Assembly: GCA_017429475.1 (NCBI GenBank)
Contig: JAFROX010000003.1
Span: 1 to 61,410, forward strand
Reading direction: 5' to 3'
DNA length: 61,410 nucleotides
DNA from: Bacteroidales bacterium
Lineage (GTDB): Bacteria; Bacteroidota; Bacteroidia; Bacteroidales; UBA932
Made by a program: the position numbers and the translations under genes. Below are positions 1 through 61,410 of this stretch, piece by piece; positions within the stretch are counted from its first letter, which is position 1, and each line of letters opens with the position of its first letter. Under the pieces are notes generated by a model. It saw only the letters and a list, made by a program, of their open reading frames with translations, made no database searches and was not told where the DNA came from.

Positions 1-38
1 CTGCAGAGAGGAGTGGAATCCTCTCTGTGGACGAATAA
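1..38 (+). other. 23S-5S rRNA spacer with hairpin
   Basis: The window opens inside the transcribed spacer upstream of 5S rRNA. A perfect 8-bp stem (AGAGAGGA at 5-12, TCCTCTCT at 19-26) forms a hairpin that is probably a processing signal. No 23S 3' end is visible, so that gene lies just outside the window. Confidence 0.6.
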
Positions 39-148
39 GGCGGTTATAGCGGTGAGGATCCACCTCAAACCATTCCGAACTGAGAAGTTAAGCTCACTTG
101 CGCCGATGATACTGCGATACCATGTGGGAAAGTAGGAAGCCGCCGTCT
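39..148 (+). rRNA. rrf: 5S ribosomal RNA
   Basis: A complete 5S rRNA of about 110 nt. The 5' end AGGCGG pairs with the 3' end CCGCCGTCT to close helix I. The conserved internal stretch CCATTCCGAACTGAGAAGTTAA (positions 79-101) and the 3' GATACCATGTGGGAAAGTAGG block are diagnostic of 5S. It lies last in its rRNA operon and is followed immediately by a strong terminator. The exact ends are set by helix I pairing and may be off by one or two bases. Confidence 0.96.
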
Positions 149-198
149 TCAAACGAGCCCTGTCAGGAGAGCCTGACAGGGCTTTTTCGTTTGAAGAC
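145..198 (+). terminator. Rho-independent terminator of the upstream rRNA operon
   Basis: A perfect 11-bp stem (GCCCTGTCAGG 157-167, CCTGACAGGGC 172-182) with a 4-nt loop is followed by TTTTT at 183-187. The flanks are also complementary: GTCTTCAAACGA upstream pairs with TCGTTTGAAGAC downstream, apart from the bulged T tract. The longer outer stem may stabilise the rRNA 3' end. Confidence 0.93.
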
Positions 199-204
199 GC
201 CATT

Positions 205-392
205 GCTGCCCGCCTTGTTCGCAGAAAGCAAGGCCTTCGGGGGGTTCCGTGAGCCTTCGGCTCACTTCAATCCCTCCCAACACCATCATCGTCATCGCTG
301 CGCGATAACTCGCTGTCGTCGGGTCCCTCCCGCTCTGCGTGCCGCGGGTGGCCAGCCCCCGCTCAGGCCTTCTTTCTGCTGTGGCGGGCAGC
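205..392. repeat. Long imperfect inverted repeat
   Basis: GCTGCCCGCC (205-214) is matched by GGCGGGCAGC (383-392), and inside it GCAGAAAG (221-228) is matched by CTTTCTGC (372-379). The palindromic AAGGCCTT core lies at 230-237 and the related AGGCCTT at 365-371. The arms bracket about 130 bp containing two smaller hairpins (249-265 and 294-306). It could be a degenerate miniature element or a structured RNA. I cannot tell which. Confidence 0.5.
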
Positions 393-427
393 TGCCAGAA
401 CAGATTCAAAGGTAGATTCCGGTTCAA

Positions 428-550
428 GTGTACAAGGTCTGCAAAAATGAGACATACCTTGTACACTTTCATTTTGCAAGATGTTAAGTATCAGGGCTTT
501 GCAAATTCGTTCTGTGCAAGGTCTGCCTTGTTTTTGCAGACCTTGTACAC
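428..550. repeat. Perfect 20-bp inverted repeat with related inner copies
   Basis: GTGTACAAGGTCTGCAAAAA at 428-447 is exactly reverse-complemented at 531-550. Between the arms are partial copies of the same words: CCTTGTACAC at 457-466 and GCAAGGTCTGCC at 516-527. The arms are 83 bp apart. A perfect 20-bp match is very unlikely by chance and suggests a miniature mobile element or a strong RNA fold. Confidence 0.75.
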
Positions 551-557
551 CTAGGAA

Positions 558-622
558 GAAGTTATCCTCGGCAGGTAAAAGGGAGACTGTCCAAATCTCC
601 TTGCCTGCCGGGAGATAACTTC
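558..622. repeat. Hairpin-forming inverted repeat
   Basis: GAAGTTATC (558-566) pairs with GATAACTTC (614-622). Inside, CGGCAGG (569-575) pairs with CCTGCCG (604-610), and GGAGA (582-586) can pair with TCTCC (596-600). Together these form one 65-nt stem-loop with small internal loops. Confidence 0.65.
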
Positions 623-644
623 ATTCTCTTTCTGCTGCCTGTGC

Positions 645-763
645 GGGCAAGGTGTGCCAAAGTGCGCCCCACCTTGCCCACTCTAAATCCCTATATCTTT
701 GATTTGTAGTAGCTTGCGAAATAATGTTGGGCAAGGTGTGCGCCAAAATATCCCACCTTGCCC
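645..763. repeat. Two tandem copies of a GGGCAAGGTG/CACCTTGCCC hairpin
   Basis: GGGCAAGGTG at 645-654 pairs with CACCTTGCCC at 670-679. The same pair recurs at 729-738 and 754-763. Both loops contain GTGCGCC-like sequence, so the units are duplicated rather than coincidental. The CAAGGT word is shared with the 428-550 repeat, suggesting a common family of elements. Confidence 0.65.
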
Positions 764-814
764 GTGATAACCAGATAATTACTACCTTTAACAAGAATCT
801 AAAGAGTAATTGCT

Positions 815-1246
815 ATGAGCATTGCTGATGCATTTGAAAAGGCTTTTCAGCGCAAGAAGGAGAAAGGCTGGGAGAAGATATATGTTGTGGTAGATATTCA
901 CGACACGATCCTGCGAGCCTGCTATGACAAGGCCGAGGCATATGACTATTTCCCTTATGCCAAAGAGGCCCTGCAGATAATGTCCTATCGTGACGATATA
1001 TGCCTTATTCTCTGGAGCGGCAGTCCCATCGAAGTCCTGGAAACATACCGCAACCGCTTCGCCGTCGACGGCATCCGTTTCGAGTATATCAATGAAAACC
1101 CCGAAGTCTCTAACAGCGCCTTCCAGAACTTCGACAAGAAACTCTACTTCAACGTCGGCATCGACGACCGCTTCGGTTTCGATCCCGATTCCGACTGGGA
1201 GAAAGTGATAGAGGCCTTAATCGAATATACTGACGGAATCTTTTAG
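815..1246 (+). CDS. Small HAD-fold hydrolase-like protein with altered motif I
   Basis: A 143-residue soluble protein with the layout of a minimal HAD-superfamily phosphatase. Motif I is VVVDIHDT (residues 24-31), in which Asp27 would be the nucleophile. The usual second Asp (DxD) is His29, directly followed by Asp30. A motif II-like LILWSGS lies near residue 68, and GIDDRFGFD near 120 resembles the acidic motif IV. No cap domain fits in this length. It stands alone, without an obvious operon partner, between the repeat region and an AT-rich block. Substrate is unknown, and the altered DxD makes activity uncertain. The ATG start is unambiguous and preceded by a weak -7 box (TACCTTTA). Confidence 0.7.
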   Translation: MSIADAFEKAFQRKKEKGWEKIYVVVDIHDTILRACYDKAEAYDYFPYAKEALQIMSYRDDICLILWSGSPIEVLETYRNRFAVDGIRFEYINENPEVSNSAFQNFDKKLYFNVGIDDRFGFDPDSDWEKVIEALIEYTDGIF

Positions 1247-1340
1247 GTCAATAGCAGATTTGTCAGCTATAGTATCTTGATTATGAGATTATTATCTTTA
1301 GACCTGCCTTCTTGAAAATGGTCCTCTAATAAATAATTAA

Positions 1341-2861
1341 TTAATTGGTAGGGATTATTATTACTTGTCCAGTTTTAAGGTCTACAGATGTAAGATGGTT
1401 TGCTCTTAATATGAGAGCCGGATCAACACCATATTTCTTTGCAATAGAATACAAGTTCTCGTTCCACTTAACCTTGTGTGTTAATAGTTCATCTGTATCT
1501 CTTAAAACATGAGAATCAGAGTTATCGCTACTAATAATTGGGGCGTTCTCTTCATCTTTCTGATACACAGGCTCAGCGTTCATGGGCTCCGCTCCTTTAT
1601 GGTATGGGATTAGCAGATACATGCCCACTATCAAACCGCTTTCCAAAGCGTCCTTGTTTGTATCGTACAATTCCTGCTGAGTCACGTCGTAATATCGGCA
1701 GATAGAATGTATGGTCTCACTGGAGAGAACTTTGTGCAAGTAGTACGATACTCCGTCCCTCTGAATTATGACTTCGGAAGTATCGATGGGGATTGCCTTC
1801 TTTTGCCCCGACATAGATTCGATATCTGTATCTAGATAATTGTTTTTTAACTCTTCTTCATATAGGAAATTACTATTCTTCAATTCTATTTCAGATAGCA
1901 TTGTCGAGACATCCTCATATTGTGGATGGTACCATTGTTTTAATGAAAAATAGTCACTTAGCTCCGGATCTTTAAATATTCTGCCATGACGAGCAAAAAT
2001 AGTGTTGCGTAATAATCTAAGTTCGCTTGTTGACAATCCTTGAATATCCTTCTCAGTCAAAACTCTCTCAGATACAGGATAATCATCCAAGGATTCAATA
2101 ACTATAGATTCAATGGAGTTTGTATCTGATTGATCATTTTGAATAATCTCTTCAATTTCTTTATTGTTGGTTTCTATACCGTCAAACATTGAGTTGTTTA
2201 TATATCTTCTATTTATTTGTTCCTCTAACTCAATGCGGCGTCCTCTTGGTAGTTTTTTTATCGCATTGGAGATAATATTATGAAACTCCCGAGGTGAATC
2301 TATTTTATATTGAACTGTAACATTGGATTCGTCGTGATGTAAAAAAAATTCAACATACCAGTCAGTATGAGTTACAGGGTTGGCGCTACATGTTATTTCT
2401 AGAATACGAGCATTGTTCCAGCGTGCGGTAATAAGTATAGGATAATAGTCTTCGTATTTACAAATTCCAAAAGAAAAATCATCCAATTTTCCGGTTCTAT
2501 TTCTAACATAATACTTTCCGGATCTATGATAATATGGATTGGCTTCGAATGACAATGACTGGTTCTCGGCATCATGAGTCATTTTAGCATCACCAATCAT
2601 TTTTTCATGAACATAGGAAGGCGCATCTGAGAAATAAACAAGCTCTTCATAACTACTCCATCTAATATCCTTGCCTTCTATATAATGCACAAGTGCTTCA
2701 TAGGCTTTATAAGCGACATCGGCCTCCGTGTCTAAAGTGGATTCAAGCGTATATAATTCCTTATCAGATGAACCTCTCTTGCATGAAGCTACACTAACAG
2801 CAAGAATAATTATGAAAAATGTAATTAAAACGTTAGTCGTAATAGTCTTTTGCAGTTTCAT
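1341..2861 (-). CDS. Lipoprotein with YARHG domain and two C-terminal LysM domains
   Basis: A 506-residue protein beginning with a lipoprotein signal (hydrophobic residues 11-25, lipobox VASC with Cys27). The N-terminal half (about 30-250) is unrecognised. A YARHG domain follows (about 268-345, core TIFARHGRIF), a module found in extracytoplasmic bacterial proteins. Two LysM-type modules follow, at about 372-420 (YYLHKVLSSETIHSICRYY) and 459-505 (THKVKWNENLYSIAKKYGV), ending in VIIIPTN. LysM usually binds peptidoglycan or other GlcNAc polymers, so a role at the cell wall is inferred. The gene is strikingly AT-rich beside its flanks, suggesting recent acquisition. No partner gene is clear. Confidence 0.85.
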   Translation of the reverse strand: MKLQKTITTNVLITFFIIILAVSVASCKRGSSDKELYTLESTLDTEADVAYKAYEALVHYIEGKDIRWSSYEELVYFSDAPSYVHEKMIGDAKMTHDAENQSLSFEANPYYHRSGKYYVRNRTGKLDDFSFGICKYEDYYPILITARWNNARILEITCSANPVTHTDWYVEFFLHHDESNVTVQYKIDSPREFHNIISNAIKKLPRGRRIELEEQINRRYINNSMFDGIETNNKEIEEIIQNDQSDTNSIESIVIESLDDYPVSERVLTEKDIQGLSTSELRLLRNTIFARHGRIFKDPELSDYFSLKQWYHPQYEDVSTMLSEIELKNSNFLYEEELKNNYLDTDIESMSGQKKAIPIDTSEVIIQRDGVSYYLHKVLSSETIHSICRYYDVTQQELYDTNKDALESGLIVGMYLLIPYHKGAEPMNAEPVYQKDEENAPIISSDNSDSHVLRDTDELLTHKVKWNENLYSIAKKYGVDPALILRANHLTSVDLKTGQVIIIPTN

Positions 2862-2920
2862 GAGACAACGGGATTATAATTCTTTATGCATCTATTAGAA
2901 ATGATATAGTCTTGCATTCG

Positions 2921-3064
2921 TGAAAGAAATGTAGTGCTATCCGTCTTTTTATTTATATCAGATCGTCCATTTTGTAACTGGGACGTGCAGTTATGGGATT
3001 AAGTATTAATATCATCTTTCTGTACATTCCAAGAAATAGGAAAACAGACGTGCACTACCTTTCA
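2921..3064. repeat. Imperfect inverted repeat in an AT-rich gap
   Basis: TGAAAG-AAAT-GTAGTGC (2921-2937) faces GCACTAC-CTTTCA (3052-3064), the first arm carrying a 4-nt bulge. CGTCT (2942-2946) and AGACG (3046-3050) extend the pairing. The structure fills most of the 245-bp gap between the genes ending at 3107 and starting at 2861. It could be a decayed miniature element. Confidence 0.45.
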
Positions 3065-3106
3065 TTATGTTTCTCGATAATTGAGATTCTAAAAACGAGA
3101 ACATAC

Positions 3107-3490
3107 CTACATCTTTGTGTAATAACCAGAATATGAGGTGAATTTCTCAGAAAGATGAACAGTAATCATACTTCCATCACGTCGGCTTTTTATCTTTCCT
3201 ACGCGTTCGCCAGATAAGTTAACAAGTTTATTGTCTGATAGTTGATAAGAACCCGCAGACATTGTGACTCCACTATCAGTATCGTATTTCATAACGTGAA
3301 CAGTCGAGCCAGTCCTCTGTAACTTGCAAGTATAAGTACCTTGGCTACTTTTATATGTGGCTCCTTCAATTAAACGTCCGTTAATATCCGAATAATAATG
3401 ATGGCATACTATAAATGGAAATATCAACACAATGATTAATAGAGATATTGTTTTAATAGCTGCTTTTTGTTGATTGCCCAAGTAATTCAT
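3107..3490 (-). CDS. Hypothetical membrane-anchored protein
   Basis: A 127-residue protein I do not recognise. A single hydrophobic segment (about residues 13-30) anchors or exports it. The remainder is polar, alternating and probably beta-rich, with Gly/Ser turns (SSGTYTCK-like patterns), as in small lipocalin-like or secreted beta domains. It is last of three closely packed minus-strand genes (3865-4371, 3493-3864, 3107-3490), with 2 bp to the preceding stop, so the three are probably co-transcribed. Base composition is low GC, like its neighbours. Confidence 0.6.
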   Translation of the reverse strand: MNYLGNQQKAAIKTISLLIIVLIFPFIVCHHYYSDINGRLIEGATYKSSQGTYTCKLQRTGSTVHVMKYDTDSGVTMSAGSYQLSDNKLVNLSGERVGKIKSRRDGSMITVHLSEKFTSYSGYYTKM

Positions 3491-3492
3491 AA

Positions 3493-3864
3493 TTAGCTAA
3501 TATTTATAGAGTTGGATTTTTGTTTTAATTCTGATACTATTTTTTTTGCATCTTTTCTAAGGATAAAGAGGCTTTTACTCCTTCTTAATATAAAATAAAC
3601 AAGAACTGAACATATCAAAGCAGGTGCAAAAGACCATATAGTAGAATATACAATTAGAATTGCCAAACAGATTAAGAGCAGTCTTGAAGGATTATGAATG
3701 GCTCTATCAATCTTCTCATTTTTTTCGATTTGAGATACAATGGAATCAACATTATAATGAGATGGAATTGATTGAATAAAGTCACATATCGGCGTTAAAT
3801 GAGGATTTTTTATATTGTCTTTAATTGATTGTATTTGAGGGATTTTATCTGGATCGGTAATCAA
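3493..3864 (-). CDS. Hypothetical protein with two transmembrane helices
   Basis: A 123-residue protein of unknown function. Residues about 61-92 (LLLICLAILIVYSTIWSFAP onward) form one long or two short membrane helices. The N-terminus is polar and the C-terminus is basic (RRSKSLFILRKDAKK). The only frame-compatible start is TTG, abutting the stop of the upstream gene (TGA TTG). An ATG four bases upstream is out of frame and soon stops. That arrangement suggests translational coupling with the gene at 3865-4371. Confidence 0.55.
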   Translation of the reverse strand: MITDPDKIPQIQSIKDNIKNPHLTPICDFIQSIPSHYNVDSIVSQIEKNEKIDRAIHNPSRLLLICLAILIVYSTIWSFAPALICSVLVYFILRRSKSLFILRKDAKKIVSELKQKSNSINIS

Positions 3865-4371
3865 TCATTTAAGGTTCTTAATATCAGTAAAATCAATTAA
3901 ATCAAATGCTAACTTTCGTTTGGCTTCAGTTTGAGACTCAGCCAAGTGAGTTGGAGAAGCCTGCCCCCAAATTATGGGAATAAAATCCTCGTCTGTATAT
4001 TTATATTGAACTCCATTTTTATCTATTATTGTCCTGTGGTAAGGCACCTTTTGATAATTAGATATACCTGCATATTCGTAATAATCTTCATTATCTCTCT
4101 TTTCATAATAGAATAAGATAAGTGCCATAGAGTCATCGGAATTTCTACCTAAATTATTAACGGATATCCATCGGCTAATACCATCTGAATAAATAGAACC
4201 ATTTTTATAATAACATATATCTACCGGTAATACCTGATCCCCGTCGTTAAACAAATTGCCAATACGAACGAATTGTGCAGAACTATCTTTGTATTCACCA
4301 CACAAAACCCCAAATCGAAACCCTCCATCTTGATGGCGGATTATATTAAATACTGTTTTTTGTTTTTCCAT
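3865..4371 (-). CDS. Hypothetical protein, first of a three-gene AT-rich cluster
   Basis: A 168-residue soluble protein rich in aromatic residues and Asp/Asn (CYYKNGSIYSDGISRWIS, YYEKRDNEDYYEYAG). There is no signal peptide or membrane segment and no motif I recognise. It is probably a beta-rich globular protein. It appears to head a cluster with the two small membrane proteins downstream. No nearby toxin, nuclease or mobility gene explains its role. Confidence 0.55.
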   Translation of the reverse strand: MEKQKTVFNIIRHQDGGFRFGVLCGEYKDSSAQFVRIGNLFNDGDQVLPVDICYYKNGSIYSDGISRWISVNNLGRNSDDSMALILFYYEKRDNEDYYEYAGISNYQKVPYHRTIIDKNGVQYKYTDEDFIPIIWGQASPTHLAESQTEAKRKLAFDLIDFTDIKNLK

Positions 4372-4492
4372 ATAGATGTTGAATTATTATAGAAGTAAAG
4401 AAATTGTTATGAGTAAGGTATGCCAGACAAATTGAGGTAAGGAAATAATTTATTATTAGAAGTATTATGATTTGATAAAAAACGTAACATAA

Positions 4493-5086
4493 CTATCTCT
4501 CCCAAATCCGGAATTCCCATAGCATTGGACAAAGATTGTTTTTATGGCTGACAGAACGAAGGCGATTTTGATAATCTATGTACTCCTTTTCATCCATTCT
4601 GCTCCACCTGATATCTGGTCTTTTTAAGTGGAAACCGTCAGATGCGATATCTATGACGATGGAATCTATTGGCGCATGTAAGAATTTGAAATACTCTGAA
4701 GTGAATGCCCTATTAATTACGGAAAGATATTTAAAAGTCATATTTACCCATTTCTGTGCTTGCCCATAATAGATTTTAATACCCTTATCCGAATAAATCT
4801 TTATGATTGCGCGGCATAAATCCCTATGCCAATTATCAAAAACAACTTGATTGATAGCATCTTTACTTTTGATGTCTTTTATAGAGGCAATGATTGTGTC
4901 AACAACCCTTTGACGCAGTTCTTTTTTTTGTTTTACCGAAATGGTTTTACTCTTTTTGAATTCTATTGTTCTATTTAGGTCCAAGTATGCTGTATTTGCT
5001 GCAGTGTGGACAGGGCTATCAACTTTGCCAAAATACGCATTCAGTAAAAAAGAGGTAACATCCCTTTCCCTCAATAGATTCTTCAT
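4493..5086 (-). CDS. Hypothetical protein, about 200 residues
   Basis: A 197-residue, mostly helical, Lys/Arg-rich soluble protein of unknown function. A conserved-looking core is YGQAQKWVNMTFKYLSVI (about residues 107-124), followed by FLHAPIDSIVIDIA and a C-terminal segment ending RIWER. Similar stand-alone proteins occur in variable regions of many bacteria, but I cannot assign a role. It starts 45 bp from a 28-bp sequence (5131-5158) also found upstream of the gene at 7310-7891, so expression may be co-regulated with that gene. Composition is AT-rich. Confidence 0.6.
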   Translation of the reverse strand: MKNLLRERDVTSFLLNAYFGKVDSPVHTAANTAYLDLNRTIEFKKSKTISVKQKKELRQRVVDTIIASIKDIKSKDAINQVVFDNWHRDLCRAIIKIYSDKGIKIYYGQAQKWVNMTFKYLSVINRAFTSEYFKFLHAPIDSIVIDIASDGFHLKRPDIRWSRMDEKEYIDYQNRLRSVSHKNNLCPMLWEFRIWER

Positions 5087-5130
5087 ATAATCAGACTTAT
5101 ATTTTTAACAAAATAAAGCAACCAATACGC

Positions 5131-5158
5131 TTCAGTCAAGTTCACAATGGTCCAAATG
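5131..5158 (-). promoter_or_regulatory. 28-bp upstream motif, copy 1
   Basis: On the + strand this reads TTCAGTCAAGT, six variable bases, then TGGTCCAAATG. The same 28-bp block with about five changes occurs at 7922-7949. Each copy lies 30-45 bp upstream of a minus-strand gene. On the minus strand the block starts CATTTGGACC, containing a TTTG that could serve as the -33 element. Confidence 0.5.
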
Positions 5159-5162
5159 CATA

Positions 5163-5194
5163 CAAAAGAAAACCAGAGGTGAATGTCTCTGGTT
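5163..5194 (-). terminator. Terminator after the protein kinase gene
   Basis: On the minus strand an 8-bp stem (AACCAGAG/CTCTGGTT, + coordinates 5187-5194 and 5171-5178) with an 8-nt loop is followed by TTTTCTTTTG. It lies 40 bp beyond the kinase stop codon. Confidence 0.75.
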
Positions 5195-5233
5195 GAGATG
5201 ATTATAGCTGACTTGGAGTATTAGGATGGAGGC

Positions 5234-6307
5234 TTACTCAAACAACTCCGTGGCCTGGCGGAAGAGTTCGTCGATGAGGGTGGTGTCGGTTGTTTGAGAA
5301 GCGGATTTTTGCGGCTGGGTTTTCTTGGCAGCAGGCGTTGCAGAGGGCTTGGCCGCCGGAGCTTCTTTATTCGCCGAGGAGACAGAATCTGTGGCTGGAG
5401 TGGCGATGGAGTCTATGACTGCAGAGCTATCAGGTGTAGAAGAAGTGCGGGGATTAAAAGCTGAATCCGGAGCAGGAGAGGCCGGGGTTTTGCTATCCTG
5501 CCTGCTGAATAGCAGGGCTAATCCCACTAATGCAATAACCAATGCAACAATTGCCAAAGGCCAGAAAATGTTGCGGCCTTTCAGGACTTTCTCCACTTCA
5601 GTGACTGATGTGTAGCGGTCTTCTGGCTTTGCCGAGCAGAGTTTTCCGGCTACTTTGGAATACTTGCGAAAATGGAACAGCGACAGCACCATCCCAAGGG
5701 AATAGAGATCGCTGGTTATGCTGGCTTTGCCTCCAGAACGGACCTCAGGTGCTGCGTACATAGCCGTACCGGCAGGGTTCTTTAGGATTGAAGAAGAATC
5801 AGTGTCGGAAAGGCCGAAATCGATAAGCTTTACGTTGTTCCCGCTGAAAGTTATCAGTATGTTAGAAGGCTTGAGGTCGCGGTGCAGTACCTGCTTGGCA
5901 TGCATATACTGAAGTGCTGAGCATATTTCACTGACAATCTTGTCGCAGACTGTTCTGTCTCGTTTTTCGCTCGAGAGGAACGATTCAAGGTCGCATCCAT
6001 CTACCCATTCCATTTCTATGCAATTGCCCAGTTCAGCATCGTTGATGAATGCGTAGTATTCACAGATGTTTCTATGATTCAGGGAGTAACCAATCTCGAA
6101 TTCTTTGAGAATGAGTCTCTCATACAAGGGGTTGTCGCGGTACTCCTTCTTGAGGCATTTCAGAACACGGAATCTTCCTCCACGGTCGACGCGCCATATC
6201 TCGCAGTACCCTGAACGGGTGCGGCTGAGGAGTGCCATCGCCTGTGATCCCGAGGCCTGGTTGGCAGAAGGAGTGTCGAAAAACTCTGAGGAATATTCCA
6301 TGCCCAA
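5234..6307 (-). CDS. Membrane-anchored Ser/Thr protein kinase (Hanks type)
   Basis: A 357-residue kinase with a complete set of catalytic motifs: VLK (Lys50), alphaC Glu69, HRDLKPSN (142-149, catalytic Asp144), DFG (163-165) and APE (187-188). The glycine-rich loop is degenerate. One transmembrane helix follows (about 247-267). The last ~90 residues are a Pro/Ala/Ser/Thr-rich stalk predicted outside the membrane, without PASTA or other sensor domains. It is transcribed divergently from a secreted outer-membrane-type protein only 33 bp away, and lies near a DNA-binding-type protein. A shared signalling unit is plausible but not shown. The intact motifs argue for an active kinase. The target is unknown. 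Confidence 0.92.
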   Translation of the reverse strand: MGMEYSSEFFDTPSANQASGSQAMALLSRTRSGYCEIWRVDRGGRFRVLKCLKKEYRDNPLYERLILKEFEIGYSLNHRNICEYYAFINDAELGNCIEMEWVDGCDLESFLSSEKRDRTVCDKIVSEICSALQYMHAKQVLHRDLKPSNILITFSGNNVKLIDFGLSDTDSSSILKNPAGTAMYAAPEVRSGGKASITSDLYSLGMVLSLFHFRKYSKVAGKLCSAKPEDRYTSVTEVEKVLKGRNIFWPLAIVALVIALVGLALLFSRQDSKTPASPAPDSAFNPRTSSTPDSSAVIDSIATPATDSVSSANKEAPAAKPSATPAAKKTQPQKSASQTTDTTLIDELFRQATELFE

Positions 6308-6324
6308 ATATCCACGTTTTTGGC

Positions 6325-6332
6325 TACATTTG
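6325..6332 (+). promoter_or_regulatory. -7 box TACATTTG for the gene at 6341
   Basis: TACATTTG is a perfect match to the Bacteroidota -7 consensus TAnnTTTG. It ends 8 nt before the ATG at 6341, so transcription would begin at or within a few bases of the start codon. No clear -33 TTTG is seen at the right distance. Confidence 0.5.
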
Positions 6333-6340
6333 CAAAACTT

Positions 6341-7306
6341 ATGCGTAACCTCCTGTCATACATAACGTTGGCCTGCTGTCTTCTTTCGGGGCAGATCGCA
6401 TTTGCTCAAAATACTCGAATAGACAGTGCTCTCGACCGCTACGAGCAGATTTGCGACAGGTGTATTCTGCTCAGGGACCGTTCGCTTCGCGGAGATCAGA
6501 TTGCACCAGAGGAGTTGAGGTCGCTTCTGGAGCAGGTGTCAAGTCTTAGGGCAACACTGCAGGAAGGCGAAGTGAATATGTCTGCAGCCCAACGGCTGAG
6601 GTTCGAGAAAATTCGCAGCAAGTATACTGCGGCGTTCCATCCTGCTGCCGGTTCGCAGGTTGCGCCGGCAAGGGAGGTGATGGATTTGCCGACGATAGGA
6701 TGGAGGCCTTCGGCGGTGGCAGATTATCCTTCGGTGCCGACCTTGGCGGGGGAGATTCTTCGCTTCGCCCAGAATGGCACATACGCTCAGGAAACACAAG
6801 GTATTACCAGTGTCAGTTTGCAGAAGTATGAACGGCAGCGACTGCAGGTCGGAGCTTTGGCCTTGGCTGGCTGGAGGCCTGAGGCAGTGTCATACGGCGC
6901 AATGGTAACCTGCGCTGCAGGAATGTTCGGGGCTTATCTTAAAGGCAGTTCGAACTTTGTGACCGGGACAGCGGATTACAGCTGCCTCAGCAACGGCACG
7001 TCGGGTGGTAGTATTATCTGGACTACAGGTGATGAAAGACATTCGGCTTGGGCTGTAGGCGGCGGAGCGATAATCCGTCTTGCAGGCCCGCTGAGCATAT
7101 ATGCCGGTTCCGGTTATGGCAGCGCTCTGTTTTTATGGGAAGATGCCGACGGCAAATGGGCGAGGGTAGAGGATATCTCAGTGGAAGGTGTAAGTGTCGA
7201 TGCCGGCCTTATTCTTTCTGCTGGAATCATCACTGCCTCGGCAGGAGTCAGCACCATAAGGATTAAAAAACCGACCATAGAGGTCGGTGTCGGAGTCAGA
7301 TTCTAA
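6341..7306 (+). CDS. Secreted, probably outer-membrane, protein of unknown function
   Basis: A 321-residue protein starting at the ATG at 6341, where a signal peptide begins at once (MRNLLSYITLACCLLSGQIAFAQ). An in-frame TTG 21 bp upstream would put seven extra residues before the signal and overlaps the promoter box, so it is rejected. Residues about 30-100 are helical and charged. The C-terminal half alternates polar and hydrophobic residues with Gly turns and ends in GVGVRF, the terminal aromatic typical of outer-membrane barrels. It is divergent from the kinase gene and convergent with the gene ending at 7310 (3 bp gap). No catalytic motif was recognised. Confidence 0.72.
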   Translation: MRNLLSYITLACCLLSGQIAFAQNTRIDSALDRYEQICDRCILLRDRSLRGDQIAPEELRSLLEQVSSLRATLQEGEVNMSAAQRLRFEKIRSKYTAAFHPAAGSQVAPAREVMDLPTIGWRPSAVADYPSVPTLAGEILRFAQNGTYAQETQGITSVSLQKYERQRLQVGALALAGWRPEAVSYGAMVTCAAGMFGAYLKGSSNFVTGTADYSCLSNGTSGGSIIWTTGDERHSAWAVGGGAIIRLAGPLSIYAGSGYGSALFLWEDADGKWARVEDISVEGVSVDAGLILSAGIITASAGVSTIRIKKPTIEVGVGVRF

Positions 7307-7309
7307 TCG

Positions 7310-7891
7310 TTATTTTGTAAGTACCTCAAGGACGTTCAATCCTTCGGCTTTGGCCGCCACGTATGGTGGCGTGACTGTTCCGTCGGGTCGACGGACAGAA
7401 CTGATGAAAAGAGGTACCCCAAGGATGAATTCCGATGCTTCAAACTTGTCTCCCGGACGCAATTTGGCATTGTCTGCAGCAATAACCTCGAAGGAGTCAC
7501 CACCTAAAAACTGCAGTTTTACGAGGCGGTTCGGAGCCCATCCAAGCATCAGATGGTCACCTTTTTTCAAAGAAGAGACCTCGACTGTCTTGGATGTAAA
7601 GAAGGTTGAGACTATCGCACCGGAATCTTTCAGTTTCTTGCAGAATTCCTTGAAATCTTTTTGTCCAAGATAGCGGCAAAGGGTGTCCATCGTAGCAATT
7701 CTTGGGGTGGAAGAGTAGGATACGTATCCCCAAAGCCGTTTCAGTGTAGAGGCTGAAATCATTTCGTTGATTTCGCGCTCTACCACAAATGAAAGCAATT
7801 CGTAATCGGTGGTTGTTGACAGACGTCGGCCGAATTTCTCTTCTACCTGACGGAGAAGTTCTCCAAGCTCCGGTATGAAAGGTGTTCCCAT
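7310..7891 (-). CDS. Bacteroidota-type putative DNA-binding regulator
   Basis: A 193-residue protein. The N-terminal ~90 residues carry the pattern INEMISASTLKRLWGYVSYSSTPRIATMDTLCRYLGQKDFKEFC (residues 38-81). This matches a common Bacteroidota family whose N-terminus looks like a helix-turn-helix (ISxxTLKRLWGY, then a second helical repeat). The C-terminal ~100 residues are beta-rich (SLKKGDHLMLGW, KLRPGDKFEASEF) and resemble a small barrel or sensor domain. Regulatory function is inferred from the family pattern, not proven. A 28-bp motif 30 bp upstream is shared with the gene at 4493-5086. The nearby kinase and outer-membrane protein suggest a signalling neighbourhood. Confidence 0.6.
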   Translation of the reverse strand: MGTPFIPELGELLRQVEEKFGRRLSTTTDYELLSFVVEREINEMISASTLKRLWGYVSYSSTPRIATMDTLCRYLGQKDFKEFCKKLKDSGAIVSTFFTSKTVEVSSLKKGDHLMLGWAPNRLVKLQFLGGDSFEVIAADNAKLRPGDKFEASEFILGVPLFISSVRRPDGTVTPPYVAAKAEGLNVLEVLTK

Positions 7892-7921
7892 AAGTAATGC
7901 TAAGGTATTCTTTCAAAGAAG

Positions 7922-7949
7922 TTCAGTCAAGTCCAAGTTGGTCCAAATG
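7922..7949 (-). promoter_or_regulatory. 28-bp upstream motif, copy 2
   Basis: Second copy of the block at 5131-5158, same length, reading TTCAGTCAAGT, variable centre, TGGTCCAAATG on the + strand. Here it contains a direct repeat GTCCAA-N4-GTCCAA. On the minus strand its TTTG lies 22 nt before CTTCTTTG, a possible but imperfect -33/-7 pair for the gene starting at 7891. It lies just beyond the stop of the LRR gene. Confidence 0.5.
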
Positions 7950-7951
7950 TG

Positions 7952-10066
7952 TCATTCGGCGTTGACAACAACAGTCCCTTTGCTTTTTCTGATTTTCAGT
8001 TTGCTGATGTCAATGTCTTTGTGGACTATAACCTTCTCTGGTGTGTGTCCTGTCCAGCTGCCACAGTACAATTCTCCAAGTTTCGGCATTCCGGACAGAT
8101 CGAGAACTTTGAGGTTTGACATATTCCAGCACCATACCGCATCAACTTCAGTGTTTTTGCTGAGGTCCAGCGTTTCTCCTTCATAGTTGCTGATGTTGAA
8201 ACTTATCAGGTTCGGAAAATTAGTCAGAAAGTCTGGATTCATATGTTTAATCATCTCCAGCCCCGACATATGCAGATATTTCAGCGGAAGGTTGCTGATA
8301 TCGGTGATTTCAGTCAGCTGATTACCTTGTAGACATAGAGACGAAATATTGGGATTGTGAGACAAGTCGACAGATTTCAATCTGTTGTTATCGGCAATAA
8401 GTTCCAACAATTTCGTGTTGGCCGATAGGTCCAGCACCTCAATCTGGTTCCATTGGCATCCAAGCTCAGTCAGCTTCGGAAAGTTTGTAAGATCGAGTTC
8501 CGTAAGCAGTCCCTTGCGGATTTCGTGTGTGTCACCGTAATCGTCAGTCTCGTAATCGACGATGCCGCCGGGACAAAATAGTTTCTCCAGATTCGAGCAT
8601 CTTTCAATGCCCTTCAGCGAGGTAATATTTTCGGTAGTTACCTCGATTGTCGTCACTCTCAGCGCCTCGGCATTTGAAATCTCACCGTCGCCGTTCCTGT
8701 CGAAATTGCTCAGCAGATAGGCTTTGAACACAGGGTCTTTTACATCGACTCTGCCTTCTGGCGCTCCGGTATAACGGACCACTATCTCTGTCCTTGCAGG
8801 GAGATTCTCTTCGGAACGGTTGTGGGTGACTCCTTCTATATGCTGAACGTCCGAAACGTACAGTGTAGTCAACGAATTCATGGGAGCGCAGTCGACTATC
8901 TCAAGATTCGGCAGCATGCTTATGTCGAGTTCCTTGATGATGCAGTCGTAGCACCTTAATTCATATAGAGATAGGCAGGGTGTCAGGTCCAGAGACGGTA
9001 TGGCCGATTCGTAGCAGCACAGATAGTGCAGATTTGTGCAGGCACTCAAGTCGACTGAAGTGATGCCGGTACGGAATACTCCCAGCCAATAAAGATTGGG
9101 GCATTTTGAAAGGTCGACTTCCTTGACTTTGTTATTTCCGATATTGAGGCAGTCTACAAGAGGGCAGTTGGTGACATCTATGCTTTCAATGAAATTGTTG
9201 TGTAGTTCTATAGTTCTCAAGAAAGGATTGTAGCTTACATCAATGGCTGTCAATTGATTGTTGAACGCTTTAAGAACTTCAAGGCCTGACAGTTTCGATA
9301 GGTCGAGTTCTGTCAGATAATTGTGTGAGCAGCGCAGGAAAACCATCCATGGATTGTCGGGGAGGATCAGTGACTTGAGATGATTGCCGTCGCATTCCAG
9401 GTGGCTTAGGAAAATATTCTTGCTTAGGTCAAGGGATGTCAGCCGCCCTGGCGTTCCTATCTCAGCGTGCTCATCCATATCAAGATCGACTCCCCGGCAG
9501 ATCAATGAGTCAAGGTTGGTAAAATATTCGATTCCTTCAAGGGAGAGGATATTGTCGGTCTTGACTGCAATCTTTCTCACTTTCAAGGCCTCGGATTCGG
9601 AAATCTCCCCGTCGCCGTCAGTGTCATAATGTGCTATCAGGTATTCCTTGAACACTTTGTCGGGGATATCTATCATCACTTCGGGAGGAGTGGGTGGCGG
9701 AGGAATTTCCATCGTACTGAACATTCCGGTGTCGGAACGAACTTCGCTTGCTCCGGTTTTGGCGAAAGCATACCAATGGTAAATCCTTTCCGAAGAAAGA
9801 CCAGAAACTGATGCCTCGAATGATGCTCCCTGCAGTTCACAAAGTATTGTTTTCTCTGAATCCTTCTCAGACCAATAAACGAAGCCGCACTCCTGTGCCC
9901 TCGGAGCTGATAAAGTACACGAAAAAGTGACTGAAGCTATCCCCGCATTGGCATTTGCAGATACGATTGTAGGAGCCAGGAAAGCCTCGCTTCCGGTCTT
10001 TTCCTCACAAGAGGTTGCAATGGCAATGATTGCCATCAAGATCAACAATGCTCGTAGCTTTGCCAT
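7952..10066 (-). CDS. Surface lipoprotein with duplicated EF-hand plus leucine-rich-repeat modules
   Basis: A 704-residue protein from the ATG at 10066, which begins a lipoprotein signal (MAKLRALLILMAIIAIATSC). An upstream in-frame ATG would add 22 residues before the signal and is rejected. A fibronectin-III-like domain (about 25-120) and a Pro-rich linker are followed by two copies of one module. Each starts with (V/K)FKxYLLxxxD, then a calcium-loop sequence (DTDGDGEIS or DRNGDGEIS), then irregular leucine-rich repeats (LxxLDLSxNxxL pattern). The duplication is visible at about 130-430 and 435-700. LRR lipoproteins of this type are usually surface-exposed binding proteins, and the ligand is unknown. 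A -7-like box (TTACTTTG, minus strand, 10086-10093) supports the chosen start. Confidence 0.88.
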   Translation of the reverse strand: MAKLRALLILMAIIAIATSCEEKTGSEAFLAPTIVSANANAGIASVTFSCTLSAPRAQECGFVYWSEKDSEKTILCELQGASFEASVSGLSSERIYHWYAFAKTGASEVRSDTGMFSTMEIPPPPTPPEVMIDIPDKVFKEYLIAHYDTDGDGEISESEALKVRKIAVKTDNILSLEGIEYFTNLDSLICRGVDLDMDEHAEIGTPGRLTSLDLSKNIFLSHLECDGNHLKSLILPDNPWMVFLRCSHNYLTELDLSKLSGLEVLKAFNNQLTAIDVSYNPFLRTIELHNNFIESIDVTNCPLVDCLNIGNNKVKEVDLSKCPNLYWLGVFRTGITSVDLSACTNLHYLCCYESAIPSLDLTPCLSLYELRCYDCIIKELDISMLPNLEIVDCAPMNSLTTLYVSDVQHIEGVTHNRSEENLPARTEIVVRYTGAPEGRVDVKDPVFKAYLLSNFDRNGDGEISNAEALRVTTIEVTTENITSLKGIERCSNLEKLFCPGGIVDYETDDYGDTHEIRKGLLTELDLTNFPKLTELGCQWNQIEVLDLSANTKLLELIADNNRLKSVDLSHNPNISSLCLQGNQLTEITDISNLPLKYLHMSGLEMIKHMNPDFLTNFPNLISFNISNYEGETLDLSKNTEVDAVWCWNMSNLKVLDLSGMPKLGELYCGSWTGHTPEKVIVHKDIDISKLKIRKSKGTVVVNAE

Positions 10067-10174
10067 AATCACGCTGCATTTTTCGCAAAGTAAATTTCGC
10101 AATATGAATCCATTCTTCAAATTATTCATCAAAAATTCCTACATTTCACCCCGAAAACCAAATAAACTATACAG

Positions 10175-11188
10175 ATGAAAAAGATATTTTCGATTTTACT
10201 CGTTGCTGCGTTATGCGTGTTTGTGGCAAATGCGGCTGATGAGAAGGTGCAAGTAACAGCCGAGAAGGCTGCGGCTGCGCTTGATTCGCTGGCAATGCTG
10301 CCGGATCTTCCGATGCAGACCCAGATTGTTCCGTCCAATGTCGACAAGCATCCGCTGTCGATGGCTATTGTGAAACCGGTGGGCCAGCCCAAGGCTATCG
10401 TGGTTTTCTCTCACGGTATGGCTGAGCACAAAGAGCGTTACTATCCCTTTATGCAGTATCTTGCAAAGCACGGTTATGTGTGCGAGATGCACGACCATCG
10501 CGGTCACGGTGGCAGCATCACCAAGAAAGCCGGCCTCGGCGACTTCGGCACCAACAAGGTGCGCGCTATCAGCGATGACCTTCAGCAGATGGTGCTCTAT
10601 ATGAAGGAGCAGTATCCCGGCCTTCCGGTCTATCTGTTCTGCCACAGTATGGGAACGATGGTGGGTCGTATGTACCTTCAGGACTATGACTCATCAATCG
10701 ACAAGATCGTTCTCTGCGGACCTCCGTCAGGCGGTAACCGCAAGGTTGACTTCAAGACCAGGTGGAGAAATTTCTGGGCCCCCCACAAGACCCGCAGCAG
10801 CCGCTCTTTTGCAAATATGGACGATGGCGGCCTGCAGAACAGCTGGCTCTCTGTAAACGAGGATAACGTAAGGGCATATAACGCTGACCCTCTGTGTGGC
10901 TATGCCTTCACCAACAACGGTAATTACAACCTGGCTCGGATGTCGCAGGAGATTGCAAAGCCCGACTGGGGCATCGACAATCCCAACCTCAAGCTGATGC
11001 TCATCGGCGGCGAGAACGACCGCGCCATCGGCAGCCCCGAGAGGTTTGCGCAGCTGGTAGAGTTTGTGAAGTCACAGGGCTACAAGAGCGTAGACAGCAA
11101 GCTTTATCTGGGCCTCAAGCACGAACTGCTTCTCGAAATCAACAAAGAGGCCATCTGGGCCGACGTGATGGGATTCTACGACAGATAA
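10175..11188 (+). CDS. Secreted alpha/beta hydrolase, lysophospholipase/monoacylglycerol lipase-like
   Basis: A 337-residue protein with a cleavable signal (cut near ANA, residues 18-20) and a full alpha/beta-hydrolase fold of the Hydrolase_4 (serine aminopeptidase S33) family. The oxyanion segment is FSHGMAEHKERY (78-89). The nucleophile elbow is CHSMG (Ser158), with Cys replacing the usual first Gly. Asp282 (GENDRAIG) and His316 (GLKHELL) complete the triad. The HRGHGGS segment (108-114) is typical of PldB/monoglyceride lipases. Periplasmic hydrolysis of lipid esters is the best guess, and a peptidase is possible. It is followed after 9 bp by an SGNH esterase, so both are probably co-transcribed. 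TACATTTC (10140-10147) may be its -7 box. Confidence 0.88.
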   Translation: MKKIFSILLVAALCVFVANAADEKVQVTAEKAAAALDSLAMLPDLPMQTQIVPSNVDKHPLSMAIVKPVGQPKAIVVFSHGMAEHKERYYPFMQYLAKHGYVCEMHDHRGHGGSITKKAGLGDFGTNKVRAISDDLQQMVLYMKEQYPGLPVYLFCHSMGTMVGRMYLQDYDSSIDKIVLCGPPSGGNRKVDFKTRWRNFWAPHKTRSSRSFANMDDGGLQNSWLSVNEDNVRAYNADPLCGYAFTNNGNYNLARMSQEIAKPDWGIDNPNLKLMLIGGENDRAIGSPERFAQLVEFVKSQGYKSVDSKLYLGLKHELLLEINKEAIWADVMGFYDR

Positions 11189-11197
11189 ACCGTCAAG

Positions 11198-12367
11198 ATG
11201 AAAAGATTCCTTTTCCTTCTGGCTGTAATACTGACATCTTGCGCCCAGAATGAAGAATATTATTACGACTTGAGTGCCCGCCCTGGTGCGGGTACTCTGG
11301 TTATTGAAGATATACCCGACGGGAACTGGAAAGTGACTGCAGTCATCGGTTCCCCGACCGAGCCGGGAGTGACGACGATATTGGCAGAGACCAGAAGACT
11401 GTTTGTCGAGAATCTTGAGACGAAGCCCGGTGAGTTTGTGACTTGCACCTTCGTCGTCAATAAACGCGACAGCGTGATATCTCCCGGAAACATCGTCAGA
11501 CTCAGTGAGAGGGAACGTGATAAGCTTGACTGGGACACCAATCTCTCGTTCGAATTCACCGGCGCGCATCCCCAGGTCCAATCAATCAAAGTGGAACCTG
11601 CAGACAAGGATGTCATTACCCTTTTCCTCTGTGGCGATTCGACTACCGTCGACCAGGATGACGACCCGTGGGCAAGCTGGGGACAGATGATTACCCGATT
11701 CTTCGACGATAAGGTAGCCGTGGCCAATTACGCAGAAAGCGGCCGCAGTTCAAACACTTTCATATTCGAGAAGCGTCTGGAGAAGATAATGTCACTGGCT
11801 CGCAAAGGTGATTATATTTTTTCCGGTTTCGGACACAATGATGAAAAGCAGAAGGATCCGGACAGCGGAGCATACGGACATTTCACCAAGTATATGCAGA
11901 TGTATGTCGACAGCGCAGCCAAGGCTGGCTGCACGGCAATCCTGCTGACTCCGACTGCGCGAAGGAGTTTCGACGGCGAAGGTAAGAGCGTCAACACTCA
12001 CGGAGATTTCCCGCAGGCGACAAGAGACCTGGCGGAAAAGGACGGAGTTGCGATGATCGACTTGACTGAAATGGTGACTGCCCTGTATGATGCATTGGGC
12101 GTAGATGATTCCAGGAAACTGCTGGTACACTATCCAGCAAACAGCTTTATCGGTCAGGATGCCGAACTTGCAGACAATACGCACTTTAATCCCTTCGGTG
12201 CATATGAGGTGGCGAAATGTGTCCTTCAAGGCATCAGGGACCTGCAACTTCCGCTGGCAGTGCATATAAAGGATTTCGTAAGTTTCGATCCTGCTCATCC
12301 AGATGAACCGGATTCTTTTGTCTGGACTTTTGCAGGAATAAACGCCAACAAGCCCGAAGGAAACTGA
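11198..12367 (+). CDS. SGNH-hydrolase lipoprotein, rhamnogalacturonan acetylesterase-like
   Basis: A 389-residue protein with a short lipoprotein signal (lipobox LTSC, Cys15). A beta-rich N-terminal domain (about 25-135) is followed by an SGNH esterase domain. Block I is FLCGDSTT (Ser148), the Gly block is NYAESGRSS (177-185), the Asn block is FGHND (211-215), and the Asp/His block is DNTHFNPFG near residue 337. The GDST/GHND/DNTHF combination is that of rhamnogalacturonan acetylesterases (carbohydrate esterase family 12), which remove acetyl groups from pectin. Substrate is inferred from the family only. It pairs with the upstream hydrolase in a two-gene unit, and there are no SusC/D genes nearby. 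Confidence 0.87.
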   Translation: MKRFLFLLAVILTSCAQNEEYYYDLSARPGAGTLVIEDIPDGNWKVTAVIGSPTEPGVTTILAETRRLFVENLETKPGEFVTCTFVVNKRDSVISPGNIVRLSERERDKLDWDTNLSFEFTGAHPQVQSIKVEPADKDVITLFLCGDSTTVDQDDDPWASWGQMITRFFDDKVAVANYAESGRSSNTFIFEKRLEKIMSLARKGDYIFSGFGHNDEKQKDPDSGAYGHFTKYMQMYVDSAAKAGCTAILLTPTARRSFDGEGKSVNTHGDFPQATRDLAEKDGVAMIDLTEMVTALYDALGVDDSRKLLVHYPANSFIGQDAELADNTHFNPFGAYEVAKCVLQGIRDLQLPLAVHIKDFVSFDPAHPDEPDSFVWTFAGINANKPEGN

Positions 12368-12385
12368 TATTAGATCACTCTCCAT

Positions 12386-12416
12386 TTTGTAAATTCAAAA
12401 TTATTATCGTCCTTTG
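12386..12416 (+). promoter_or_regulatory. Promoter of the histidine operon
   Basis: TTTG at 12386-12389, a 19-nt spacer, then GTCCTTTG at 12409-12416. The spacing is exactly that of Bacteroidota promoters, and the -7 box keeps TTTG but lacks the TA. Transcription would begin near 12421-12424, just before the leader peptide ATG at 12432. Confidence 0.6.
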
Positions 12417-12431
12417 CAGAAAATAACAAGA

Positions 12432-12476
12432 ATGATCCGCGGACTTCATATGCACCACCATCACCATATCGACTGA
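12432..12476 (+). CDS. hisL: Histidine-operon leader peptide
   Basis: A 14-codon frame encodes MIRGLHMHHHHHID followed by TGA. Six of fourteen residues are His, five of them consecutive, which is the signature of a his attenuator leader. It lies between the operon promoter and a Rho-independent terminator, 98 bp before hisG. By analogy with enterobacterial hisL, ribosome stalling at the His codons when charged tRNA-His is scarce would favour an antiterminator. Here the 10 bases right after the stop codon (12478-12487) pair without interruption, allowing G-U, with 12522-12531, the 5' arm of the terminator. That is the geometry the mechanism needs. Translation itself is not demonstrated. Confidence 0.88.
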   Translation: MIRGLHMHHHHHID

Positions 12477-12517
12477 TAAGGGTAGGTGTTTGCACATATC
12501 TCCGCCAACATATACGC

Positions 12518-12550
12518 AAAAGCCTGCTCTTCCATTGAGTAGGCTTTTTT
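12518..12550 (+). terminator. Histidine attenuator terminator
   Basis: Stem AAAAGCCTGCTC (12518-12529) pairs with GAGTAGGCTTTT (12537-12548) through a 7-nt loop, with one G-U pair, and runs into a T6 tract (12545-12550). Its 5' arm can instead pair with 12478-12487 directly after the leader stop, forming the competing antiterminator. It ends 24 bp before hisG. Confidence 0.9.
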
Positions 12551-12574
12551 GTATTAAAAACAATTATACGTACC

Positions 12575-13432
12575 ATGAACGACATGCGCATTGCCATCCA
12601 GGCCAAAGGAAGATTAAGCGAAGACAGCCTGGAATTTCTCAAAGATTCAGGAATAAGGATCGATGAACTTAAACGCAAGTTCCTTGCGAAAGCAGCCAAT
12701 TTCCCTATGGAGGTGCTCTACCTCAGGGATGACGACATCCCCGGAGTAGTGGCAGACGGATCTGCCGATATCGGCATTGTGGGCCTCAACGAGGTTCTGG
12801 AGTCCGAAGCCGACGTGGAAATCGTCCGCAAGATGGACTTCGGCGACTGCCGCATTTCCCTGGCCATTCCCAAGGCCCAGGAATATACCGGTCCTTCGTT
12901 CTTCAACGGCAAGAAGATAGCAACCTCGTATCCGAAGATACTGAGCAAATGGCTGGACGAGAACAATGTAGATGCCGAAATCAGGGTCATCCTCGGTTCG
13001 GTGGAGATATCTCCGGCAGCCGGAATAGCCGATGCCATCTTCGACATCGTGTCGTCCGGCGGCACTCTGATCTCCAATGGTTTGAAGGAAGTCCACACTG
13101 TCGTAGAATCCCAGGCCGTGCTTATTGCCAACAAAAAAATGAGCGCTCCCAAGCGCAGGCTCCTCGACTCGATGCTCTTCCGCTTCGACGCAGTGATCGA
13201 CAGCCGCGGCAAGAAATATATCCTGATGAACATTCCCACCGACAAGGTGTCGGAAGCAGTCAAGATACTGCCGGCAATGCGAAGCCCTACCGTGATGCCT
13301 CTCGCAGCGGAAGGCTGGTGCTCATTGCATTCAGTGGTCGAAGAAGTGGGTATGTGGGACAAGATAGAGAAACTCAAGGCACTCGGAGCCGAAGGCATCC
13401 TTGTGCTGCACCTCGATAAAGTTATTGCCTAA
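12575..13432 (+). CDS. hisG: ATP phosphoribosyltransferase (long form)
   Basis: First enzyme of histidine synthesis, joining ATP and PRPP to give phosphoribosyl-ATP. At 285 residues it is the long HisG form, whose C-terminal ~75-residue regulatory domain (about 210-285) binds histidine for feedback inhibition, so no HisZ is needed. Recognised by RIAIQAKGRLSEDS at the start, the DIGIVGLNEVLES segment and the PRPP-site sequence DAIFDIVSSGGTLISNGL (about 152-169). ATG at 12575 follows the attenuator. An in-frame ATG three codons later is a possible alternative. Its stop overlaps the hisD start by one base (TAATG). Confidence 0.97.
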   Translation: MNDMRIAIQAKGRLSEDSLEFLKDSGIRIDELKRKFLAKAANFPMEVLYLRDDDIPGVVADGSADIGIVGLNEVLESEADVEIVRKMDFGDCRISLAIPKAQEYTGPSFFNGKKIATSYPKILSKWLDENNVDAEIRVILGSVEISPAAGIADAIFDIVSSGGTLISNGLKEVHTVVESQAVLIANKKMSAPKRRLLDSMLFRFDAVIDSRGKKYILMNIPTDKVSEAVKILPAMRSPTVMPLAAEGWCSLHSVVEEVGMWDKIEKLKALGAEGILVLHLDKVIA

Positions 13433-14736
13433 TGGAAATATTCATAAATCCTCCGAAGGAACAATGGAGTGAGCTGATGGCTCGTGTCTCCACCAATGAT
13501 GACGACATTGCCGCCATCGTGAGTGACATATTGCGTAAGGTAAAGGAAGGCGGTGACGCGGCGATCAGGCAGATTGCCACCGAAGTGGAAGGCTTCTGCC
13601 CCAATGCCCTGCAAGTGAGCGAAGAGGAAATAGCTGCAGCAGAAGAATTCGTAAGCGCAAAGCTGCAGAGGGCCATCAATGCCGCTGCCCGCAATATCCG
13701 CGAGTTCCATCAGGCCCAGCGCCCCGTTCCGGTCGAAATAGAGACTATGAGCGGAGTGATGTGCCGCCGCAGGGCTATGCCCATCGAGAAAGTTGGCCTG
13801 TATATTCCGGGAGGAAGCGCGCCTCTGTTCTCCACTTTGCTGATGCTTGCCATTCCGGCCAAGCTCGCAGGCTGCAAGGAGATAGTTCTCTGCACGCCTT
13901 GCGGCAAGGACGGACAGGTGAATCCTGCCGTGCTCTATGCCGCCTCCGTCTGCGGTGTTAACAGGATATACAAGATTGGTGGAGCCCAGGCTATCGCAGC
14001 TATGGCATATGGCACCGAGAGCGTTCCGAAGGTGATGAAAATCTTCGGCCCGGGCAACCGTTTCGTGACCAAGGCGAAACAGATGGTCAGCGCCGCCGGA
14101 GTGGCAATCGATATGCCTGCAGGACCTTCAGAGGTTATGGTGATGGCCGACGAGAACGCGAGGGTTTCGTTCGTGGCGTCTGACCTGCTCTCACAGGCTG
14201 AACACGGCCCGGACAGCCAGGCCATCCTGGTCTGCAACGACGAGATTCTGGCAAATGAAGTATATATGGAAGTCGAGGCCCAGGCCGAAGAGCTTCCCCG
14301 CAGGGAGATTGTGGAGAAGGCTCTGGAGAACAGCCGCATCGTGGTCTTCGACGATGTGGACACTATGGTGGAGTTTGCCAACGGATATGCTTCCGAGCAC
14401 CTTATCATTAATATGGATGATCCTTGGAGCGTGGCCGACCGCATCACCGCAGCCGGCAGTGTGTTCATCGGACCCTATTCTCCCGAAAGTGCCGGAGACT
14501 ATGCGTCCGGTACGAACCATACCCTGCCCACGATGGGCTGGGCGTCTTCGTACAGCGGAGTCGGGCTAGACAGTTTCCTGCATTATATAACTTACCAGGA
14601 ACTTTCCAAGAAAGGCCTGCTGTCGCTCAGCAACGTCATCATAAGCATGGCTGATGCAGAGGGACTGACGGCTCACGGAAATGCAGTGAAGGTAAGGCTG
14701 TACAACAACAAAATAGAAAAGAGATATGATGACTGA
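13432..14736 (+). CDS. hisD: Histidinol dehydrogenase
   Basis: Catalyses the last two steps, the NAD-dependent four-electron oxidation of histidinol to histidine. The 434-residue length is normal. Diagnostic segments are GLYIPGGSAPLFSTLLM, GPGNRFVTKAKQ, MPAGPSEVMVMAD, LLSQAEHGPDSQ (zinc/substrate ligands) and SEHLIIN. It overlaps hisG by one base and hisC by 11 bases, indicating a tightly coupled operon. Confidence 0.98.
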   Translation: MEIFINPPKEQWSELMARVSTNDDDIAAIVSDILRKVKEGGDAAIRQIATEVEGFCPNALQVSEEEIAAAEEFVSAKLQRAINAAARNIREFHQAQRPVPVEIETMSGVMCRRRAMPIEKVGLYIPGGSAPLFSTLLMLAIPAKLAGCKEIVLCTPCGKDGQVNPAVLYAASVCGVNRIYKIGGAQAIAAMAYGTESVPKVMKIFGPGNRFVTKAKQMVSAAGVAIDMPAGPSEVMVMADENARVSFVASDLLSQAEHGPDSQAILVCNDEILANEVYMEVEAQAEELPRREIVEKALENSRIVVFDDVDTMVEFANGYASEHLIINMDDPWSVADRITAAGSVFIGPYSPESAGDYASGTNHTLPTMGWASSYSGVGLDSFLHYITYQELSKKGLLSLSNVIISMADAEGLTAHGNAVKVRLYNNKIEKRYDD

Positions 14737-15766
14737 CATATCAGGTCTGCTCAGAGCCAATATCGCGGGCCTGAAACCATATTCTACGGCAAGGGACGAA
14801 TACAAGGGCTCTCTCGGCATCTTTCTGGACGCCAATGAGAATCCCTATCAGAACGGCTACAACCGCTATCCTTCGCCTTCGCAGAAAGAAAAGGTGCGCG
14901 CCCGCATTGCAGCTATCAAAGGCGTGAAGCCCGAAAATCTCTTTATGGGCAACGGCAGCGACGAGGCCATCGACCTCTGCTACCGCGTGTTCTGCGAGCC
15001 TCGCATTGACAATGCCATCTCTATAGCGCCGAGCTACGGAATGTATGGAGTGTGTGCCGATATCAATGATGTGGAGTTCCGCACCGTGCCCCTGGGCAAG
15101 GATTTCTCACTGCCGGTGGAGGAACTGCTGAAGTCTGCCGACGAGCATTCCAAGCTGATGTTCCTCTGCTCTCCCAACAACCCTAGTGCCAATGCATATG
15201 ACCCGCAGCAACTGCTGCAGCTTGTAGAGCGTTTCAACGGTATGGTGATTGTCGATGAAGCCTATGTGGATTTCTCGTCCAAAGGCAGCCTCAAGACATA
15301 TGTCAACCGATATCCCAACCTGATAGTGCTTCAAACCCTTTCGAAGGCCTACGCAATGGCCGGACTCCGCGTGGGACTTGCCATCGCGGACGAGAAGGTC
15401 GTCTCGATTTTCAAGCAGGTGAAATATCCATACAACATCGGTATCGATACGCTCTCAATTGCAGGGAAGATCCTGGAGAAGGATGTCAGGGATCAGATCG
15501 AGGAGATAATCGCGCAGCGCGGGATGCTCTCTCGAATTCTTCCTGAGTTCCGCTGTGTTGAGAAAGTCTATCCCAGCGACGCCAACTTCCTGCTGGTGAA
15601 GGTGACTGATGCCCGTGAGCTCTACAACCGCCTGATTGCTGCCGAACTGATTGTCCGCGACCGCTCGACAACTCCGGGATGCGAAGGCTGTCTGCGCATC
15701 ACCGTGGGCACTCCCGAAGAAAACAAGAAACTGTTAGACATCATAAGCGATTATGACAAACGATAG
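14726..15766 (+). CDS. hisC: Histidinol-phosphate aminotransferase
   Basis: PLP-dependent class I/II aminotransferase, 346 residues, converting imidazole-acetol phosphate and glutamate to histidinol phosphate. The segment LDANENPYQNGYNRYPSP is characteristic of HisC. MGNGSDEAIDLCYRVF and FLCSPNNPSANAYDP bind the cofactor, VDEAYVDF holds the PLP-stacking and aspartate residues, and LQTLSKAYAMAGLRVG holds the Schiff-base Lys (about residue 209). Two adjacent ATGs (14726 and 14729) are possible starts, both inside the end of hisD. Confidence 0.97.
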   Translation: MMTDISGLLRANIAGLKPYSTARDEYKGSLGIFLDANENPYQNGYNRYPSPSQKEKVRARIAAIKGVKPENLFMGNGSDEAIDLCYRVFCEPRIDNAISIAPSYGMYGVCADINDVEFRTVPLGKDFSLPVEELLKSADEHSKLMFLCSPNNPSANAYDPQQLLQLVERFNGMVIVDEAYVDFSSKGSLKTYVNRYPNLIVLQTLSKAYAMAGLRVGLAIADEKVVSIFKQVKYPYNIGIDTLSIAGKILEKDVRDQIEEIIAQRGMLSRILPEFRCVEKVYPSDANFLLVKVTDARELYNRLIAAELIVRDRSTTPGCEGCLRITVGTPEENKKLLDIISDYDKR

Positions 15767-16865
15767 CAAGAAAGTCCTTTTCATCGACCGTGACGGCACC
15801 ATACTCGTCGAGCCTATGCCCAGCGAGCAGGTGGATTCGTTCGACAAGATGGATTTCGTGGAAGGTGCGATCAGCGCCCTCAAGAGCATTGCGGGACTGG
15901 ACTACGAACTGGTGCTGGCCAGCAACCAGGACGGGCTCGGAACGGCAAGTTTCCCCTATGAAGATTACATCGGCCCGCACAGCCTGATGGAGAGGGTGCT
16001 TGCAAGTGAAGGGATACGCTTCTCCGACGAACTGATAGACCCCACGTTTCCTGCGGACAATGCGCCTACGCGCAAGCCCGGCACAGGAATGTTCACCAAA
16101 TATCTGGAAGGTGGCTATAACCTTGCTGACAGCTATGTGATAGGGGACCGTGCAACGGATGTGCAGCTGGCAAAGAATCTTGGCTGCAAGTCCATACTTC
16201 TGGATGTGGAAGGAACCGCTGCAGATTCTGACGCTACATTCGTCGCCCGCAGCTGGGCCGATGTGGCGGAATACCTGCGCAGAGACTGCCGTGTGGCGAG
16301 CATTGTAAGGAACACCCGTGAGACTCAGATCTCTGTCACCGTTGATCTTGACGGCCGTATTCCGAGCAGCGTTTCCACAGGCCTGAAGTTCTTCGACCAT
16401 ATGCTGGAGCAGATAGTGCACCACGGAGGCGTAAGCCTGCAGATCGCTGCGAAAGGCGACCTGGAGGTGGACGAACACCACACTATGGAAGACGTGGCAA
16501 TCGCTCTTGGAACAGCAATAAGCAAGGCCCTCGGCAACAAGGCAGGCATTGCCCGCTACGGCTTCGCCCTGCCTATGGACGAGTGTGACGCCATCGTCGT
16601 GATGGATCTCGGTGGAAGGATAGACTTCGCCTGGGACGTGACCTTCACAAGAGAATTTGTCGGCGACACTCCCACGGAGATGTTCAAGCATTTCTTCTCA
16701 TCGCTGGCTTCGGCTATGCAGTGCAACCTGCACATCCAGGCACGCGGGGAAAACAACCACCATCTGGCCGAAGCTGTCTTCAAGGCTTTCGCACGCTGCC
16801 TTAGAAGTGCCGTGGCCCACATTCCTTTCAATTTCAAACTTCCCAGCAGCAAAGGTCTGTTATGA
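15753..16865 (+). CDS. hisB: Bifunctional histidinol-phosphatase / imidazoleglycerol-phosphate dehydratase
   Basis: A 370-residue fusion. The N-terminal HAD phosphatase domain (about 1-165) has the nucleophile motif LFIDRDGTI (Asp12, Asp14), and GDRATDVQLAKNLG supplies the last motif. The C-terminal dehydratase domain (about 175-370) contains FFDHMLEQIVHHGG and DEHHTMEDVAIALG, the His-rich metal sites of IGPD, and ends with the typical SSKGLL. The two activities catalyse steps six and eight. It overlaps both hisC and hisH by a few bases. Confidence 0.98.
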   Translation: MTNDSKKVLFIDRDGTILVEPMPSEQVDSFDKMDFVEGAISALKSIAGLDYELVLASNQDGLGTASFPYEDYIGPHSLMERVLASEGIRFSDELIDPTFPADNAPTRKPGTGMFTKYLEGGYNLADSYVIGDRATDVQLAKNLGCKSILLDVEGTAADSDATFVARSWADVAEYLRRDCRVASIVRNTRETQISVTVDLDGRIPSSVSTGLKFFDHMLEQIVHHGGVSLQIAAKGDLEVDEHHTMEDVAIALGTAISKALGNKAGIARYGFALPMDECDAIVVMDLGGRIDFAWDVTFTREFVGDTPTEMFKHFFSSLASAMQCNLHIQARGENNHHLAEAVFKAFARCLRSAVAHIPFNFKLPSSKGLL

Positions 16866-17449
16866 TAGCTATCGTAGATTACGGCGTAGGGAACATCCGT
16901 TCTGTCGTCAATGCCTTAAACAGGGCAGGGGTGGCGGAGCCTGTGCTTACTGCCGACCGGGGGGTGCTCTCCAAAGCCGAAAAGGTAGTGCTGCCTGGAG
17001 TCGGTGACGCTTCCTGCGCAATGGATGCGCTCAGGGAATGCGGCCTTGCCGAGTTCATCCCGACCCTGACCCAGCCGGTACTGGGAATCTGCGTTGGCCT
17101 TCAGCTGATGTGCCGGCGCTCGGAAGAGGGTGATGTGAAGTGTATGGGCATATTCGACACCGACGTGGTTCGTTTCCAGCCTGCCGAAGGGCTCAAGATT
17201 CCCCATATGGGCTGGAATTCGATAAGCGACCTGAAGACCGGGCTGTTCAAAGGCTTGAAGGAGAACAGCTATGTGTATTATGTACATTCCTATTATCCGC
17301 AGCTTTGCGGTGACACTATAGCCACCACCCGGCACGGAGTGGACTTCAGCGGAGCATTGGCAAAGGGCAATTTTTACGGCACACAGTTCCATCCCGAGAA
17401 GAGCGGTGAGGTCGGTGCACTGATAATCAAGAATTTTCTGGAACTATGA
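16862..17449 (+). CDS. hisH: Imidazole glycerol phosphate synthase, glutaminase subunit
   Basis: A 195-residue class I glutamine amidotransferase that supplies ammonia to HisF. The nucleophile Cys77 lies in LGICVGLQLM, with His177 and Glu179 in FHPEKSG completing the triad. The N-terminal IVDYGVGNIRSV is typical. Start and stop overlap neighbouring genes by ATGA, so translation is likely coupled with hisB and hisA. Confidence 0.97.
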   Translation: MIAIVDYGVGNIRSVVNALNRAGVAEPVLTADRGVLSKAEKVVLPGVGDASCAMDALRECGLAEFIPTLTQPVLGICVGLQLMCRRSEEGDVKCMGIFDTDVVRFQPAEGLKIPHMGWNSISDLKTGLFKGLKENSYVYYVHSYYPQLCGDTIATTRHGVDFSGALAKGNFYGTQFHPEKSGEVGALIIKNFLEL

Positions 17450-18171
17450 TACAGATCATTCCGGCAATAGATATAATCGACGGACGCTGCGTCAGACTGA
17501 GCCAGGGCGACTACGGCCGCAAGAAGGTTTATGACGCCAGTCCCCTGGATATGGCTCTTGCATATCAGGATGCAGGCGTCAGCAGACTTCATCTGGTTGA
17601 TCTAGACGGGGCCAAGCAGAGCAAGCCGGCAAACCTCAAGGTGCTGGAAAAGCTCGCTTCCCGCACTTCCCTGAAGATAGAGTGGGGTGGGGGAATCAAG
17701 ACGCTTGATGCACTCAAGTCTGTGTTCGACAGCGGTGCGGCCTATGGCATCTGCGGAAGCGTGGCGGCCCTCAAGCCAGAGCTGTTCCGGGAATGGCTGG
17801 TTGCGTTCGGGGCCAAGGTAATTCTGGGGGCCGACATAAGGGACGGCAAGGTGGCTGTGAACGGCTGGCTGGAGGACACAAGGCTCGGTATCGAAGATCT
17901 GATCGACCTCTTTGCCGCCGACGGCCTGGGCAATGTGATCTGCACAGACATCAGCAAGGACGGTATGCTGCAGGGACCTTCCTTCGAACTTTACAAAGAC
18001 CTGCAGCAACGCTATGACGCCATCGACATCACGGTGAGCGGCGGCATCAGCGGGATGTCAGACATAGAAAGACTTGAAGAACTCGGACTTCGTAAAGTGA
18101 TTGTCGGAAAGGCGATCTACGAAGGCCGCATAACATTGAAAGATATCGAAAGATGGTCGCTAAGAGGATAA
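17446..18171 (+). CDS. hisA: ProFAR isomerase
   Basis: Phosphoribosylformimino-AICAR isomerase, a 241-residue TIM barrel with the half-barrel repeats shared with HisF. Catalytic Asp9 is in IIPAIDIIDGRCVRL, and the second Asp in ILGADIRDGKVAVNGW (about residue 128). The phosphate sites are GGGI and SGGISGMSD. It overlaps the end of hisH by 4 bp and the start of hisF by 19 bp. Confidence 0.97.
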   Translation: MIQIIPAIDIIDGRCVRLSQGDYGRKKVYDASPLDMALAYQDAGVSRLHLVDLDGAKQSKPANLKVLEKLASRTSLKIEWGGGIKTLDALKSVFDSGAAYGICGSVAALKPELFREWLVAFGAKVILGADIRDGKVAVNGWLEDTRLGIEDLIDLFAADGLGNVICTDISKDGMLQGPSFELYKDLQQRYDAIDITVSGGISGMSDIERLEELGLRKVIVGKAIYEGRITLKDIERWSLRG

Positions 18172-18908
18172 TACCCTGTCTGGACGTCAAGGACGGAAGG
18201 ACCGTCAAGGGCATCAACTTCGTCTCGCTGAGAGATGTGGGAGATGCCGTGGAACTCGGCCGCCGCTACAGCGACGAAGGGGCCGACGAGCTGGTATACC
18301 TTGACATCAGCGCCACCTTCGAAGGCCGCCGCACTTTCTGCTCCCTGGTGGAAAAGATTGCCCTGGCCATAAACATACCCTTCACCGTAGGCGGAGGCAT
18401 AAGCAGCGTGGACGATGCTGCAAGGCTGCTGGATGCCGGTGCCGACAAGATCAGCGTCAACACCGCAGCCATTAAGAATCCTCGGCTGATAAGCGACATC
18501 GCATCTAAATACGGCAGCCAGTTCGTCGTAATTGCCATTGACGCTCGTCAGGTAGACGGCCTCTGGATGGCGACCACCCACGGAGGCAAGTACCCCACCG
18601 ACAAGGAACTCTTCAGCTGGGCCCACGAGGCGCAGGAAAGAGGGGCGGGAGAACTGCTCTTCACCTCAATGGATCACGACGGGACCAAGGCCGGATACCC
18701 TCTCGCCACATATCGCGAGCTGAACCAGCTGCTGAGCATTCCGGTGATTGCTTCGGGCGGCGCCGGAAGCATCCGGGACATCGCCGACGTGCTTGGTGAT
18801 GGCTGTGCCGACGCGGCTCTTGCCGCAAGCATCTTCCATCTTGGGGAAATCCGCATCCCCGATCTCAAACGTGAATTGAAAAAACTTAACATACCCGTAC
18901 GAATATGA
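18153..18908 (+). CDS. hisF: Imidazole glycerol phosphate synthase, cyclase subunit
   Basis: A 251-residue TIM barrel partner of HisH, producing imidazole glycerol phosphate and AICAR. Opens with AKRIIPCLDVKDGRTVKG (catalytic Asp11), with FVVIAIDARQVDG holding the second Asp (about 130) and GGAGSIRDIADV the phosphate site. The start lies within the last six codons of hisA, the largest overlap in the operon. Confidence 0.97.
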   Translation: MVAKRIIPCLDVKDGRTVKGINFVSLRDVGDAVELGRRYSDEGADELVYLDISATFEGRRTFCSLVEKIALAINIPFTVGGGISSVDDAARLLDAGADKISVNTAAIKNPRLISDIASKYGSQFVVIAIDARQVDGLWMATTHGGKYPTDKELFSWAHEAQERGAGELLFTSMDHDGTKAGYPLATYRELNQLLSIPVIASGGAGSIRDIADVLGDGCADAALAASIFHLGEIRIPDLKRELKKLNIPVRI

Positions 18909-19510
18909 CCTTTGATGATTTTAAACTCGATAAATGCGCCGACGGCCTGCTGCCTGTCATAGTTCAGGACGACAACACCCTCAAGGTGCTGATGCTCGGT
19001 TATATGAACCGCGAAGCTTTCGACAAGACCGTGGCGGAAGGGAAAGTCACCTTCTTCAGCCGCAGCCGCAACTGTCTCTGGACAAAGGGTGAGACCAGCG
19101 GCAACTTCCTCAATGTCGTGTCGATGTATCCCGACTGCGATATGGACACCCTGCTTGTCAGGGCAAATCCCGACGGGCCGACCTGCCACCGCGGTACGAC
19201 CGCCTGCTTCGACACCCGTGAGAACGAACGCTTTATGGGTACCCTGCAGGCCTGCATCCGTCAGCGTCACAAGGATATGCCCGAAGGTTCATACACTACC
19301 CATCTCTTCACCAAAGGCGTCAACAAGATAGCCCAGAAAGTGGGGGAGGAAGCGGTTGAAACCGTGATCGAAGCTGTCGACGGCAACAAGGAACGCTTCC
19401 TTTATGAGGCTGGAGACCTTGTCTATCACCTCCTCGTTCTCTGCGAACAGATGGGATTCGGCATCGAAGACCTCGAAGAAGAACTCGCAAAAAGGCACAA
19501 AACAAATTAA
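18905..19510 (+). CDS. hisI: Bifunctional phosphoribosyl-AMP cyclohydrolase / phosphoribosyl-ATP pyrophosphatase
   Basis: A 201-residue HisIE fusion for steps two and three. The cyclohydrolase domain (about 1-105) has SRSRNCLWTKGETSGNFL and the zinc-site cluster DCDMDTLL plus PTCHRGTTACF. The HisE pyrophosphatase domain (about 110-201) has KVGEEAVETVIEA and YEAGDLVYHLLVL. It is the last gene of the operon, and with it all ten steps of histidine synthesis are encoded here. It overlaps hisF by ATGA and is followed by the ftsY promoter box with no clear terminator between. Confidence 0.97.
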   Translation: MTFDDFKLDKCADGLLPVIVQDDNTLKVLMLGYMNREAFDKTVAEGKVTFFSRSRNCLWTKGETSGNFLNVVSMYPDCDMDTLLVRANPDGPTCHRGTTACFDTRENERFMGTLQACIRQRHKDMPEGSYTTHLFTKGVNKIAQKVGEEAVETVIEAVDGNKERFLYEAGDLVYHLLVLCEQMGFGIEDLEEELAKRHKTN

Positions 19511-19516
19511 GTTTAG

Positions 19517-19524
19517 TATCTTTG
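19517..19524 (+). promoter_or_regulatory. -7 box TATCTTTG for ftsY
   Basis: A perfect TAnnTTTG match, 22 nt before the ftsY ATG and just after the hisI stop. No good -33 TTTG is visible. It suggests ftsY-pheT can be transcribed independently of histidine control. Confidence 0.6.
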
Positions 19525-19546
19525 CGCGATTATCGCCGATTACACT

Positions 19547-20503
19547 ATGGGGCTTTTTTTCAGAAGAAACAAACAGGAAGAACCTGAGCAGAAAAAATCG
19601 CTGGACGAAGGTCTGGGCAAGACCAGAAGGTCGTTCTTCGACAAGGTGTCTCACGCGCTTATGGGCAAGTCGGTGGTTGACGCCGACGTGCTCGATTCCA
19701 TAGAGGAGGCCTTGATTGCATCCGACGTCGGGGCCGACACCACTATGAAGATCATCGAGCGCCTTGAGGAAAGGGTTGCCCGCGACAAGTTCCTCGGCAG
19801 CGACGAGCTCAACCGGATCCTCTGCGAAGAGATATCGGATATGCTCTGCGCCGACGGCAACGACTCCGACGATATATTTGATTTCTCGAAGAAACCCTAT
19901 GTGATAATGGTGGTCGGCGTCAACGGAGTGGGCAAGACCACGACTATAGGCAAACTCGCCGCACAGCTCAAGAACGAAGGCAAGAAAGTCATCCTCGGTG
20001 CTGCGGATACGTTCCGTGCCGCCGCTGTCGACCAGCTTACCATCTGGGCTGAGCGTGCCGGTGTCGAGATAGTGAAGCAGCAGATGGGCAGCGATCCTGC
20101 CAGCGTTGCGTTCGACACCGTCAAGAGTGCGGTGGCCAAGGATGCCGATGTAGTCATCATCGACACCGCCGGCCGTCTGCACAACAAGATCAACCTGATG
20201 AACGAGCTCACCAAGATCCGCAACGTGATGCGCAAGGTGATTCCTGACGCTCCTCACGATGTTATGCTCGTGATTGACGGCTCCACCGGACAGAACGGCT
20301 TCGTCCAGGCCAAAGAGTTCACTAAGGCCACCGATGTCACCTGTCTTGCCGTCACCAAACTTGACGGTACGGCAAAGGGCGGCGTCGTGATCGGTATCAG
20401 CGACCAGTTCCAGATACCCATCAAGCTTATCGGTGTAGGTGAGAAGATAGAAGACCTGCGCCCCTTCGACAAGAAAGAATTTATAGAATCACTTTTTAAA
20501 TAA
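19547..20503 (+). CDS. ftsY: Signal recognition particle receptor FtsY
   Basis: SRP-family GTPase that docks ribosome-nascent-chain complexes at the inner membrane. At 318 residues it has a short basic N-terminus (FFRRNKQEEPEQKK) in place of the long acidic A domain of E. coli. The NG domain carries VVGVNGVGKTTTIGKLA (P-loop, about 120-135), DTFRAAAVDQL, IIDTAGRLHNK and TKLDGTAKGGV. It is followed by pheT after 3 bp. Confidence 0.97.
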   Translation: MGLFFRRNKQEEPEQKKSLDEGLGKTRRSFFDKVSHALMGKSVVDADVLDSIEEALIASDVGADTTMKIIERLEERVARDKFLGSDELNRILCEEISDMLCADGNDSDDIFDFSKKPYVIMVVGVNGVGKTTTIGKLAAQLKNEGKKVILGAADTFRAAAVDQLTIWAERAGVEIVKQQMGSDPASVAFDTVKSAVAKDADVVIIDTAGRLHNKINLMNELTKIRNVMRKVIPDAPHDVMLVIDGSTGQNGFVQAKEFTKATDVTCLAVTKLDGTAKGGVVIGISDQFQIPIKLIGVGEKIEDLRPFDKKEFIESLFK

Positions 20504-20506
20504 GAT

Positions 20507-22966
20507 ATGACCGTTTCGTATAATTGGTTGAAAGACTATCTGAAGTTCGATCTTCAACCCGAGAAAGTAGCAGAAATCCTGACATCAACCGGCCTTGAGG
20601 TCGAGCACATAGAAACCGTAGAACAGATTCCCGGAGGACTTGAGGGCGTAGTAGTGGCCCACGTGCTGGAGTGCACCGAGCATCCGGATTCTGACCACCT
20701 GCACGTGACAAAGCTGGACGTAGGTGCCGGCGAACCTCTTCAGGTAGTATGCGGCGCTCCCAACGTGGCTGCAGGTCAGAAGGTTCTTCTGGCTACCGTA
20801 GGAACGAAACTGGTCAATCTCCAGGGAGAAGAACTCAAGCTCAAGAAGTCCAAGATCCGCGGAGTGGAGAGCTTCGGAATGATATGTGCCGAGGATGAAC
20901 TCGGCATCGGAGAAGACCATTCAGGCATTATGGTTCTTGACGACTCTGCGGTTCCCGGCACTCCTGCCCGCGTGGCTCTGAATCTCAAGAGCGACACTGT
21001 ATACGAGATTGGTCTCACTCCCAACCGTATCGACGGCGCTTCCCACATCGGAGCTGCCCGTGACCTCTATGCATATTGCAAGCTCAACGGCATTCCTGTA
21101 GAATGGACCCTTCCTTCAGTGGACGGATTCGCGACAGAAGCAGGTGACGCCGTTCCGGTCGAGGTGGTAGATCCCGACGGAGCTCCCAGATACATCGGCA
21201 TCACTATCAAGGACGTAAAGGTGGGCCCGTCACCCGACTGGCTGCGTGAACGTCTGAATGCCATCGGCCAGCATCCCATCAACAACGTTGTGGATGTGAC
21301 CAACTTCATCCTCAACGAGATGTGCCAGCCCCTGCACGTCTTCGACATCTCGAAGATCAACGGCGGCAAGGTCATCGTACGCAAGGCCGCCCAAGGAGAG
21401 AAGATCGTGACTCTCGACGGCATCGAAAGGACTCTGACGGCCGACGATATGGTCATCGCGGACGCCAAAGGCCCGATGTGCATTGCAGGTGTGTTCGGCG
21501 GCGAGGATTCAGGCGTGACCGAGGCTACCCGCGACGTGTTCCTGGAGTGCGCATATTTCAATCCGGTATATATCCGCAAGACTTCCAAGAGGCACGCCCT
21601 GCAGACCGACGCTTCTTTCCGCTACGAGCGCGGCATCGACATCGACAATGCAATGTTCGCTGCCAAGAGGGCTGCAATGCTCATTGCCGAACTCGGCGGC
21701 GGCCACATAGTCGGCAAGGTCCAGGAGTTCTATCCGCAGAGGAGAGAAAGGGCCGTAGTTGACCTCAATTTTGCAAGGATGGAGTCGCTCATCGGCAAGA
21801 AGATCGGCTCTGACAAGATAGTGGAGATCCTTACATATCTGGATTTCGAGATCCTCGGCAGATATGAAGAGGGGTGCCGCGTGGCTGTTCCCGCCTACAG
21901 GGTGGATGTCACACGCGAATGCGACGTGGTTGAGGAAGTGCTCCGCATCTACGGCTACAACAACATCGAATTCCCCGAGGGAATGAGGGTTTCAGTGAGC
22001 CCCACAAGCCATCCCGACAACGAAGTCATCCGCAAGGAAGTGTCTGATTTCTTCACCCACAACGGCTTCCTCGAGATAATGAACAACTCCCTGACCAAGA
22101 GTTCGTACTATGACAGTCTTGAGACATATCCCGCTTCAAGGCTTGTCAGGCTGCTCAATCCGCTCAGCGCCGACCTCGACAGTATGCGTCAGACTCTGCT
22201 GTTCGGCGGCCTTGAAGTCGTTTCATACAATATCAAACGCCAGTGCGGCAGCCTCAGGCTCTATGAAATAGGCAACGTGTACAACTACCGTGCTCGTGAG
22301 GACGATCCTCTGAGCGGCAACAACCTGGCCAACTACAGTGAGCATACCAGTATGGTGCTGCTGATGAGTTCTCCTGCCGACAAGGCTTGGCGCAACGAGG
22401 TCCCCGCCGGAAACTTCTTCCTGCTGAAGGGTTATCTCGAAACTCTTGTGAAGCGCCTGGGTATGGATCTCTACGCTATGGAAGCAGTTCCCGCTCCTGA
22501 AGACATCTTCGCCGAAGGAATGGTGTACAAGCTTCAGGGCAAGACCTTCGCCACCCTCGGCACCGTTTCAAAGAAACTGCTCAAGGCATTCGACATCAAG
22601 CAGCAGGTATTCGCCGCTGAGATATCGTGGCCTGTCCTCTTCGAAATCGTACGTCGCAACAAAGTCAAATACAAAGAGATGCCCAGATATCCGGAAGTAC
22701 GCCGTGACCTGGCCCTTCTGCTCGACGAGAACGTTTCGTTCAGCGACCTGCGCAAGACTGCTTTCCAGACCGAAAAGCAGATGCTCAAGAACGTGTCATT
22801 GTTCGATGTATACCGTGGTGACAAGATTCCTGCCGGCAAGAAGCAGTATGCCTTGAACTTCGTGATCCAGAATCCTGACCAGACCCTCACAGACAATGAT
22901 GTCGAAAGGATTATGGGCAAGATTCTCGGAGCTTTCGAGAACAAGCACAGGGCTGCTCTCAGGTAA
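20507..22966 (+). CDS. pheT: Phenylalanyl-tRNA synthetase beta subunit
   Basis: Beta chain of the (alpha-beta)2 enzyme that charges tRNA-Phe; 819 residues, normal length. An N-terminal tRNA-binding OB fold (about 40-150, VAHVLECTEHPDSDHLHV) is followed by the B3/B4 editing region, the B5 domain, a catalytic-like core and a C-terminal ferredoxin-fold anticodon-binding domain ending NKHRAALR. The alpha subunit gene pheS is not in this window, so the two are unlinked here. It is probably co-transcribed with ftsY. Confidence 0.97.
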   Translation: MTVSYNWLKDYLKFDLQPEKVAEILTSTGLEVEHIETVEQIPGGLEGVVVAHVLECTEHPDSDHLHVTKLDVGAGEPLQVVCGAPNVAAGQKVLLATVGTKLVNLQGEELKLKKSKIRGVESFGMICAEDELGIGEDHSGIMVLDDSAVPGTPARVALNLKSDTVYEIGLTPNRIDGASHIGAARDLYAYCKLNGIPVEWTLPSVDGFATEAGDAVPVEVVDPDGAPRYIGITIKDVKVGPSPDWLRERLNAIGQHPINNVVDVTNFILNEMCQPLHVFDISKINGGKVIVRKAAQGEKIVTLDGIERTLTADDMVIADAKGPMCIAGVFGGEDSGVTEATRDVFLECAYFNPVYIRKTSKRHALQTDASFRYERGIDIDNAMFAAKRAAMLIAELGGGHIVGKVQEFYPQRRERAVVDLNFARMESLIGKKIGSDKIVEILTYLDFEILGRYEEGCRVAVPAYRVDVTRECDVVEEVLRIYGYNNIEFPEGMRVSVSPTSHPDNEVIRKEVSDFFTHNGFLEIMNNSLTKSSYYDSLETYPASRLVRLLNPLSADLDSMRQTLLFGGLEVVSYNIKRQCGSLRLYEIGNVYNYRAREDDPLSGNNLANYSEHTSMVLLMSSPADKAWRNEVPAGNFFLLKGYLETLVKRLGMDLYAMEAVPAPEDIFAEGMVYKLQGKTFATLGTVSKKLLKAFDIKQQVFAAEISWPVLFEIVRRNKVKYKEMPRYPEVRRDLALLLDENVSFSDLRKTAFQTEKQMLKNVSLFDVYRGDKIPAGKKQYALNFVIQNPDQTLTDNDVERIMGKILGAFENKHRAALR

Positions 22967-23629
22967 CTAGAGCTCTTCCAGCCAGATATTCTTGAACAGG
23001 ATAGGGTAGCCTTCGCTCTGAAGGCAGATATAGCCGCTGTCGTAAGTGAAGCCGGTGCACTCGTTCTGCAGTACGCCGTTTATATATGTGGTTATATGGT
23101 TGCCTTCACAGTTGATGTCTACCATATTCCACATTCCTACGATGAACTCTTTAGGGCCTTCTTTCTTTTCAATCCTGGGGCTGCGGCCGTGCTCCGCTGC
23201 CAACGCGCGCATTTCATCGGTGATTTCGTTGCAGTCGGTGCCGTTTATCATCAGGAAGTCTCCTGCACTGTTCGCTGACAGCTGGTTCTCGAGGCAGGGG
23301 GGCCACTTGCGGTCGGGCGGCACCTGTGCATTGATGAAAATGCCGCTGTTGCCGGGCGCTTCAGGATATAGATATTCTAAGTGCAGATGGTAGTTGGAAT
23401 AGGGCTCCTTGGTCCTCATATAGCCAAACGGTTCACCAAGGATTACAATCTCTTTCCCCTCAGTGATTCCGAACACCTGGTCGAAGGGGACCTGGTTGCC
23501 GTCCTTGTCTTCAACAAGGAAGAATTCCCAGTTGTCGAGGTTCCTGCCGTTGAAGAGGACAGTCTTTTTGCACGAAGTGAATGACAGTATCGCAGCCACT
23601 GCGATGACTATTGTCATAAAACGTTTCAT
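22967..23629 (-). CDS. DUF1080-type lipoprotein (3-keto-disaccharide hydrolase family)
   Basis: A 220-residue lipoprotein starting at the ATG at 23629 (MKRFMTIVIAVAAILSFTSC, lipobox Cys20). The frame stays open for another 97 codons upstream, but that part overlaps the peptidase gene in a different frame and has no sensible composition, so it is rejected. The mature part is a concanavalin-like beta sandwich of the DUF1080 family: LFNGRNLDNWEFF, NYHLHLEYLYPEAPGNSGIFI, WNMVDINCEGNHITTYINGV, YICLQSEGYPILFKNIWLEEL. Members are linked to hydrolysis of unusual disaccharides, and activity here is inferred. It follows the zinc peptidase gene after 5 bp and its stop abuts that of pheT. Confidence 0.88.
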   Translation of the reverse strand: MKRFMTIVIAVAAILSFTSCKKTVLFNGRNLDNWEFFLVEDKDGNQVPFDQVFGITEGKEIVILGEPFGYMRTKEPYSNYHLHLEYLYPEAPGNSGIFINAQVPPDRKWPPCLENQLSANSAGDFLMINGTDCNEITDEMRALAAEHGRSPRIEKKEGPKEFIVGMWNMVDINCEGNHITTYINGVLQNECTGFTYDSGYICLQSEGYPILFKNIWLEEL

Positions 23630-23634
23630 AGCAG

Positions 23635-24300
23635 TTATCTTCTTGCGATTCCTATATAATAGAGGAGTGTTGCCAGAGAACTTATGGCAGCGATGAAATA
23701 GGTGTATGCGGCCCATTTCAGGGCATCGATCGCCATCGGCCTCGTGTCGTAATCGACAACGCCTGACTGAGTGAGCCAGGATATGGCACGGCTGCTGGCG
23801 TTGACCTCCACGGGAAGGGTTATCAGGCTGAAGAGGGTGGTCATCGCAAACAGCGCGATTCCGATCCAAAGAAGGTCGGGAAAGACGTTGATGAGAATCA
23901 TTCCTGCAAGAATCACCCACTGGACTGTCATCGAAGCGAACTTGACCACGGGAACGAGTGCGCTCCTCATACGCAGCGGAGCGTATGACGTAGCATCCTG
24001 CACGGCATGGCCTGTTTCGTGTGCTGCTACGGCTGCGGCTGCTATGCTGCAGCTGTTGTACACGTCCTCGCTCAGGGCGATGGTTTTCTTCGTGGGATCG
24101 TAATGGTCGGTAAGAGAACCGCTGGTGGGAATTACGCTTACGTCATAGATGCCATTGTCATACAGCATTTTCTGGGCAACCTGCGCCCCGGTCAGCCCGG
24201 TGGTTAGAGGCACCTGCGAGTACTTGGCGAACCTGCTCTTGAGCGTGCCCTGAACGAGCATGCTCAGAATTGTCAGAACGATGAATATTAACCAAATCAT
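23635..24300 (-). CDS. Membrane neutral zinc metallopeptidase (YugP-like)
   Basis: A 221-residue membrane protein with the metallopeptidase motif HETGH (94-98). The flanking helices at about 2-18, 120-160 and 190-215 are membrane-spanning. This is the pattern of the YugP/Zn_peptidase_2 family, whose targets are poorly known. The ATG at 24300 is chosen over an in-frame TTG three codons upstream because a perfect -7 box (24307-24314) lies immediately before it. The transcript may therefore be leaderless. It is the first gene of a pair with the DUF1080 lipoprotein. Confidence 0.9.
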   Translation of the reverse strand: MIWLIFIVLTILSMLVQGTLKSRFAKYSQVPLTTGLTGAQVAQKMLYDNGIYDVSVIPTSGSLTDHYDPTKKTIALSEDVYNSCSIAAAAVAAHETGHAVQDATSYAPLRMRSALVPVVKFASMTVQWVILAGMILINVFPDLLWIGIALFAMTTLFSLITLPVEVNASSRAISWLTQSGVVDYDTRPMAIDALKWAAYTYFIAAISSLATLLYYIGIARR

Positions 24301-24306
24301 AATACA

Positions 24307-24314
24307 CAAATATA
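24307..24314 (-). promoter_or_regulatory. -7 box TATATTTG for the zinc peptidase gene
   Basis: CAAATATA on the + strand is a perfect TAnnTTTG box on the minus strand. It sits between the rpmA terminator and the ATG at 24300, leaving only 6 nt, so a leaderless or near-leaderless mRNA is expected. Confidence 0.6.
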
Positions 24315-24345
24315 ATAAAAAAAGAGCACTTGAATCAAGTGCTCT
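24315..24345 (-). terminator. Terminator of rplU-rpmA
   Basis: Stem AGAGCACTT (24323-24331) pairs with AAGTGCTCT (24337-24345) with loop GAATC. On the minus strand the stem is followed by a T-rich run, and on the + strand by CTTTT, so it may work in both directions. The promoter of the next gene starts directly behind its T tract. Confidence 0.85.
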
Positions 24346-24367
24346 CTTTTAAGTCTCTGAAGTTCAC

Positions 24368-24631
24368 TCAGGCTTCCTGAGCGGGGAGTACAGATACATA
24401 TGATTTGTTTTCCCTGGTCTTCCTGAATGATACGACACCGTCAGTTAAAGCGTAAAGAGTATGATCTTTGCCCATTCCGACGTTCTGGCCCGGATTGTGG
24501 ACCGTACCTCTCTGACGCACGAGGATATTGCCAGCCTTGGCAACCTGTCCGCCGAACAATTTCACGCCTAAGCGTTTGCTTTCCGATTCGCGGCCGTTCT
24601 TTGAACTACCGACACCTTTTTTGTGAGCCAT
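24368..24631 (-). CDS. rpmA: 50S ribosomal protein L27
   Basis: An 87-residue L27 starting [20 protein letters not shown], the flexible N-terminus that reaches the peptidyl-transferase centre. It has no cleavable N-terminal extension of the Firmicutes type. [29 protein letters not shown] is the family core. It is co-transcribed with rplU 16 bp upstream and ends at a strong terminator. Confidence 0.97.
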
Positions 24632-24647
24632 AATCTAAACGTTTTAA

Positions 24648-24956
24648 TTATGCGATTTCTTCAATTTGAATTTTGGTAAGGTACTGGCGATGACCGTTCT
24701 TCTTGCTCATGCCTTTGCGGCGGATCTTGTGGAAAACGATAACTTTGTCAGCCTTGCAGTGCTCCATTACGGTAGCCTTTACACTTGCACCCTCTACATA
24801 GGGAGCTCCGACCTGGACGTTGCCGTCATTGTCGGTAAGGAGAACCTTGTCAAAGTCGATTGAGGAACCTTCCTCAGCTGCCAGACGGTTTACGAAGATC
24901 TGTTTGCCTTTCTCAACCTTGAACTGTTGTCCAGCAATGTCAACGATTGCGTACAT
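24648..24956 (-). CDS. rplU: 50S ribosomal protein L21
   Basis: A 102-residue L21 (MYAIVDIAGQQFKVEKGK, then the C-terminal HRQYLTKIQIEEI). First gene of the rplU-rpmA pair. The promoter at 25058-25088 predicts a 5' leader of about 95 nt, long enough for an autoregulatory structure, though I cannot match it to a known L21 leader. Confidence 0.97.
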   Translation of the reverse strand: MYAIVDIAGQQFKVEKGKQIFVNRLAAEEGSSIDFDKVLLTDNDGNVQVGAPYVEGASVKATVMEHCKADKVIVFHKIRRKGMSKKNGHRQYLTKIQIEEIA

Positions 24957-25057
24957 AAAAATAAATTTTAAAAATTTATAGCTGCAAGCGGATATTGTCT
25001 AATTACTAAATATCTCTTTTTCAAAAGCTTAACAGCTGTCGTCCTACTTTGGGAGTG

Positions 25058-25088
25058 CAAATATACAGTTTTTATTTGTACCAGCAAA
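25058..25088 (-). promoter_or_regulatory. Promoter of rplU-rpmA
   Basis: On the minus strand, TTTG (+ coordinates 25085-25088), 19 nt, then TATATTTG (25058-25065): a full consensus Bacteroidota promoter. It overlaps a divergent promoter at 25075-25105, the two -33 boxes being only 6 bp apart. Confidence 0.85.
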
Positions 25089-25105
25089 TTTTTTTACTAC
25101 TTTTG
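25075..25105 (+). promoter_or_regulatory. Promoter of the ATPase gene
   Basis: TTTG at 25075-25078, a 19-nt spacer, then TACTTTTG at 25098-25105, a full consensus match. Transcription should start near 25111, about 50 nt before the ATG. It is interleaved with the rplU promoter on the other strand. Confidence 0.85.
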
Positions 25106-25164
25106 TAACGCAAGTGTTATTTTCGTTTCGCGCAGACGAAACTCGTGTAAGCTACTAAACCTAA

Positions 25165-26223
25165 ATGGAAATACTTTTCGCTTATGAAAAACCGGCGGAG
25201 GGTGCGCAGTTCATAGCACGCAAGGATGAATCCGCCAAGTTGATCAGATGCGTCAAAAATAAAAAGAAGACCGTCATCTACGGCTCGCCCAAGACAGGCA
25301 AGACTTCCCTTGTTCGGAATGTCCTTCAGACCCTGAAAAGAAGCGGCTTCAGAGACCTCGTCCTTACTTTCGACCTGTTCAACATCCGTTCAAGGGCCCA
25401 GTTCATCGAGATGCTCTCCAGAGAGCTTCTTCCTGTATTCGAGCGCTACAATGTCCAGTCGCCCCTGCCCTTGGACATCAATCCTTCGAACATTTCCGAA
25501 AAGCTTCTGATGGACCTTCCGGATATGATGGCCCAGCACTTCGGACTCAACATCGTCATCTATTTCGTGGAATTCCAGAACGTGCTGAGTTTCGACCAGG
25601 GCGACAAGTTCCTCGAGGATTATTCCGGCGTGGTGCGCAAGCATCATTCGGTATCCTATATATTCTCCGGATCCTGCATCAACCGTATGAAATATATCTT
25701 CAACGAACTCGGCTGCTTCGGCAATGACATCGAGAAGATATATCTCGGTGCAATCGACCGCAAGCCGTTCACAGATTATATAGTGTCGACTTTCCAGCGT
25801 ACCGGCAGAGTCATCGAGCAGGATATGGCCGAAGAGATTTATGATTTCTGCAAAGGACATCCCTGGTATACCCAGCATTTCGCTTCGATATGCTACGACA
25901 GCACCATAGGCTACATCAACCAGAACATCATCACACACGCCCGCGAGTCGCTCATTTATGTGCACGATTCCAATTTCAGGGAGATAATGAGGGAACTGAC
26001 CACCAACCAGGTCAACTTCCTTATGGCTGTCAACGAGAAGGTGTCCCGTTTCTGCTCTGCCGATGTACTGGAACAGTACAACCTGATCAGTTCCGCCCAC
26101 GTGGCCAGGGTCAAGGATTCCCTGCTCAAGAAAGAGATAATTACGGTGGACGACGAGGGCAACGTCTCTCTCATCGATCCGCTCTTCGAATACTGGCTCA
26201 AATATTATTATTTTATCGAATAG
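25165..26223 (+). CDS. AAA-type ATPase of the archaeal-ATPase family
   Basis: A 352-residue protein with an N-terminal P-loop ATPase domain and a C-terminal winged-helix-like region, as in the ATPase_2/DUF234 proteins. Walker A is GSPKTGKTS (40-48). The Walker B strand reads LNIVIYFVEFQNVL, where Val replaces the usual Asp before the conserved Glu, so ATP hydrolysis may be impaired. YIFSGSCINRMKYIF (about 168-182) is the sensor-1 region. The C-terminal ~70 residues (VSRFCSADVLEQYNLI, then VKDSLLKKEIITVDDEGNVSLIDPLFEYWLKYYYF) match the helical domain of the family. Function is unknown in bacteria. It has its own promoter and may be co-transcribed with the peptidase gene 4 bp downstream. Confidence 0.85.
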   Translation: MEILFAYEKPAEGAQFIARKDESAKLIRCVKNKKKTVIYGSPKTGKTSLVRNVLQTLKRSGFRDLVLTFDLFNIRSRAQFIEMLSRELLPVFERYNVQSPLPLDINPSNISEKLLMDLPDMMAQHFGLNIVIYFVEFQNVLSFDQGDKFLEDYSGVVRKHHSVSYIFSGSCINRMKYIFNELGCFGNDIEKIYLGAIDRKPFTDYIVSTFQRTGRVIEQDMAEEIYDFCKGHPWYTQHFASICYDSTIGYINQNIITHARESLIYVHDSNFREIMRELTTNQVNFLMAVNEKVSRFCSADVLEQYNLISSAHVARVKDSLLKKEIITVDDEGNVSLIDPLFEYWLKYYYFIE

Positions 26224-26226
26224 AAA

Positions 26227-27426
26227 ATGAAAAAGTTACTTTTGATCGTTGCAGCACTCGCAATGTCTTTCGGAGCCTTCGCTCAGGCTCCCGCAGCTCC
26301 TGCAAAAACCTATGAATTCAAGGTTGTAAAGCAGCTGCCCATCACTTCAGTCAAGAACCAGGCAAGTTCAGGTACCTGCTGGTGCTTTTCTACCATCTCG
26401 TTCCTCGAGAGCGAACTGATCAGGAAAGGCGTCAAGGATCCGGATCTCGACCTCAGCGAAATGTTCGTCGTAAGCAAGGCTTATCAGGACAAGGCTGAGA
26501 AATACATCCGTCTTGACGGTGCTTTGAACTATGGCCAGGGAAGTGACTTCGGCGACGTGCTTGATGTCATCAATGCCTACGGCATAGTTCCCAATACCGT
26601 AATGGACGGTCTCAACTACGGTGAAACCCGCCATATGCACAGCGAATTGGCCGGAGCCCTCACAGGTTATCTGCAGGCCATTGTCAAAGTTCCCAACCGT
26701 CATCTCTCAACTGCTTGGAAAGACGGCCTTCGCGGTATTCTCGACGCATATCTCGGAGCCTGCCCCGAGACTTTCCAGTACAAGGGCAAGACCTACACTC
26801 CCCAGCAGTACAGGGATGAGCTTGGCCTTAACCACCTCGACGAGTATGTTTCTCTGACCTCTTTCACACATCATCCTTTCTACACCCAGTTTGCCATTGA
26901 AGTTCCCGACAACTGGCGCTGGACTCCTTCTTACAACCTTCCGATCGACGAACTGATGGAAGTTATGTACAATGCCATCGACAAAGGCTACACCATCGCG
27001 TGGGGCTCTGATGTCAGTGAGACCGGTTTCGACCGTCAGGGTATCGGTGTGATGCCTGACGTCGCAGCAGTAGAGGAAGTCGGCAGCGACCAGGCCCGCT
27101 GGGTGGGCGTTTCAGCCGAGGACAAGGCCAAGGAACTCGCAGTAATGCGCGAGAACGCTCCCGAGATGACCATCACTCAGGAGATGCGCCAGAAAGCCTT
27201 CGACAACAAAGAGACTACCGATGACCACGGTATGCACATCTTCGGCACAGCCGTCGACCAGCGTGGCACCAAATACTTCATGGTGAAGAATTCCTGGGGC
27301 GTAACTGGCAAATATGACGGAATCTGGTACTGCTCAGATTCTTTCGTAAGGTACAAGACCCTCAACATCCTGGTTCACAAGGATGCTATCCCCAGTGCAA
27401 TCAAAGCTAAACTCGGCATCAAATAA
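26227..27426 (+). CDS. Secreted C1-family cysteine aminopeptidase (bleomycin hydrolase/PepC-like)
   Basis: A 399-residue papain-fold peptidase with a signal peptide (MKKLLLIVAALAMSFGAFAQ), unlike cytoplasmic PepC. Catalytic residues are clear: oxyanion Gln45, Cys51 (SSGTCWCFS), His334 (DDHGMH) and Asn355 (VKNSWG). The C-terminus does not end in the free residue pattern PepC uses to limit it to aminopeptidase action (here ...KAKLGIK), so exo- versus endopeptidase behaviour is uncertain. A periplasmic or surface role in peptide breakdown is inferred. It lies between the ATPase and pssA on the same strand. Confidence 0.93.
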   Translation: MKKLLLIVAALAMSFGAFAQAPAAPAKTYEFKVVKQLPITSVKNQASSGTCWCFSTISFLESELIRKGVKDPDLDLSEMFVVSKAYQDKAEKYIRLDGALNYGQGSDFGDVLDVINAYGIVPNTVMDGLNYGETRHMHSELAGALTGYLQAIVKVPNRHLSTAWKDGLRGILDAYLGACPETFQYKGKTYTPQQYRDELGLNHLDEYVSLTSFTHHPFYTQFAIEVPDNWRWTPSYNLPIDELMEVMYNAIDKGYTIAWGSDVSETGFDRQGIGVMPDVAAVEEVGSDQARWVGVSAEDKAKELAVMRENAPEMTITQEMRQKAFDNKETTDDHGMHIFGTAVDQRGTKYFMVKNSWGVTGKYDGIWYCSDSFVRYKTLNILVHKDAIPSAIKAKLGIK

Positions 27427-27433
27427 CTGAACC

Positions 27434-28189
27434 GTGAGACGGCACATCCCGAACATCATCACCTGCCTCAATCTCGTATGCGGCTCGGCGGCGGTCATCC
27501 TGACGCTGTGGGGCTACTGGTGGCCGGCCTTCTGCTTTATGCTGGCCGGGGCGGTGTTTGATTTCTGCGACGGTGCCGCAGCGCGTCTTCTCGACGCATA
27601 TTCGGACATCGGCAAGGAGCTGGACTCGCTGAGTGACATGGTCACCTTCGGGCTGGCTCCTGCGCTGATGCTCTTTTCGTGGTATTACAAGGTGAATACG
27701 GATTACCCTACCTGGGTGGCATTCATCGCCTTGATAATAGCTCCTCTGTCTGCAGTCCGTCTGGCGCGTTTCAACCTGGATGACAGGCAGAAAACCGGAT
27801 TCATAGGGCTTCCGACACCCGCCCTTGCGATGATTGCTGGAAGCGCCGTGGCATTCAGCCATCTCTGCAAACAGCAGGGGGCCGACGCCCTGCTGCCCGC
27901 CCTTCTCTGCAGCAGCTGGTTCATCCCCGTGATTTCCGTCCTGCTTGCCTTGCTGCTCGTAAGCCGTGTCCCTATGTTTTCCCTCAAGGGCGGCGATGAC
28001 TCCAGGGCAGTTGCCGTATCCAAGAAAATATTCTTTATCGTTGCGCTCCTGATTGTTGTCCTCTGTCTCGTTTTCAGGCCTCAGGGCGTTCCGTTCCTCG
28101 CCGCAGTATTCCAGGCAATCTTTTTCGTCTTCGTCTGGTATCTGCTGCTTCAATTCATTATTCTTCTGTTCCCCGAGAAAGCAGAATAG
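27434..28189 (+). CDS. pssA: CDP-diacylglycerol-serine O-phosphatidyltransferase
   Basis: Makes phosphatidylserine, the precursor of phosphatidylethanolamine, at the inner membrane. The 251-residue protein has several membrane helices and an exact CDP-alcohol phosphotransferase motif: Asp46-Gly47-x2-Ala50-Arg51-x8-Gly60-x3-Asp64-x3-Asp68. The start is GTG at 27434, supported by the early hydrophobic segment RRHIPNIITCLNLVCGSAAV typical of PssA. It begins 8 bp after the peptidase stop. Specificity for serine rather than another alcohol is inferred from similarity to PssA. Confidence 0.93.
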   Translation: MRRHIPNIITCLNLVCGSAAVILTLWGYWWPAFCFMLAGAVFDFCDGAAARLLDAYSDIGKELDSLSDMVTFGLAPALMLFSWYYKVNTDYPTWVAFIALIIAPLSAVRLARFNLDDRQKTGFIGLPTPALAMIAGSAVAFSHLCKQQGADALLPALLCSSWFIPVISVLLALLLVSRVPMFSLKGGDDSRAVAVSKKIFFIVALLIVVLCLVFRPQGVPFLAAVFQAIFFVFVWYLLLQFIILLFPEKAE

Positions 28190-28250
28190 CCTTTTCGTCG
28201 GCAATTTCACCCCTTTCGTCTATTTCCCTTTAACTGGCTCGAAACTTGTG

Positions 28251-28258
28251 TAATTTTG
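28251..28258 (+). promoter_or_regulatory. -7 box TAATTTTG for the efflux operon
   Basis: A perfect TAnnTTTG box 22 nt before the tolC-like ATG. A weak -33 (TTTA, 28229-28232) lies 18 nt upstream. Confidence 0.6.
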
Positions 28259-28280
28259 CACCCAACAAAACAAGTTTCCC

Positions 28281-29570
28281 ATGAGAAGGTTTTTTATTCT
28301 CTCGTCGTGCCTCCTTTTCTGCTTCTGTCTTGAATCCAATGCAAGACAGTGGACGCTCAGGGAATGCATCGATTATGCCCGGACCAACAATCTTCAGGTC
28401 AAGAACGCTCAGTTGAACCAGGCCATTGCCGAAGAGTCGTTGCTTCAGGCCCAGGCCTCAAGATTCCCGACTCTGAATGCATCGTCTTCCCAGAACGTTG
28501 CATTCGCCATTGACGCCGATCCGCGCTACAACGGCAGTTATGCCATCCAGTCCGGAGTGACGCTGTTCAACGGCGGCCGTATATCCAACAGCATCCGCCA
28601 GGCTGAGATCAACGCACAGGCCGGCGAGTATGACATCGACGCCGCACGCAACGACATCGAGGTGGCGGTGACCCAGGCATATCTGAACATCCTCTACGCG
28701 AAGGAGAATGTCACCACTGCCCAGAACAACGTCGAGTCGGCGAAGGCTCAGTGGGAGAGGGCCAGGGCTATGTATGACGAAGGGTCCATAAGTCTCAGCG
28801 AATATGCCCAGATGGAGAGCCAGTACAGCAGCGACGTCTACCAGCTCACGTCCAGCGAATCGTCGCTCGCTCAGTATACCCTCAACCTCAAGCAGCTTCT
28901 CGAGCTTGGGCTGGAAGAGGACTTTGCGGTTTTCTATCCAGAGATCGGCGATGAGAACGTGGTGGCTCCACTGCCTTCAGTGGCCGAGGTTTACCGTGTG
29001 GCCGAGGAGATACTTCCTGATATGAAGAGCGGCCGTCTCGGCATCGAGTCTGCGAAACTTACAGAAGACATTGCAGCATCTGCCGGCATTCCTTCCATTT
29101 CAGCTTCTGCGTCGATGAACACTGCCAACATATATGGTCTCGACCTGCCTTTCCCCGAACAGATAAAGGAGAATCTCGGCGCCGGCGCCGGCTTTACGCT
29201 TTCCATCCCAATTATCAACAACCGTTCGGCGAAGACGCAGAAGGCCAAGGCAAAGATAGGCACCCAGCAGGCCGAACTCAGATATGCCAATTCGCAGAAA
29301 AACCTGCTTTCCACCCTTGAAGGGCTATACCAGGATGTGGTGTCGGCCCAGAGCCGCTATCAAGCAGCGCAGAAGAAGCTGCAGAGCGCCGAGCTGAGCT
29401 ACAACCTCGTCAACGAGAAATACAACGAAGGTATGATCAACCCCGTCGAACTGTTAACCGAAAAGAATACATACATTGCAGCCCAGCAGGAGCTTCTGCA
29501 GGCCAAGTACCAGGCAATCCTCTGCCGTCAGCTCCTCAACTTCTACCAGGGCATCCCCATCGAACTATAA
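28281..29570 (+). CDS. tolC: TolC-family outer-membrane efflux protein
   Basis: A 429-residue outer-membrane channel with a signal peptide (cut after LESNA, about residue 21) and two outer-membrane-efflux-protein repeats of long coiled-coil helices (about 25-215 and 235-425). Typical sequences are WTLRECIDYARTNNLQVKNAQL, then KYNEGMINPVELLTEKNTYIAAQQELLQAKYQAIL near the end. It heads an operon with a periplasmic adaptor, an ABC ATPase, an ABC permease and a two-component system, and forms the outer-membrane part of that tripartite exporter. Confidence 0.93.
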   Translation: MRRFFILSSCLLFCFCLESNARQWTLRECIDYARTNNLQVKNAQLNQAIAEESLLQAQASRFPTLNASSSQNVAFAIDADPRYNGSYAIQSGVTLFNGGRISNSIRQAEINAQAGEYDIDAARNDIEVAVTQAYLNILYAKENVTTAQNNVESAKAQWERARAMYDEGSISLSEYAQMESQYSSDVYQLTSSESSLAQYTLNLKQLLELGLEEDFAVFYPEIGDENVVAPLPSVAEVYRVAEEILPDMKSGRLGIESAKLTEDIAASAGIPSISASASMNTANIYGLDLPFPEQIKENLGAGAGFTLSIPIINNRSAKTQKAKAKIGTQQAELRYANSQKNLLSTLEGLYQDVVSAQSRYQAAQKKLQSAELSYNLVNEKYNEGMINPVELLTEKNTYIAAQQELLQAKYQAILCRQLLNFYQGIPIEL

Positions 29571-29580
29571 TATCGTCAAT

Positions 29581-30711
29581 ATGAAAAGAATCATCAGAAC
29601 GGCATTAGGCGCATCCGCTCTCTGCGCAGCCCTCGTCATCGTATCGTCTTGTTTCGGCGGCGGCAAGAAGACAGCATTCGACACCGTCACCATCTCCAGG
29701 GGAAGCATCACCAAGAGTGTCACTGCAACGGGAACCATCGAGCCCATCAACCAGGTGGAAGTCGGCACGCAGGTTTCAGGCATCGTTGACAAGCTCTATG
29801 CGGACTACAATTCAGAGGTCAAGAAAGGCCAGTTGCTTGCGGAAATGGACCGTACGAATCTCATAGCAGACCTCAATTCTGTGACTGCTATGCTCAACCA
29901 GGCAGAAGTCGAATACAATTACCAGCTGAAGAACTACGAGCGCAGCAAGCGCCTTCACGAGAAAGGCCTCATCAGCGACACTGACTACGAGAGTTCGGAA
30001 TACCAGTATTCTACATCGAAGTTGCAACTCGAGCGCCAGCGTTCAGAGATCAGCAAGGCACGACGCAACCTCGAGTATGCCACCATCACTTCTCCGATAG
30101 ACGGAGTAGTACTCAGCCGTGAGGTGGATGAGGGCCAGACAGTGGCAGCTGGACTGAATACTCCTACGCTCTTCAAGCTGGCAGCCGACCTGACCCAGAT
30201 GCAGGTGGTGGCATCGGTCGACGAGGCTGACATCGGAGTCGTTTCAGAAGGACAAAGGGTGACATTTACCGTGGATGCCTTCCCCGATGACGTGTTCGAA
30301 GGCAGCGTTTCTCAGGTCAGGCTGAATCCCCAGACGGAATCCAATGTGACTACATATCAGATAATCGTGAATGCTCCCAACGAGGACCTCAAGCTGAAGC
30401 CGGGACTCACTGCCAACATCACCATCTACACTGTGGAGCAGGACGATGTTTTCACCGTGCCTATGAAGGCCCTGCGTTTCGCTCCCAATGAAAGCCTTGA
30501 CGTTAACGACGGCAGCACCCTCTGGCTGCTGAAAGACGGCGCACCCACGCCAGTGAAGGTTACCGTAGGTATCAACGACGGTATCAACACTGTCGTTGAA
30601 AGTGCCGATATCAAGGCTGGAGACGAGGTTATCACTGAATACCTCTCACTCGATGCCCTTATAGCCAGGAAGAAAGAAGGAGCTGAGGGTTCACTTGTCA
30701 TCGGCAGATAA
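29581..30711 (+). CDS. macA: Periplasmic adaptor (MacA/HlyD type) lipoprotein
   Basis: A 376-residue membrane-fusion protein. The ATG at 29581 starts a lipoprotein signal (lipobox VSSC). An in-frame start 105 bp upstream lies in the tolC gene and is rejected. The order is a barrel-sandwich lipoyl half (ITKSVTATGTIEPINQVEVGTQVSGIVDKL), a coiled-coil hairpin (about 85-160), the second lipoyl half (ATITSPIDGVVLSREVDEGQTVAAGL), a beta-barrel domain and a membrane-proximal domain. It links the TolC-like channel to the MacB-like transporter downstream. It may export a peptide, lipid or small molecule, and the substrate is unknown. Confidence 0.93.
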   Translation: MKRIIRTALGASALCAALVIVSSCFGGGKKTAFDTVTISRGSITKSVTATGTIEPINQVEVGTQVSGIVDKLYADYNSEVKKGQLLAEMDRTNLIADLNSVTAMLNQAEVEYNYQLKNYERSKRLHEKGLISDTDYESSEYQYSTSKLQLERQRSEISKARRNLEYATITSPIDGVVLSREVDEGQTVAAGLNTPTLFKLAADLTQMQVVASVDEADIGVVSEGQRVTFTVDAFPDDVFEGSVSQVRLNPQTESNVTTYQIIVNAPNEDLKLKPGLTANITIYTVEQDDVFTVPMKALRFAPNESLDVNDGSTLWLLKDGAPTPVKVTVGINDGINTVVESADIKAGDEVITEYLSLDALIARKKEGAEGSLVIGR

Positions 30712-30715
30712 AGTT

Positions 30716-31462
30716 ATGGAAGCCAACAATATCATACGGGTCGAGGACGTGCACCGCAATTTCGTCGTAGGTGATGAAACCGTGCGCGCCCTACGCGGCG
30801 TCTCCTTCACCATCAAGGAAGGGGAGTTCGTCACCATAATGGGCAGCAGCGGTTCAGGAAAGTCAACTTTGCTGAACTTGCTCGGCTGTCTGGATACCCC
30901 GACTTCCGGAGAATACTATCTTGACGAAATCTCAGTCAGGACGATGGACGTGAACCGCCGTGCTACGCTGCGCAACCGCAAGATCGGCTTCGTGTTCCAA
31001 TCCTACAATCTGCTTCCCAAGACTACGGCTCTGGAAAACGTAGAACTTCCTCTGTTCTACAACCCCGATGTCTCGTCATCTGAAAGCAAGAAAAGGGCGA
31101 AGGCTGCCCTTGAGGCAGTTGGGCTTGCAGACAGGATCAACCACCGCTCCAACCAGATGTCGGGCGGACAGCAGCAGCGAGTAGCCATCGCCAGGGCTCT
31201 GGTCAACGACCCCGTGCTTATCCTTGCCGACGAGGCTACCGGAAACCTGGACACGAGGACTTCGTATGAGATACTTGCTCTGTTCCAGAAGCTGCACCGG
31301 GAAGGCCGTACCATCGTATTCGTTACTCACAATCCCGAGATCGCCTCGTTCAGCAGCAGGAATATCGTGCTCAAGGACGGCCGTATCATCGAAGACAGGA
31401 ACAATGACAACATAATGTCGGCTGCCGAGGCTCTTGCAGCGATGCCGCCTGAAGAAGATTAG
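30716..31462 (+). CDS. ABC transporter ATP-binding protein (MacB/LolD type)
   Basis: A 248-residue ATPase with Walker [10 protein letters not shown] (about 44-52), Q-loop VFQSYNLLP, signature [15 protein letters not shown], Walker [10 protein letters not shown] and H-loop FVTHNPE. The ATG at 30716 follows the adaptor stop by 4 bp. A TTG start inside the adaptor gene would add seven residues and is less likely. It powers the permease encoded 11 bp downstream. In E. coli MacB the two are fused, and here they are separate. Confidence 0.95.
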
Positions 31463-31473
31463 GAGGACAGCAG

Positions 31474-32712
31474 ATGAATTATGCAAATCTTTTCAAGATA
31501 GCCCTCAAGGCCATTCGCAACAACAAGATCCGTTCGTTGCTCACAATGCTCGGTATCATCATCGGCATCACGGCGGTAATAATAATGATTTCCCTCGGTC
31601 AGGGGGCCAAGTCTTCCATCAAGGGAGAGATTTCATCCATAGGTTCCAATTTGATCAATATATGGCCCGCTAGTGCTGATGAGAGCGGTGTGCGCAGGAG
31701 TGCTGCTGATATGCAGTCGATGAAGATGAGCGATTACGAGGCCTTGAAGCGGGAGGCCCGCTATCTGCGTTATATCTCACCGTCTTTCTCGATAAGCGGA
31801 CAGGCCATCGTCGGCAACAGCAACACGCCTACGACAATCTATGGCGTGAACACCGACTATCTCAAGATCCAGGGCTTCGAGGTCCTTGCCGGCGAGATGT
31901 TCACCGATGAACATATCCGCGAGATAGCTAAGGTGTGTCTTCTCGGCCAGACCGTGGTGGAAGAACTGTTCGACGGTGACAACGACGCCGCACTCGGCAG
32001 TGTGATAAGGTTCAACAGCCTGCCGATAAGGGTCATCGGAGTGCTGGGGTCAAAGGGTTCCAGCGCAATGGGCTCAGACCAGGACGATATCATCATCGCT
32101 CCCTATTCCACTGTCCAGAAGAGAGTGATGGCCATAGATTATGTGCCCTCGATAGTCGCCTCCGGCCTCAGTGAAGAATATTCCGGCCAGGCTATCGACG
32201 AGATTACCGCCATACTGCGTCAGCAGCACGGCATCAAGGGTGACGCAAAGAACAATTTCAGGGTGATGTCTATGGACGAGATTCTCGACACCATCGAGCA
32301 GGTGATGAACACACTGACCCTGTTCCTTGCTGCCATAGCCTTCATTTCTCTCATCGTGGGCGGTGTCGGCATCATGAATATAATGTACGTGTCAGTGACT
32401 GAGCGCACGAGGGAAATCGGACTGCGTATGTCCATCGGCGCCAAACCAAACCAGATACTGATGCAGTTCCTCATCGAAGCTGTAATGATAAGCGTGACAG
32501 GAGGAATAATAGGCATTTTGTCCGGCGTCACGCTGAACGGGCTCATAAGCCTGATACTGAAAATGACAGGAGCGTCGATGACTATGCTGATATCTGTCAA
32601 GTCGATAATCGTTTCCTTCCTTGTATGTACGGTGACAGGTATTTTCTTCGGCTGGTATCCTGCCCGCAAGGCAGCCCGCCTCGACCCTATAGACGCTTTG
32701 AGATATGAGTAG
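31474..32712 (+). CDS. macB: MacB-type ABC transporter permease
   Basis: A 412-residue permease with the MacB layout. An N-terminal helix (about 22-45) precedes a large periplasmic MacB-PCD domain (about 50-250, containing FSISGQAIVGNSNTPTTIYG). Three C-terminal helices follow (FtsX domain, about 285-400), with ERTREIGLRMSIGAKP as the coupling region and YPARKAARLDPIDALRYE as the usual end. It assembles with the ATPase, adaptor and TolC homologue encoded upstream. The gene overlaps the histidine kinase start by 8 bp. Confidence 0.94.
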   Translation: MNYANLFKIALKAIRNNKIRSLLTMLGIIIGITAVIIMISLGQGAKSSIKGEISSIGSNLINIWPASADESGVRRSAADMQSMKMSDYEALKREARYLRYISPSFSISGQAIVGNSNTPTTIYGVNTDYLKIQGFEVLAGEMFTDEHIREIAKVCLLGQTVVEELFDGDNDAALGSVIRFNSLPIRVIGVLGSKGSSAMGSDQDDIIIAPYSTVQKRVMAIDYVPSIVASGLSEEYSGQAIDEITAILRQQHGIKGDAKNNFRVMSMDEILDTIEQVMNTLTLFLAAIAFISLIVGGVGIMNIMYVSVTERTREIGLRMSIGAKPNQILMQFLIEAVMISVTGGIIGILSGVTLNGLISLILKMTGASMTMLISVKSIIVSFLVCTVTGIFFGWYPARKAARLDPIDALRYE

Positions 32713-33748
32713 GAAACTTCCCCGTTGGGCGATACATCTTTCAGTCTGGCTGCTTATATGCGGTTTCAATGTGCTTGTCGGCTCGCTTGTCGCCTCCGAA
32801 ATCAAAGCGTGGGCATATATAGGCATTCCACCTGTAATTTGCTCGTGTGCGCTGTTCTATCTCAATTACTGTTTCCTGATCGGGAAGTATTGGGCAAAGA
32901 GGCGGTTCGGAGCCTTTGTACTGCTGAATCTGGCCGCATTGCTGCTGTCGATGCTCTTCCTGTACGAAAGCTACATCTTTCTGTTCAACCGCCTGGGAAC
33001 CCTTGAGGAACTCCCGGATACCGTTGACGTAAGGATATTGGCAGGACTTACTTCTCTGACGTATATTCCTTCCGGACTGTTCTTCATATTGATCAGTTCA
33101 CTCATAAAGACATCCTGGTTCTGGAACCAGTCCCAGGCCAGGCTGAAGGAGTTGGAGAACGAAAGGATCAAAGCGGAACTCGACGGTCTCAAGAGCCAGA
33201 TCAATCCCCATTTCCTCTTCAACAGCCTCAATGCAATCTATGCCCTGATAGATATGGACAGTGACAAGGCGCAGGAGGCGACGCACGCGCTGTCGAACCT
33301 TTTGCGCTATGTGCTGAACGAGAAGAACGAGGAGATGGTGCCGCTTGACGACGAACTGAAGTTCACGCAGGACTACATCGACCTGATGTCACTCCGTTTC
33401 TCGAGCGAGATGCTGAGCCTGAAGGTGGAGATGCCCGATGACACCGAAGGCTGGATGATAGCGCCGATGCTCATAATGACTCTGATTGAGAACGCCTTCA
33501 AACACGGCATCAGCAACACTGCGCCGTCCTTCATACTCATACTGGTCCATATCTCCGAAGGCAGGCTCTTTGCGACCGTGTCGAACTCCCTTTTCCCCAA
33601 GAAGGAGAATGATCCGCGCTCCGGAGGCATAGGACTCGACAACCTGAGCCGCCGGCTTGAACTGATCTATGGCGACGATGCTTCGATGCGGGTGACGCAG
33701 GAAGAAGGGGCATATACGACCAAACTTGAAATACCCTTGAGAAAATGA
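32705..33748 (+). CDS. LytS/YehU-type sensor histidine kinase
   Basis: A 347-residue kinase with four predicted membrane helices (about 10-30, 37-58, 68-94 and 111-134), a short coiled coil, then the His_kinase domain with phospho-acceptor His169 in SQINPHFLFNSLNAI. The ATPase domain contains LIENAFKHGI (N box) and GGIGLDNLSRRLELIYG (G boxes). There is no separate extracytoplasmic sensor domain. Its cognate LytTR regulator is encoded downstream with a 4-bp overlap. Being in the exporter operon suggests it senses the exported substrate or its effect on the envelope. Confidence 0.94.
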   Translation: MSRKLPRWAIHLSVWLLICGFNVLVGSLVASEIKAWAYIGIPPVICSCALFYLNYCFLIGKYWAKRRFGAFVLLNLAALLLSMLFLYESYIFLFNRLGTLEELPDTVDVRILAGLTSLTYIPSGLFFILISSLIKTSWFWNQSQARLKELENERIKAELDGLKSQINPHFLFNSLNAIYALIDMDSDKAQEATHALSNLLRYVLNEKNEEMVPLDDELKFTQDYIDLMSLRFSSEMLSLKVEMPDDTEGWMIAPMLIMTLIENAFKHGISNTAPSFILILVHISEGRLFATVSNSLFPKKENDPRSGGIGLDNLSRRLELIYGDDASMRVTQEEGAYTTKLEIPLRK

Positions 33749-34470
33749 ACAAGATAAGAACTCTGGTAGTAGATGACGAGCCGCTTGCCGGCAGGCTGAT
33801 AGCCTCATATGTGGAGAAAACTCCATTCCTGGAGCTCGCAAGCCTATGCCTGGACGGCGTCAGTGCGCTTGGCCTGATAGAAGAGGGAAGGGTGGACCTG
33901 GTGTTCTGCGACATACAGATGCCCGACCTGACCGGAATGGAACTTTCCAGGATGGTGTCGTCGCCGCAGGTGAAGTTCATATTCACTACGGCGTATGCGC
34001 AGTATGCCATCGACGGCTATAAGGTTTCCGCTTTGGACTATCTGCTGAAGCCGGTCAGCTACAAGGATTTCCTGGAATCTGCGAACCGTGCCAAAGCCTA
34101 TTTCGATGCACTGCGGGAAACTCCGGCAAAGGAAGCCGGAAAGGAATCCCTGTTCCTCAAGGTCGACGGCCAGATGGTCAAGGTGAGCATCGACGACATC
34201 CTCTATGTGGAAAGCGTAAAGGATTATGTGAAGGTGCATTGTGCGGACGGCAGCGTCCTGATGTCTCTGGTCAGCCTGAAGAAGATGGAGGAACTGCTTC
34301 CTCAAGACAGGTTCTTCCGAGTCCAGCGTTCGTATCTGGTGGCTTTGGACAAGGTGACTGCGATGGAGCGGGGGAGGATTATTTTCGGCAAGGAGAGGAT
34401 TGCCGTGTCCGACCAGGTCAAGGATGACTTTTACAAGGCTTTGTCAGAAAAAAATATTATATTTGTTTGA
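33745..34470 (+). CDS. LytTR-family response regulator
   Basis: A 241-residue regulator. The receiver domain (1-120) has the acidic pair Asp10-Asp11, phospho-acceptor Asp56 (FCDIQMPD) and Lys in LKPVSYKDF. The DNA-binding LytTR domain (about 140-238) has the typical DILYVESVKDYVKVHCADG and FFRVQRSYLVALDKV segments. It partners the LytS kinase upstream. LytTR proteins bind direct repeats, but I see no clear pair near the operon promoter. The end of the gene contains the -7 box of the next gene. Confidence 0.95.
   Translation: MNKIRTLVVDDEPLAGRLIASYVEKTPFLELASLCLDGVSALGLIEEGRVDLVFCDIQMPDLTGMELSRMVSSPQVKFIFTTAYAQYAIDGYKVSALDYLLKPVSYKDFLESANRAKAYFDALRETPAKEAGKESLFLKVDGQMVKVSIDDILYVESVKDYVKVHCADGSVLMSLVSLKKMEELLPQDRFFRVQRSYLVALDKVTAMERGRIIFGKERIAVSDQVKDDFYKALSEKNIIFV
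34458..34465 (+). promoter_or_regulatory. -7 box TATATTTG for the phosphohexomutase gene
   Basis: A perfect TAnnTTTG match placed inside the last codons of the response-regulator gene, 23 nt before the ATG at 34489. No good -33 box is seen. Confidence 0.55.
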
Positions 34471-34488
34471 TAACAAATACTAATTGAA

Positions 34489-36147
34489 ATGGAAGCAGGA
34501 TATATTGTAAATGCGAAAAAATGGATGAGTAGCGCTTTTGACGAGGCTACCCGCAAAGAGGTTGAACAGGTTTTCAATACCGATCAGAAGGAACTTGAAG
34601 ACCGCTTTTACCGCAATCTTGAATTTGGAACCGGAGGCCTTCGCGGCGTGATGGGCGCAGGTACCAACCGCATGAACAAGTATACTGTGGGAATGGCCAC
34701 CCAGGGACTTGCCAACTATGTCGTCAAGAACTTCGGAGAAGGCGTAAGCGTGGCCATCTCTTACGATTCCCGCAACAATTCGCGTTATTTCGCAGATATC
34801 ACCGCAGGCGTGCTGATGCAGAACGGCCTCAAGGTATATCTCTTTGACGATATCCGTCCTACGCCTGAACTCAGCTTCACCATCCGCCATCTCGGCTGCA
34901 AGGCAGGCGTTATGATTACCGCCTCTCACAACCCCAAGGAGTACAACGGCTACAAGGTGTTCTGGGAAGACGGCGCCCAGGTTACCATACCTCATGACAA
35001 GAACATCATCGACGAGGTCAACAAGATAGATGATCCTTCTAAGGTGAAGTTCGCACCCGAAGGAGCTCCCAAGCCGATAATGATAGGCAAGGAAGTCGAT
35101 GAGGCGTTCTTCAAGTCAGTCCTTTCGTTGATGGTGGCCCCGGAGTCTGTGGCCCGCCACAACGACCTCAAGATAGTCTATACGCCGCTTCACGGCACCG
35201 GTATCAAGACTGTTCCGGTAGTGCTCGAAAGAATGGGCTTCAACAAGATCTTTATCGTCGAGGAGCAGGCCATCGGCGACGGTAACTTCCCGACAGTAGT
35301 TTCGCCTAACCCCGAGGAGCCTACAGCTATGAAGATGGCTATGGACAAGGCAGGTGTGGTAGGTGCAGACATCGTCCTCGGTACCGATCCCGATGCGGAC
35401 CGCATAGGTCTTGCGGTCAGGGATGAGAAAGACGAGCTCAAGCTCCTGACCGGCAACCAGATTGTCGCAATCCTCACCAAATACCTCCTCGAGAGATGGA
35501 AAGCCCTCGGCAAACTGACAGGCAAGGAGTATATGGTGACCACCATCGTAACTACCGAACTCATCTCAGCCATCTGCGAGGATTATGGCGTCGAACTCTA
35601 CCGGGTTCTCACCGGTTTCAAGAATATCGCCGAGATAGTCCGCAACAACGAAGGCAAACGTACCTTCATCGGCGGCGGAGAGGAAAGCAACGGCTACAAT
35701 GCCGGTGAATTCGTACGCGACAAGGACTCAGCCGTCAGCTGCGGACTCGTATGCGAATGCGCAGCCTGGCTTGCCGACCGCGGCCAGACTCTCTATGGCT
35801 TCCTCCAGGAGATATATGCACAGTACGGTCTCTATACCGACAAGCTCGTCTCTGTCGTACGCAAGGGCATCGAGGGCCTCGACCAGATCCGCCAGATGAT
35901 GGTGGACTACCGCGAGCATCCTGTGAAGGAGCTTGCCGGTTCACCGGTTGTCAAGGTTATTGACTATCTTGACACAGAGAAGACCGGTCTGGCCAAATCC
36001 AATGTACTGCAGTTCTTCAGCGCAGACGGCAGCAAGGTTTCTGTAAGGCCTTCAGGCACCGAGCCCAAGATCAAGTTCTATTTCGGTGTCAAGGGTGACG
36101 ATTCTGCAGCCAAGATCGATGCGCTTGTCAAGCAGTTCGCAGTCTAG
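34489..36147 (+). CDS. Phosphoglucomutase/phosphomannomutase
   Basis: A 552-residue alpha-D-phosphohexomutase of the long PgcA-like type, interconverting hexose 1- and 6-phosphates for glycolysis and cell-wall sugar synthesis. Catalytic Ser146 is in TASHNPKEYNGYKVF, the metal loop is GTDPDADRIGLA (about 300), the sugar loop is GGGEESNGYNAG, and the phosphate loop is VRPSGTEPKIKFYF near the end. It overlaps the oppositely oriented deacylase gene by 4 bp at its 3' end. Confidence 0.95.
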   Translation: MEAGYIVNAKKWMSSAFDEATRKEVEQVFNTDQKELEDRFYRNLEFGTGGLRGVMGAGTNRMNKYTVGMATQGLANYVVKNFGEGVSVAISYDSRNNSRYFADITAGVLMQNGLKVYLFDDIRPTPELSFTIRHLGCKAGVMITASHNPKEYNGYKVFWEDGAQVTIPHDKNIIDEVNKIDDPSKVKFAPEGAPKPIMIGKEVDEAFFKSVLSLMVAPESVARHNDLKIVYTPLHGTGIKTVPVVLERMGFNKIFIVEEQAIGDGNFPTVVSPNPEEPTAMKMAMDKAGVVGADIVLGTDPDADRIGLAVRDEKDELKLLTGNQIVAILTKYLLERWKALGKLTGKEYMVTTIVTTELISAICEDYGVELYRVLTGFKNIAEIVRNNEGKRTFIGGGEESNGYNAGEFVRDKDSAVSCGLVCECAAWLADRGQTLYGFLQEIYAQYGLYTDKLVSVVRKGIEGLDQIRQMMVDYREHPVKELAGSPVVKVIDYLDTEKTGLAKSNVLQFFSADGSKVSVRPSGTEPKIKFYFGVKGDDSAAKIDALVKQFAV

Positions 36148-36632
36148 ACCAGGTCTGCGAAGTCGGCGCTTACGTATTCCTTCAGGATCTGCGGGCCGAT
36201 CTCAATCTGATGCCCCACCTGGCCGGCGCTGACGAATATGCTGTCATAGAGAGTCGCCGACTCTTCTATGAAAGTCTTGAAGGGCTTCTTCATTCCGATG
36301 GGAGAACATCCTCCGTGGATGTATCCGGTAAGAGGGAGAAGCTCTTTCTGCTTTATCATCTGGATGCTTTTCACCCCGGCGGCCTTCGCGGCCTTCTTGA
36401 GGTCGAGTGTGCAGTTTACGGGTACGACGAAGACGAAATGCACACTGCCGTGGCCGCCGGTGCCTGCACCGCCGTCGGCTTCAGTAACGAGAGTCTTGAA
36501 TACTTGTTCGGGATTTTCCCCGAGAGCCTCTGCCACCAGCGTTCCGTCGGTTATCGACGGGTCGTAGCTGCGGGTGCCGAAGGGGAGGCTGGCCGCCGTC
36601 AGCAGTCGCATTACATTGGTGGTCTGTGCCAT
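36144..36632 (-). CDS. ybaK: Cys-tRNA(Pro)/Cys-tRNA(Cys) deacylase (YbaK type)
   Basis: A 162-residue editing protein that hydrolyses mischarged Cys-tRNA(Pro). The YbaK core is present: KTLVTEADGG, FVFVVPVNCTLDLKKAAKAAGVKSIQM, the Lys-rich pocket and GGCSPIGMKKPFKTFIEESATLYDSIFVSAG. The second codon usage and MAQTTNVMRLLTAA start are normal. It is followed 3 bp away on the same strand by the end of the GNAT gene, suggesting a two-gene unit. Confidence 0.94.
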   Translation of the reverse strand: MAQTTNVMRLLTAASLPFGTRSYDPSITDGTLVAEALGENPEQVFKTLVTEADGGAGTGGHGSVHFVFVVPVNCTLDLKKAAKAAGVKSIQMIKQKELLPLTGYIHGGCSPIGMKKPFKTFIEESATLYDSIFVSAGQVGHQIEIGPQILKEYVSADFADLV

Positions 36633-36635
36633 AGG

Positions 36636-37772
36636 TCAGGCTATCGGCTTAACGTATGAACGGCGCCTCTTTACCTGCTCGTGGTCAAAGGATTTCCAAA
36701 GTGCCTGCACGCTGGCATTGGATTCCAGGTTGGCATTTGTCTCGCACCATTTGAAGCCTTTCTCCCTGGCGTAGGGAAAGACGCTGCTGACGATAAGGGC
36801 ATTGAGGCCCTTGCCCCTGAATTCAGGGCTTACCCCGACCAGCAGGAATTCAATCGTATCGTCGTACTTGAACTTGAGCGCCTTGAGCAGGTGCCACCAT
36901 CCGAACGGGAACAGATGTCCGCCGGTCTTCTGCATGGCTTTCGCCAGCGAGGGTATCATAATCGCACATCCTACCAGATTGCCATCCTTGTCGTAGATGG
37001 TAGGCAGCATATTGACGTCGACGAACGGAATGTAATTGTTGATGAGATTCTGGACCTGGTCGTCATCAAGATGAGAGAAGCCGTACAGTTTGGCATAGCA
37101 GTCGTTGAGCAGTTTGAATATGTCCTTGGCTCCATTCTCCTTGAGGTCCTTGTTGTTCTTGAAGATCTTAAGATGGAGGTCGTATCTTCTTGTAATGATG
37201 TCAGCCATTCTGGTGAAACGCTCGGTTTCCTGCGGCATCTTGATTCTGTACTCCACCCAGTCCACATCTTTCTCAAGACCATAACGGTCGAGAAACTGGG
37301 AATAGTAAGGATATGAGTAGGCAAGGGACATCGTGCTCATCTTGTCAAATCCTTCGACCAGGCATCCCTCACGGTCATAATCTATGAAGCCGATGGGGCC
37401 TTCGATGCGGTTCATCCCGCGCTCCTTTCCCCACGCCGCTACAGCATCCAGCAATGCCTTGCAGACATCGTAGTCTTCAATGAAGTCTATCCAGTTGAAA
37501 CGGACGTCTTTGGTGTTCCAGGCCTGGTTGGCACGAGGATTGATCAGGGCGACGATGCGTCCGGCTACCTTTCCGTCCTTGATGGCCAGGAAGGGCTGGC
37601 ATTCGCAAAACTTGAGAGCGGGATTTGTCGTCAGCGTGGCTCTAGTGTCAGATGCCAGCTCGGGCACATAATAAGGATTGCCCTTGTAGAGTTTCAACGA
37701 AAAGTTTATGAATTGTCTCAGTTGCTTCTTTGTCTTGACGGGGACTATCTGAACACTTGAAGATGAGGTCAT
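36636..37772 (-). CDS. GNAT-fold acyltransferase, candidate bacterial ceramide synthase
   Basis: A 378-residue protein from the ATG at 37772. An upstream in-frame ATG would place 24 extra residues across the -7 box at 37793-37800 and is rejected. The C-terminal half has the GNAT acyl-CoA motif (EFLLVGVSPEFRGKGLNAL, Arg319-Gly-Lys-Gly322). The N-terminal half (FSLKLYKGNPYYVPEL, IEGPIGFIDYDREGCLVEG) is typical of a long Bacteroidota family usually annotated only as N-acetyltransferase. It is divergent from serine palmitoyltransferase, 107 bp apart. In other bacteria (Caulobacter, Porphyromonas) a GNAT-annotated protein is the ceramide synthase, so the same role is proposed here from context. 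This is an inference. Confidence 0.8.
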   Translation of the reverse strand: MTSSSSVQIVPVKTKKQLRQFINFSLKLYKGNPYYVPELASDTRATLTTNPALKFCECQPFLAIKDGKVAGRIVALINPRANQAWNTKDVRFNWIDFIEDYDVCKALLDAVAAWGKERGMNRIEGPIGFIDYDREGCLVEGFDKMSTMSLAYSYPYYSQFLDRYGLEKDVDWVEYRIKMPQETERFTRMADIITRRYDLHLKIFKNNKDLKENGAKDIFKLLNDCYAKLYGFSHLDDDQVQNLINNYIPFVDVNMLPTIYDKDGNLVGCAIMIPSLAKAMQKTGGHLFPFGWWHLLKALKFKYDDTIEFLLVGVSPEFRGKGLNALIVSSVFPYAREKGFKWCETNANLESNASVQALWKSFDHEQVKRRRSYVKPIA

Positions 37773-37792
37773 ATGTTTAGGATTTAGTCCTG

Positions 37793-37800
37793 CAAAGTTA
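37793..37800 (-). promoter_or_regulatory. -7 box TAACTTTG for the GNAT gene
   Basis: CAAAGTTA on the + strand is a perfect minus-strand TAnnTTTG, 20 nt before the ATG at 37772. It supports that start over the longer frame. Confidence 0.6.
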
Positions 37801-37878
37801 ATAAATCGAGAAAAAAAACTAAATTTGCCTTGATAAACTAGCAAGTATAAGCCCTAAGCCTAACCTAAACTATTATAT

Positions 37879-39072
37879 ATGAGTCTCTTATCTGATAAGC
37901 TGGCCCAGTTTACATTACCGCAGGATCTTAAAGAGAAAGGTATATACCCTTATTTCAGACCCATTTCAAGTGAGCAGGATTGCGAAGTGATCATCAACGG
38001 CCGCAAGGTGTTGATGTATGGTTCCAACAGTTATCTGGGTCTTACCAATCATCCCAAGGTAAAGGAAGCTGCCATCGAAGCGGTGAAAAAATACGGTACC
38101 GGATGTGCCGGATCCCGTTTTCTTAACGGTTCGCTCGACATACACGAAGAACTTGAAGCGCGTCTTGCCAAATTCGTCGGCAAGGAGGAGGCGATAATCT
38201 TCTCCACCGGCTTCCAGGTAAACCTGGGAGTCGTGTCTTGCCTTACCGGCAGGGAAGACTATCTTCTCATCGATGAGAGGGACCACGCATCCATCATCGA
38301 AGGCCGTCGCCTTAGTATGTCGAATATCTTGAAGTTCAGGCACAACGATATGGAACACCTCGAGAAGATGCTCCGCCGCTGCCGCCCTAGCAAACTGAAA
38401 CTCATCGTCGTCGACGGCGTCTTCAGTATGGAAGGCGACGTGGCTCCGCTCAAGAAGATGGTCGAGCTTGCCAAGAAATACAAGGCATCCATTATGGTGG
38501 ACGAGGCGCACGGTATGGGCGTTTTCGGACCCAACGGTCAGGGCGTATGCTATGCCGAAGGTGTAACAGACGACATCGAGCTGATTATGGCTACCTTCAG
38601 CAAGTCCTTCGCTTCGCTCGGCGGTTTCATAGCCTGCAACCACGACGTCGCCAACTTCATACGTCATAACGCACGTTCATATATCTTCAGCGCAAGCGCC
38701 ACTCCCGCTGCCATCGGAGCAGCCAATGCGGCTCTTGACATAATGCTTTCAGAACCCGAACGCATCCAGCATCTCTGGGACCTGACACATTATGCCATCG
38801 ACGGTTTCCGCCAGATGGGCTGCGAGATAGGTAATACGTCGACACCTATCATCCCGCTGTTCATCCGTGACAACGAGAAGACTTTCAAGATCACCCAGGA
38901 GCTGCTGGCAGAAGAACCGGTAGGTCTCTTCGTGAATCCTGTGGTTTCTCCCGCGGTTCCTCCGCAGGATACGCTCATCCGATTCTCCCTGATGGCCACG
39001 CATACCAAGGAACACGTGGACTATGCACTGGAGAAAATCGAAAAAGTATTCAAGAAATACGAAGTAATCTGA
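37879..39072 (+). CDS. spt: Serine palmitoyltransferase
   Basis: A 397-residue PLP enzyme of the alpha-oxoamine synthase family, condensing serine with an acyl-CoA or acyl-ACP to give 3-ketosphinganine, the first step of sphingolipid synthesis. The Schiff-base Lys242 is in TFSKSFASLGG, His136 (DERDHASI) stacks on PLP, and Asp208 and His211 are in VDEAHGMG. GTGCAGSRFLNG (73-84) is the substrate loop. The opening SLLSDKLAQFTLPQDLKEKGIYPYFR closely resembles the characterised Bacteroides enzyme rather than glycine C-acetyltransferase (Kbl) or BioF. It is followed after 1 bp by an SDR reductase and is divergent from a GNAT protein, which supports a sphingolipid role. Confidence 0.9.
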   Translation: MSLLSDKLAQFTLPQDLKEKGIYPYFRPISSEQDCEVIINGRKVLMYGSNSYLGLTNHPKVKEAAIEAVKKYGTGCAGSRFLNGSLDIHEELEARLAKFVGKEEAIIFSTGFQVNLGVVSCLTGREDYLLIDERDHASIIEGRRLSMSNILKFRHNDMEHLEKMLRRCRPSKLKLIVVDGVFSMEGDVAPLKKMVELAKKYKASIMVDEAHGMGVFGPNGQGVCYAEGVTDDIELIMATFSKSFASLGGFIACNHDVANFIRHNARSYIFSASATPAAIGAANAALDIMLSEPERIQHLWDLTHYAIDGFRQMGCEIGNTSTPIIPLFIRDNEKTFKITQELLAEEPVGLFVNPVVSPAVPPQDTLIRFSLMATHTKEHVDYALEKIEKVFKKYEVI

Positions 39073-39073
39073 T

Positions 39074-39892
39074 ATGGCTGCACCTAAGGTCAGCGTCGTA
39101 CTGGTGACCGGAGGCAGCTCCGGCATCGGTGCATCTATTGTAAGTCTGCTCAGCGAGGCAGGAATGCACGTGTGGGCCGGCTCCCGCCGCGGCACGCTTG
39201 AAGACGGAACCCTGGACAACGTGACTCCGCTTGTGATGGATGTCAACGATGAAGACAGCGTCAGGGCAGCCGTCGACAGGATCATTGCAGCGGAAGGACA
39301 CATCGACGCAGTCGTATGCAACGCAGGCAACGGCATAGCCGGAGCCATAGAGCAGACGACGGTGGAGGAGGGGAAGTACCAGTTCGAGACCTGCTTCTGG
39401 GGTGCCCATCGCACCATCAGGGCCGTCCTGGAACCTATGCGCAGACAGGGCTTTGGCCGCATCGTCACCATCTCGTCCGTGGCCGCCGTTGTTCCGATTC
39501 CTTTCCAGGCTTTCTACAGCGCCGTAAAGGCATCGGTGCTTATTTATACCAAGGCTCTACGGCTCGAGCTGAAACCTTTCGGCATTCAGTGCAGCAGCAT
39601 CCTGCCCGGAGACACCAAGACAGGCTTCACTGCCGCCCGCAAGTTCGTCAAGGCTTCTGCTGACGAGACTTCAGTCTATTACCAGAAGACAAAGGAGTCT
39701 GTAGGCCGTATGGAGCATGACGAGCAGAACGGTATGAATCCCGACAAGATTGCCAAGGCCGTCCTCAGGCAGCTCCAGCGCCGCAGGATGGCACCTACAT
39801 CAACACCGCGCATCGACTACAAGGCCATCGGCCTGCTGGTGCGCCTGCTTCCTACAAGACTGATGCTTTGGATCGTCGGAAAGATCTATTAG
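39074..39892 (+). CDS. Short-chain dehydrogenase, candidate 3-ketosphinganine (or ketoceramide) reductase
   Basis: A 272-residue classical SDR. The cofactor site is TGGSSGIG (12-19), CNAGNGIAG (82-90) follows, and the catalytic residues are Ser134/135, Tyr148 and Lys152 (YSAVK). The last ~40 residues (IGLLVRLLPTRLMLWIVGKIY) are hydrophobic and could associate with the membrane, as in enzymes acting on lipids. The start is 1 bp after the spt stop, so the pair is translated together. Reduction of the 3-keto group of the SPT product, or of the N-acylated form, is the natural prediction. The known bacterial reductase CerR is from a different (extended SDR/epimerase) branch, so this needs testing. 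Confidence 0.85.
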   Translation: MAAPKVSVVLVTGGSSGIGASIVSLLSEAGMHVWAGSRRGTLEDGTLDNVTPLVMDVNDEDSVRAAVDRIIAAEGHIDAVVCNAGNGIAGAIEQTTVEEGKYQFETCFWGAHRTIRAVLEPMRRQGFGRIVTISSVAAVVPIPFQAFYSAVKASVLIYTKALRLELKPFGIQCSSILPGDTKTGFTAARKFVKASADETSVYYQKTKESVGRMEHDEQNGMNPDKIAKAVLRQLQRRRMAPTSTPRIDYKAIGLLVRLLPTRLMLWIVGKIY

Positions 39893-39908
39893 AATACTTC
39901 TCTGATTT

Positions 39909-39942
39909 AAAAAAGACCGGCTCTGAATAACCGGTCTTTTTT
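39909..39942 (+). terminator. Bidirectional terminator between spt-SDR and the outer-membrane gene
   Basis: A perfect 12-bp stem AAAAAAGACCGG (39909-39920) and CCGGTCTTTTTT (39931-39942) with a 10-nt loop. A-rich on one side and T-rich on the other, it can stop transcription from both converging operons. Confidence 0.92.
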
Positions 39943-39964
39943 ATTTGAGTATTGGATGTATCTG

Positions 39965-42916
39965 TTAGAATCCACCGCGGAATCCGCCGCCGCCGAAGCC
40001 GCCCATTCCGCCGCCGCGACCGCCACGTCCGCCACGTCCGCCGCCCCAGCCGCCGCCGAAGCCGCCACCACGCTGTCCACCGAAGGTGCCGAAGCGGTAG
40101 GTGAAGCTTACGAGGAAGTAACGACCGAGAGTGTTGGTCCTGCTTGTGAGGTCGTAGTTGTCAGTGATCTGCTTGCTGATGCTCTTCTGCTGGTTGAGGA
40201 TATCGTTGACAGAGAGGGAAACTGTTGCCCTTCCGCCGAGGATAGTCTGGAGGATTGATGCGTTCCAGATGAGTTTCGGCTCATTGTATCCTTCAGCATA
40301 ACCATTGTAGAAGTTGTAGCTTGCATCGGTTACAAAGTTGGTCAGACCGTTGAACATCGTTGCATTGAAACTTGCTGTAACTGCATTGTCCCATGTCGGC
40401 TTCACGTTGGCAGTAGTGATTGAGTAGAATGACTTGCGATAGTTTGTGCTTCCACCGATGATTGCCTCGATGTAGTCGTTGCGGTAGGTGAAGCGGAGTG
40501 TCTCGCTGATGTTGAGAGTGTTGTAGATGTTCTCGTCGTAGTTGTCCTTGTTGAGGTATGACGCTTCTGAGTTAGGATCCAGTTTGTCGGGTATGCCCAC
40601 ATATGAAACAGAGCTTGAGAACATTGCATTGGTGAAGGTAGATACTGAGAAGTTGCTTCTCATGATCGGAGAGTTGAAAGTGAAGTTACCGTTGACTGAG
40701 TAGCTTCCGCGACCTGCGTTCATAGGAACTGAGTAGGTCACACCGGTCTGGGGCACAGTCCAGCTTCCGTTCACGATACCGTCCTTTGTGTAGTTACCGC
40801 CGATACGTGCATTGAATGAAGAGAACTTGGCGGGATTGCTCTTGAAGAGTTCGGCGCTTGCATTGTGGGTGAATGAAGGAGTCAGACCGGGGTTACCTCG
40901 ATTGATGCTAAGAGGGTTCGTGTTGTCTTCAACAGGGTTCAACTGGTTTACGCTGGGCTGTGAAGTACGACCCTGATAGTTGATCCTCAGGTCGCTGTAG
41001 TCGCTGATTTCGTACTGGATACGGGCGTTAGGCGACCAGTTGAGCACGTTCTGGGGAATTGTGGTAGTCTTGCCGTTATATGTGGTCTTGCTTTCACTCT
41101 TGCTCGGGATGACTGAAGCACCGATTGAAAGTGTCAGCTGGTCGGTCTGTCTCATGAGGTTTGCGCCGATGGTCTGTTCCAGGCTGTTGTTGACAACCTC
41201 GTTGGAATACATGATGTCCTTGACAGTGTAGTTGCCGGCTGCATCCTTGTTCCAAGTGTCCTTGGTGGATACGCTGTTACGGTAATTGATGTTGTAGTTG
41301 GCCTGCAGGAAGAAGTCGCTTCCGAGATACTCGGTGAAGGTGAGCCTGCTGCCTATGCTCTGGGAATTGCTCAGCTGGTTGTAGAACTGGTCAACTGCAG
41401 AGATGCTGTCGAGAACGTTGTTCTTGTAGATATTGGTGATTGACTGGTTGAAACCGTCGGTGTTGTTCTTTGACAGGCTGTAGTTGACATTCAGGGTGAG
41501 AGAACGTCCTGCCTTGCCTAGCCTCTGGCGGAAGAGGAAGCTGCCGCTGGTTGAGAGTGAGTTGTTGTCTCCGAAGTTCTTGGTGAAACCGTCGTTGACC
41601 TTGGCAGTGGATGCTGAACCGTCCTTGTTTCCGTTGTCAGTTATGAAGTCTGACTCCTGGAGGAAGTCTCCGTAGCTGTAGCTGATCTGCGGCTCGAACA
41701 CGATAGAAGTGTTTTCTGTGATGTCCCATTCGAGACGGACGCTGCCGCCGTGTGAGTTCTGGTTGTTCCTGTTGGTCTCAGCTTCGTCGCTTATGATCGA
41801 TGTTCCGTTCTTCAGGAAAGTGATTTTGTGCGACTGGGTTTCAACCAGGTTGTTGTTTCCGCTGAAGCGGTAGTTGCCGGCGAGCTCGTTGTCTTCGCCC
41901 CAGGTGTGGCTGGCATTGACACCACCCATATAAGTGGTCCTGATGCCGCCGCCCATTCCGCCTCGTCCGCCGCCGCGGCCCATTCCGCCTCCCATCATTC
42001 CGCCACCGCCGAAGCCCATGTTGTTGGCGTTGTTGCCGTTACCGATCAGGGCTATCTGGTCGCTGGAACCGAAGCGTGCAATCATTGCATTGCCGTTGAA
42101 ACGCAGGTCGTTCGCATCGCTGAATGTCTGGCCGTCAGGGATTTCATCGCCGAGACGAAGGTCGCTACCGATACCGGCGGAGAGGTTGCCGATCCAACCG
42201 TTCATCATACCCTGCTTCACTCCGACGTCGATGACATATTCTTCGCGGCCGTCATTGATGCCTGTGAATTCTGACTCCTCAGAGGCCTTCTCAAGCACTT
42301 TCACCTTCTCGATGATCTTTGCGGGAATGTTCTTGACTGCCAGCTGAGGGTCATCCATGAAGAAGGTCTTGCCGTCAACGGTAATCTTGTCGATCGTCTT
42401 TCCGTTGGCAGTGATGGTACCGTCGCTGCTGACCTCCACTCCTGGAAGTTTCTTCAGCAACTCGTACAACATGTCGCTGTCGGTCGTCTTGAAGGCAGAC
42501 GCGTTATACTCGATAGTATCTTTCTTTATTATAATGGGGTTTCCGACATCGGTGACTGTCGCTCCTTCAAGGAAGTTGACTGCAACTTTCATCTTGAGGG
42601 TGCCCAGGTCAATGTCCTTGTCGGTTATCTCAATCTCGGTAGTGTAGGGATCATAACCAAGAAGTTCGCCTTTGAAAGTATATTTACCGGCTTTAACTTT
42701 TTTCATCTCAACCATACCCTTGCTGTCGGTAAGAGCATAGGTGACTGTCTCTTCTTTTTCTTCGTCATAGAGACTTACGGTTGCGAATTCTACTGGATTG
42801 CCGTTTTCTTCATCTACCAACACGGCTTTGATGTTGTGCCTTTGGGCATTTGCAAGACCTGTGGAGAAGAATAATACACAGAGGGTTGCAATTAGAAATC
42901 TGAATTTCTTAGACAT
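39965..42916 (-). CDS. Outer-membrane beta-barrel protein (TonB-receptor-like) with Gly/Arg-rich segments
   Basis: A 983-residue protein with a signal peptide (cut after GLANAQ, about residue 24). A carboxypeptidase-regulatory-like beta domain follows (about 28-105), then a plug-like domain (about 112-235, KDTIEYNASAFKTTDSDMLYELLKKLPGVEV), and a large barrel of the outer-membrane beta-barrel family ending in VSFTYRFG. Two unusual Gly-rich segments occur. One, about residues 290-330, has GGGMMGGGMGRGGG-type repeats. The other is the C-terminal ~40 residues after the barrel, dominated by RGG and FGG triplets and ending FRGGF. The tail lies beyond what looks like the final strand. The transported ligand is unknown and there is no SusD partner. 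It has its own promoter box at 42968. Confidence 0.88.
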   Translation of the reverse strand: MSKKFRFLIATLCVLFFSTGLANAQRHNIKAVLVDEENGNPVEFATVSLYDEEKEETVTYALTDSKGMVEMKKVKAGKYTFKGELLGYDPYTTEIEITDKDIDLGTLKMKVAVNFLEGATVTDVGNPIIIKKDTIEYNASAFKTTDSDMLYELLKKLPGVEVSSDGTITANGKTIDKITVDGKTFFMDDPQLAVKNIPAKIIEKVKVLEKASEESEFTGINDGREEYVIDVGVKQGMMNGWIGNLSAGIGSDLRLGDEIPDGQTFSDANDLRFNGNAMIARFGSSDQIALIGNGNNANNMGFGGGGMMGGGMGRGGGRGGMGGGIRTTYMGGVNASHTWGEDNELAGNYRFSGNNNLVETQSHKITFLKNGTSIISDEAETNRNNQNSHGGSVRLEWDITENTSIVFEPQISYSYGDFLQESDFITDNGNKDGSASTAKVNDGFTKNFGDNNSLSTSGSFLFRQRLGKAGRSLTLNVNYSLSKNNTDGFNQSITNIYKNNVLDSISAVDQFYNQLSNSQSIGSRLTFTEYLGSDFFLQANYNINYRNSVSTKDTWNKDAAGNYTVKDIMYSNEVVNNSLEQTIGANLMRQTDQLTLSIGASVIPSKSESKTTYNGKTTTIPQNVLNWSPNARIQYEISDYSDLRINYQGRTSQPSVNQLNPVEDNTNPLSINRGNPGLTPSFTHNASAELFKSNPAKFSSFNARIGGNYTKDGIVNGSWTVPQTGVTYSVPMNAGRGSYSVNGNFTFNSPIMRSNFSVSTFTNAMFSSSVSYVGIPDKLDPNSEASYLNKDNYDENIYNTLNISETLRFTYRNDYIEAIIGGSTNYRKSFYSITTANVKPTWDNAVTASFNATMFNGLTNFVTDASYNFYNGYAEGYNEPKLIWNASILQTILGGRATVSLSVNDILNQQKSISKQITDNYDLTSRTNTLGRYFLVSFTYRFGTFGGQRGGGFGGGWGGGRGGRGGRGGGMGGFGGGGFRGGF

Positions 42917-42967
42917 AATTTGTGATTGCTGTAATTTTCTTTTGCCTATTTAGACTATCTACAAGGC

Positions 42968-42975
42968 CAAAAGTA
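42968..42975 (-). promoter_or_regulatory. -7 box TACTTTTG for the outer-membrane protein gene
   Basis: CAAAAGTA on the + strand is a perfect minus-strand TAnnTTTG, giving a leader of about 45 nt. It lies between the ruvC stop and the gene start. Confidence 0.65.
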
Positions 42976-42984
42976 AAATGCAGA

Positions 42985-43548
42985 CTAAGATTTTTTTACT
43001 CTTTCGGAGTGCATTTCTACGAATTGCTTCCAGTTGGTAGGAGCGCCGTCATCCTTGAGGGGATTGGTGAGCTGGTAGAAATGACACATTGCGATGGCCA
43101 CTGCGTCCGATGCGTCGAGATGTTTGATGTCCAGTTTGACATCCATGGTGTGCTCGACCATAGCCTTGACCTGTTCCTTGGAGGCGGCTCCCTTGCCGGT
43201 TATGGCCATCTTGATTTTTCTCGGGGCATATTCGTATACGGGAATCTGTCGTGCCAGGGCGGCTGATATCGCAGCTCCCTGAGCCCTTCCGAGCTTTAGC
43301 ATCACCTGGGGGTTCTTGCCGTAGAACGGTGCCTCGATGGCGATGTCGTCGGGAGCGTATTTGTCCATCAGCTCGCCGGTCTCTCGGAGAATATGCTCCA
43401 GTTTGGTGAAGTGGTCCTTGACCTTGCGCAGGTCAACCACTCCCATATCGACGAGATGGACGCTGTTGGCATCAACGAGAATGACCCCGAAGCCCAAGAG
43501 GTTGGTTCCGGGGTCAATACCCATTATTATTCTTTGAGAGGCATTCAT
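42985..43548 (-). CDS. ruvC: Holliday junction resolvase RuvC
   Basis: A 187-residue endonuclease that cuts Holliday junctions with RuvAB. Active-site acids are in IMGIDPGTN (Asp12), IAIEAPFYGKNP (Glu73) and HLDASDAVAIA (Asp near 146 and 149). The start ATG overlaps the serS stop by one base (TGATG), so the two are co-translated. RuvA and RuvB are not in the window. Confidence 0.96.
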   Translation of the reverse strand: MNASQRIIMGIDPGTNLLGFGVILVDANSVHLVDMGVVDLRKVKDHFTKLEHILRETGELMDKYAPDDIAIEAPFYGKNPQVMLKLGRAQGAAISAALARQIPVYEYAPRKIKMAITGKGAASKEQVKAMVEHTMDVKLDIKHLDASDAVAIAMCHFYQLTNPLKDDGAPTNWKQFVEMHSERVKKS

Positions 43549-44819
43549 CAGTCGATGATGGAGAAGCCTGTGTATGGTCTGAGTGTCTCGGGGATTACGA
43601 TGCCATTCTCTGTCTGGTTGTTTTCCAGAAGGGCGGCAACGATGCGGGGAAGTGCGAGCGAACTGCCGTTGAGAGTGTGGGCAAGAGTCATCTTGCCGTT
43701 GGCGTCCTTATATCTCAGTTTGAGCCTGTTGGCCTGATATGATTCGAAGTTCGAAACGGAACTTACCTCCAACCAGCGTTTCTGGGCCTCTGAATATACT
43801 TCGAAGTCGTAGGTGATAGCAGATGTGAAGCTCATATCGCCTCCGCAGAGCCTGAGAATGCGGAACGGCAGTTCAAGGCTGCGGACGAGTTTTTCCACGT
43901 GTGCGACCATACCGTCCAGAGCCTCGTATGATTTCTCCGGAAGGCTCAACTGGACGATCTCGACCTTGTCGAACTGATGGAGCCTGTTCAGGCCTCGTAC
44001 GTCTTTTCCGTATGAACCGGCCTCACGCCTGAAGCAGGGAGTGTAGGCAGTCATCTTTACGGGGAAGTCTTTCTCCTGAAGGATGACGTCGCGATAGATG
44101 TTGGTCACGGGAACCTCGGCCGTGGGCACGAGATAGAAATTGTCGACGGTAGCGTGGTACATCTGGCCCTCCTTGTCGGGAAGCTGGCCGGTACCGAAGC
44201 CTGAAGCTTCGTTGACCATCACCGGTGGCTCGATCTCGAGATATCCGGCGGCTGTGTTGAAGTCGAGGAAATAGGAGATGAGGGCTCTCTGCAGCCTTGC
44301 TCCCTTGCCTTTGTATACGGGGAATCCGGCTCCGGTGAGCTTCACTCCCAGGTCGAAATCTATGATGTCGTATTTTCTTGCAAGCTCCCAGTGGGGCAGT
44401 GCGTCAGGACCGAGGTCAGGAATGTCGCCGACCTGTTTCACTACCACGTTGTCTTCGGCTGTCCTTCCTTCGGGCACTTCGGCACAGGGAAGGTTGGGCA
44501 GGAGCACCAGCAGGTCGTTCTGCTGCTTGCTGCAGCTGTCCATATCGGCCTCGAGGGCTTTTGAGCGTTCCTTGAGCTGTGCTACTTCAGCCTTGACTTT
44601 TTCTGCGGATTCCTTGTCACCGGACTTCATAAATGAACCTATCTGGGATGCAAGTGTCTTCTGTGAGGCCAGGCAGGCGTCAAGTTCGGTCTGGAGGGCA
44701 CGCCTGCTGCGGTCGGCTTCCAATATCTTGTCTACAATCTCGCGTGCGTCAAAATGCTTGACGGCAAGCCTTTCGACTACGAAGTCGGGCTGTTCGCGAA
44801 GAAGTTTGAGTGTTAGCAT
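43548..44819 (-). CDS. serS: Seryl-tRNA synthetase
   Basis: A 423-residue class II synthetase charging tRNA-Ser and tRNA-Sec. The N-terminal two-helix coiled coil (about 28-105) grips the tRNA extra arm. Motif 2 is PCFRREAGSYGKDVRGLNRLHQFDKVE, and motif 3 is NGSSLALPRIVAALLENNQ. Length and order are normal. A TATATTTG -7 box lies 26 nt upstream (44845-44852). Confidence 0.97.
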   Translation of the reverse strand: MLTLKLLREQPDFVVERLAVKHFDAREIVDKILEADRSRRALQTELDACLASQKTLASQIGSFMKSGDKESAEKVKAEVAQLKERSKALEADMDSCSKQQNDLLVLLPNLPCAEVPEGRTAEDNVVVKQVGDIPDLGPDALPHWELARKYDIIDFDLGVKLTGAGFPVYKGKGARLQRALISYFLDFNTAAGYLEIEPPVMVNEASGFGTGQLPDKEGQMYHATVDNFYLVPTAEVPVTNIYRDVILQEKDFPVKMTAYTPCFRREAGSYGKDVRGLNRLHQFDKVEIVQLSLPEKSYEALDGMVAHVEKLVRSLELPFRILRLCGGDMSFTSAITYDFEVYSEAQKRWLEVSSVSNFESYQANRLKLRYKDANGKMTLAHTLNGSSLALPRIVAALLENNQTENGIVIPETLRPYTGFSIID

Positions 44820-44844
44820 CGTATATTGTTTTTATTACAAGCGG

Positions 44845-44852
44845 CAAATATA
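44845..44852 (-). promoter_or_regulatory. -7 box TATATTTG for serS-ruvC
   Basis: CAAATATA on the + strand, a perfect minus-strand TAnnTTTG, about 25 nt before the serS ATG. No leader peptide or T-box-like structure fits in the short gap. Confidence 0.65.
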
Positions 44853-44868
44853 GTAAAATTGGCGGGTT

Positions 44869-45450
44869 TTAGAGCGGCTGGGTGAAGCAGCTTGCGTGGA
44901 AGGTCAGTTCCACACCGTCTTCGTCCTTCAGCTCGTTCTTCTGGAAGTACCCCTCTGCAGTGGCGTCGCAGTCCACCGGTATGATGAGGTCCTGCGTGAA
45001 GCAGTCTATCACCTGGATGCAGCTTTCACGGATGAAGCCGCAGGCCCAGAAGGCATCTACCTGGTCGGGAACGTCAATGTTGTCCAGTTCGCCGTATAAC
45101 GGATCGCCCCCGAGGCAGATCACAGCCGGCAGACGGAACGTGGAGTTGAGCAGGTCGTCCTTCAGCCTTCCCTGCACCTTGATGGCCAGGGTGTCCTTGC
45201 CGATCACCCGCAGGCTGGCACCAGCCATCCTGTACAGCCCTTTCAGGGGCTCCTTCCATATAATGGCGACGCTTCCGAAACTTTCTACGCCGGTCTGGCT
45301 GAAATCGACGTTGTACTTGACGGAATGATGGCAGAGGGGCTGCTTCTTGATCTGCTTCACCTTGTAATCGTTTCCAAGGGTGTCAGCTATATATTGCCTG
45401 ATGCGGCTGTCCGATTCCTGAATGAAAGATTCTAACGCTTTACTGTTCAT
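44869..45450 (-). CDS. Conserved hypothetical protein
   Basis: A 193-residue protein from the ATG at 45450. A GTG six codons upstream is a weaker alternative. It is soluble, without a signal or membrane segment, beta-rich in the middle (SVKYNVDF, SLRVIGKDTLAIKVQGRL) and with several Cys near the C-terminus (FWACGFIRESCIQVIDCF, FHASCFTQ) that might bind a metal or be oxidised. I do not recognise the family. The start overlaps the end of the upstream thioredoxin-like gene by 11 bp, so the two are probably translated together. Confidence 0.65.
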   Translation of the reverse strand: MNSKALESFIQESDSRIRQYIADTLGNDYKVKQIKKQPLCHHSVKYNVDFSQTGVESFGSVAIIWKEPLKGLYRMAGASLRVIGKDTLAIKVQGRLKDDLLNSTFRLPAVICLGGDPLYGELDNIDVPDQVDAFWACGFIRESCIQVIDCFTQDLIIPVDCDATAEGYFQKNELKDEDGVELTFHASCFTQPL

Positions 45451-46954
45451 TGTTCTCGAGAATGTCACACAGAGTCTTTACGGTAATGTCTTTTGCTATC
45501 ACTTTCTTGTCCTTGTCGAGCAGATAGATCCTGGGAACGACGGCAAGGTCATAATCCTCTCTCAGCTGGCTGGCTGGACCCTGATCAGTAAGGTGCCTCC
45601 AGCATTTGTTCTCCCGGATGCTGTCGAGCCAATAGTCTTTGTCAGCACTGAGATACACCGATACGACTTTTGCCTTCCTGGCTTTAAGGAGCGGGGCGGC
45701 TTCGCGCAGGTCTTCTGAATATTGCCTGCAGTCGTTGCAGTGGGCTATGTTGAAGAAAAGCACGGTATAGGGCTTGTGTCCGGCGAGCATCCTTTTTCTC
45801 GCACCCCGTCTGTTAAGCAGTATCTCATCCTTTGCCGTGTCTCCGACGTCGTTCTGCCGCATCTTCTCCAGGTTCCAGCGTACCTCCTCGAGAGTTTCGT
45901 CGGCCCAGCCGCCGTCAACTCCGAGAATGAAGCTTTCAGCGACACTGGCGGCTGCTTTCTGGGCATCCCTGAGGGGAATGTTGCGGAAATATCTGAATAT
46001 CTCGTACAAGGTTGTCTTGAAAGTCTCCACATCACCGTTCGAACGCTGAAACAAGGCGGCGGTAAGCTGCATCGCGCTCTCTTCGTTGGCTCCGAGTTCG
46101 TCCGTGACTGTGTCCAGCAATCTGATGAGGGAAGTCCTGAAGTCGTCCTTTACGTCAATCAGCTGGCCCAGGGCGTCGCTGTCGAGTTTGCGGCCTACGA
46201 TGTTGTTCTCGCTGTCCAGCAGGAACAGTGCGGGGGTGGTGAGCACTCCGTATTTCATCTGGAAGTCACTCTCAAGATCAGGATCCCACAGGTTGTAGAC
46301 AGTGACTTTGGGGTTGACGATCTTGTCGAAATTCTGTGAGACATAACTTTCCCATTGCGAACGTTCGCTCTGGGTATAGATAGCGAAAAAGGCTATCTGC
46401 CCTTCGCCGTCATAGGCGTTCAGCAGGGAAACAAGCAGCGGAGTCTGGCGTATGCAGGTGGCACAGCCGTCCTCGTAGAAGTACAGCACTTTATGGGGGC
46501 TGCGCACTGCGCGCACATCGACAATAGAACTGTCGATCGCATTCAGCACGAGTGACGGTGCGCTGCGTCCTATGAGGGATGCACGGTTGAACTCTGCAAA
46601 TGCAAAAAGTTCGGGATAGCTGCTCTCGTCAGGCCACTTGAGTCTGCCGTTCAGGAAATAGTTGTCTGCGATATGGACGGCAACCGCTTCCGTGCCCATC
46701 ACGGGACAGTCCATAAAATAGTCGAAGAAGAGCCCGGCCATATCGGTCGAGTCCTCCTTGCTGTCCATCATCGAAATGATCCTGTCGGTGATGTTGATGA
46801 TGGAGTCGACAGGCAGCATGCTCAATGCGGGGAGGTCTTTCTCTATTTCGCTGAAAAAGACTTTCCGTGTGGAATCTGCAACACTCTGAGGAGATTGCGC
46901 GACGCTGGTCAGTGCAATCCCAAGCAAAAACATCAGAGTGCAGAGACGTTTCAT
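45440..46954 (-). CDS. Secreted protein with two thioredoxin-like domains
   Basis: A 504-residue protein from the ATG at 46954 (signal MKRLCTLMFLLGIALTSVAQ). An upstream frame extension overlapping coaD is rejected. A helical domain (about 25-125, DUF5106-like) precedes a TlpA/AhpC-type thioredoxin fold with Cys164-x-x-Cys167 (DGCATC) and a cis-Pro in VLTTPALFLL. About 190 residues later a second thioredoxin fold has Cys406-x-x-Cys409 (HCNDC) and VVPRIYLLD. Two intact CxxC sites in one chain suggest a periplasmic disulfide relay or reductase. The partner is unknown. It overlaps the coaD stop by ATGA. Confidence 0.85.
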   Translation of the reverse strand: MKRLCTLMFLLGIALTSVAQSPQSVADSTRKVFFSEIEKDLPALSMLPVDSIINITDRIISMMDSKEDSTDMAGLFFDYFMDCPVMGTEAVAVHIADNYFLNGRLKWPDESSYPELFAFAEFNRASLIGRSAPSLVLNAIDSSIVDVRAVRSPHKVLYFYEDGCATCIRQTPLLVSLLNAYDGEGQIAFFAIYTQSERSQWESYVSQNFDKIVNPKVTVYNLWDPDLESDFQMKYGVLTTPALFLLDSENNIVGRKLDSDALGQLIDVKDDFRTSLIRLLDTVTDELGANEESAMQLTAALFQRSNGDVETFKTTLYEIFRYFRNIPLRDAQKAAASVAESFILGVDGGWADETLEEVRWNLEKMRQNDVGDTAKDEILLNRRGARKRMLAGHKPYTVLFFNIAHCNDCRQYSEDLREAAPLLKARKAKVVSVYLSADKDYWLDSIRENKCWRHLTDQGPASQLREDYDLAVVPRIYLLDKDKKVIAKDITVKTLCDILENNEQ

Positions 46955-47433
46955 TTGTCGAGGTAGTCGAGATATTTGGTGATGTCCACGTTCTTGGGAA
47001 GGAAGCATCTGGCATCGCCTCCGTTGATAAGCACGTCCCTTACGACAGTTGAAGAAATGAAAGAGTATTCGTGGCTGGAAGGGATGAAAATGCTGGAGAT
47101 TTCGGGGGCCATTTTCTTGTTGGCCTGTGCGACTACGCTCTCTAGCTCGAAGTCCGTGGTGGTGCGGATTCCCCTGATTATGCAGTTCGCACCGACCTTC
47201 CTGCAGAAATCTATCGTAAGGCCTTCAAAGGTGCAAACCTCCACGTTATCGAGGCCCTTGATGGCATCTTTGATGATTTCCACCCTTTTGTCTAGGGGGA
47301 AGAACCCCTTTTTAGTATAGTTGTAACCTACTGCAACTATGACTTTGTCGAATAATCTGAGTGCTGACTGGAGCACGTCGAGGTGTCCCAGTGTAAAAGG
47401 GTCGAATGAACCAGGGAATAACGCTGTCTTCAT
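46951..47433 (-). CDS. coaD: Pantetheine-phosphate adenylyltransferase
   Basis: A 160-residue nucleotidyltransferase for the penultimate step of coenzyme A synthesis. FPGSFDPFTLGHLDVL carries the (T/H)xGH nucleotide site, and SSTVVRDVLINGGD near the C-terminus the second ATP-binding loop. The ATG at 47433 is chosen because it overlaps the ung stop (ATGA) and gives the usual M-K-x-A-L-F-P-G-S-F start. A frame extension of four codons is possible. Confidence 0.95.
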   Translation of the reverse strand: MKTALFPGSFDPFTLGHLDVLQSALRLFDKVIVAVGYNYTKKGFFPLDKRVEIIKDAIKGLDNVEVCTFEGLTIDFCRKVGANCIIRGIRTTTDFELESVVAQANKKMAPEISSIFIPSSHEYSFISSTVVRDVLINGGDARCFLPKNVDITKYLDYLDK

Positions 47434-48104
47434 CGTCTTGTCCAATCTATAGGCTCTTGGCCGTTGTCAGTTAGTATTTGGTTGGTTTTTGAAAAATGTC
47501 TGCATCCGAAGAAAGCCCCTCTGGCAAGGGGAGAAGGGTGCGCGGCCTCCAGCACATAATGGCGGCTGGTGTCGATGAGCTCCTTCTTGCTTCTTGCGAA
47601 ATTGCCCCAGAGAAGGAATACGATGCCTTCACGGCGGTCACTCAGGGCCTTGATCACGGCGTCGGTGAATGTCTGCCAGCCTATGCCGCTGTGGGAGGCG
47701 GCCTGTCCGGCCCTCACTGTCAGAATGGCATTCAGCAGGAATACTCCCTGCTCAGCCCAGCCTTTGAGTGAACCGTTTCTCTTGTCGAGAGTCACACCGA
47801 GGTCATCCTCTATTTCCTTATATATATTAAGAAGGGAGGGGGGAGGCTGGATTCCTTCGGGAACGGAAAAACTCAGCCCTTCGGCCTGTCCGGGATTGTG
47901 GTATGGATCTTGTCCGAGGATGACCACTTTCACTTTGTCGAAAGGAGTGAGGTTGAATGCATTGAAAATCTTACTGCCGGGAGGATATATTTTCCTTCCG
48001 GCAGCTTTCTCTGCGTGCAGGGTGTCGGCCAGGTCCTTGAAATAAGACTTGTCGAATTCACTCTGGAGTACTTCTTTCCAGCTCTGCTCGATACGGACTT
48101 CCAT
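47430..48104 (-). CDS. ung: Uracil-DNA glycosylase
   Basis: A 224-residue family 1 glycosylase that removes uracil from DNA. The water-activating motif is GQDPYH, followed by SFSVPEGIQPPPSLLNIYKE, and the minor-groove loop is HPSPLARGAFFGCRHF with the catalytic His. The ATG at 48104 starts 7 bp after the lon stop. A longer frame would overlap lon by 47 bp. Confidence 0.96.
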   Translation of the reverse strand: MEVRIEQSWKEVLQSEFDKSYFKDLADTLHAEKAAGRKIYPPGSKIFNAFNLTPFDKVKVVILGQDPYHNPGQAEGLSFSVPEGIQPPPSLLNIYKEIEDDLGVTLDKRNGSLKGWAEQGVFLLNAILTVRAGQAASHSGIGWQTFTDAVIKALSDRREGIVFLLWGNFARSKKELIDTSRHYVLEAAHPSPLARGAFFGCRHFSKTNQILTDNGQEPIDWTRR

Positions 48105-48111
48105 CTGGAGA

Positions 48112-50517
48112 CTATTTGTCGAAAACAAATTTAAGAACTTCTTCGATTCGTTCAACATAGAAGAAGTCCAGTCCCTTGATATAAATCTCGTTTATGTCCT
48201 TGATGTCCCTTTCGTTCTCTTTTGAAAGCACTATGGTCTTGACTCCGGCCCTCTTGGCAGCGAGGATTTTCTCCTTGATGCCGCCTACCGGAAGCACCTT
48301 GCCGCGCAGGGTTATCTCTCCTGTCATAGCCACGCCTTTGCGCACGCTCTTGTTCATAATCATCGACGCGATAGCCGTAGCCATCGTGATGCCCGCTGAA
48401 GGACCGTCCTTGGGAATGGCTCCTTCGGGAACGTGGATGTGGAAGTCTTTCTCGTAGAAGACGGCAGGATCGACACCGAGCAGCGAAGCATGTGCCTTAA
48501 GATACTGGAACGCTATGGTTGCAGATTCCTTCATCACTTCGCCCAGATTGCCGGTGGTCGACAGCATGCCTTTGCCACGGTCATTGATGCTGCACTCGAT
48601 GAAGAGGATTTCGCCTCCCACCTGGGTCCAGGCAAGGCCGGTGACGATTCCAGGCATCTGGTTGCCTTTGAGCGAATCGTGGTGGTTGGTCGGAAGGCCG
48701 AGGTATTTGCTGACGTCCTCTTTGGTAAGGGTTACGTTATGCTCTTCGCCGAGCGCAATCTTCTTGGCCGTGATGCGGGCGATCTTGGCGATCTGCTTGT
48801 CAAGTCCGCGGACGCCGCTCTCGCTGGTGTAGTCGCTGATGATGAGGGAGATGTCCTGTTTCGTCAGCCTCAGGTCCTTGCTGGTCAGGCCGTGGTCACG
48901 GAGCTGTTTCGGCAGCAGGTGCCTGCGCGCGATCTCCACTTTCTCCTCGGCGAGATATCCGGACACGTTGATCATTTCCATACGGTCCTTTAAGGCCGGG
49001 TGGATGGTCGAAATGTTGTTCGCGGTGGTTATGAACAGGACCTTTGACAGGTCGTAGTCGATGTCGAGATAGTTGTCGTGAAAAGCGGTGTTCTGCTCGG
49101 GATCGAGAGCCTCCAGAAGGGCGGAAGCGGGATCTCCGTGGAAGTCTTCGGTCACCTTGTCGATCTCGTCGAGCACTATCACGGGATTTGAAGCGCCGCA
49201 GCGCTTTATGGTCTGTATGATCCTGCCAGGCATGGCACCTATATAGGTGCGCCTGTGGCCACGGATTTCAGACTCGTCGTGCAGGCCGCCCAGTGAGATC
49301 CTGCCATACTTGCGGCCGAGTGCCGAAGCGATCGATTTGCCAAGGGAGGTCTTGCCTACGCCGGGAGGGCCCCAGAGACAGAGTATCGGGGATTTCATAT
49401 TGCCCTTCAGCTTGAGAACGGCCAGATACTCGATTATGCGCTCCTTGACGGTTTCGAGGCCGAAATGGTCGTCGTCAAGGACTTTCTGGGCATTGGCCAG
49501 GTCGAGGTTGTCTTCGGTGGTCTCGTCCCAGGGCAGCTCCAGCATAGTCGTGATATAACCATATTCCACATTGTAGTCGGGAGATGAAGGATTCAGTTTT
49601 TCAAGCTTCTTGAGCTCCTTCTCGAACGCTTCCGCAACCTGCTCCGGCCATTTCTTGTCTTTGGCGGCTTCCCTCAGTTCTGCTATATCCTCGTCGTCGG
49701 AGTTCATTCCTAGTTCTTCCTGTATGGTCTTGAGTTGGTTGTTGAGGTAGTATTCGCGCTGCTGCTGGTCGATTTCGCTCTTAACCTTCTTCTGGATGTC
49801 TTCACGTATCTTCAGAAGTTCAATCTGCTTGTCAAGCAGTTCGAGCAGCTTCACGGCCCTCTTCTTGAGATCGTTCTCCCTAAGCAGGTCGATTTTTTCG
49901 AGCTGGTTCTCGATGTCGATGGTAGTGGCCACGAAGTTGATCAGGAAGGTCTGGTCCTCGATTCCCTTGATGGCGAATCCTGCTTCCTGGGTGATGTGCT
50001 GGTTGAGCTTGATGATGTGCATCGCGGCATTCTTGATGCCCTTGGCGAGTGCGTCGAGCTCAGTGTCGTCCTTGTCTGCGGGAATGTCGGTCAGATAGTT
50101 GACCCTTGCCATCATATACGGCTCGGTAATGTCCACGGACACAAGATTGAAGCGGCGGACACCCTGGATTATGGCGGTCACGGGACCGTTGGGCATCTCG
50201 ATGATCTTGACCACGCGGCCAAGCGTACCTATTTCGAACAGGTCGCCCTGCACGGGATCTTCGATTTTTGCATCCTTCTGGGTGACGGTGCCTATAAGCT
50301 TGTTTGACTTGTAGGCTTCGTTCAGCAGCTGTATGGATTTCTCCCTCCTGACAGGTATGGGAATGACAGTGTCAGGGAAGAGCACTATGTTTCTAAGTGG
50401 CAGTATTGGCAGTACGGATGGAAGTTCCTGCTCATTCAGGTCTTGAATGGCCTCAATGCTGATTACAGGGGCTATTTCCATGCCTTGTCCGTCTCCAAAA
50501 AATAAATTATCGCTCAT
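48112..50517 (-). CDS. lon: ATP-dependent Lon protease
   Basis: An 801-residue LonA protease degrading misfolded and regulatory proteins. The N-terminal substrate domain (about 35-225) and coiled coil are followed by an AAA domain with Walker A GPPGVGKTS and Walker B VIVLDEIDKV, then the protease domain with the Ser707-Lys750 dyad (KDGPSAGI, GGIKEK). It appears to head lon-ung-coaD and the downstream genes. An inverted repeat, ATTGTGCCA/TGGCACAAT, lies 50-90 bp upstream and may regulate it. Confidence 0.97.
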   Translation of the reverse strand: MSDNLFFGDGQGMEIAPVISIEAIQDLNEQELPSVLPILPLRNIVLFPDTVIPIPVRREKSIQLLNEAYKSNKLIGTVTQKDAKIEDPVQGDLFEIGTLGRVVKIIEMPNGPVTAIIQGVRRFNLVSVDITEPYMMARVNYLTDIPADKDDTELDALAKGIKNAAMHIIKLNQHITQEAGFAIKGIEDQTFLINFVATTIDIENQLEKIDLLRENDLKKRAVKLLELLDKQIELLKIREDIQKKVKSEIDQQQREYYLNNQLKTIQEELGMNSDDEDIAELREAAKDKKWPEQVAEAFEKELKKLEKLNPSSPDYNVEYGYITTMLELPWDETTEDNLDLANAQKVLDDDHFGLETVKERIIEYLAVLKLKGNMKSPILCLWGPPGVGKTSLGKSIASALGRKYGRISLGGLHDESEIRGHRRTYIGAMPGRIIQTIKRCGASNPVIVLDEIDKVTEDFHGDPASALLEALDPEQNTAFHDNYLDIDYDLSKVLFITTANNISTIHPALKDRMEMINVSGYLAEEKVEIARRHLLPKQLRDHGLTSKDLRLTKQDISLIISDYTSESGVRGLDKQIAKIARITAKKIALGEEHNVTLTKEDVSKYLGLPTNHHDSLKGNQMPGIVTGLAWTQVGGEILFIECSINDRGKGMLSTTGNLGEVMKESATIAFQYLKAHASLLGVDPAVFYEKDFHIHVPEGAIPKDGPSAGITMATAIASMIMNKSVRKGVAMTGEITLRGKVLPVGGIKEKILAAKRAGVKTIVLSKENERDIKDINEIYIKGLDFFYVERIEEVLKFVFDK

Positions 50518-50567
50518 ATTAATGCCAATTTGTCAGTATATATTCAGTAGGGGATATATTGTCAATG

Positions 50568-50604
50568 ATTGTGCCAAGCTTTCAGGTAACCCCGGTGGCA
50601 CAAT
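50568..50604. repeat. Inverted repeat upstream of lon
   Basis: ATTGTGCCA (50568-50576) and TGGCACAAT (50596-50604) are perfect 9-bp arms separated by 19 bp, centred about 70 bp before the lon ATG. It could be a regulator's binding site or a leader hairpin. The 203-bp gap between lon and the HU gene holds no ORF. Confidence 0.6.
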
Positions 50605-50720
50605 TTCTCGAAAAAAAACACATAAATTTTTGAATATTATAAAATTAAGCATAATTTAGCAGCCCAATTTCAGAGGACATACTTTTATTATATTATATAC
50701 AATCATAAATTATTGAAACA

Positions 50721-51002
50721 ATGACTAAAGCTGAAATCGTAAATGAAGTAGCCAAAGCAACAGGCCTTGAGAAGATCGCTGTTCAGAATGTGGTAGAATC
50801 TTTCATGGAGAGTGTTAAGGACTCGCTTGAGAAAGGCAATAATGTATATCTCCGTGGCTTCGGCAGCTTCGTTGTAAAGCAGCGCGCTCAGAAGACTGCC
50901 CGTAATATTTCAAAGAACCAGACCATTACCATCGCAGCTCACAAGATTCCTGCTTTCAAGCCTGCTAAAGTCTTCGTCGATCAAGTTAAAAAGCTCAAAT
51001 AA
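50721..51002 (+). CDS. hup: HU-family DNA-binding protein
   Basis: A 93-residue histone-like nucleoid protein with the HU/IHF fold: MTKAEIVNEVAKATGLEKIAVQNVVESF helices, the VYLRGFGSFVVKQRAQKTARN beta arm and IPAFKPAK near the tip. It is divergent from lon. TACTTTTA at 50680-50687 is a near-consensus -7 box. It is followed by a 29-codon gene 19 bp downstream and a terminator. Confidence 0.95.
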   Translation: MTKAEIVNEVAKATGLEKIAVQNVVESFMESVKDSLEKGNNVYLRGFGSFVVKQRAQKTARNISKNQTITIAAHKIPAFKPAKVFVDQVKKLK

Positions 51003-51021
51003 TTATTAAAAACTCAAGATT

Positions 51022-51111
51022 ATGCCTAGCGGTAAAAAAAGAAAGAGACATAAAATGTCGACGCACAAACGTAAGAAACGTTTGCGCAAGAACAGACACA
51101 AAAAGAAATAG
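51022..51111 (+). CDS. 29-residue AURKAIP1/COX24-type basic protein, likely ribosome-associated
   Basis: A 29-codon frame starting MPSGKKRKRHKMSTHKRKK and ending RHKKK. About 60 percent of residues are Lys or Arg. The sequence matches the short Bacteroidota proteins annotated as AURKAIP1/COX24-domain (mS38-like) proteins, thought to be small-subunit ribosomal components. It is easily missed by gene finders. It sits between the HU gene and a clear terminator, so it is co-transcribed with HU. Confidence 0.88.
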   Translation: MPSGKKRKRHKMSTHKRKKRLRKNRHKKK

Positions 51112-51118
51112 ACCTTTA

Positions 51119-51146
51119 GGGCAATGAATAATTGCCCTTTATTTTT
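51119..51146 (+). terminator. Terminator after HU and the 29-residue gene
   Basis: Stem GGGCAAT (51119-51125) pairs with ATTGCCC (51131-51137) with a 5-nt loop, followed by TTTATTTTT. It separates this small operon from the RNase gene beginning at 51155. Confidence 0.85.
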
Positions 51147-51154
51147 CTAATTGA

Positions 51155-52708
51155 ATGGAGAAAGAACTGATAGTAGACGTCAGAGAGGATGTGATAAACA
51201 TGGCACTGCTCGAAAACCATCGACTGATGGAGTACAGCAGCGAGACTCTCAAGGGCAAGAAATATTCTGTGGGCGACGTCTACATCGGAAGGGTAAAGAA
51301 GCTTCTGCCGTCCCTCAATGCTGCATTCGTCGATATAGGGGACAGCAAGGATGCGTTCATCCACTATCTTGACCTGGGCTTGAACTTCAAGGCCTTCGAC
51401 CGTTTCGTGCAGCAGATCGACAAGCGGGTTTCTGACACGAAGGCTTTCTACCGGAAATTCCGCAACGACGAAGTCCTGCCCAAGGACGGCAAGATAGACG
51501 AATACCTGACGGTCGGAATGCCGATTATGGTGCAGATCGTCAAGGAACCTATTTCAACCAAGGGATCCCGACTGACCTCCGAGATCTCGATAGCGGGAAG
51601 GAACATGGTGCTCCTGCCTTTCAACGATAAGGTCAGCATCTCCCAGAAAATCACTTCCAAGACAGAGAAAAAACGTCTCGAGCGTCTGGTTTACAGCATC
51701 CTGCCCGACAATTACGGTGTGATTATCCGCACCGCTGCCGAAGGCAAGAGGGCTGCCGTGCTGGATGCCGAACTGCGCAGCCTGGTCGAGAAGTGGGAAA
51801 GCTCCTGGGAGAAGATGAAGGCTTCGAAGGCCGTAAGCCGGCTGTTCACGGAGAACAACCGCGTCACCACGATTCTCCGCGACCTTCTCAACGACTCGTT
51901 CAACAACATCTATGCGAATGACGAGTCGATCTGCAACGAGATACACGACTACATTTCCCTGATCTCTCCCGAGCAGGAGAAGATAGTCCATTACTACGAT
52001 TCCAAGACTCCGATTTTCGACCATTTCGACATCACCAGGCAGATCAAAGGGTCTTTCGGCAAGGTCGTGTCGATGAAGAAAGGCACCTATCTTGTCATCG
52101 AGCACACCGAGGCCCTGCACGTGATCGACGTCAACAGCGGCATCCGCCACACACAGGTCAACCAGGAGGAGAATGCCCTCGAAGTCAACCTTTTCGCTGC
52201 CGAGGAAATAGCCAGGCAGATGCGGCTTCGCGATATGGGTGGAATCGTGATCGTCGATTTCATCGATATGAATTCGGCCGAACACCGCAATGAACTCTAT
52301 CTGAAGATGCAGGAGTTCATGGCTTCCGACCGTGCCAAGCATACCGTGCTTCCTCTCACCAAGTTCGGCTTGATGCAGATCACCAGGATGAGGGTGCGTC
52401 CCGTCACCGAGATCGACACCAGCGAAGTCTGCCCGGCCTGCCACGGAACAGGCCACGTGGCTTCAACCCTGGTGTTCGACCAACAGCTTGAGAACCAGCT
52501 TGAGATGCTGGTGAGGGACCGCGGCTACAGGCAGCTTCAGCTCACGGTAAGCCCCGTGATGCACGCCTATCTTACAAAAGGCATAAACAGCATCCGCCGC
52601 CGCTGGTCAAGGAAATACGGATGCTCTCTCAAGGTCTTGGCGGACAGTGAGATGCATCTTATCGACCAAAACTGGGCTGACGGCAAGGGCTTGGATATCA
52701 CCCTCTAG
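51155..52708 (+). CDS. rng: Ribonuclease E/G family protein
   Basis: A 517-residue endoribonuclease of the RNase G length class (no long C-terminal scaffold). The order is an S1 RNA-binding domain (about 35-125, VGDVYIGRVKKLLPSLNAAFVDIG), a 5'-sensor region, a DNase I-like catalytic domain with HVIDVNSG and IVIVDFIDM metal ligands, and the zinc-link CPACHGTG (about 428-435). It acts in mRNA decay and rRNA processing. Its last 11 bp overlap the convergent argH end, so the two genes share their 3' boundary. Confidence 0.95.
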   Translation: MEKELIVDVREDVINMALLENHRLMEYSSETLKGKKYSVGDVYIGRVKKLLPSLNAAFVDIGDSKDAFIHYLDLGLNFKAFDRFVQQIDKRVSDTKAFYRKFRNDEVLPKDGKIDEYLTVGMPIMVQIVKEPISTKGSRLTSEISIAGRNMVLLPFNDKVSISQKITSKTEKKRLERLVYSILPDNYGVIIRTAAEGKRAAVLDAELRSLVEKWESSWEKMKASKAVSRLFTENNRVTTILRDLLNDSFNNIYANDESICNEIHDYISLISPEQEKIVHYYDSKTPIFDHFDITRQIKGSFGKVVSMKKGTYLVIEHTEALHVIDVNSGIRHTQVNQEENALEVNLFAAEEIARQMRLRDMGGIVIVDFIDMNSAEHRNELYLKMQEFMASDRAKHTVLPLTKFGLMQITRMRVRPVTEIDTSEVCPACHGTGHVASTLVFDQQLENQLEMLVRDRGYRQLQLTVSPVMHAYLTKGINSIRRRWSRKYGCSLKVLADSEMHLIDQNWADGKGLDITL

Positions 52709-54005
52709 CCGCCTTTTCCATCTTTTCCTTTATTTCTTCAGTGCAAAGATTTCCCATACTGCCTTCGTGGGTATGGGCAAGTTCTGATGCTGAGGCGGGC
52801 TTGTCGAAAGAGAAGCGGCCTTCCTGGACGGCTATTCCGACCTCCCTGTAGGCGTCCCTGAACGGAACTCCCGAAACGACCTTGTTGTTGACCACTTCCA
52901 CGGTGAACATCGGGTCGTACTTGCTGTCCTGGTCGAGGATGTGCTCGTTAACGCTGATATGCTCAAGCATATATGAAGTCATCCTGAGGCAGGAGTGCAT
53001 CAGTTCGAATGCGGGGAAGAGGATGTCCTTCAGCAACTGGTAGTCCCTGTGGTAGCCGTGGGGCTGATTTGTGGTAAGCAGGGCTATCTCGTTCTGCACG
53101 CTCTGCAGCCGGTTGGTCTTGGCACGAACCATCTCCCATACGTCAGGATTCTTCTTGTGAGGCATAATGCTGCTTCCTGTTGTCAGCGAATCCGGGAAAG
53201 AGATGAACTTGAAATTGGTGCACATATACATACAGCAGTCTGCAGCGAACTTGTTGAGAGTGCTGCTGACGGCGGCCAGTGCGGCTGCAACGGCTTTTTC
53301 TGCCTTTGACCGGCTCATCTGTGCCGCTATGGAATTATAGTGCAGGTCGCCGAAATGCAGCAGACGGGTCGTCATCTTCCTGTCGAGAGGAAATGAACTG
53401 CCATAGCCAGCGGCAGAGCCGAGAGGGTTCTGGTCCACTATCTTGCGTGCGGCGCGGATCATAACCATATCGTCGGCGAGGGTTTCGGCATAAGCACCGA
53501 ACCACAGACCGAATGACGAAGGCATTGCCACTTGAGCGTGGGTGTACCCGGGAAGCAGAACTTCCTTGTGGCGCTCGCTAAGCTCCTGATACTGTGCGAA
53601 GAGAGTCTTGACTTCCTCTGCCAGGCTGTCGAGCTCGTCGCGCATATAGAGTTTCAGGTCCACCAGGACCTGATCGTTGCGGCTGCGGCCGGAATGGATC
53701 TTCTTGCCAATGTCTCCGAGCTTGCGGGTCAGCAGTATCTCTATCTGGGAATGAATGTCCTCAGCCTCGTCTTCCATCACGAAACGTCCTGCTTCTATCT
53801 GCCCAAGTATGTTGTCGAGCTCCTTCTGAAGGATCTGCTCTTCGTCCTTCTTGAGAAGGCCGACCTCTGCCAGCATTGCAATATGAGCCTTGGAGCCAAG
53901 CACATCGTATTTGGCAAGCTTGAGGTCAAGTTCGCGGTCGTTTCCGACAGTGAAATCTTCTACTATCTGTGTGGCTGAAACACCTTTATTCCAAAGAGTC
54001 TGCAT
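52698..54005 (-). CDS. argH: Argininosuccinate lyase
   Basis: Last enzyme of arginine synthesis, splitting argininosuccinate into arginine and fumarate. A 435-residue fumarase/aspartase-superfamily enzyme with the signature TGSSIMPHKKNPDVWE and SGRSRNDQV. It is the last gene of the minus-strand arginine operon; 1 bp overlaps argE (TAATG-type junction). It ends overlapping rng by 11 bp in opposite orientation. Confidence 0.97.
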   Translation of the reverse strand: MQTLWNKGVSATQIVEDFTVGNDRELDLKLAKYDVLGSKAHIAMLAEVGLLKKDEEQILQKELDNILGQIEAGRFVMEDEAEDIHSQIEILLTRKLGDIGKKIHSGRSRNDQVLVDLKLYMRDELDSLAEEVKTLFAQYQELSERHKEVLLPGYTHAQVAMPSSFGLWFGAYAETLADDMVMIRAARKIVDQNPLGSAAGYGSSFPLDRKMTTRLLHFGDLHYNSIAAQMSRSKAEKAVAAALAAVSSTLNKFAADCCMYMCTNFKFISFPDSLTTGSSIMPHKKNPDVWEMVRAKTNRLQSVQNEIALLTTNQPHGYHRDYQLLKDILFPAFELMHSCLRMTSYMLEHISVNEHILDQDSKYDPMFTVEVVNNKVVSGVPFRDAYREVGIAVQEGRFSFDKPASASELAHTHEGSMGNLCTEEIKEKMEKAARG

Positions 54006-55084
54006 TATAACTGTATGTTAGATATGAATTCGATATAATTCTTCAGGCCTTCGGCAATTTCGTCGCGGTAGACGAACTCGTCGGCCTTGTGGGAGCGGTT
54101 GCTGTCTCCCGGACCCATCTTGACTGCGGGGATTGACAGCCTCATCCAGTCAGAGGTAGTGGGGGATACGTAGGTCTCCACTCCAAGTTTTTCCGCAGTC
54201 TTGAGGAGAGGATGACCCTGAGGAGTCGCAGAAGCGTGGTTAAGCATATTGCGCGCTTTCAGACTGCACTGTGGAGCAGCATCTCCGAGAAGTTTCATCA
54301 CCTCTTCGTTGGTATAGCTGTCGGTGGTGCGGATGTCGATGACGAAGCTGCACGAGTCGGGGATGACGTTATGCGCGGTTCCTGCATTGATTTGTGTCAC
54401 ATTCAGCCTGGTGTGGCCCATTGAGGGCGATATCCTGCTGAATTCCAGGCTCTGCAGTGCGTTTATGGCTTCGACAGCCTTGTAAATGGCATTGACTCCG
54501 AGAGCTGCGTGCGCACAATGTGCGCTGACGCCTTCGCAAACGGCATCTACTACGAGCAGGCCTTTCTCAGCAATGGCGGCTTTCATTTCCGTCGGTTCGC
54601 CTACGATGGCGAAATCGGCTTCTCTCTCTACGATGCGCCTCAGCATCCGCATTCCGTTTTCTCCGGAACGCTCTTCTTCACAGCTCAGGGCCAGCATCAG
54701 GTTGACTGGCAGATCCAGGCGCTCGCGCAAGGCGCGGATGAAGGTGAAAAGCAGGCAGACCACGCTCGCCCCGTCGTCGTTGCTGCCGAGCCCCAGGATC
54801 CTGTCCTTGTCGGCAGGAGGATTGACTGGGTCGAAGCTGTATCCAGCGGCTGCCGCAACAGTGTCTATATGGGCGTTGAGCATCAGCGTAGGTTTGCCGG
54901 GGTCTGCGGCAGGCTGTCTTGCCACAATGTTGTTGCCGTATCTTGTATGGTCGATGCCTTCGTTTCTCAGGAATGCGCACAGGAAATCAGCCCGCTTGCT
55001 CTCGTGGAAGCTTTCGGAAGGAATCGCTACCATTTCAGAGAGAAGCTTGCAGGCAGCTTCGCAATATTTGCCCATATCACTCAT
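54005..55084 (-). CDS. argE: M20-family deacylase, N-acyl-citrulline/ornithine type
   Basis: A 359-residue M20 metallohydrolase. Metal and catalytic residues are in LNAHIDTVAA (His, Asp), GLGSNDDGASV (bridging Asp) and SCEEERSGENG (general-base Glu), with EPTEMKAAIAEKG next. The position between argB and argH, together with the argF' upstream, predicts removal of the N-acyl group (acetyl or succinyl) from N-acylcitrulline rather than from N-acetylornithine. That is the route used in Bacteroides and Xanthomonas. Start ATG overlaps argB by 4 bp. Confidence 0.92.
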   Translation of the reverse strand: MSDMGKYCEAACKLLSEMVAIPSESFHESKRADFLCAFLRNEGIDHTRYGNNIVARQPAADPGKPTLMLNAHIDTVAAAAGYSFDPVNPPADKDRILGLGSNDDGASVVCLLFTFIRALRERLDLPVNLMLALSCEEERSGENGMRMLRRIVEREADFAIVGEPTEMKAAIAEKGLLVVDAVCEGVSAHCAHAALGVNAIYKAVEAINALQSLEFSRISPSMGHTRLNVTQINAGTAHNVIPDSCSFVIDIRTTDSYTNEEVMKLLGDAAPQCSLKARNMLNHASATPQGHPLLKTAEKLGVETYVSPTTSDWMRLSIPAVKMGPGDSNRSHKADEFVYRDEIAEGLKNYIEFISNIQL

Positions 55085-55848
55085 CCTATTACGGTACCTA
55101 TGGATTTGCCGAGATTGGCAGAGTTCTTAATTATGACCTTATGTACGCCGGCGCTTATGGCTGAGAATGCATTTTCCAGTTTGGGAATCATTCCGGCTGA
55201 GATGGCGCCGGTGGCTTTCATCTCTTCGAATCCAGCCCTGTCTATCTGGGGAATTACGCTGTCTTCGTCTGCAGGGTCGGCAAGGACTCCGTTCTTTTCG
55301 AAGCAGAAGGTGAGGTTGACCTTGCGCACGGACGCCATTGCCTTTGCCACGCTTGAAGCGATCGTGTCTGCATTGGTGTTGAGAAGCGTGCCTTTACGGT
55401 CGTGGGTCACTGCACACAACACCGGAGTGATGCCCTGGTCAAGCAGCATCTCGAGGAACTTGACGTCCACGGATCTCACATCGCCGACGAAACCGTAATC
55501 GACAGGTTCCTTGGGACGGATGACTGATTCTATCACCCCTCCATCAGCGCCTGAAAGGCCGACAGCGTTGCATCCTCTGGCCTGGAGCTTTGCCACGATG
55601 GACTTGTTGAGCCATCCTGCATATACTGACACTGCAACCTTGAGGGTTTCCGCGTCGGTAATCCTGCGGCCGTCTATCATTTTCGGCTCGATACCAAGCC
55701 GGCGCAGTGTCTGGCTGGCCATCACGCCGCCGCCGTGCACCAGTATCTTCTCCTTGGGCAATGACACGAAGTCGTCGAGGAAAGATTCCAGGGCCTGGGG
55801 GTCATCCACGACGTTGCCTCCGATCTTTATGACTGAAAGCGAATTCAT
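55081..55848 (-). CDS. argB: N-acyl-glutamate kinase
   Basis: A 255-residue amino-acid kinase phosphorylating N-acylglutamate. It has KIGGNVVDD (Lys near 8), VHGGG (phosphate loop), GLSGADGG and NADTIASSVAKAM, as in ArgB. Whether the substrate is acetyl- or succinylglutamate follows from the rest of the pathway and cannot be read from this gene alone. It overlaps argE by ATGA and argF' by one base. Confidence 0.95.
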   Translation of the reverse strand: MNSLSVIKIGGNVVDDPQALESFLDDFVSLPKEKILVHGGGVMASQTLRRLGIEPKMIDGRRITDAETLKVAVSVYAGWLNKSIVAKLQARGCNAVGLSGADGGVIESVIRPKEPVDYGFVGDVRSVDVKFLEMLLDQGITPVLCAVTHDRKGTLLNTNADTIASSVAKAMASVRKVNLTFCFEKNGVLADPADEDSVIPQIDRAGFEEMKATGAISAGMIPKLENAFSAISAGVHKVIIKNSANLGKSIGTVIG

Positions 55849-56801
55849 TATAACGATTTAAGTACTTCCTTGATAACTGTCTGGGCGCTGATCTCCCTGT
55901 TGGCCGCTTCCGGAATCACAAGGCTCTGGGGCGACTCGATGACATCGTCGCTGACTATCATTCCCCTGCGCACGGGAAGGCAGTGCATAAAGAATGCATT
56001 GTCCGTGAGGGCCATCTTTTCGGTCGTCACCGTCCAGCTGCGGTCGGTCGAGAGTATCTCACCGTAGTGAGGTTCCTTGCAGGCTGACCAGTTCTTCGCG
56101 TATACGAAATCCGCTCCCTTGAAGGCTTTGTCCTGGTCATACTCCACAACTGCGTTGCCGACGAATTCGGGCTCCAGTTCATATCCTTCCGGATGGGTTA
56201 TTACGAGCTCGTATCCCGCAGCGTTCATCCATTGCGCGAATGAATTCGGAACGGCCTGAGGAAGAGCCCTGGGGTGGGGAGCCCAGGTGAGCACGACTTT
56301 AGGCCTTGCTTTTTTCTTATGTTCCTCGATGGTGATGAGGTCGGCGAAGGCCTGCATCGGATGCACCGTGGCGCTTTCCATGCTTATCACAGGTTTCCCG
56401 GAGTAGTCCATGAACTGCCGCAGAATGGTCTCGCTGTAGTCGTATGCCTTGTCCTTGAGCCCGGCGAAGGAGCGTACTCCGATCACGTCGCAGTAGTTGC
56501 CCATCACGGGGATTGCTTCGAGGATGTGCTCGCTCTTGTCTCCGTCCATAATCACGCCGCGCTCTGTCTCTAGCTTCCACGCGCCCTGGTTGATGTCGAG
56601 CACGATGGTGTTCATCCCGAGGTTCATCGCGGCCTTCTGGGTGCTCAGCCTTGTTCTGAGGCTGGAGTTGAAGAACACCAGCAGCATTGTCCTGTTCTTG
56701 CCGAGCGCCTGGTCGGCGAAACGGTTCTGCTTTATGTATTTTGCCTGCTCAAGGGCGTATTCGATGCCCGGCAGGTCCTTGGGGCCCATAAATTGTCTCA
56801 T
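55848..56801 (-). CDS. argF': N-succinyl/N-acetyl-L-ornithine carbamoyltransferase
   Basis: A 317-residue transcarbamylase closely matching the Bacteroides N-succinylornithine carbamoyltransferase rather than classical ArgF. The carbamoyl-phosphate site is FFNSSLRTRLSTQ (43-55), Trp75 lies in INQGAWKLETERG, and HCLPVRRGM is near the C-terminus. In characterised enzymes one residue, as I recall Pro90 in succinyl- and Glu in acetyl-specific forms, sets the acyl preference. The aligned position here reads DKSEH, that is Ser90, so specificity is open. It forms N-acylcitrulline in this operon. Confidence 0.95.
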   Translation of the reverse strand: MRQFMGPKDLPGIEYALEQAKYIKQNRFADQALGKNRTMLLVFFNSSLRTRLSTQKAAMNLGMNTIVLDINQGAWKLETERGVIMDGDKSEHILEAIPVMGNYCDVIGVRSFAGLKDKAYDYSETILRQFMDYSGKPVISMESATVHPMQAFADLITIEEHKKKARPKVVLTWAPHPRALPQAVPNSFAQWMNAAGYELVITHPEGYELEPEFVGNAVVEYDQDKAFKGADFVYAKNWSACKEPHYGEILSTDRSWTVTTEKMALTDNAFFMHCLPVRRGMIVSDDVIESPQSLVIPEAANREISAQTVIKEVLKSL

Positions 56802-57922
56802 AACGTAAGAGTGTTGAATGCTTCGAGGAAACTGTCGGCATCCTCGCGGGTTATCATCAGGGGCGGAAGAAGTCTTATGACGTTCTTTCCGGCGCCTCCT
56901 GTAAAAATGTGTTTTTCAAATAGCAGACGGTCGCGGAGGTCGAGCCATTCCTCACCGAGTTCTATGCCTATCATCAGGCCCTTTCCTCTCAGTTCCTTGA
57001 TGGCCTTGTTGCCTTTGAGTCCATCCAGAAGATATTGTCCTACGGTCGCCGCATTATCCACAAGCTTTTCCTGCTGCATCACCTTCAGAACTGCGATGGC
57101 TGCAGTGCAGGCCAGATGGTTGCCGCCGAAGGTAGTGCCGAGCATACCGTAGCGCGCCTCGATCTTGTCGGAAAGAAGGACCGCTCCGATAGGGAAGCCG
57201 TTGCCCATGCCTTTGGCGACAGTTATGATGTCGGCTTCGATACCTGCATACTGATGGGCGAAGAAGCGGCCGCTGCGTCCGTAGCCGCTCTGGATCTCGT
57301 CGGCAATAAGCAGGGTTCCGGTCTTGTCGCAGGCTTCGCGCGCTGCTCTCCAGAATTCAAATGAAGGCTCGTAGATGCCGGCTACACCCTGTATGCCTTC
57401 CATTATCAGGGCGGCATATTCACCGCTTGCAAGATGGATTTTCAACGAATCGATGTCGTTCAGTGGAGTGAAGGTGACATTGTCGGTTTTGTTGAATGCA
57501 GACTGGATGGCAGGGTTGTCGGTGGCTGCCACTGCACCGCTGGTGCGGCCGTGGAATGCCTTGCCTATGGCCAGGATTTTCTTGCGTCCGGTGTGGAACG
57601 ATGCAGCCTTGAATGCATTCTCGTTAGCTTCGGCTCCGCTGTTGCAGAGGAAGAGAGAATGTCTTGCGTAACCGCACTGTTCTCCGAGATTGCGGGCCAG
57701 CTCCACCTGAAGCGAGTTTTCCACGGCATTTGAGTAGAAACCCAGCTGTGTCAACTGTTTCTCCATCATCTCTACATAGACTGGATGGCAGTGTCCGATG
57801 GAAATGACTGCGTGGCCTCCGTAAAGGTCCAGATACTGCGTGCCTTCCTTGTCCCATACATAGCATCCTCTGCCACGCACAGGCTCGATGGGCCACAGCT
57901 TATATGTCTTGAAAAGTTCCAT
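56798..57922 (-). CDS. argD: N-acyl-ornithine aminotransferase
   Basis: A 374-residue class III PLP aminotransferase converting N-acylglutamate semialdehyde to N-acylornithine. Recognised by YLDLYGGHAVISIGHCHP, LFLCNSGAEANENAFKAA, LLIADEIQSGYGRSG and ITVAKGMGNGFPIGAVL (Schiff-base Lys about residue 234). It overlaps argF' by 4 bp and argC by one base. Confidence 0.96.
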   Translation of the reverse strand: MELFKTYKLWPIEPVRGRGCYVWDKEGTQYLDLYGGHAVISIGHCHPVYVEMMEKQLTQLGFYSNAVENSLQVELARNLGEQCGYARHSLFLCNSGAEANENAFKAASFHTGRKKILAIGKAFHGRTSGAVAATDNPAIQSAFNKTDNVTFTPLNDIDSLKIHLASGEYAALIMEGIQGVAGIYEPSFEFWRAAREACDKTGTLLIADEIQSGYGRSGRFFAHQYAGIEADIITVAKGMGNGFPIGAVLLSDKIEARYGMLGTTFGGNHLACTAAIAVLKVMQQEKLVDNAATVGQYLLDGLKGNKAIKELRGKGLMIGIELGEEWLDLRDRLLFEKHIFTGGAGKNVIRLLPPLMITREDADSFLEAFNTLTL

Positions 57923-58890
57923 TAGTAGTAATTCGCTTTGAACTTGAGTCCGGCCGTCCTTTCCAGACCGAACATAAGGTTCATGTTTTCAACTGCCTGG
58001 CCGCTGGCTCCCTTGGTGAGGTTGTCGATTATCGACGTCACGTGAGCATAGCCGTTGTGGCTATCGACGTGAAGCAGGCACTTGTTCGTTCCCACCACTT
58101 CTTTCAGGTTGACGGGTTCGTCGCTGACGAAGACGAAGGGGGAGTCGCTGTAATAGTTCTTGTATAATTCGGCAAGTCCTTCAACATCCATCCCGCATTT
58201 TGTATATACGCTGGCGAAGATGCCGCGGGTGAAGTCACCCCTCATAGGCACGAAGTTCACCTGGGGGCAGTCGCCGCCAAGGATTCCGAGGGTCTGGAGG
58301 ATTTCTGCCAGATGCTGGTGGGTGAAGGGCTTATAGACCGAGATGTTGTCGTTGCGGTAGCTGAAATGGGTGGTTTCGGAAAGTTTCCTTCCGGCTCCGG
58401 TGGAGCCTGTTATTGCCGTCACGTGCACTTCGTCCTTCAGCAGATGCATCGCAGCCAGGGGCACTGTGGCCAGCTGTATGCAGGTGGCGAAGCAGCCGGG
58501 GTTGGCAACGCAGTCGCAGCCGCTGATCTGGTCCTTGAAGACGTCGGTCAGGCCATAAACGAAATGCAGACCCTTGTAGTCCGGCTCTGTGCGGAAATCA
58601 TTTCCGAGGTCGATGATCCTGCAGCCTTCCGGAAGTTCGTGGGTGTCGAGGAATTCTCGTGAAAGACCGTGTCCGAGGCAGAGGAAAATGACATCTTCAT
58701 TGCCGCTCAGCTTGTCGGTGAAGGCCAGGTCGGTCTCGCCAAGCAGATCGCGATGGAAACTGGTGACAGGCTTGCCTGCACTCGTGGTGCTGAGCACATC
58801 CGTCACTTCCACCTCGGGATGGCGTATCAGTATCCTGAGCAGCTCGCCTGCAGTATAGCCGGTGCCGCCTGCTATGGCTGCCCTTATCAT
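57922..58890 (-). CDS. argC: N-acyl-gamma-glutamyl-phosphate reductase
   Basis: A 322-residue NADPH-dependent reductase. AAIAGGTGYTAGELLRIL binds the nucleotide, CVANPGCFATCIQLAT holds the catalytic Cys, and FVPMRGDFTRGIFASVY is near the catalytic His. It overlaps argG by 4 bp (ATGA), continuing the tightly packed operon. Confidence 0.97.
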   Translation of the reverse strand: MIRAAIAGGTGYTAGELLRILIRHPEVEVTDVLSTTSAGKPVTSFHRDLLGETDLAFTDKLSGNEDVIFLCLGHGLSREFLDTHELPEGCRIIDLGNDFRTEPDYKGLHFVYGLTDVFKDQISGCDCVANPGCFATCIQLATVPLAAMHLLKDEVHVTAITGSTGAGRKLSETTHFSYRNDNISVYKPFTHQHLAEILQTLGILGGDCPQVNFVPMRGDFTRGIFASVYTKCGMDVEGLAELYKNYYSDSPFVFVSDEPVNLKEVVGTNKCLLHVDSHNGYAHVTSIIDNLTKGASGQAVENMNLMFGLERTAGLKFKANYY

Positions 58891-60092
58891 ATCATTTCGT
58901 CTTTATGGTTGCCGTAGTATACGCGGAGAGGGGTGGAGGTCACCTTGATGAAACCCTTGGCATCCTCTGCAGTCCATCCTTTCTGGGTTTCTCCGTATTC
59001 TCCGAGTTTTGACTTCACGAGGTCGTCGGGCGAATCGACACCGACGGTCGAGAATCCGTAAGGCCTCAGCTCGAGGGTTACGGTTCCGTTGACGTTGCGC
59101 TGGCTGCTCTCGAGCATCGCCTCGATGTCCCTCATCACAGGCTCCAGATATTGGCTCTCGTGCAGGAACATTCCATACCAGTTGGCAACCTGGTCTTTCC
59201 AGTACTGCTGCCATTTGCTGAGGGTGAACTTCTCGAGGAACTTGTGGGCTCCGATTATCAGCATAGGGGCTGCGGCTTCGAAACCTACGCGGCCTTTGAT
59301 GCCGATGATGGTGTCGCCGACGTGCATGTCGCGGCCGATGCCGTATGCCGCACCGATCTCTTCGACGGCCTGGATTGCGGCTATCTTGTCGTCAAAATGC
59401 TTTCCGTTGACACCGCACAGCTCTCCGTGCTTGAATTCCAGGCTCAGGATTTCGCTTCCCTTCTTGCTAACCTGTTTGAGATATGCCGATTCGGGAAGGC
59501 CCTGCTTGCTGTCGAGGATTTCGCCGCCGCAGATCGACGTTCCCCAGATGCCTACGTTGTAGGAATATTTAAGTTTCGCAAAGTCTGCATTGAAGCCGTT
59601 TGCGTTCAGATAGTCAACCTCGTCCTTGCGGGAGAGGTTGCCGTCGCGGGTGAGGGTTATGATCTCCATGCCAGGACACATAACCAGGAAGGTCATGTCG
59701 AAACGCACCTGGTCGTTGCCGGCACCGGTCGATCCGTGGGCTATGGCATCAGCTCCAATCTCACGGGCATATTTAGCAATGGCCATTCCCTGGAAGATTC
59801 GCTCGGATGATACGCTTATAGGATATGTGCCGTTGCGCAGCACATTGCCCCATACCATATACTTCAGGCTCTTGTCATAATATTCTTTGGTAACATCAAG
59901 CGTCACATATTTAGTGGCGCCGAGCTTGTAGGCGTTCTCTTCGTTTGTCCTGAGCTGCTGCTCGCTGAATCCGCCGGTGTTGGCGCAAGCCGCATGCACC
60001 TCGAATCCTTTTTCCTTGGCGAGGTACATCACCGTGTAAGATGTATCCAGTCCGCCGCTGAACGCTACTACTACTTTTTTCTTCTTTTCCAT
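58887..60092 (-). CDS. argG: Argininosuccinate synthase
   Basis: A 401-residue enzyme joining citrulline and aspartate with ATP. The ATP loop is VVAFSGGLDTSYTV (about 8-21), and HGSTGAGNDQVRFDMTF and IAAIQAVEEIGAAYGIGRDMHVGDTIIGIKGRVG are typical ArgG segments. It is second in the operon, 11 bp after the GNAT gene. Confidence 0.97.
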   Translation of the reverse strand: MEKKKKVVVAFSGGLDTSYTVMYLAKEKGFEVHAACANTGGFSEQQLRTNEENAYKLGATKYVTLDVTKEYYDKSLKYMVWGNVLRNGTYPISVSSERIFQGMAIAKYAREIGADAIAHGSTGAGNDQVRFDMTFLVMCPGMEIITLTRDGNLSRKDEVDYLNANGFNADFAKLKYSYNVGIWGTSICGGEILDSKQGLPESAYLKQVSKKGSEILSLEFKHGELCGVNGKHFDDKIAAIQAVEEIGAAYGIGRDMHVGDTIIGIKGRVGFEAAAPMLIIGAHKFLEKFTLSKWQQYWKDQVANWYGMFLHESQYLEPVMRDIEAMLESSQRNVNGTVTLELRPYGFSTVGVDSPDDLVKSKLGEYGETQKGWTAEDAKGFIKVTSTPLRVYYGNHKDEMI

Positions 60093-60103
60093 ATCTGGCT
60101 ATG

Positions 60104-60658
60104 CTATTTGATGTCTATCTTGATGTGTTCCATAGGGTCATAGAGAAGGCCCGTGCAGAGGCATCTCTCGTAATTGTTGCGGGTGAGGATGTCGAAGTTC
60201 TTGCATCCTTCGCAGCCTTTCCAGAATTCTTCGTCGTCAGTCAGTTCGGAGAAGGTGACGGGCTTGAAGCCGAGTGCGGTGTTGATCTTCATCACGGCGA
60301 GGCCTGTGGTGATGCTGAAGATCTTGGCATCGGGATAGAGTTCCCTCGACAGGCGGAAGATGCGCTCCTTGATTTTGGAAGCAAGGCCTATCTTGCGGTA
60401 CTTGTGGTTGACGATGAGGCCTGAGTTGGCTACGAACTGCTTGTGGCCCCAGGTCTCGATGTATGAAAAGCCTGCGAATTCGCCTTCGTCAGTAAGGGCG
60501 ATTACGGCCTTGCCGGCGTTCATTTTCTCAATGATGTATTCGGGAGTACGGCGGGCGATGCCGGTGCCTCTTTCCTGGGCGGAAAGATATATCTCATCGC
60601 AAATCGCCTGTGCGTATTTTGCGTGGCTGCTGTCAGCCACAAATATTGATATATTCAT
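60104..60658 (-). CDS. GNAT-family acyltransferase, candidate N-acylglutamate synthase
   Basis: A 184-residue GNAT protein and the first gene of the arginine operon. The acyl-CoA segment is GLIVNHKYRKIGLASKIKERIFRL (about 81-104), and GEFAGFSYIETWGHKQFVANSG is the preceding beta sheet. A Cys-rich stretch near the C-terminus (GCEGCKNFDILTRNNYERCLCTG) might bind a metal. The operon has every other step from N-acylglutamate to arginine but no recognisable ArgA or ArgJ. The same position in Bacteroides operons makes this a good candidate for the missing first enzyme. The acyl donor is unknown. Confidence 0.88.
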   Translation of the reverse strand: MNISIFVADSSHAKYAQAICDEIYLSAQERGTGIARRTPEYIIEKMNAGKAVIALTDEGEFAGFSYIETWGHKQFVANSGLIVNHKYRKIGLASKIKERIFRLSRELYPDAKIFSITTGLAVMKINTALGFKPVTFSELTDDEEFWKGCEGCKNFDILTRNNYERCLCTGLLYDPMEHIKIDIK

Positions 60659-60723
60659 CTGATGTGAATAAATTGATAGTTATCGGAAATAGGGGGTGGG
60701 ATTCTGCTGTCCCGGGAGAATTG

Positions 60724-60749
60724 AAAAAAGCCTGTGCGAAACGCGAGCT
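60724..60749 (-). terminator. Candidate arginine attenuator terminator
   Basis: On the minus strand AGCT (60749-60746) pairs with GGCT (60732-60729, one G-U) and, beyond a small internal loop, GCG (60744-60742) pairs with CGC (60738-60736) around a TTT loop. A T6 run follows (60729-60724). The stem is shorter than the his one. Its 3' arm can instead pair with AAGCC overlapping the leader stop codon (60768-60764), a possible antiterminator. Confidence 0.6.
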
Positions 60750-60766
60750 GAAATCACGCCGCCGGC

Positions 60767-60820
60767 TTAACGTCGGACACGTCGTATCGCAATCGAAGGA
60801 TATGTGCATACTTTTTTCAT
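60767..60820 (-). CDS. Candidate arginine-operon leader peptide
   Basis: A 17-codon frame encoding MKKVCTYPSIAIRRVRR and ending TAA. Four of the last five codons are Arg (CGA, CGT, then CGA, CGT after one Val). It begins about 4-6 nt after the predicted transcription start of the arginine operon and ends just before a hairpin with a T6 tract, 109 bp upstream of the first structural gene. Position, Arg run and terminator together match a ribosome-mediated attenuator in which scarcity of charged tRNA-Arg stalls the ribosome. I know of no widely described bacterial arginine attenuator of this kind. Expression is not demonstrated, and chance occurrence of the Arg codons is the main alternative. 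Confidence 0.72.
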   Translation of the reverse strand: MKKVCTYPSIAIRRVRR

Positions 60821-60829
60821 AGACTGCCA

Positions 60830-60862
60830 CAAAGGTACAATAAATATTTATCATTCGCCAAA
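60830..60862 (-). promoter_or_regulatory. Promoter of the arginine operon
   Basis: On the minus strand TTTG (+ 60859-60862), 21 nt, then TACCTTTG (+ 60830-60837), a full consensus. Predicted start near 60824 leaves a leader of about 165 nt before the first gene, which holds the leader peptide and attenuator. Confidence 0.82.
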
Positions 60863-60877
60863 ATTTGATTTATCATT
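60846..60877. promoter_or_regulatory. Direct repeat ATTTATCATT x2 between divergent genes
   Basis: ATTTATCATT occurs at 60846-60855 and 60868-60877, 22 bp (about two helical turns) apart. One copy lies in the spacer of the arginine promoter, the other just upstream of its -33 box. This is a typical arrangement for a regulator binding one face of the DNA. Confidence 0.5.
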
Positions 60878-60916
60878 AAAAAAATGTATATTTACAATGA
60901 GAAATATCCCGCAATT

Positions 60917-61159
60917 TTGGCTAAGAAGAGAACATCCAGAAAGAAAAAGGATTCCGTTTCGGTCGACGCTCTGCGCGAACGGAAGGCCAAACTGCGCCGT
61001 ACCTATCGCAAGACCATCCTTTTCAATGACAAGGAGAAGGCCGCGATAGACGGATATTGCAAGAAATACGGCATCAAGTCGAAGTCCGCATTCATCCGCA
61101 ATGCGGTCATCAGCCATATCCTCGTCGATATGGATGAGAACTATCCGAGTCTTTTCTAA
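60917..61159 (+). CDS. Small basic protein, possibly ribbon-helix-helix DNA-binding
   Basis: A small, highly basic N-terminus (AKKRTSRKKKDSVSVDALRERKAKLRR) is followed by TYRKTILFNDKEKAAIDGYCKKYGIKSKSAFIRNAVISHIL. This fits a ribbon-helix-helix layout (one strand, then two helices, with KSAFIR as the usual turn). It ends DENYPSLF. The start is uncertain. An ATG at 60884 gives 91 residues but would overlap the putative -7 box TATATTTA (60887-60894, TTTG 19 nt upstream). A TTG at 60917 gives 80 residues and the natural opening AKKRTSRKKK. I list the shorter form. It faces the arginine operon across shared regulatory DNA, so a role in its control is conceivable. Confidence 0.65.
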   Translation: MAKKRTSRKKKDSVSVDALRERKAKLRRTYRKTILFNDKEKAAIDGYCKKYGIKSKSAFIRNAVISHILVDMDENYPSLF

Positions 61160-61187
61160 ATTCTTCTTCAAAAAATCGAAATATTTT

Positions 61188-61219
61188 TTTGGAGAAAAGA
61201 AAAGAAGGGCTATATTTGC
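61188..61219 (+). promoter_or_regulatory. Promoter of the downstream rRNA operon
   Basis: TTTG at 61188-61191, preceded by a T run, a 20-nt spacer, then TATATTTG at 61212-61219: a full consensus promoter about 165 bp before 16S. Only one such promoter is visible. Confidence 0.85.
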
Positions 61220-61224
61220 AGCCC

Positions 61225-61381
61225 GTTTCGGAAGAAGCGTGGTTAAAAGTTGATTGAAAAGATGGAAGACTAAGTACTTTGAAAAGTACAAGGCAATTGT
61301 AGCATAACAATTGAAAGAGCAAGCGTGAATTTCTTTAGAGAAGAGTAGAGCGGGGTCGGACTGAAATTTATAAAAGATTAT
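61225..61381 (+). other. rRNA operon leader
   Basis: Transcribed leader between the rrn promoter and 16S. It contains two hairpins, GTACTT-TGAA-AAGTAC (61274-61289) and CAATTGT-AGCATA-ACAATTG (61294-61313), likely part of 16S processing or antitermination. No gene is seen. Confidence 0.65.
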
Positions 61382-61410
61382 ACAATGGAGAGTTTGATCC
61401 TGGCTCAGGA
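61382..61410 (+). rRNA. rrs: 16S ribosomal RNA, 5' end only
   Basis: The window ends within the first ~29 nt of 16S. AGAGTTTGATCCTGGCTCAG at 61389-61408 is the universal 5' sequence (E. coli positions 8-27). The exact first base is estimated from that alignment. Confidence 0.95.

Follow-up and report, generated by a model that had tools for sequence, protein, structure and literature searches.

Arginine operons are the textbook case of repressor control. The locus described here raises the question of how such an operon is regulated where the repressor was not found: no match to PF01316 (Pfam Arg_repressor) was obtained in the organism's own assembly (80% complete) or in those of 11 congeners, and 140 of the 149 genomes of the family (UBA932) were negative. 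A sequence-only reading of the window, i.e. the whole stretch of 61,410 nt analysed, had proposed that the operon is controlled through the translation of Arg codons in a short leader. The comparisons presented below make it likely that an Arg-codon leader peptide does control the operon, via the progress of its ribosome.

The features of the locus are listed in Table 1. The promoter box, the 17-codon frame with four late Arg codons before TAA, the hairpin with its T6 tract and the eight-gene arginine operon named in that reading are all present. The leader ATG, at 60820, lies 9 nt past the promoter box, the stop codon occupies 60769–60767, and the frame closes with the codons CGA CGT GTC CGA CGT. 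A G-poor spacer and hairpin 2 are situated between hairpin B and the start of the GNAT gene (60658). An Rfam search with the window stretch and 20 loci gave no leader match at the gathering score, T-box included.

Table 1. Positions of the leader features and operon genes in the window
Feature	Position	Strand	Basis
Promoter box TACCTTTG, Bacteroidetes −7 type, predicted	60830..60837	-	Sequence
Leader ORF MKKVCTYPSIAIRRVRR*, predicted near-leaderless start	60767..60820	-	Sequence and conservation
CATATC element	60799..60804	-	Near-fixed promoter distance, frame-independent
First Arg pair, codons CGA CGT	60779..60784	-	Sequence
Conserved control site GTC CGA CGT (Val-Arg-Arg)	60770..60778	-	NYC-CGA in-frame conservation
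Hairpin B, 5′ arm over stop codon	60728..60768	-	Covarying inner helices, z-scores, pairing profile
T6 tract ending hairpin B; first two T paired inside hairpin	60724..60729	-	Sequence
Hairpin 2, GGGA-CAGCAGAA-UCCC	60698..60713	-	Conserved loop, covarying stem
GNAT-family acetyltransferase, first operon gene	60104..60658	-	Named by resemblance
argG, argC, argD, N-acetylornithine carbamoyltransferase, argB, argE-like, argH	52698..60092	-	NCBIfam

Asterisks in peptides denote stop codons. The genes are listed in operon order. The GNAT protein has no NCBIfam match, and some of the names given to the genes behind it, among which the argE-like gene encodes a deacylase, derive from matches below the curated cut-off. 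At the far end of the operon, argH faces a convergent gene on the opposite strand for a ribonuclease of the Rne/Rng family (51155–52708, +). A divergent 91-aa frame (60884–61159, +), for which no NCBIfam match was found, separates the arg promoter from an apparent start of a 16S rRNA gene where the contig ends.

Leader frame and its arginine codons

The GNAT gene was used as the anchor for the collection of loci. It is carried by 105 of 149 family genomes, 93 of 295 order genomes and 104 of 247 phylum genomes; 80 named loci were added. The family and named sets together gave 168 unique loci; duplicates were recognized from the 110 nt closest to the gene on its upstream side, and loci offering fewer than 110 nt of upstream sequence were excluded. 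Related species are present in all of the counts reported here, which are not independent.

A strict promoter rule was applied, requiring a TAnnTTTG box with an ATG 4–12 nt downstream. Such a pair was found in 105 of the 168 loci, and in most loci the ATG was 7–10 nt past the box. A YCCGA motif followed at a distance of up to 107 nt in 97 of the 105, and in every one of these (97/97) the first YCCGA was in frame with the ATG. The codon pair NYC-CGA was held by 97 of 104 promoter-proximal frames of 8–45 codons, as compared with a mean of 5.8 and a maximum of 11 in 200 dinucleotide shuffles. It is apparent from this comparison that the leader frame behaves as translated, its phase with the start being kept and its codons being under selection. 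An Arg-ended frame that is in phase with the promoter in many divergent species is beyond chance. Short frames are, of course, common, and a simple terminator scan of 60600–60950 called no terminators, hairpin B included, probably owing to internal loops in its stem. The idea that a chance short frame precedes an ordinary promoter-operon junction is nevertheless refuted by the conservation and by the comparisons with shuffles, and can be given practically no credence.

The peptide tails vary among loci (RVRR*, HVRRCA*, LVRRCF*, VRL*, LRIRRRA*), and some contain two Val-Arg sites. The residue following VR may be R, L, I, M, S, V, Q, E, G, C or P. Some leaders have merely one to three Arg codons. 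Within the same leaders the other Arg codons are variable and CGA is near-fixed; in 11 genes of the window CGA is the rarest Arg codon (6 of 193). Arg tRNAs with the anticodons ACG, TCT, CCT and CCG were seen in a tRNA scan, among the 30 loci fetched of 43 matches. Since the TCG anticodon was not found among those 30 loci, CGA is probably decoded by the ACG tRNA, an anticodon that reads CGA through inosine. Assays with the Salmonella his leader are reported to show that CGA is slower than CGU and CGC, which are read by the same tRNAs (PMC4046918).

Sensing by ribosomes that stall on these Arg codons is well supported by the comparative data, and stalling in the leader would probably signal arginine shortage to the cell. 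Peptides of the arrest type, such as TnaC, SpeFL and the fungal arginine attenuator peptide, offer a different reading, in which free arginine (or a drug) would act on a ribosome bearing a nascent (V/I)-R tail. The C-terminal hydrophobic-Arg pair is the conserved part of the peptide, and Arg-Leu-Arg motifs are described in antibiotic leader peptides (PMC8632094). Selection, however, is exerted on the codons (a C-ending codon plus CGA) and not on the residues alone: the remaining Arg codons are variable, many residues are tolerated behind VR, and other clades have different Arg codons and tails. Action through an arrest peptide is accordingly judged improbable.

A start so close to the promoter box would also be unusual, because short 5′ UTRs are rare in Bacteroides thetaiotaomicron. 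In that species the −7 element is reported to be centred 7 nt before the transcription start, and approximately 3.7% of 5′ UTRs to be shorter than 10 nt (PMC7366714).

A further element, CATATC, was found early in the leader. Among 82 representatives (118 leaders less those more than 80% identical, ungapped), CATAT was present in 46, against 8.0 in shuffles, and CATA in 64, mostly 24–26 nt past the promoter box. CATA falls in all three frames (33, 22 and 9 cases), and it is therefore no codon feature. The window contains 30 TAnnTTTG sites, and CATAT occurs at such spacing solely in the arg leader. The element may be a pause signal or another early signal. As a separate matter, TTTG-ATG-YCCGACG was considered as a genus-wide regulon motif and rejected; there were 56 matches in 13 genomes and 62 to the reversed pattern, i.e. 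no excess.

Hairpin B and the output of the leader

Folding was assessed for the 56 nt after CGA in the 82 representatives. The median z was −1.73, and 37 sequences had p<=0.05, as compared with three for a control stretch. In the pairing profile, with positions counted from the C of CGA, the 5′ arm spans +8 to +22 and the 3′ arm +29 to +47. Counted in the same way, the stop codon is at +12 in 40 representatives, at +6 in 34 and elsewhere in eight, and in 62 of the 82 hairpin B has its start between +4 and +13, the fold beginning at +4. In the window the hairpin (AAGCC...GGCTT, −15.3 kcal/mol) opens with the AA of the stop codon, and its 3′ end runs into the T6 tract. A hairpin near or over the leader stop codon is thus shown by comparison to be conserved.

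When the sequences of the genus were aligned, 99.1% of cells could pair, and six of the 18 pairs showed changes on both sides. Fifteen cells were changed on both sides, a number reached in none of 500 shuffles; further pair types, one of five measures, were not above shuffles (441/500). The changes are confined to the inner helices, which covary, and the AAGCC:GGCTT base is invariant. That same helix had been proposed as an antiterminator, an assignment that was rejected, as it forms the base of the very hairpin that carries T6. No mutually exclusive antiterminator common to the clades was found, and local candidates were seen in some of them.

The invariance of YCCGA at the nucleotide level, and its ability to sit in a small hairpin in several clades, might suggest an RNA or DNA motif (for pairing or as a protein site) that is in frame by coincidence. 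Against this, the motif was in frame without exception, the leader itself showed no general structure (median z −0.2, 82 representatives) and no partner pairing with YCCGA in all clades was seen by eye. Such a motif is considered a very remote prospect.

The data are most readily accommodated by a sensor that acts through ribosome position. With Arg-tRNA in short supply, the ribosome would wait at CGA and cover the base of hairpin B on its 5′ side, so that the hairpin would be blocked and the operon transcribed. With Arg-tRNA plentiful, the ribosome would pass and leave at the stop codon, hairpin B would form and expression would be cut. A ribosome covers approximately 13 nt ahead of its position, so that in the window one waiting at CGA would hold the base of hairpin B. 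In several Dysgonomonadaceae hairpin B starts further away, between CGA+18 and CGA+25, where a ribosome waiting at CGA would not reach it.

In the window, with its T6 tract, the cut would most simply be intrinsic termination near 60724. The terminator of the sequence-only reading is plausible for the window's species group and one relative, but a run of at least five T behind hairpin B was present in just four of 12 genus sequences. Terminator-like hairpins were found in 28 of 92 leaders and 47 of 276 shuffles (loci L009 and L035, which have no leader by the rule of this count, were left out). Intrinsic termination is not supported as a general property, since in most clades the frequency is close to that of the shuffles. 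Where relatives lack a U-run, hairpin B would have to act otherwise; because the U-run is mostly absent, Rho, RNase or pausing is left for most clades. The mode is therefore classed as a variant of ribosome-mediated attenuation, a general intrinsic terminator being unsupported outside a few groups.

A related possibility retains the same sensor with another output, in which hairpin B and its G-poor, C/U-rich tail would steer Rho termination or RNase processing. The 12 nt past hairpin B contain 8% G, 28% C and 39% T, and a T-run of at least four was found behind it in just 15 of the 82 representatives. Unlike the arg leaders, the his leaders of the genus keep a T4–T7 ending in all 11 readable loci of 12 (by eye; L277 was mis-anchored). 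Precedents are described in Salmonella, where the orf34-speF leader is reported to lack an intrinsic terminator and to work through two Arg codons together with Rho and RNase G (PMC6386406), and in mycobacteria, where cys leaders are reported as terminator-free with poly-Y motifs (PMC1262725). The T6 placed directly at the hairpin in the window group argues the other way, and this output, suggested by analogy, could well apply, although it falls a little short of being the favoured one.

The his leader of the window (MIRGLHMHHHHHID*, at 12433, +) precedes hisG, with a terminator at 12518–12548 made up of a hairpin and a T-run, and is a classical histidine attenuator. Similar his leaders were observed in other genomes of the genus.

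A different hairpin, GCAATTGACAATCnnGGTTTGTCTTGC, was observed between the leader and the first gene in nine loci (L017, L026, L029, L030, L099, L100, L103, L106 and L120). It is nearly invariant (T or C in ATTGAC/ATCGAC) and is present also in L016, L018 and L022, where no Arg leader was found.

Leader, ArgR and known systems

ArgR status in the family was assigned from PF01316 alone. Nine of 149 family genomes and 113 of 295 order genomes were positive. In eight of the nine family genomes argR is directly upstream of the GNAT homologue on the same contig, an adjacency seen likewise in many order genomes. The exception, G084 (L108, L209, L220), has two GNAT copies without a leader, one of them inside the leader clade of the GNAT tree, and argR on another contig.

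Leaders were scored by one rule in family and order loci. The 105 family loci do not include G007 and G073 of the 105 GNAT-bearing genomes, whereas G068 and G084 are each represented by two loci. For the order, the 47 loci are a non-random pick from the 93 GNAT-bearing genomes, consisting of the 27 best-scoring new loci and 20 chosen ones, of which half were from ArgR-free genomes and half were second copies or had argR elsewhere. A leader was found in 65 of the 105 family loci and one of the 47 order loci. All 66 belong to the 112 loci from ArgR-free genomes; among the 40 from ArgR-bearing genomes no leader was found. Three genera (g4, g15 and g22) include both states. In the GNAT tree (124 rows), the 20 rows whose fetched DNA includes argR form one clade (support 100/93), and the leader label requires seven changes, as compared with 41 in shuffles.

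The leader thus occupies the place of argR in relatives. The swap is imperfect, given loci with neither: by the same rule, 30 of 95 family loci from ArgR-free genomes and 16 order loci have no leader and no ArgR. Homologous operons without an Arg-rich frame, which the sequence-only reading had said would count against it, therefore exist in part. Its proposal of Arg-codon control is supported by the conserved leader where ArgR is missing; its antiterminator is unsupported. Since the leader stands where argR does in relatives, the exchange of a repressor for a codon sensor is directly testable. The leaders also constitute a natural data set on the choice of codons for sensing starvation, and they open attenuation to study in a phylum whose promoters and initiation are unusual.

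ArgR repression shares with the leader the position directly upstream of the same first gene in many ArgR-bearing relatives, and differs in being exerted by a protein repressor, which was not found in the genome of the window. Attenuation of the his/trp type has in common with the arg leader a short leader with end-product codons, a downstream hairpin and a biosynthetic operon. The arg leader differs in its amino acid, in its few control codons (one near-invariant and rare), in its near-leaderless start, in the mostly missing U-run and in that no clade-wide competing antiterminator was found. Salmonella orf34-speF resembles it in that two adjacent Arg codons are sensed by pausing, with a hairpin past the stop codon and a non-intrinsic output; it is described, however, as controlling ornithine decarboxylase, in another phylum, and Arg codon rarity is reported as irrelevant there (PMC6386406). 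In Staphylococcus rbfL, leader Arg codons also sense arginine supply, but control is reported to be translational, by blocking the ribosome binding site of a biofilm regulator (PMC13009471).

A literature search, confined to papers outside subscription, revealed no leader peptide for bacterial arginine biosynthesis except that of Pseudomonas carA. The P. aeruginosa leader likewise precedes an arginine/pyrimidine supply gene, but attenuation there is attributed to pyrimidines, and the phylum is different (PMC4997734). A 2021 Flavobacterium paper describes clues to leader attenuation before amino-acid operons generally, with arg unnamed in the passage concerned (PMC9723704).

Arginine-rich frames elsewhere in the phylum

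Short frames were scored as Arg-rich when their last 12 residues included RR and at least three Arg; 56 of 101 further phylum loci have one. The controls gave 10 on the antisense strand and a mean of 7.1 (maximum 11) in shuffles, and part of the 56, being short and far from the gene, are probably due to chance. This rule, which is looser than that used above for leaders, was satisfied by seven of 40 ArgR-bearing loci and by 58 of 112 ArgR-free family and order loci. In the phylum set, PF01316 matches over the cut-off in G479 (five 127-aa frames) and G502 (a 312-aa frame) were not counted as ArgR; in G502 the weak match occurs alongside an Arg-rich frame.

Recurring types were RRRP* (CGT CGC CCG TAA), AHRID...RIPRRR* (with CGG codons) and RRP...PRA* (CGA CGA). 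For 50 distinct phylum frames, folding after the stop codon was moderately stronger than in shuffles, with a median z of −1.2 and p<=0.05 in 15, as compared with 4 of 49 controls. In Chitinophaga, frames of the form ...NVFR(Y/F)L(S/L/A)RRPRI* contain NYC-CGA-(CGA/AGA) in 12 of 12 loci, and the hairpin at the stop codon has a median z of −1.5, with p<=0.05 in five of the 12; no conserved ATG start was found in these 12 loci.

These frames would be consistent with Arg-codon leaders running arginine synthesis without ArgR across the Bacteroidota, taking in UBA932 the form of a near-leaderless transcript with a C-ending codon plus CGA as a fixed, slowly read sensor, a CATATC element at a set distance from the promoter that pauses the polymerase to await the first ribosome, and a cutting hairpin free of a U-run. 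In its full extent, this generalization is tentative and rather unlikely to hold.

Other frames were observed upstream of GNAT in particular loci. In L252 and L259, which are ArgR-free and belong to another family, promoter-proximal frames end in ..SPRPGRG and ..SPRPALG, perhaps another Arg/Pro leader type. By eye, an open frame ending in SLNRRESRR* (AAC CGA CGG GAA AGC CGG CGG TAA) precedes GNAT in the ArgR-free loci L232, L239 and L249, and a conserved ..TSPEVRML*, possibly a further leader type, lies approximately 260 nt before GNAT in L319 and L336.
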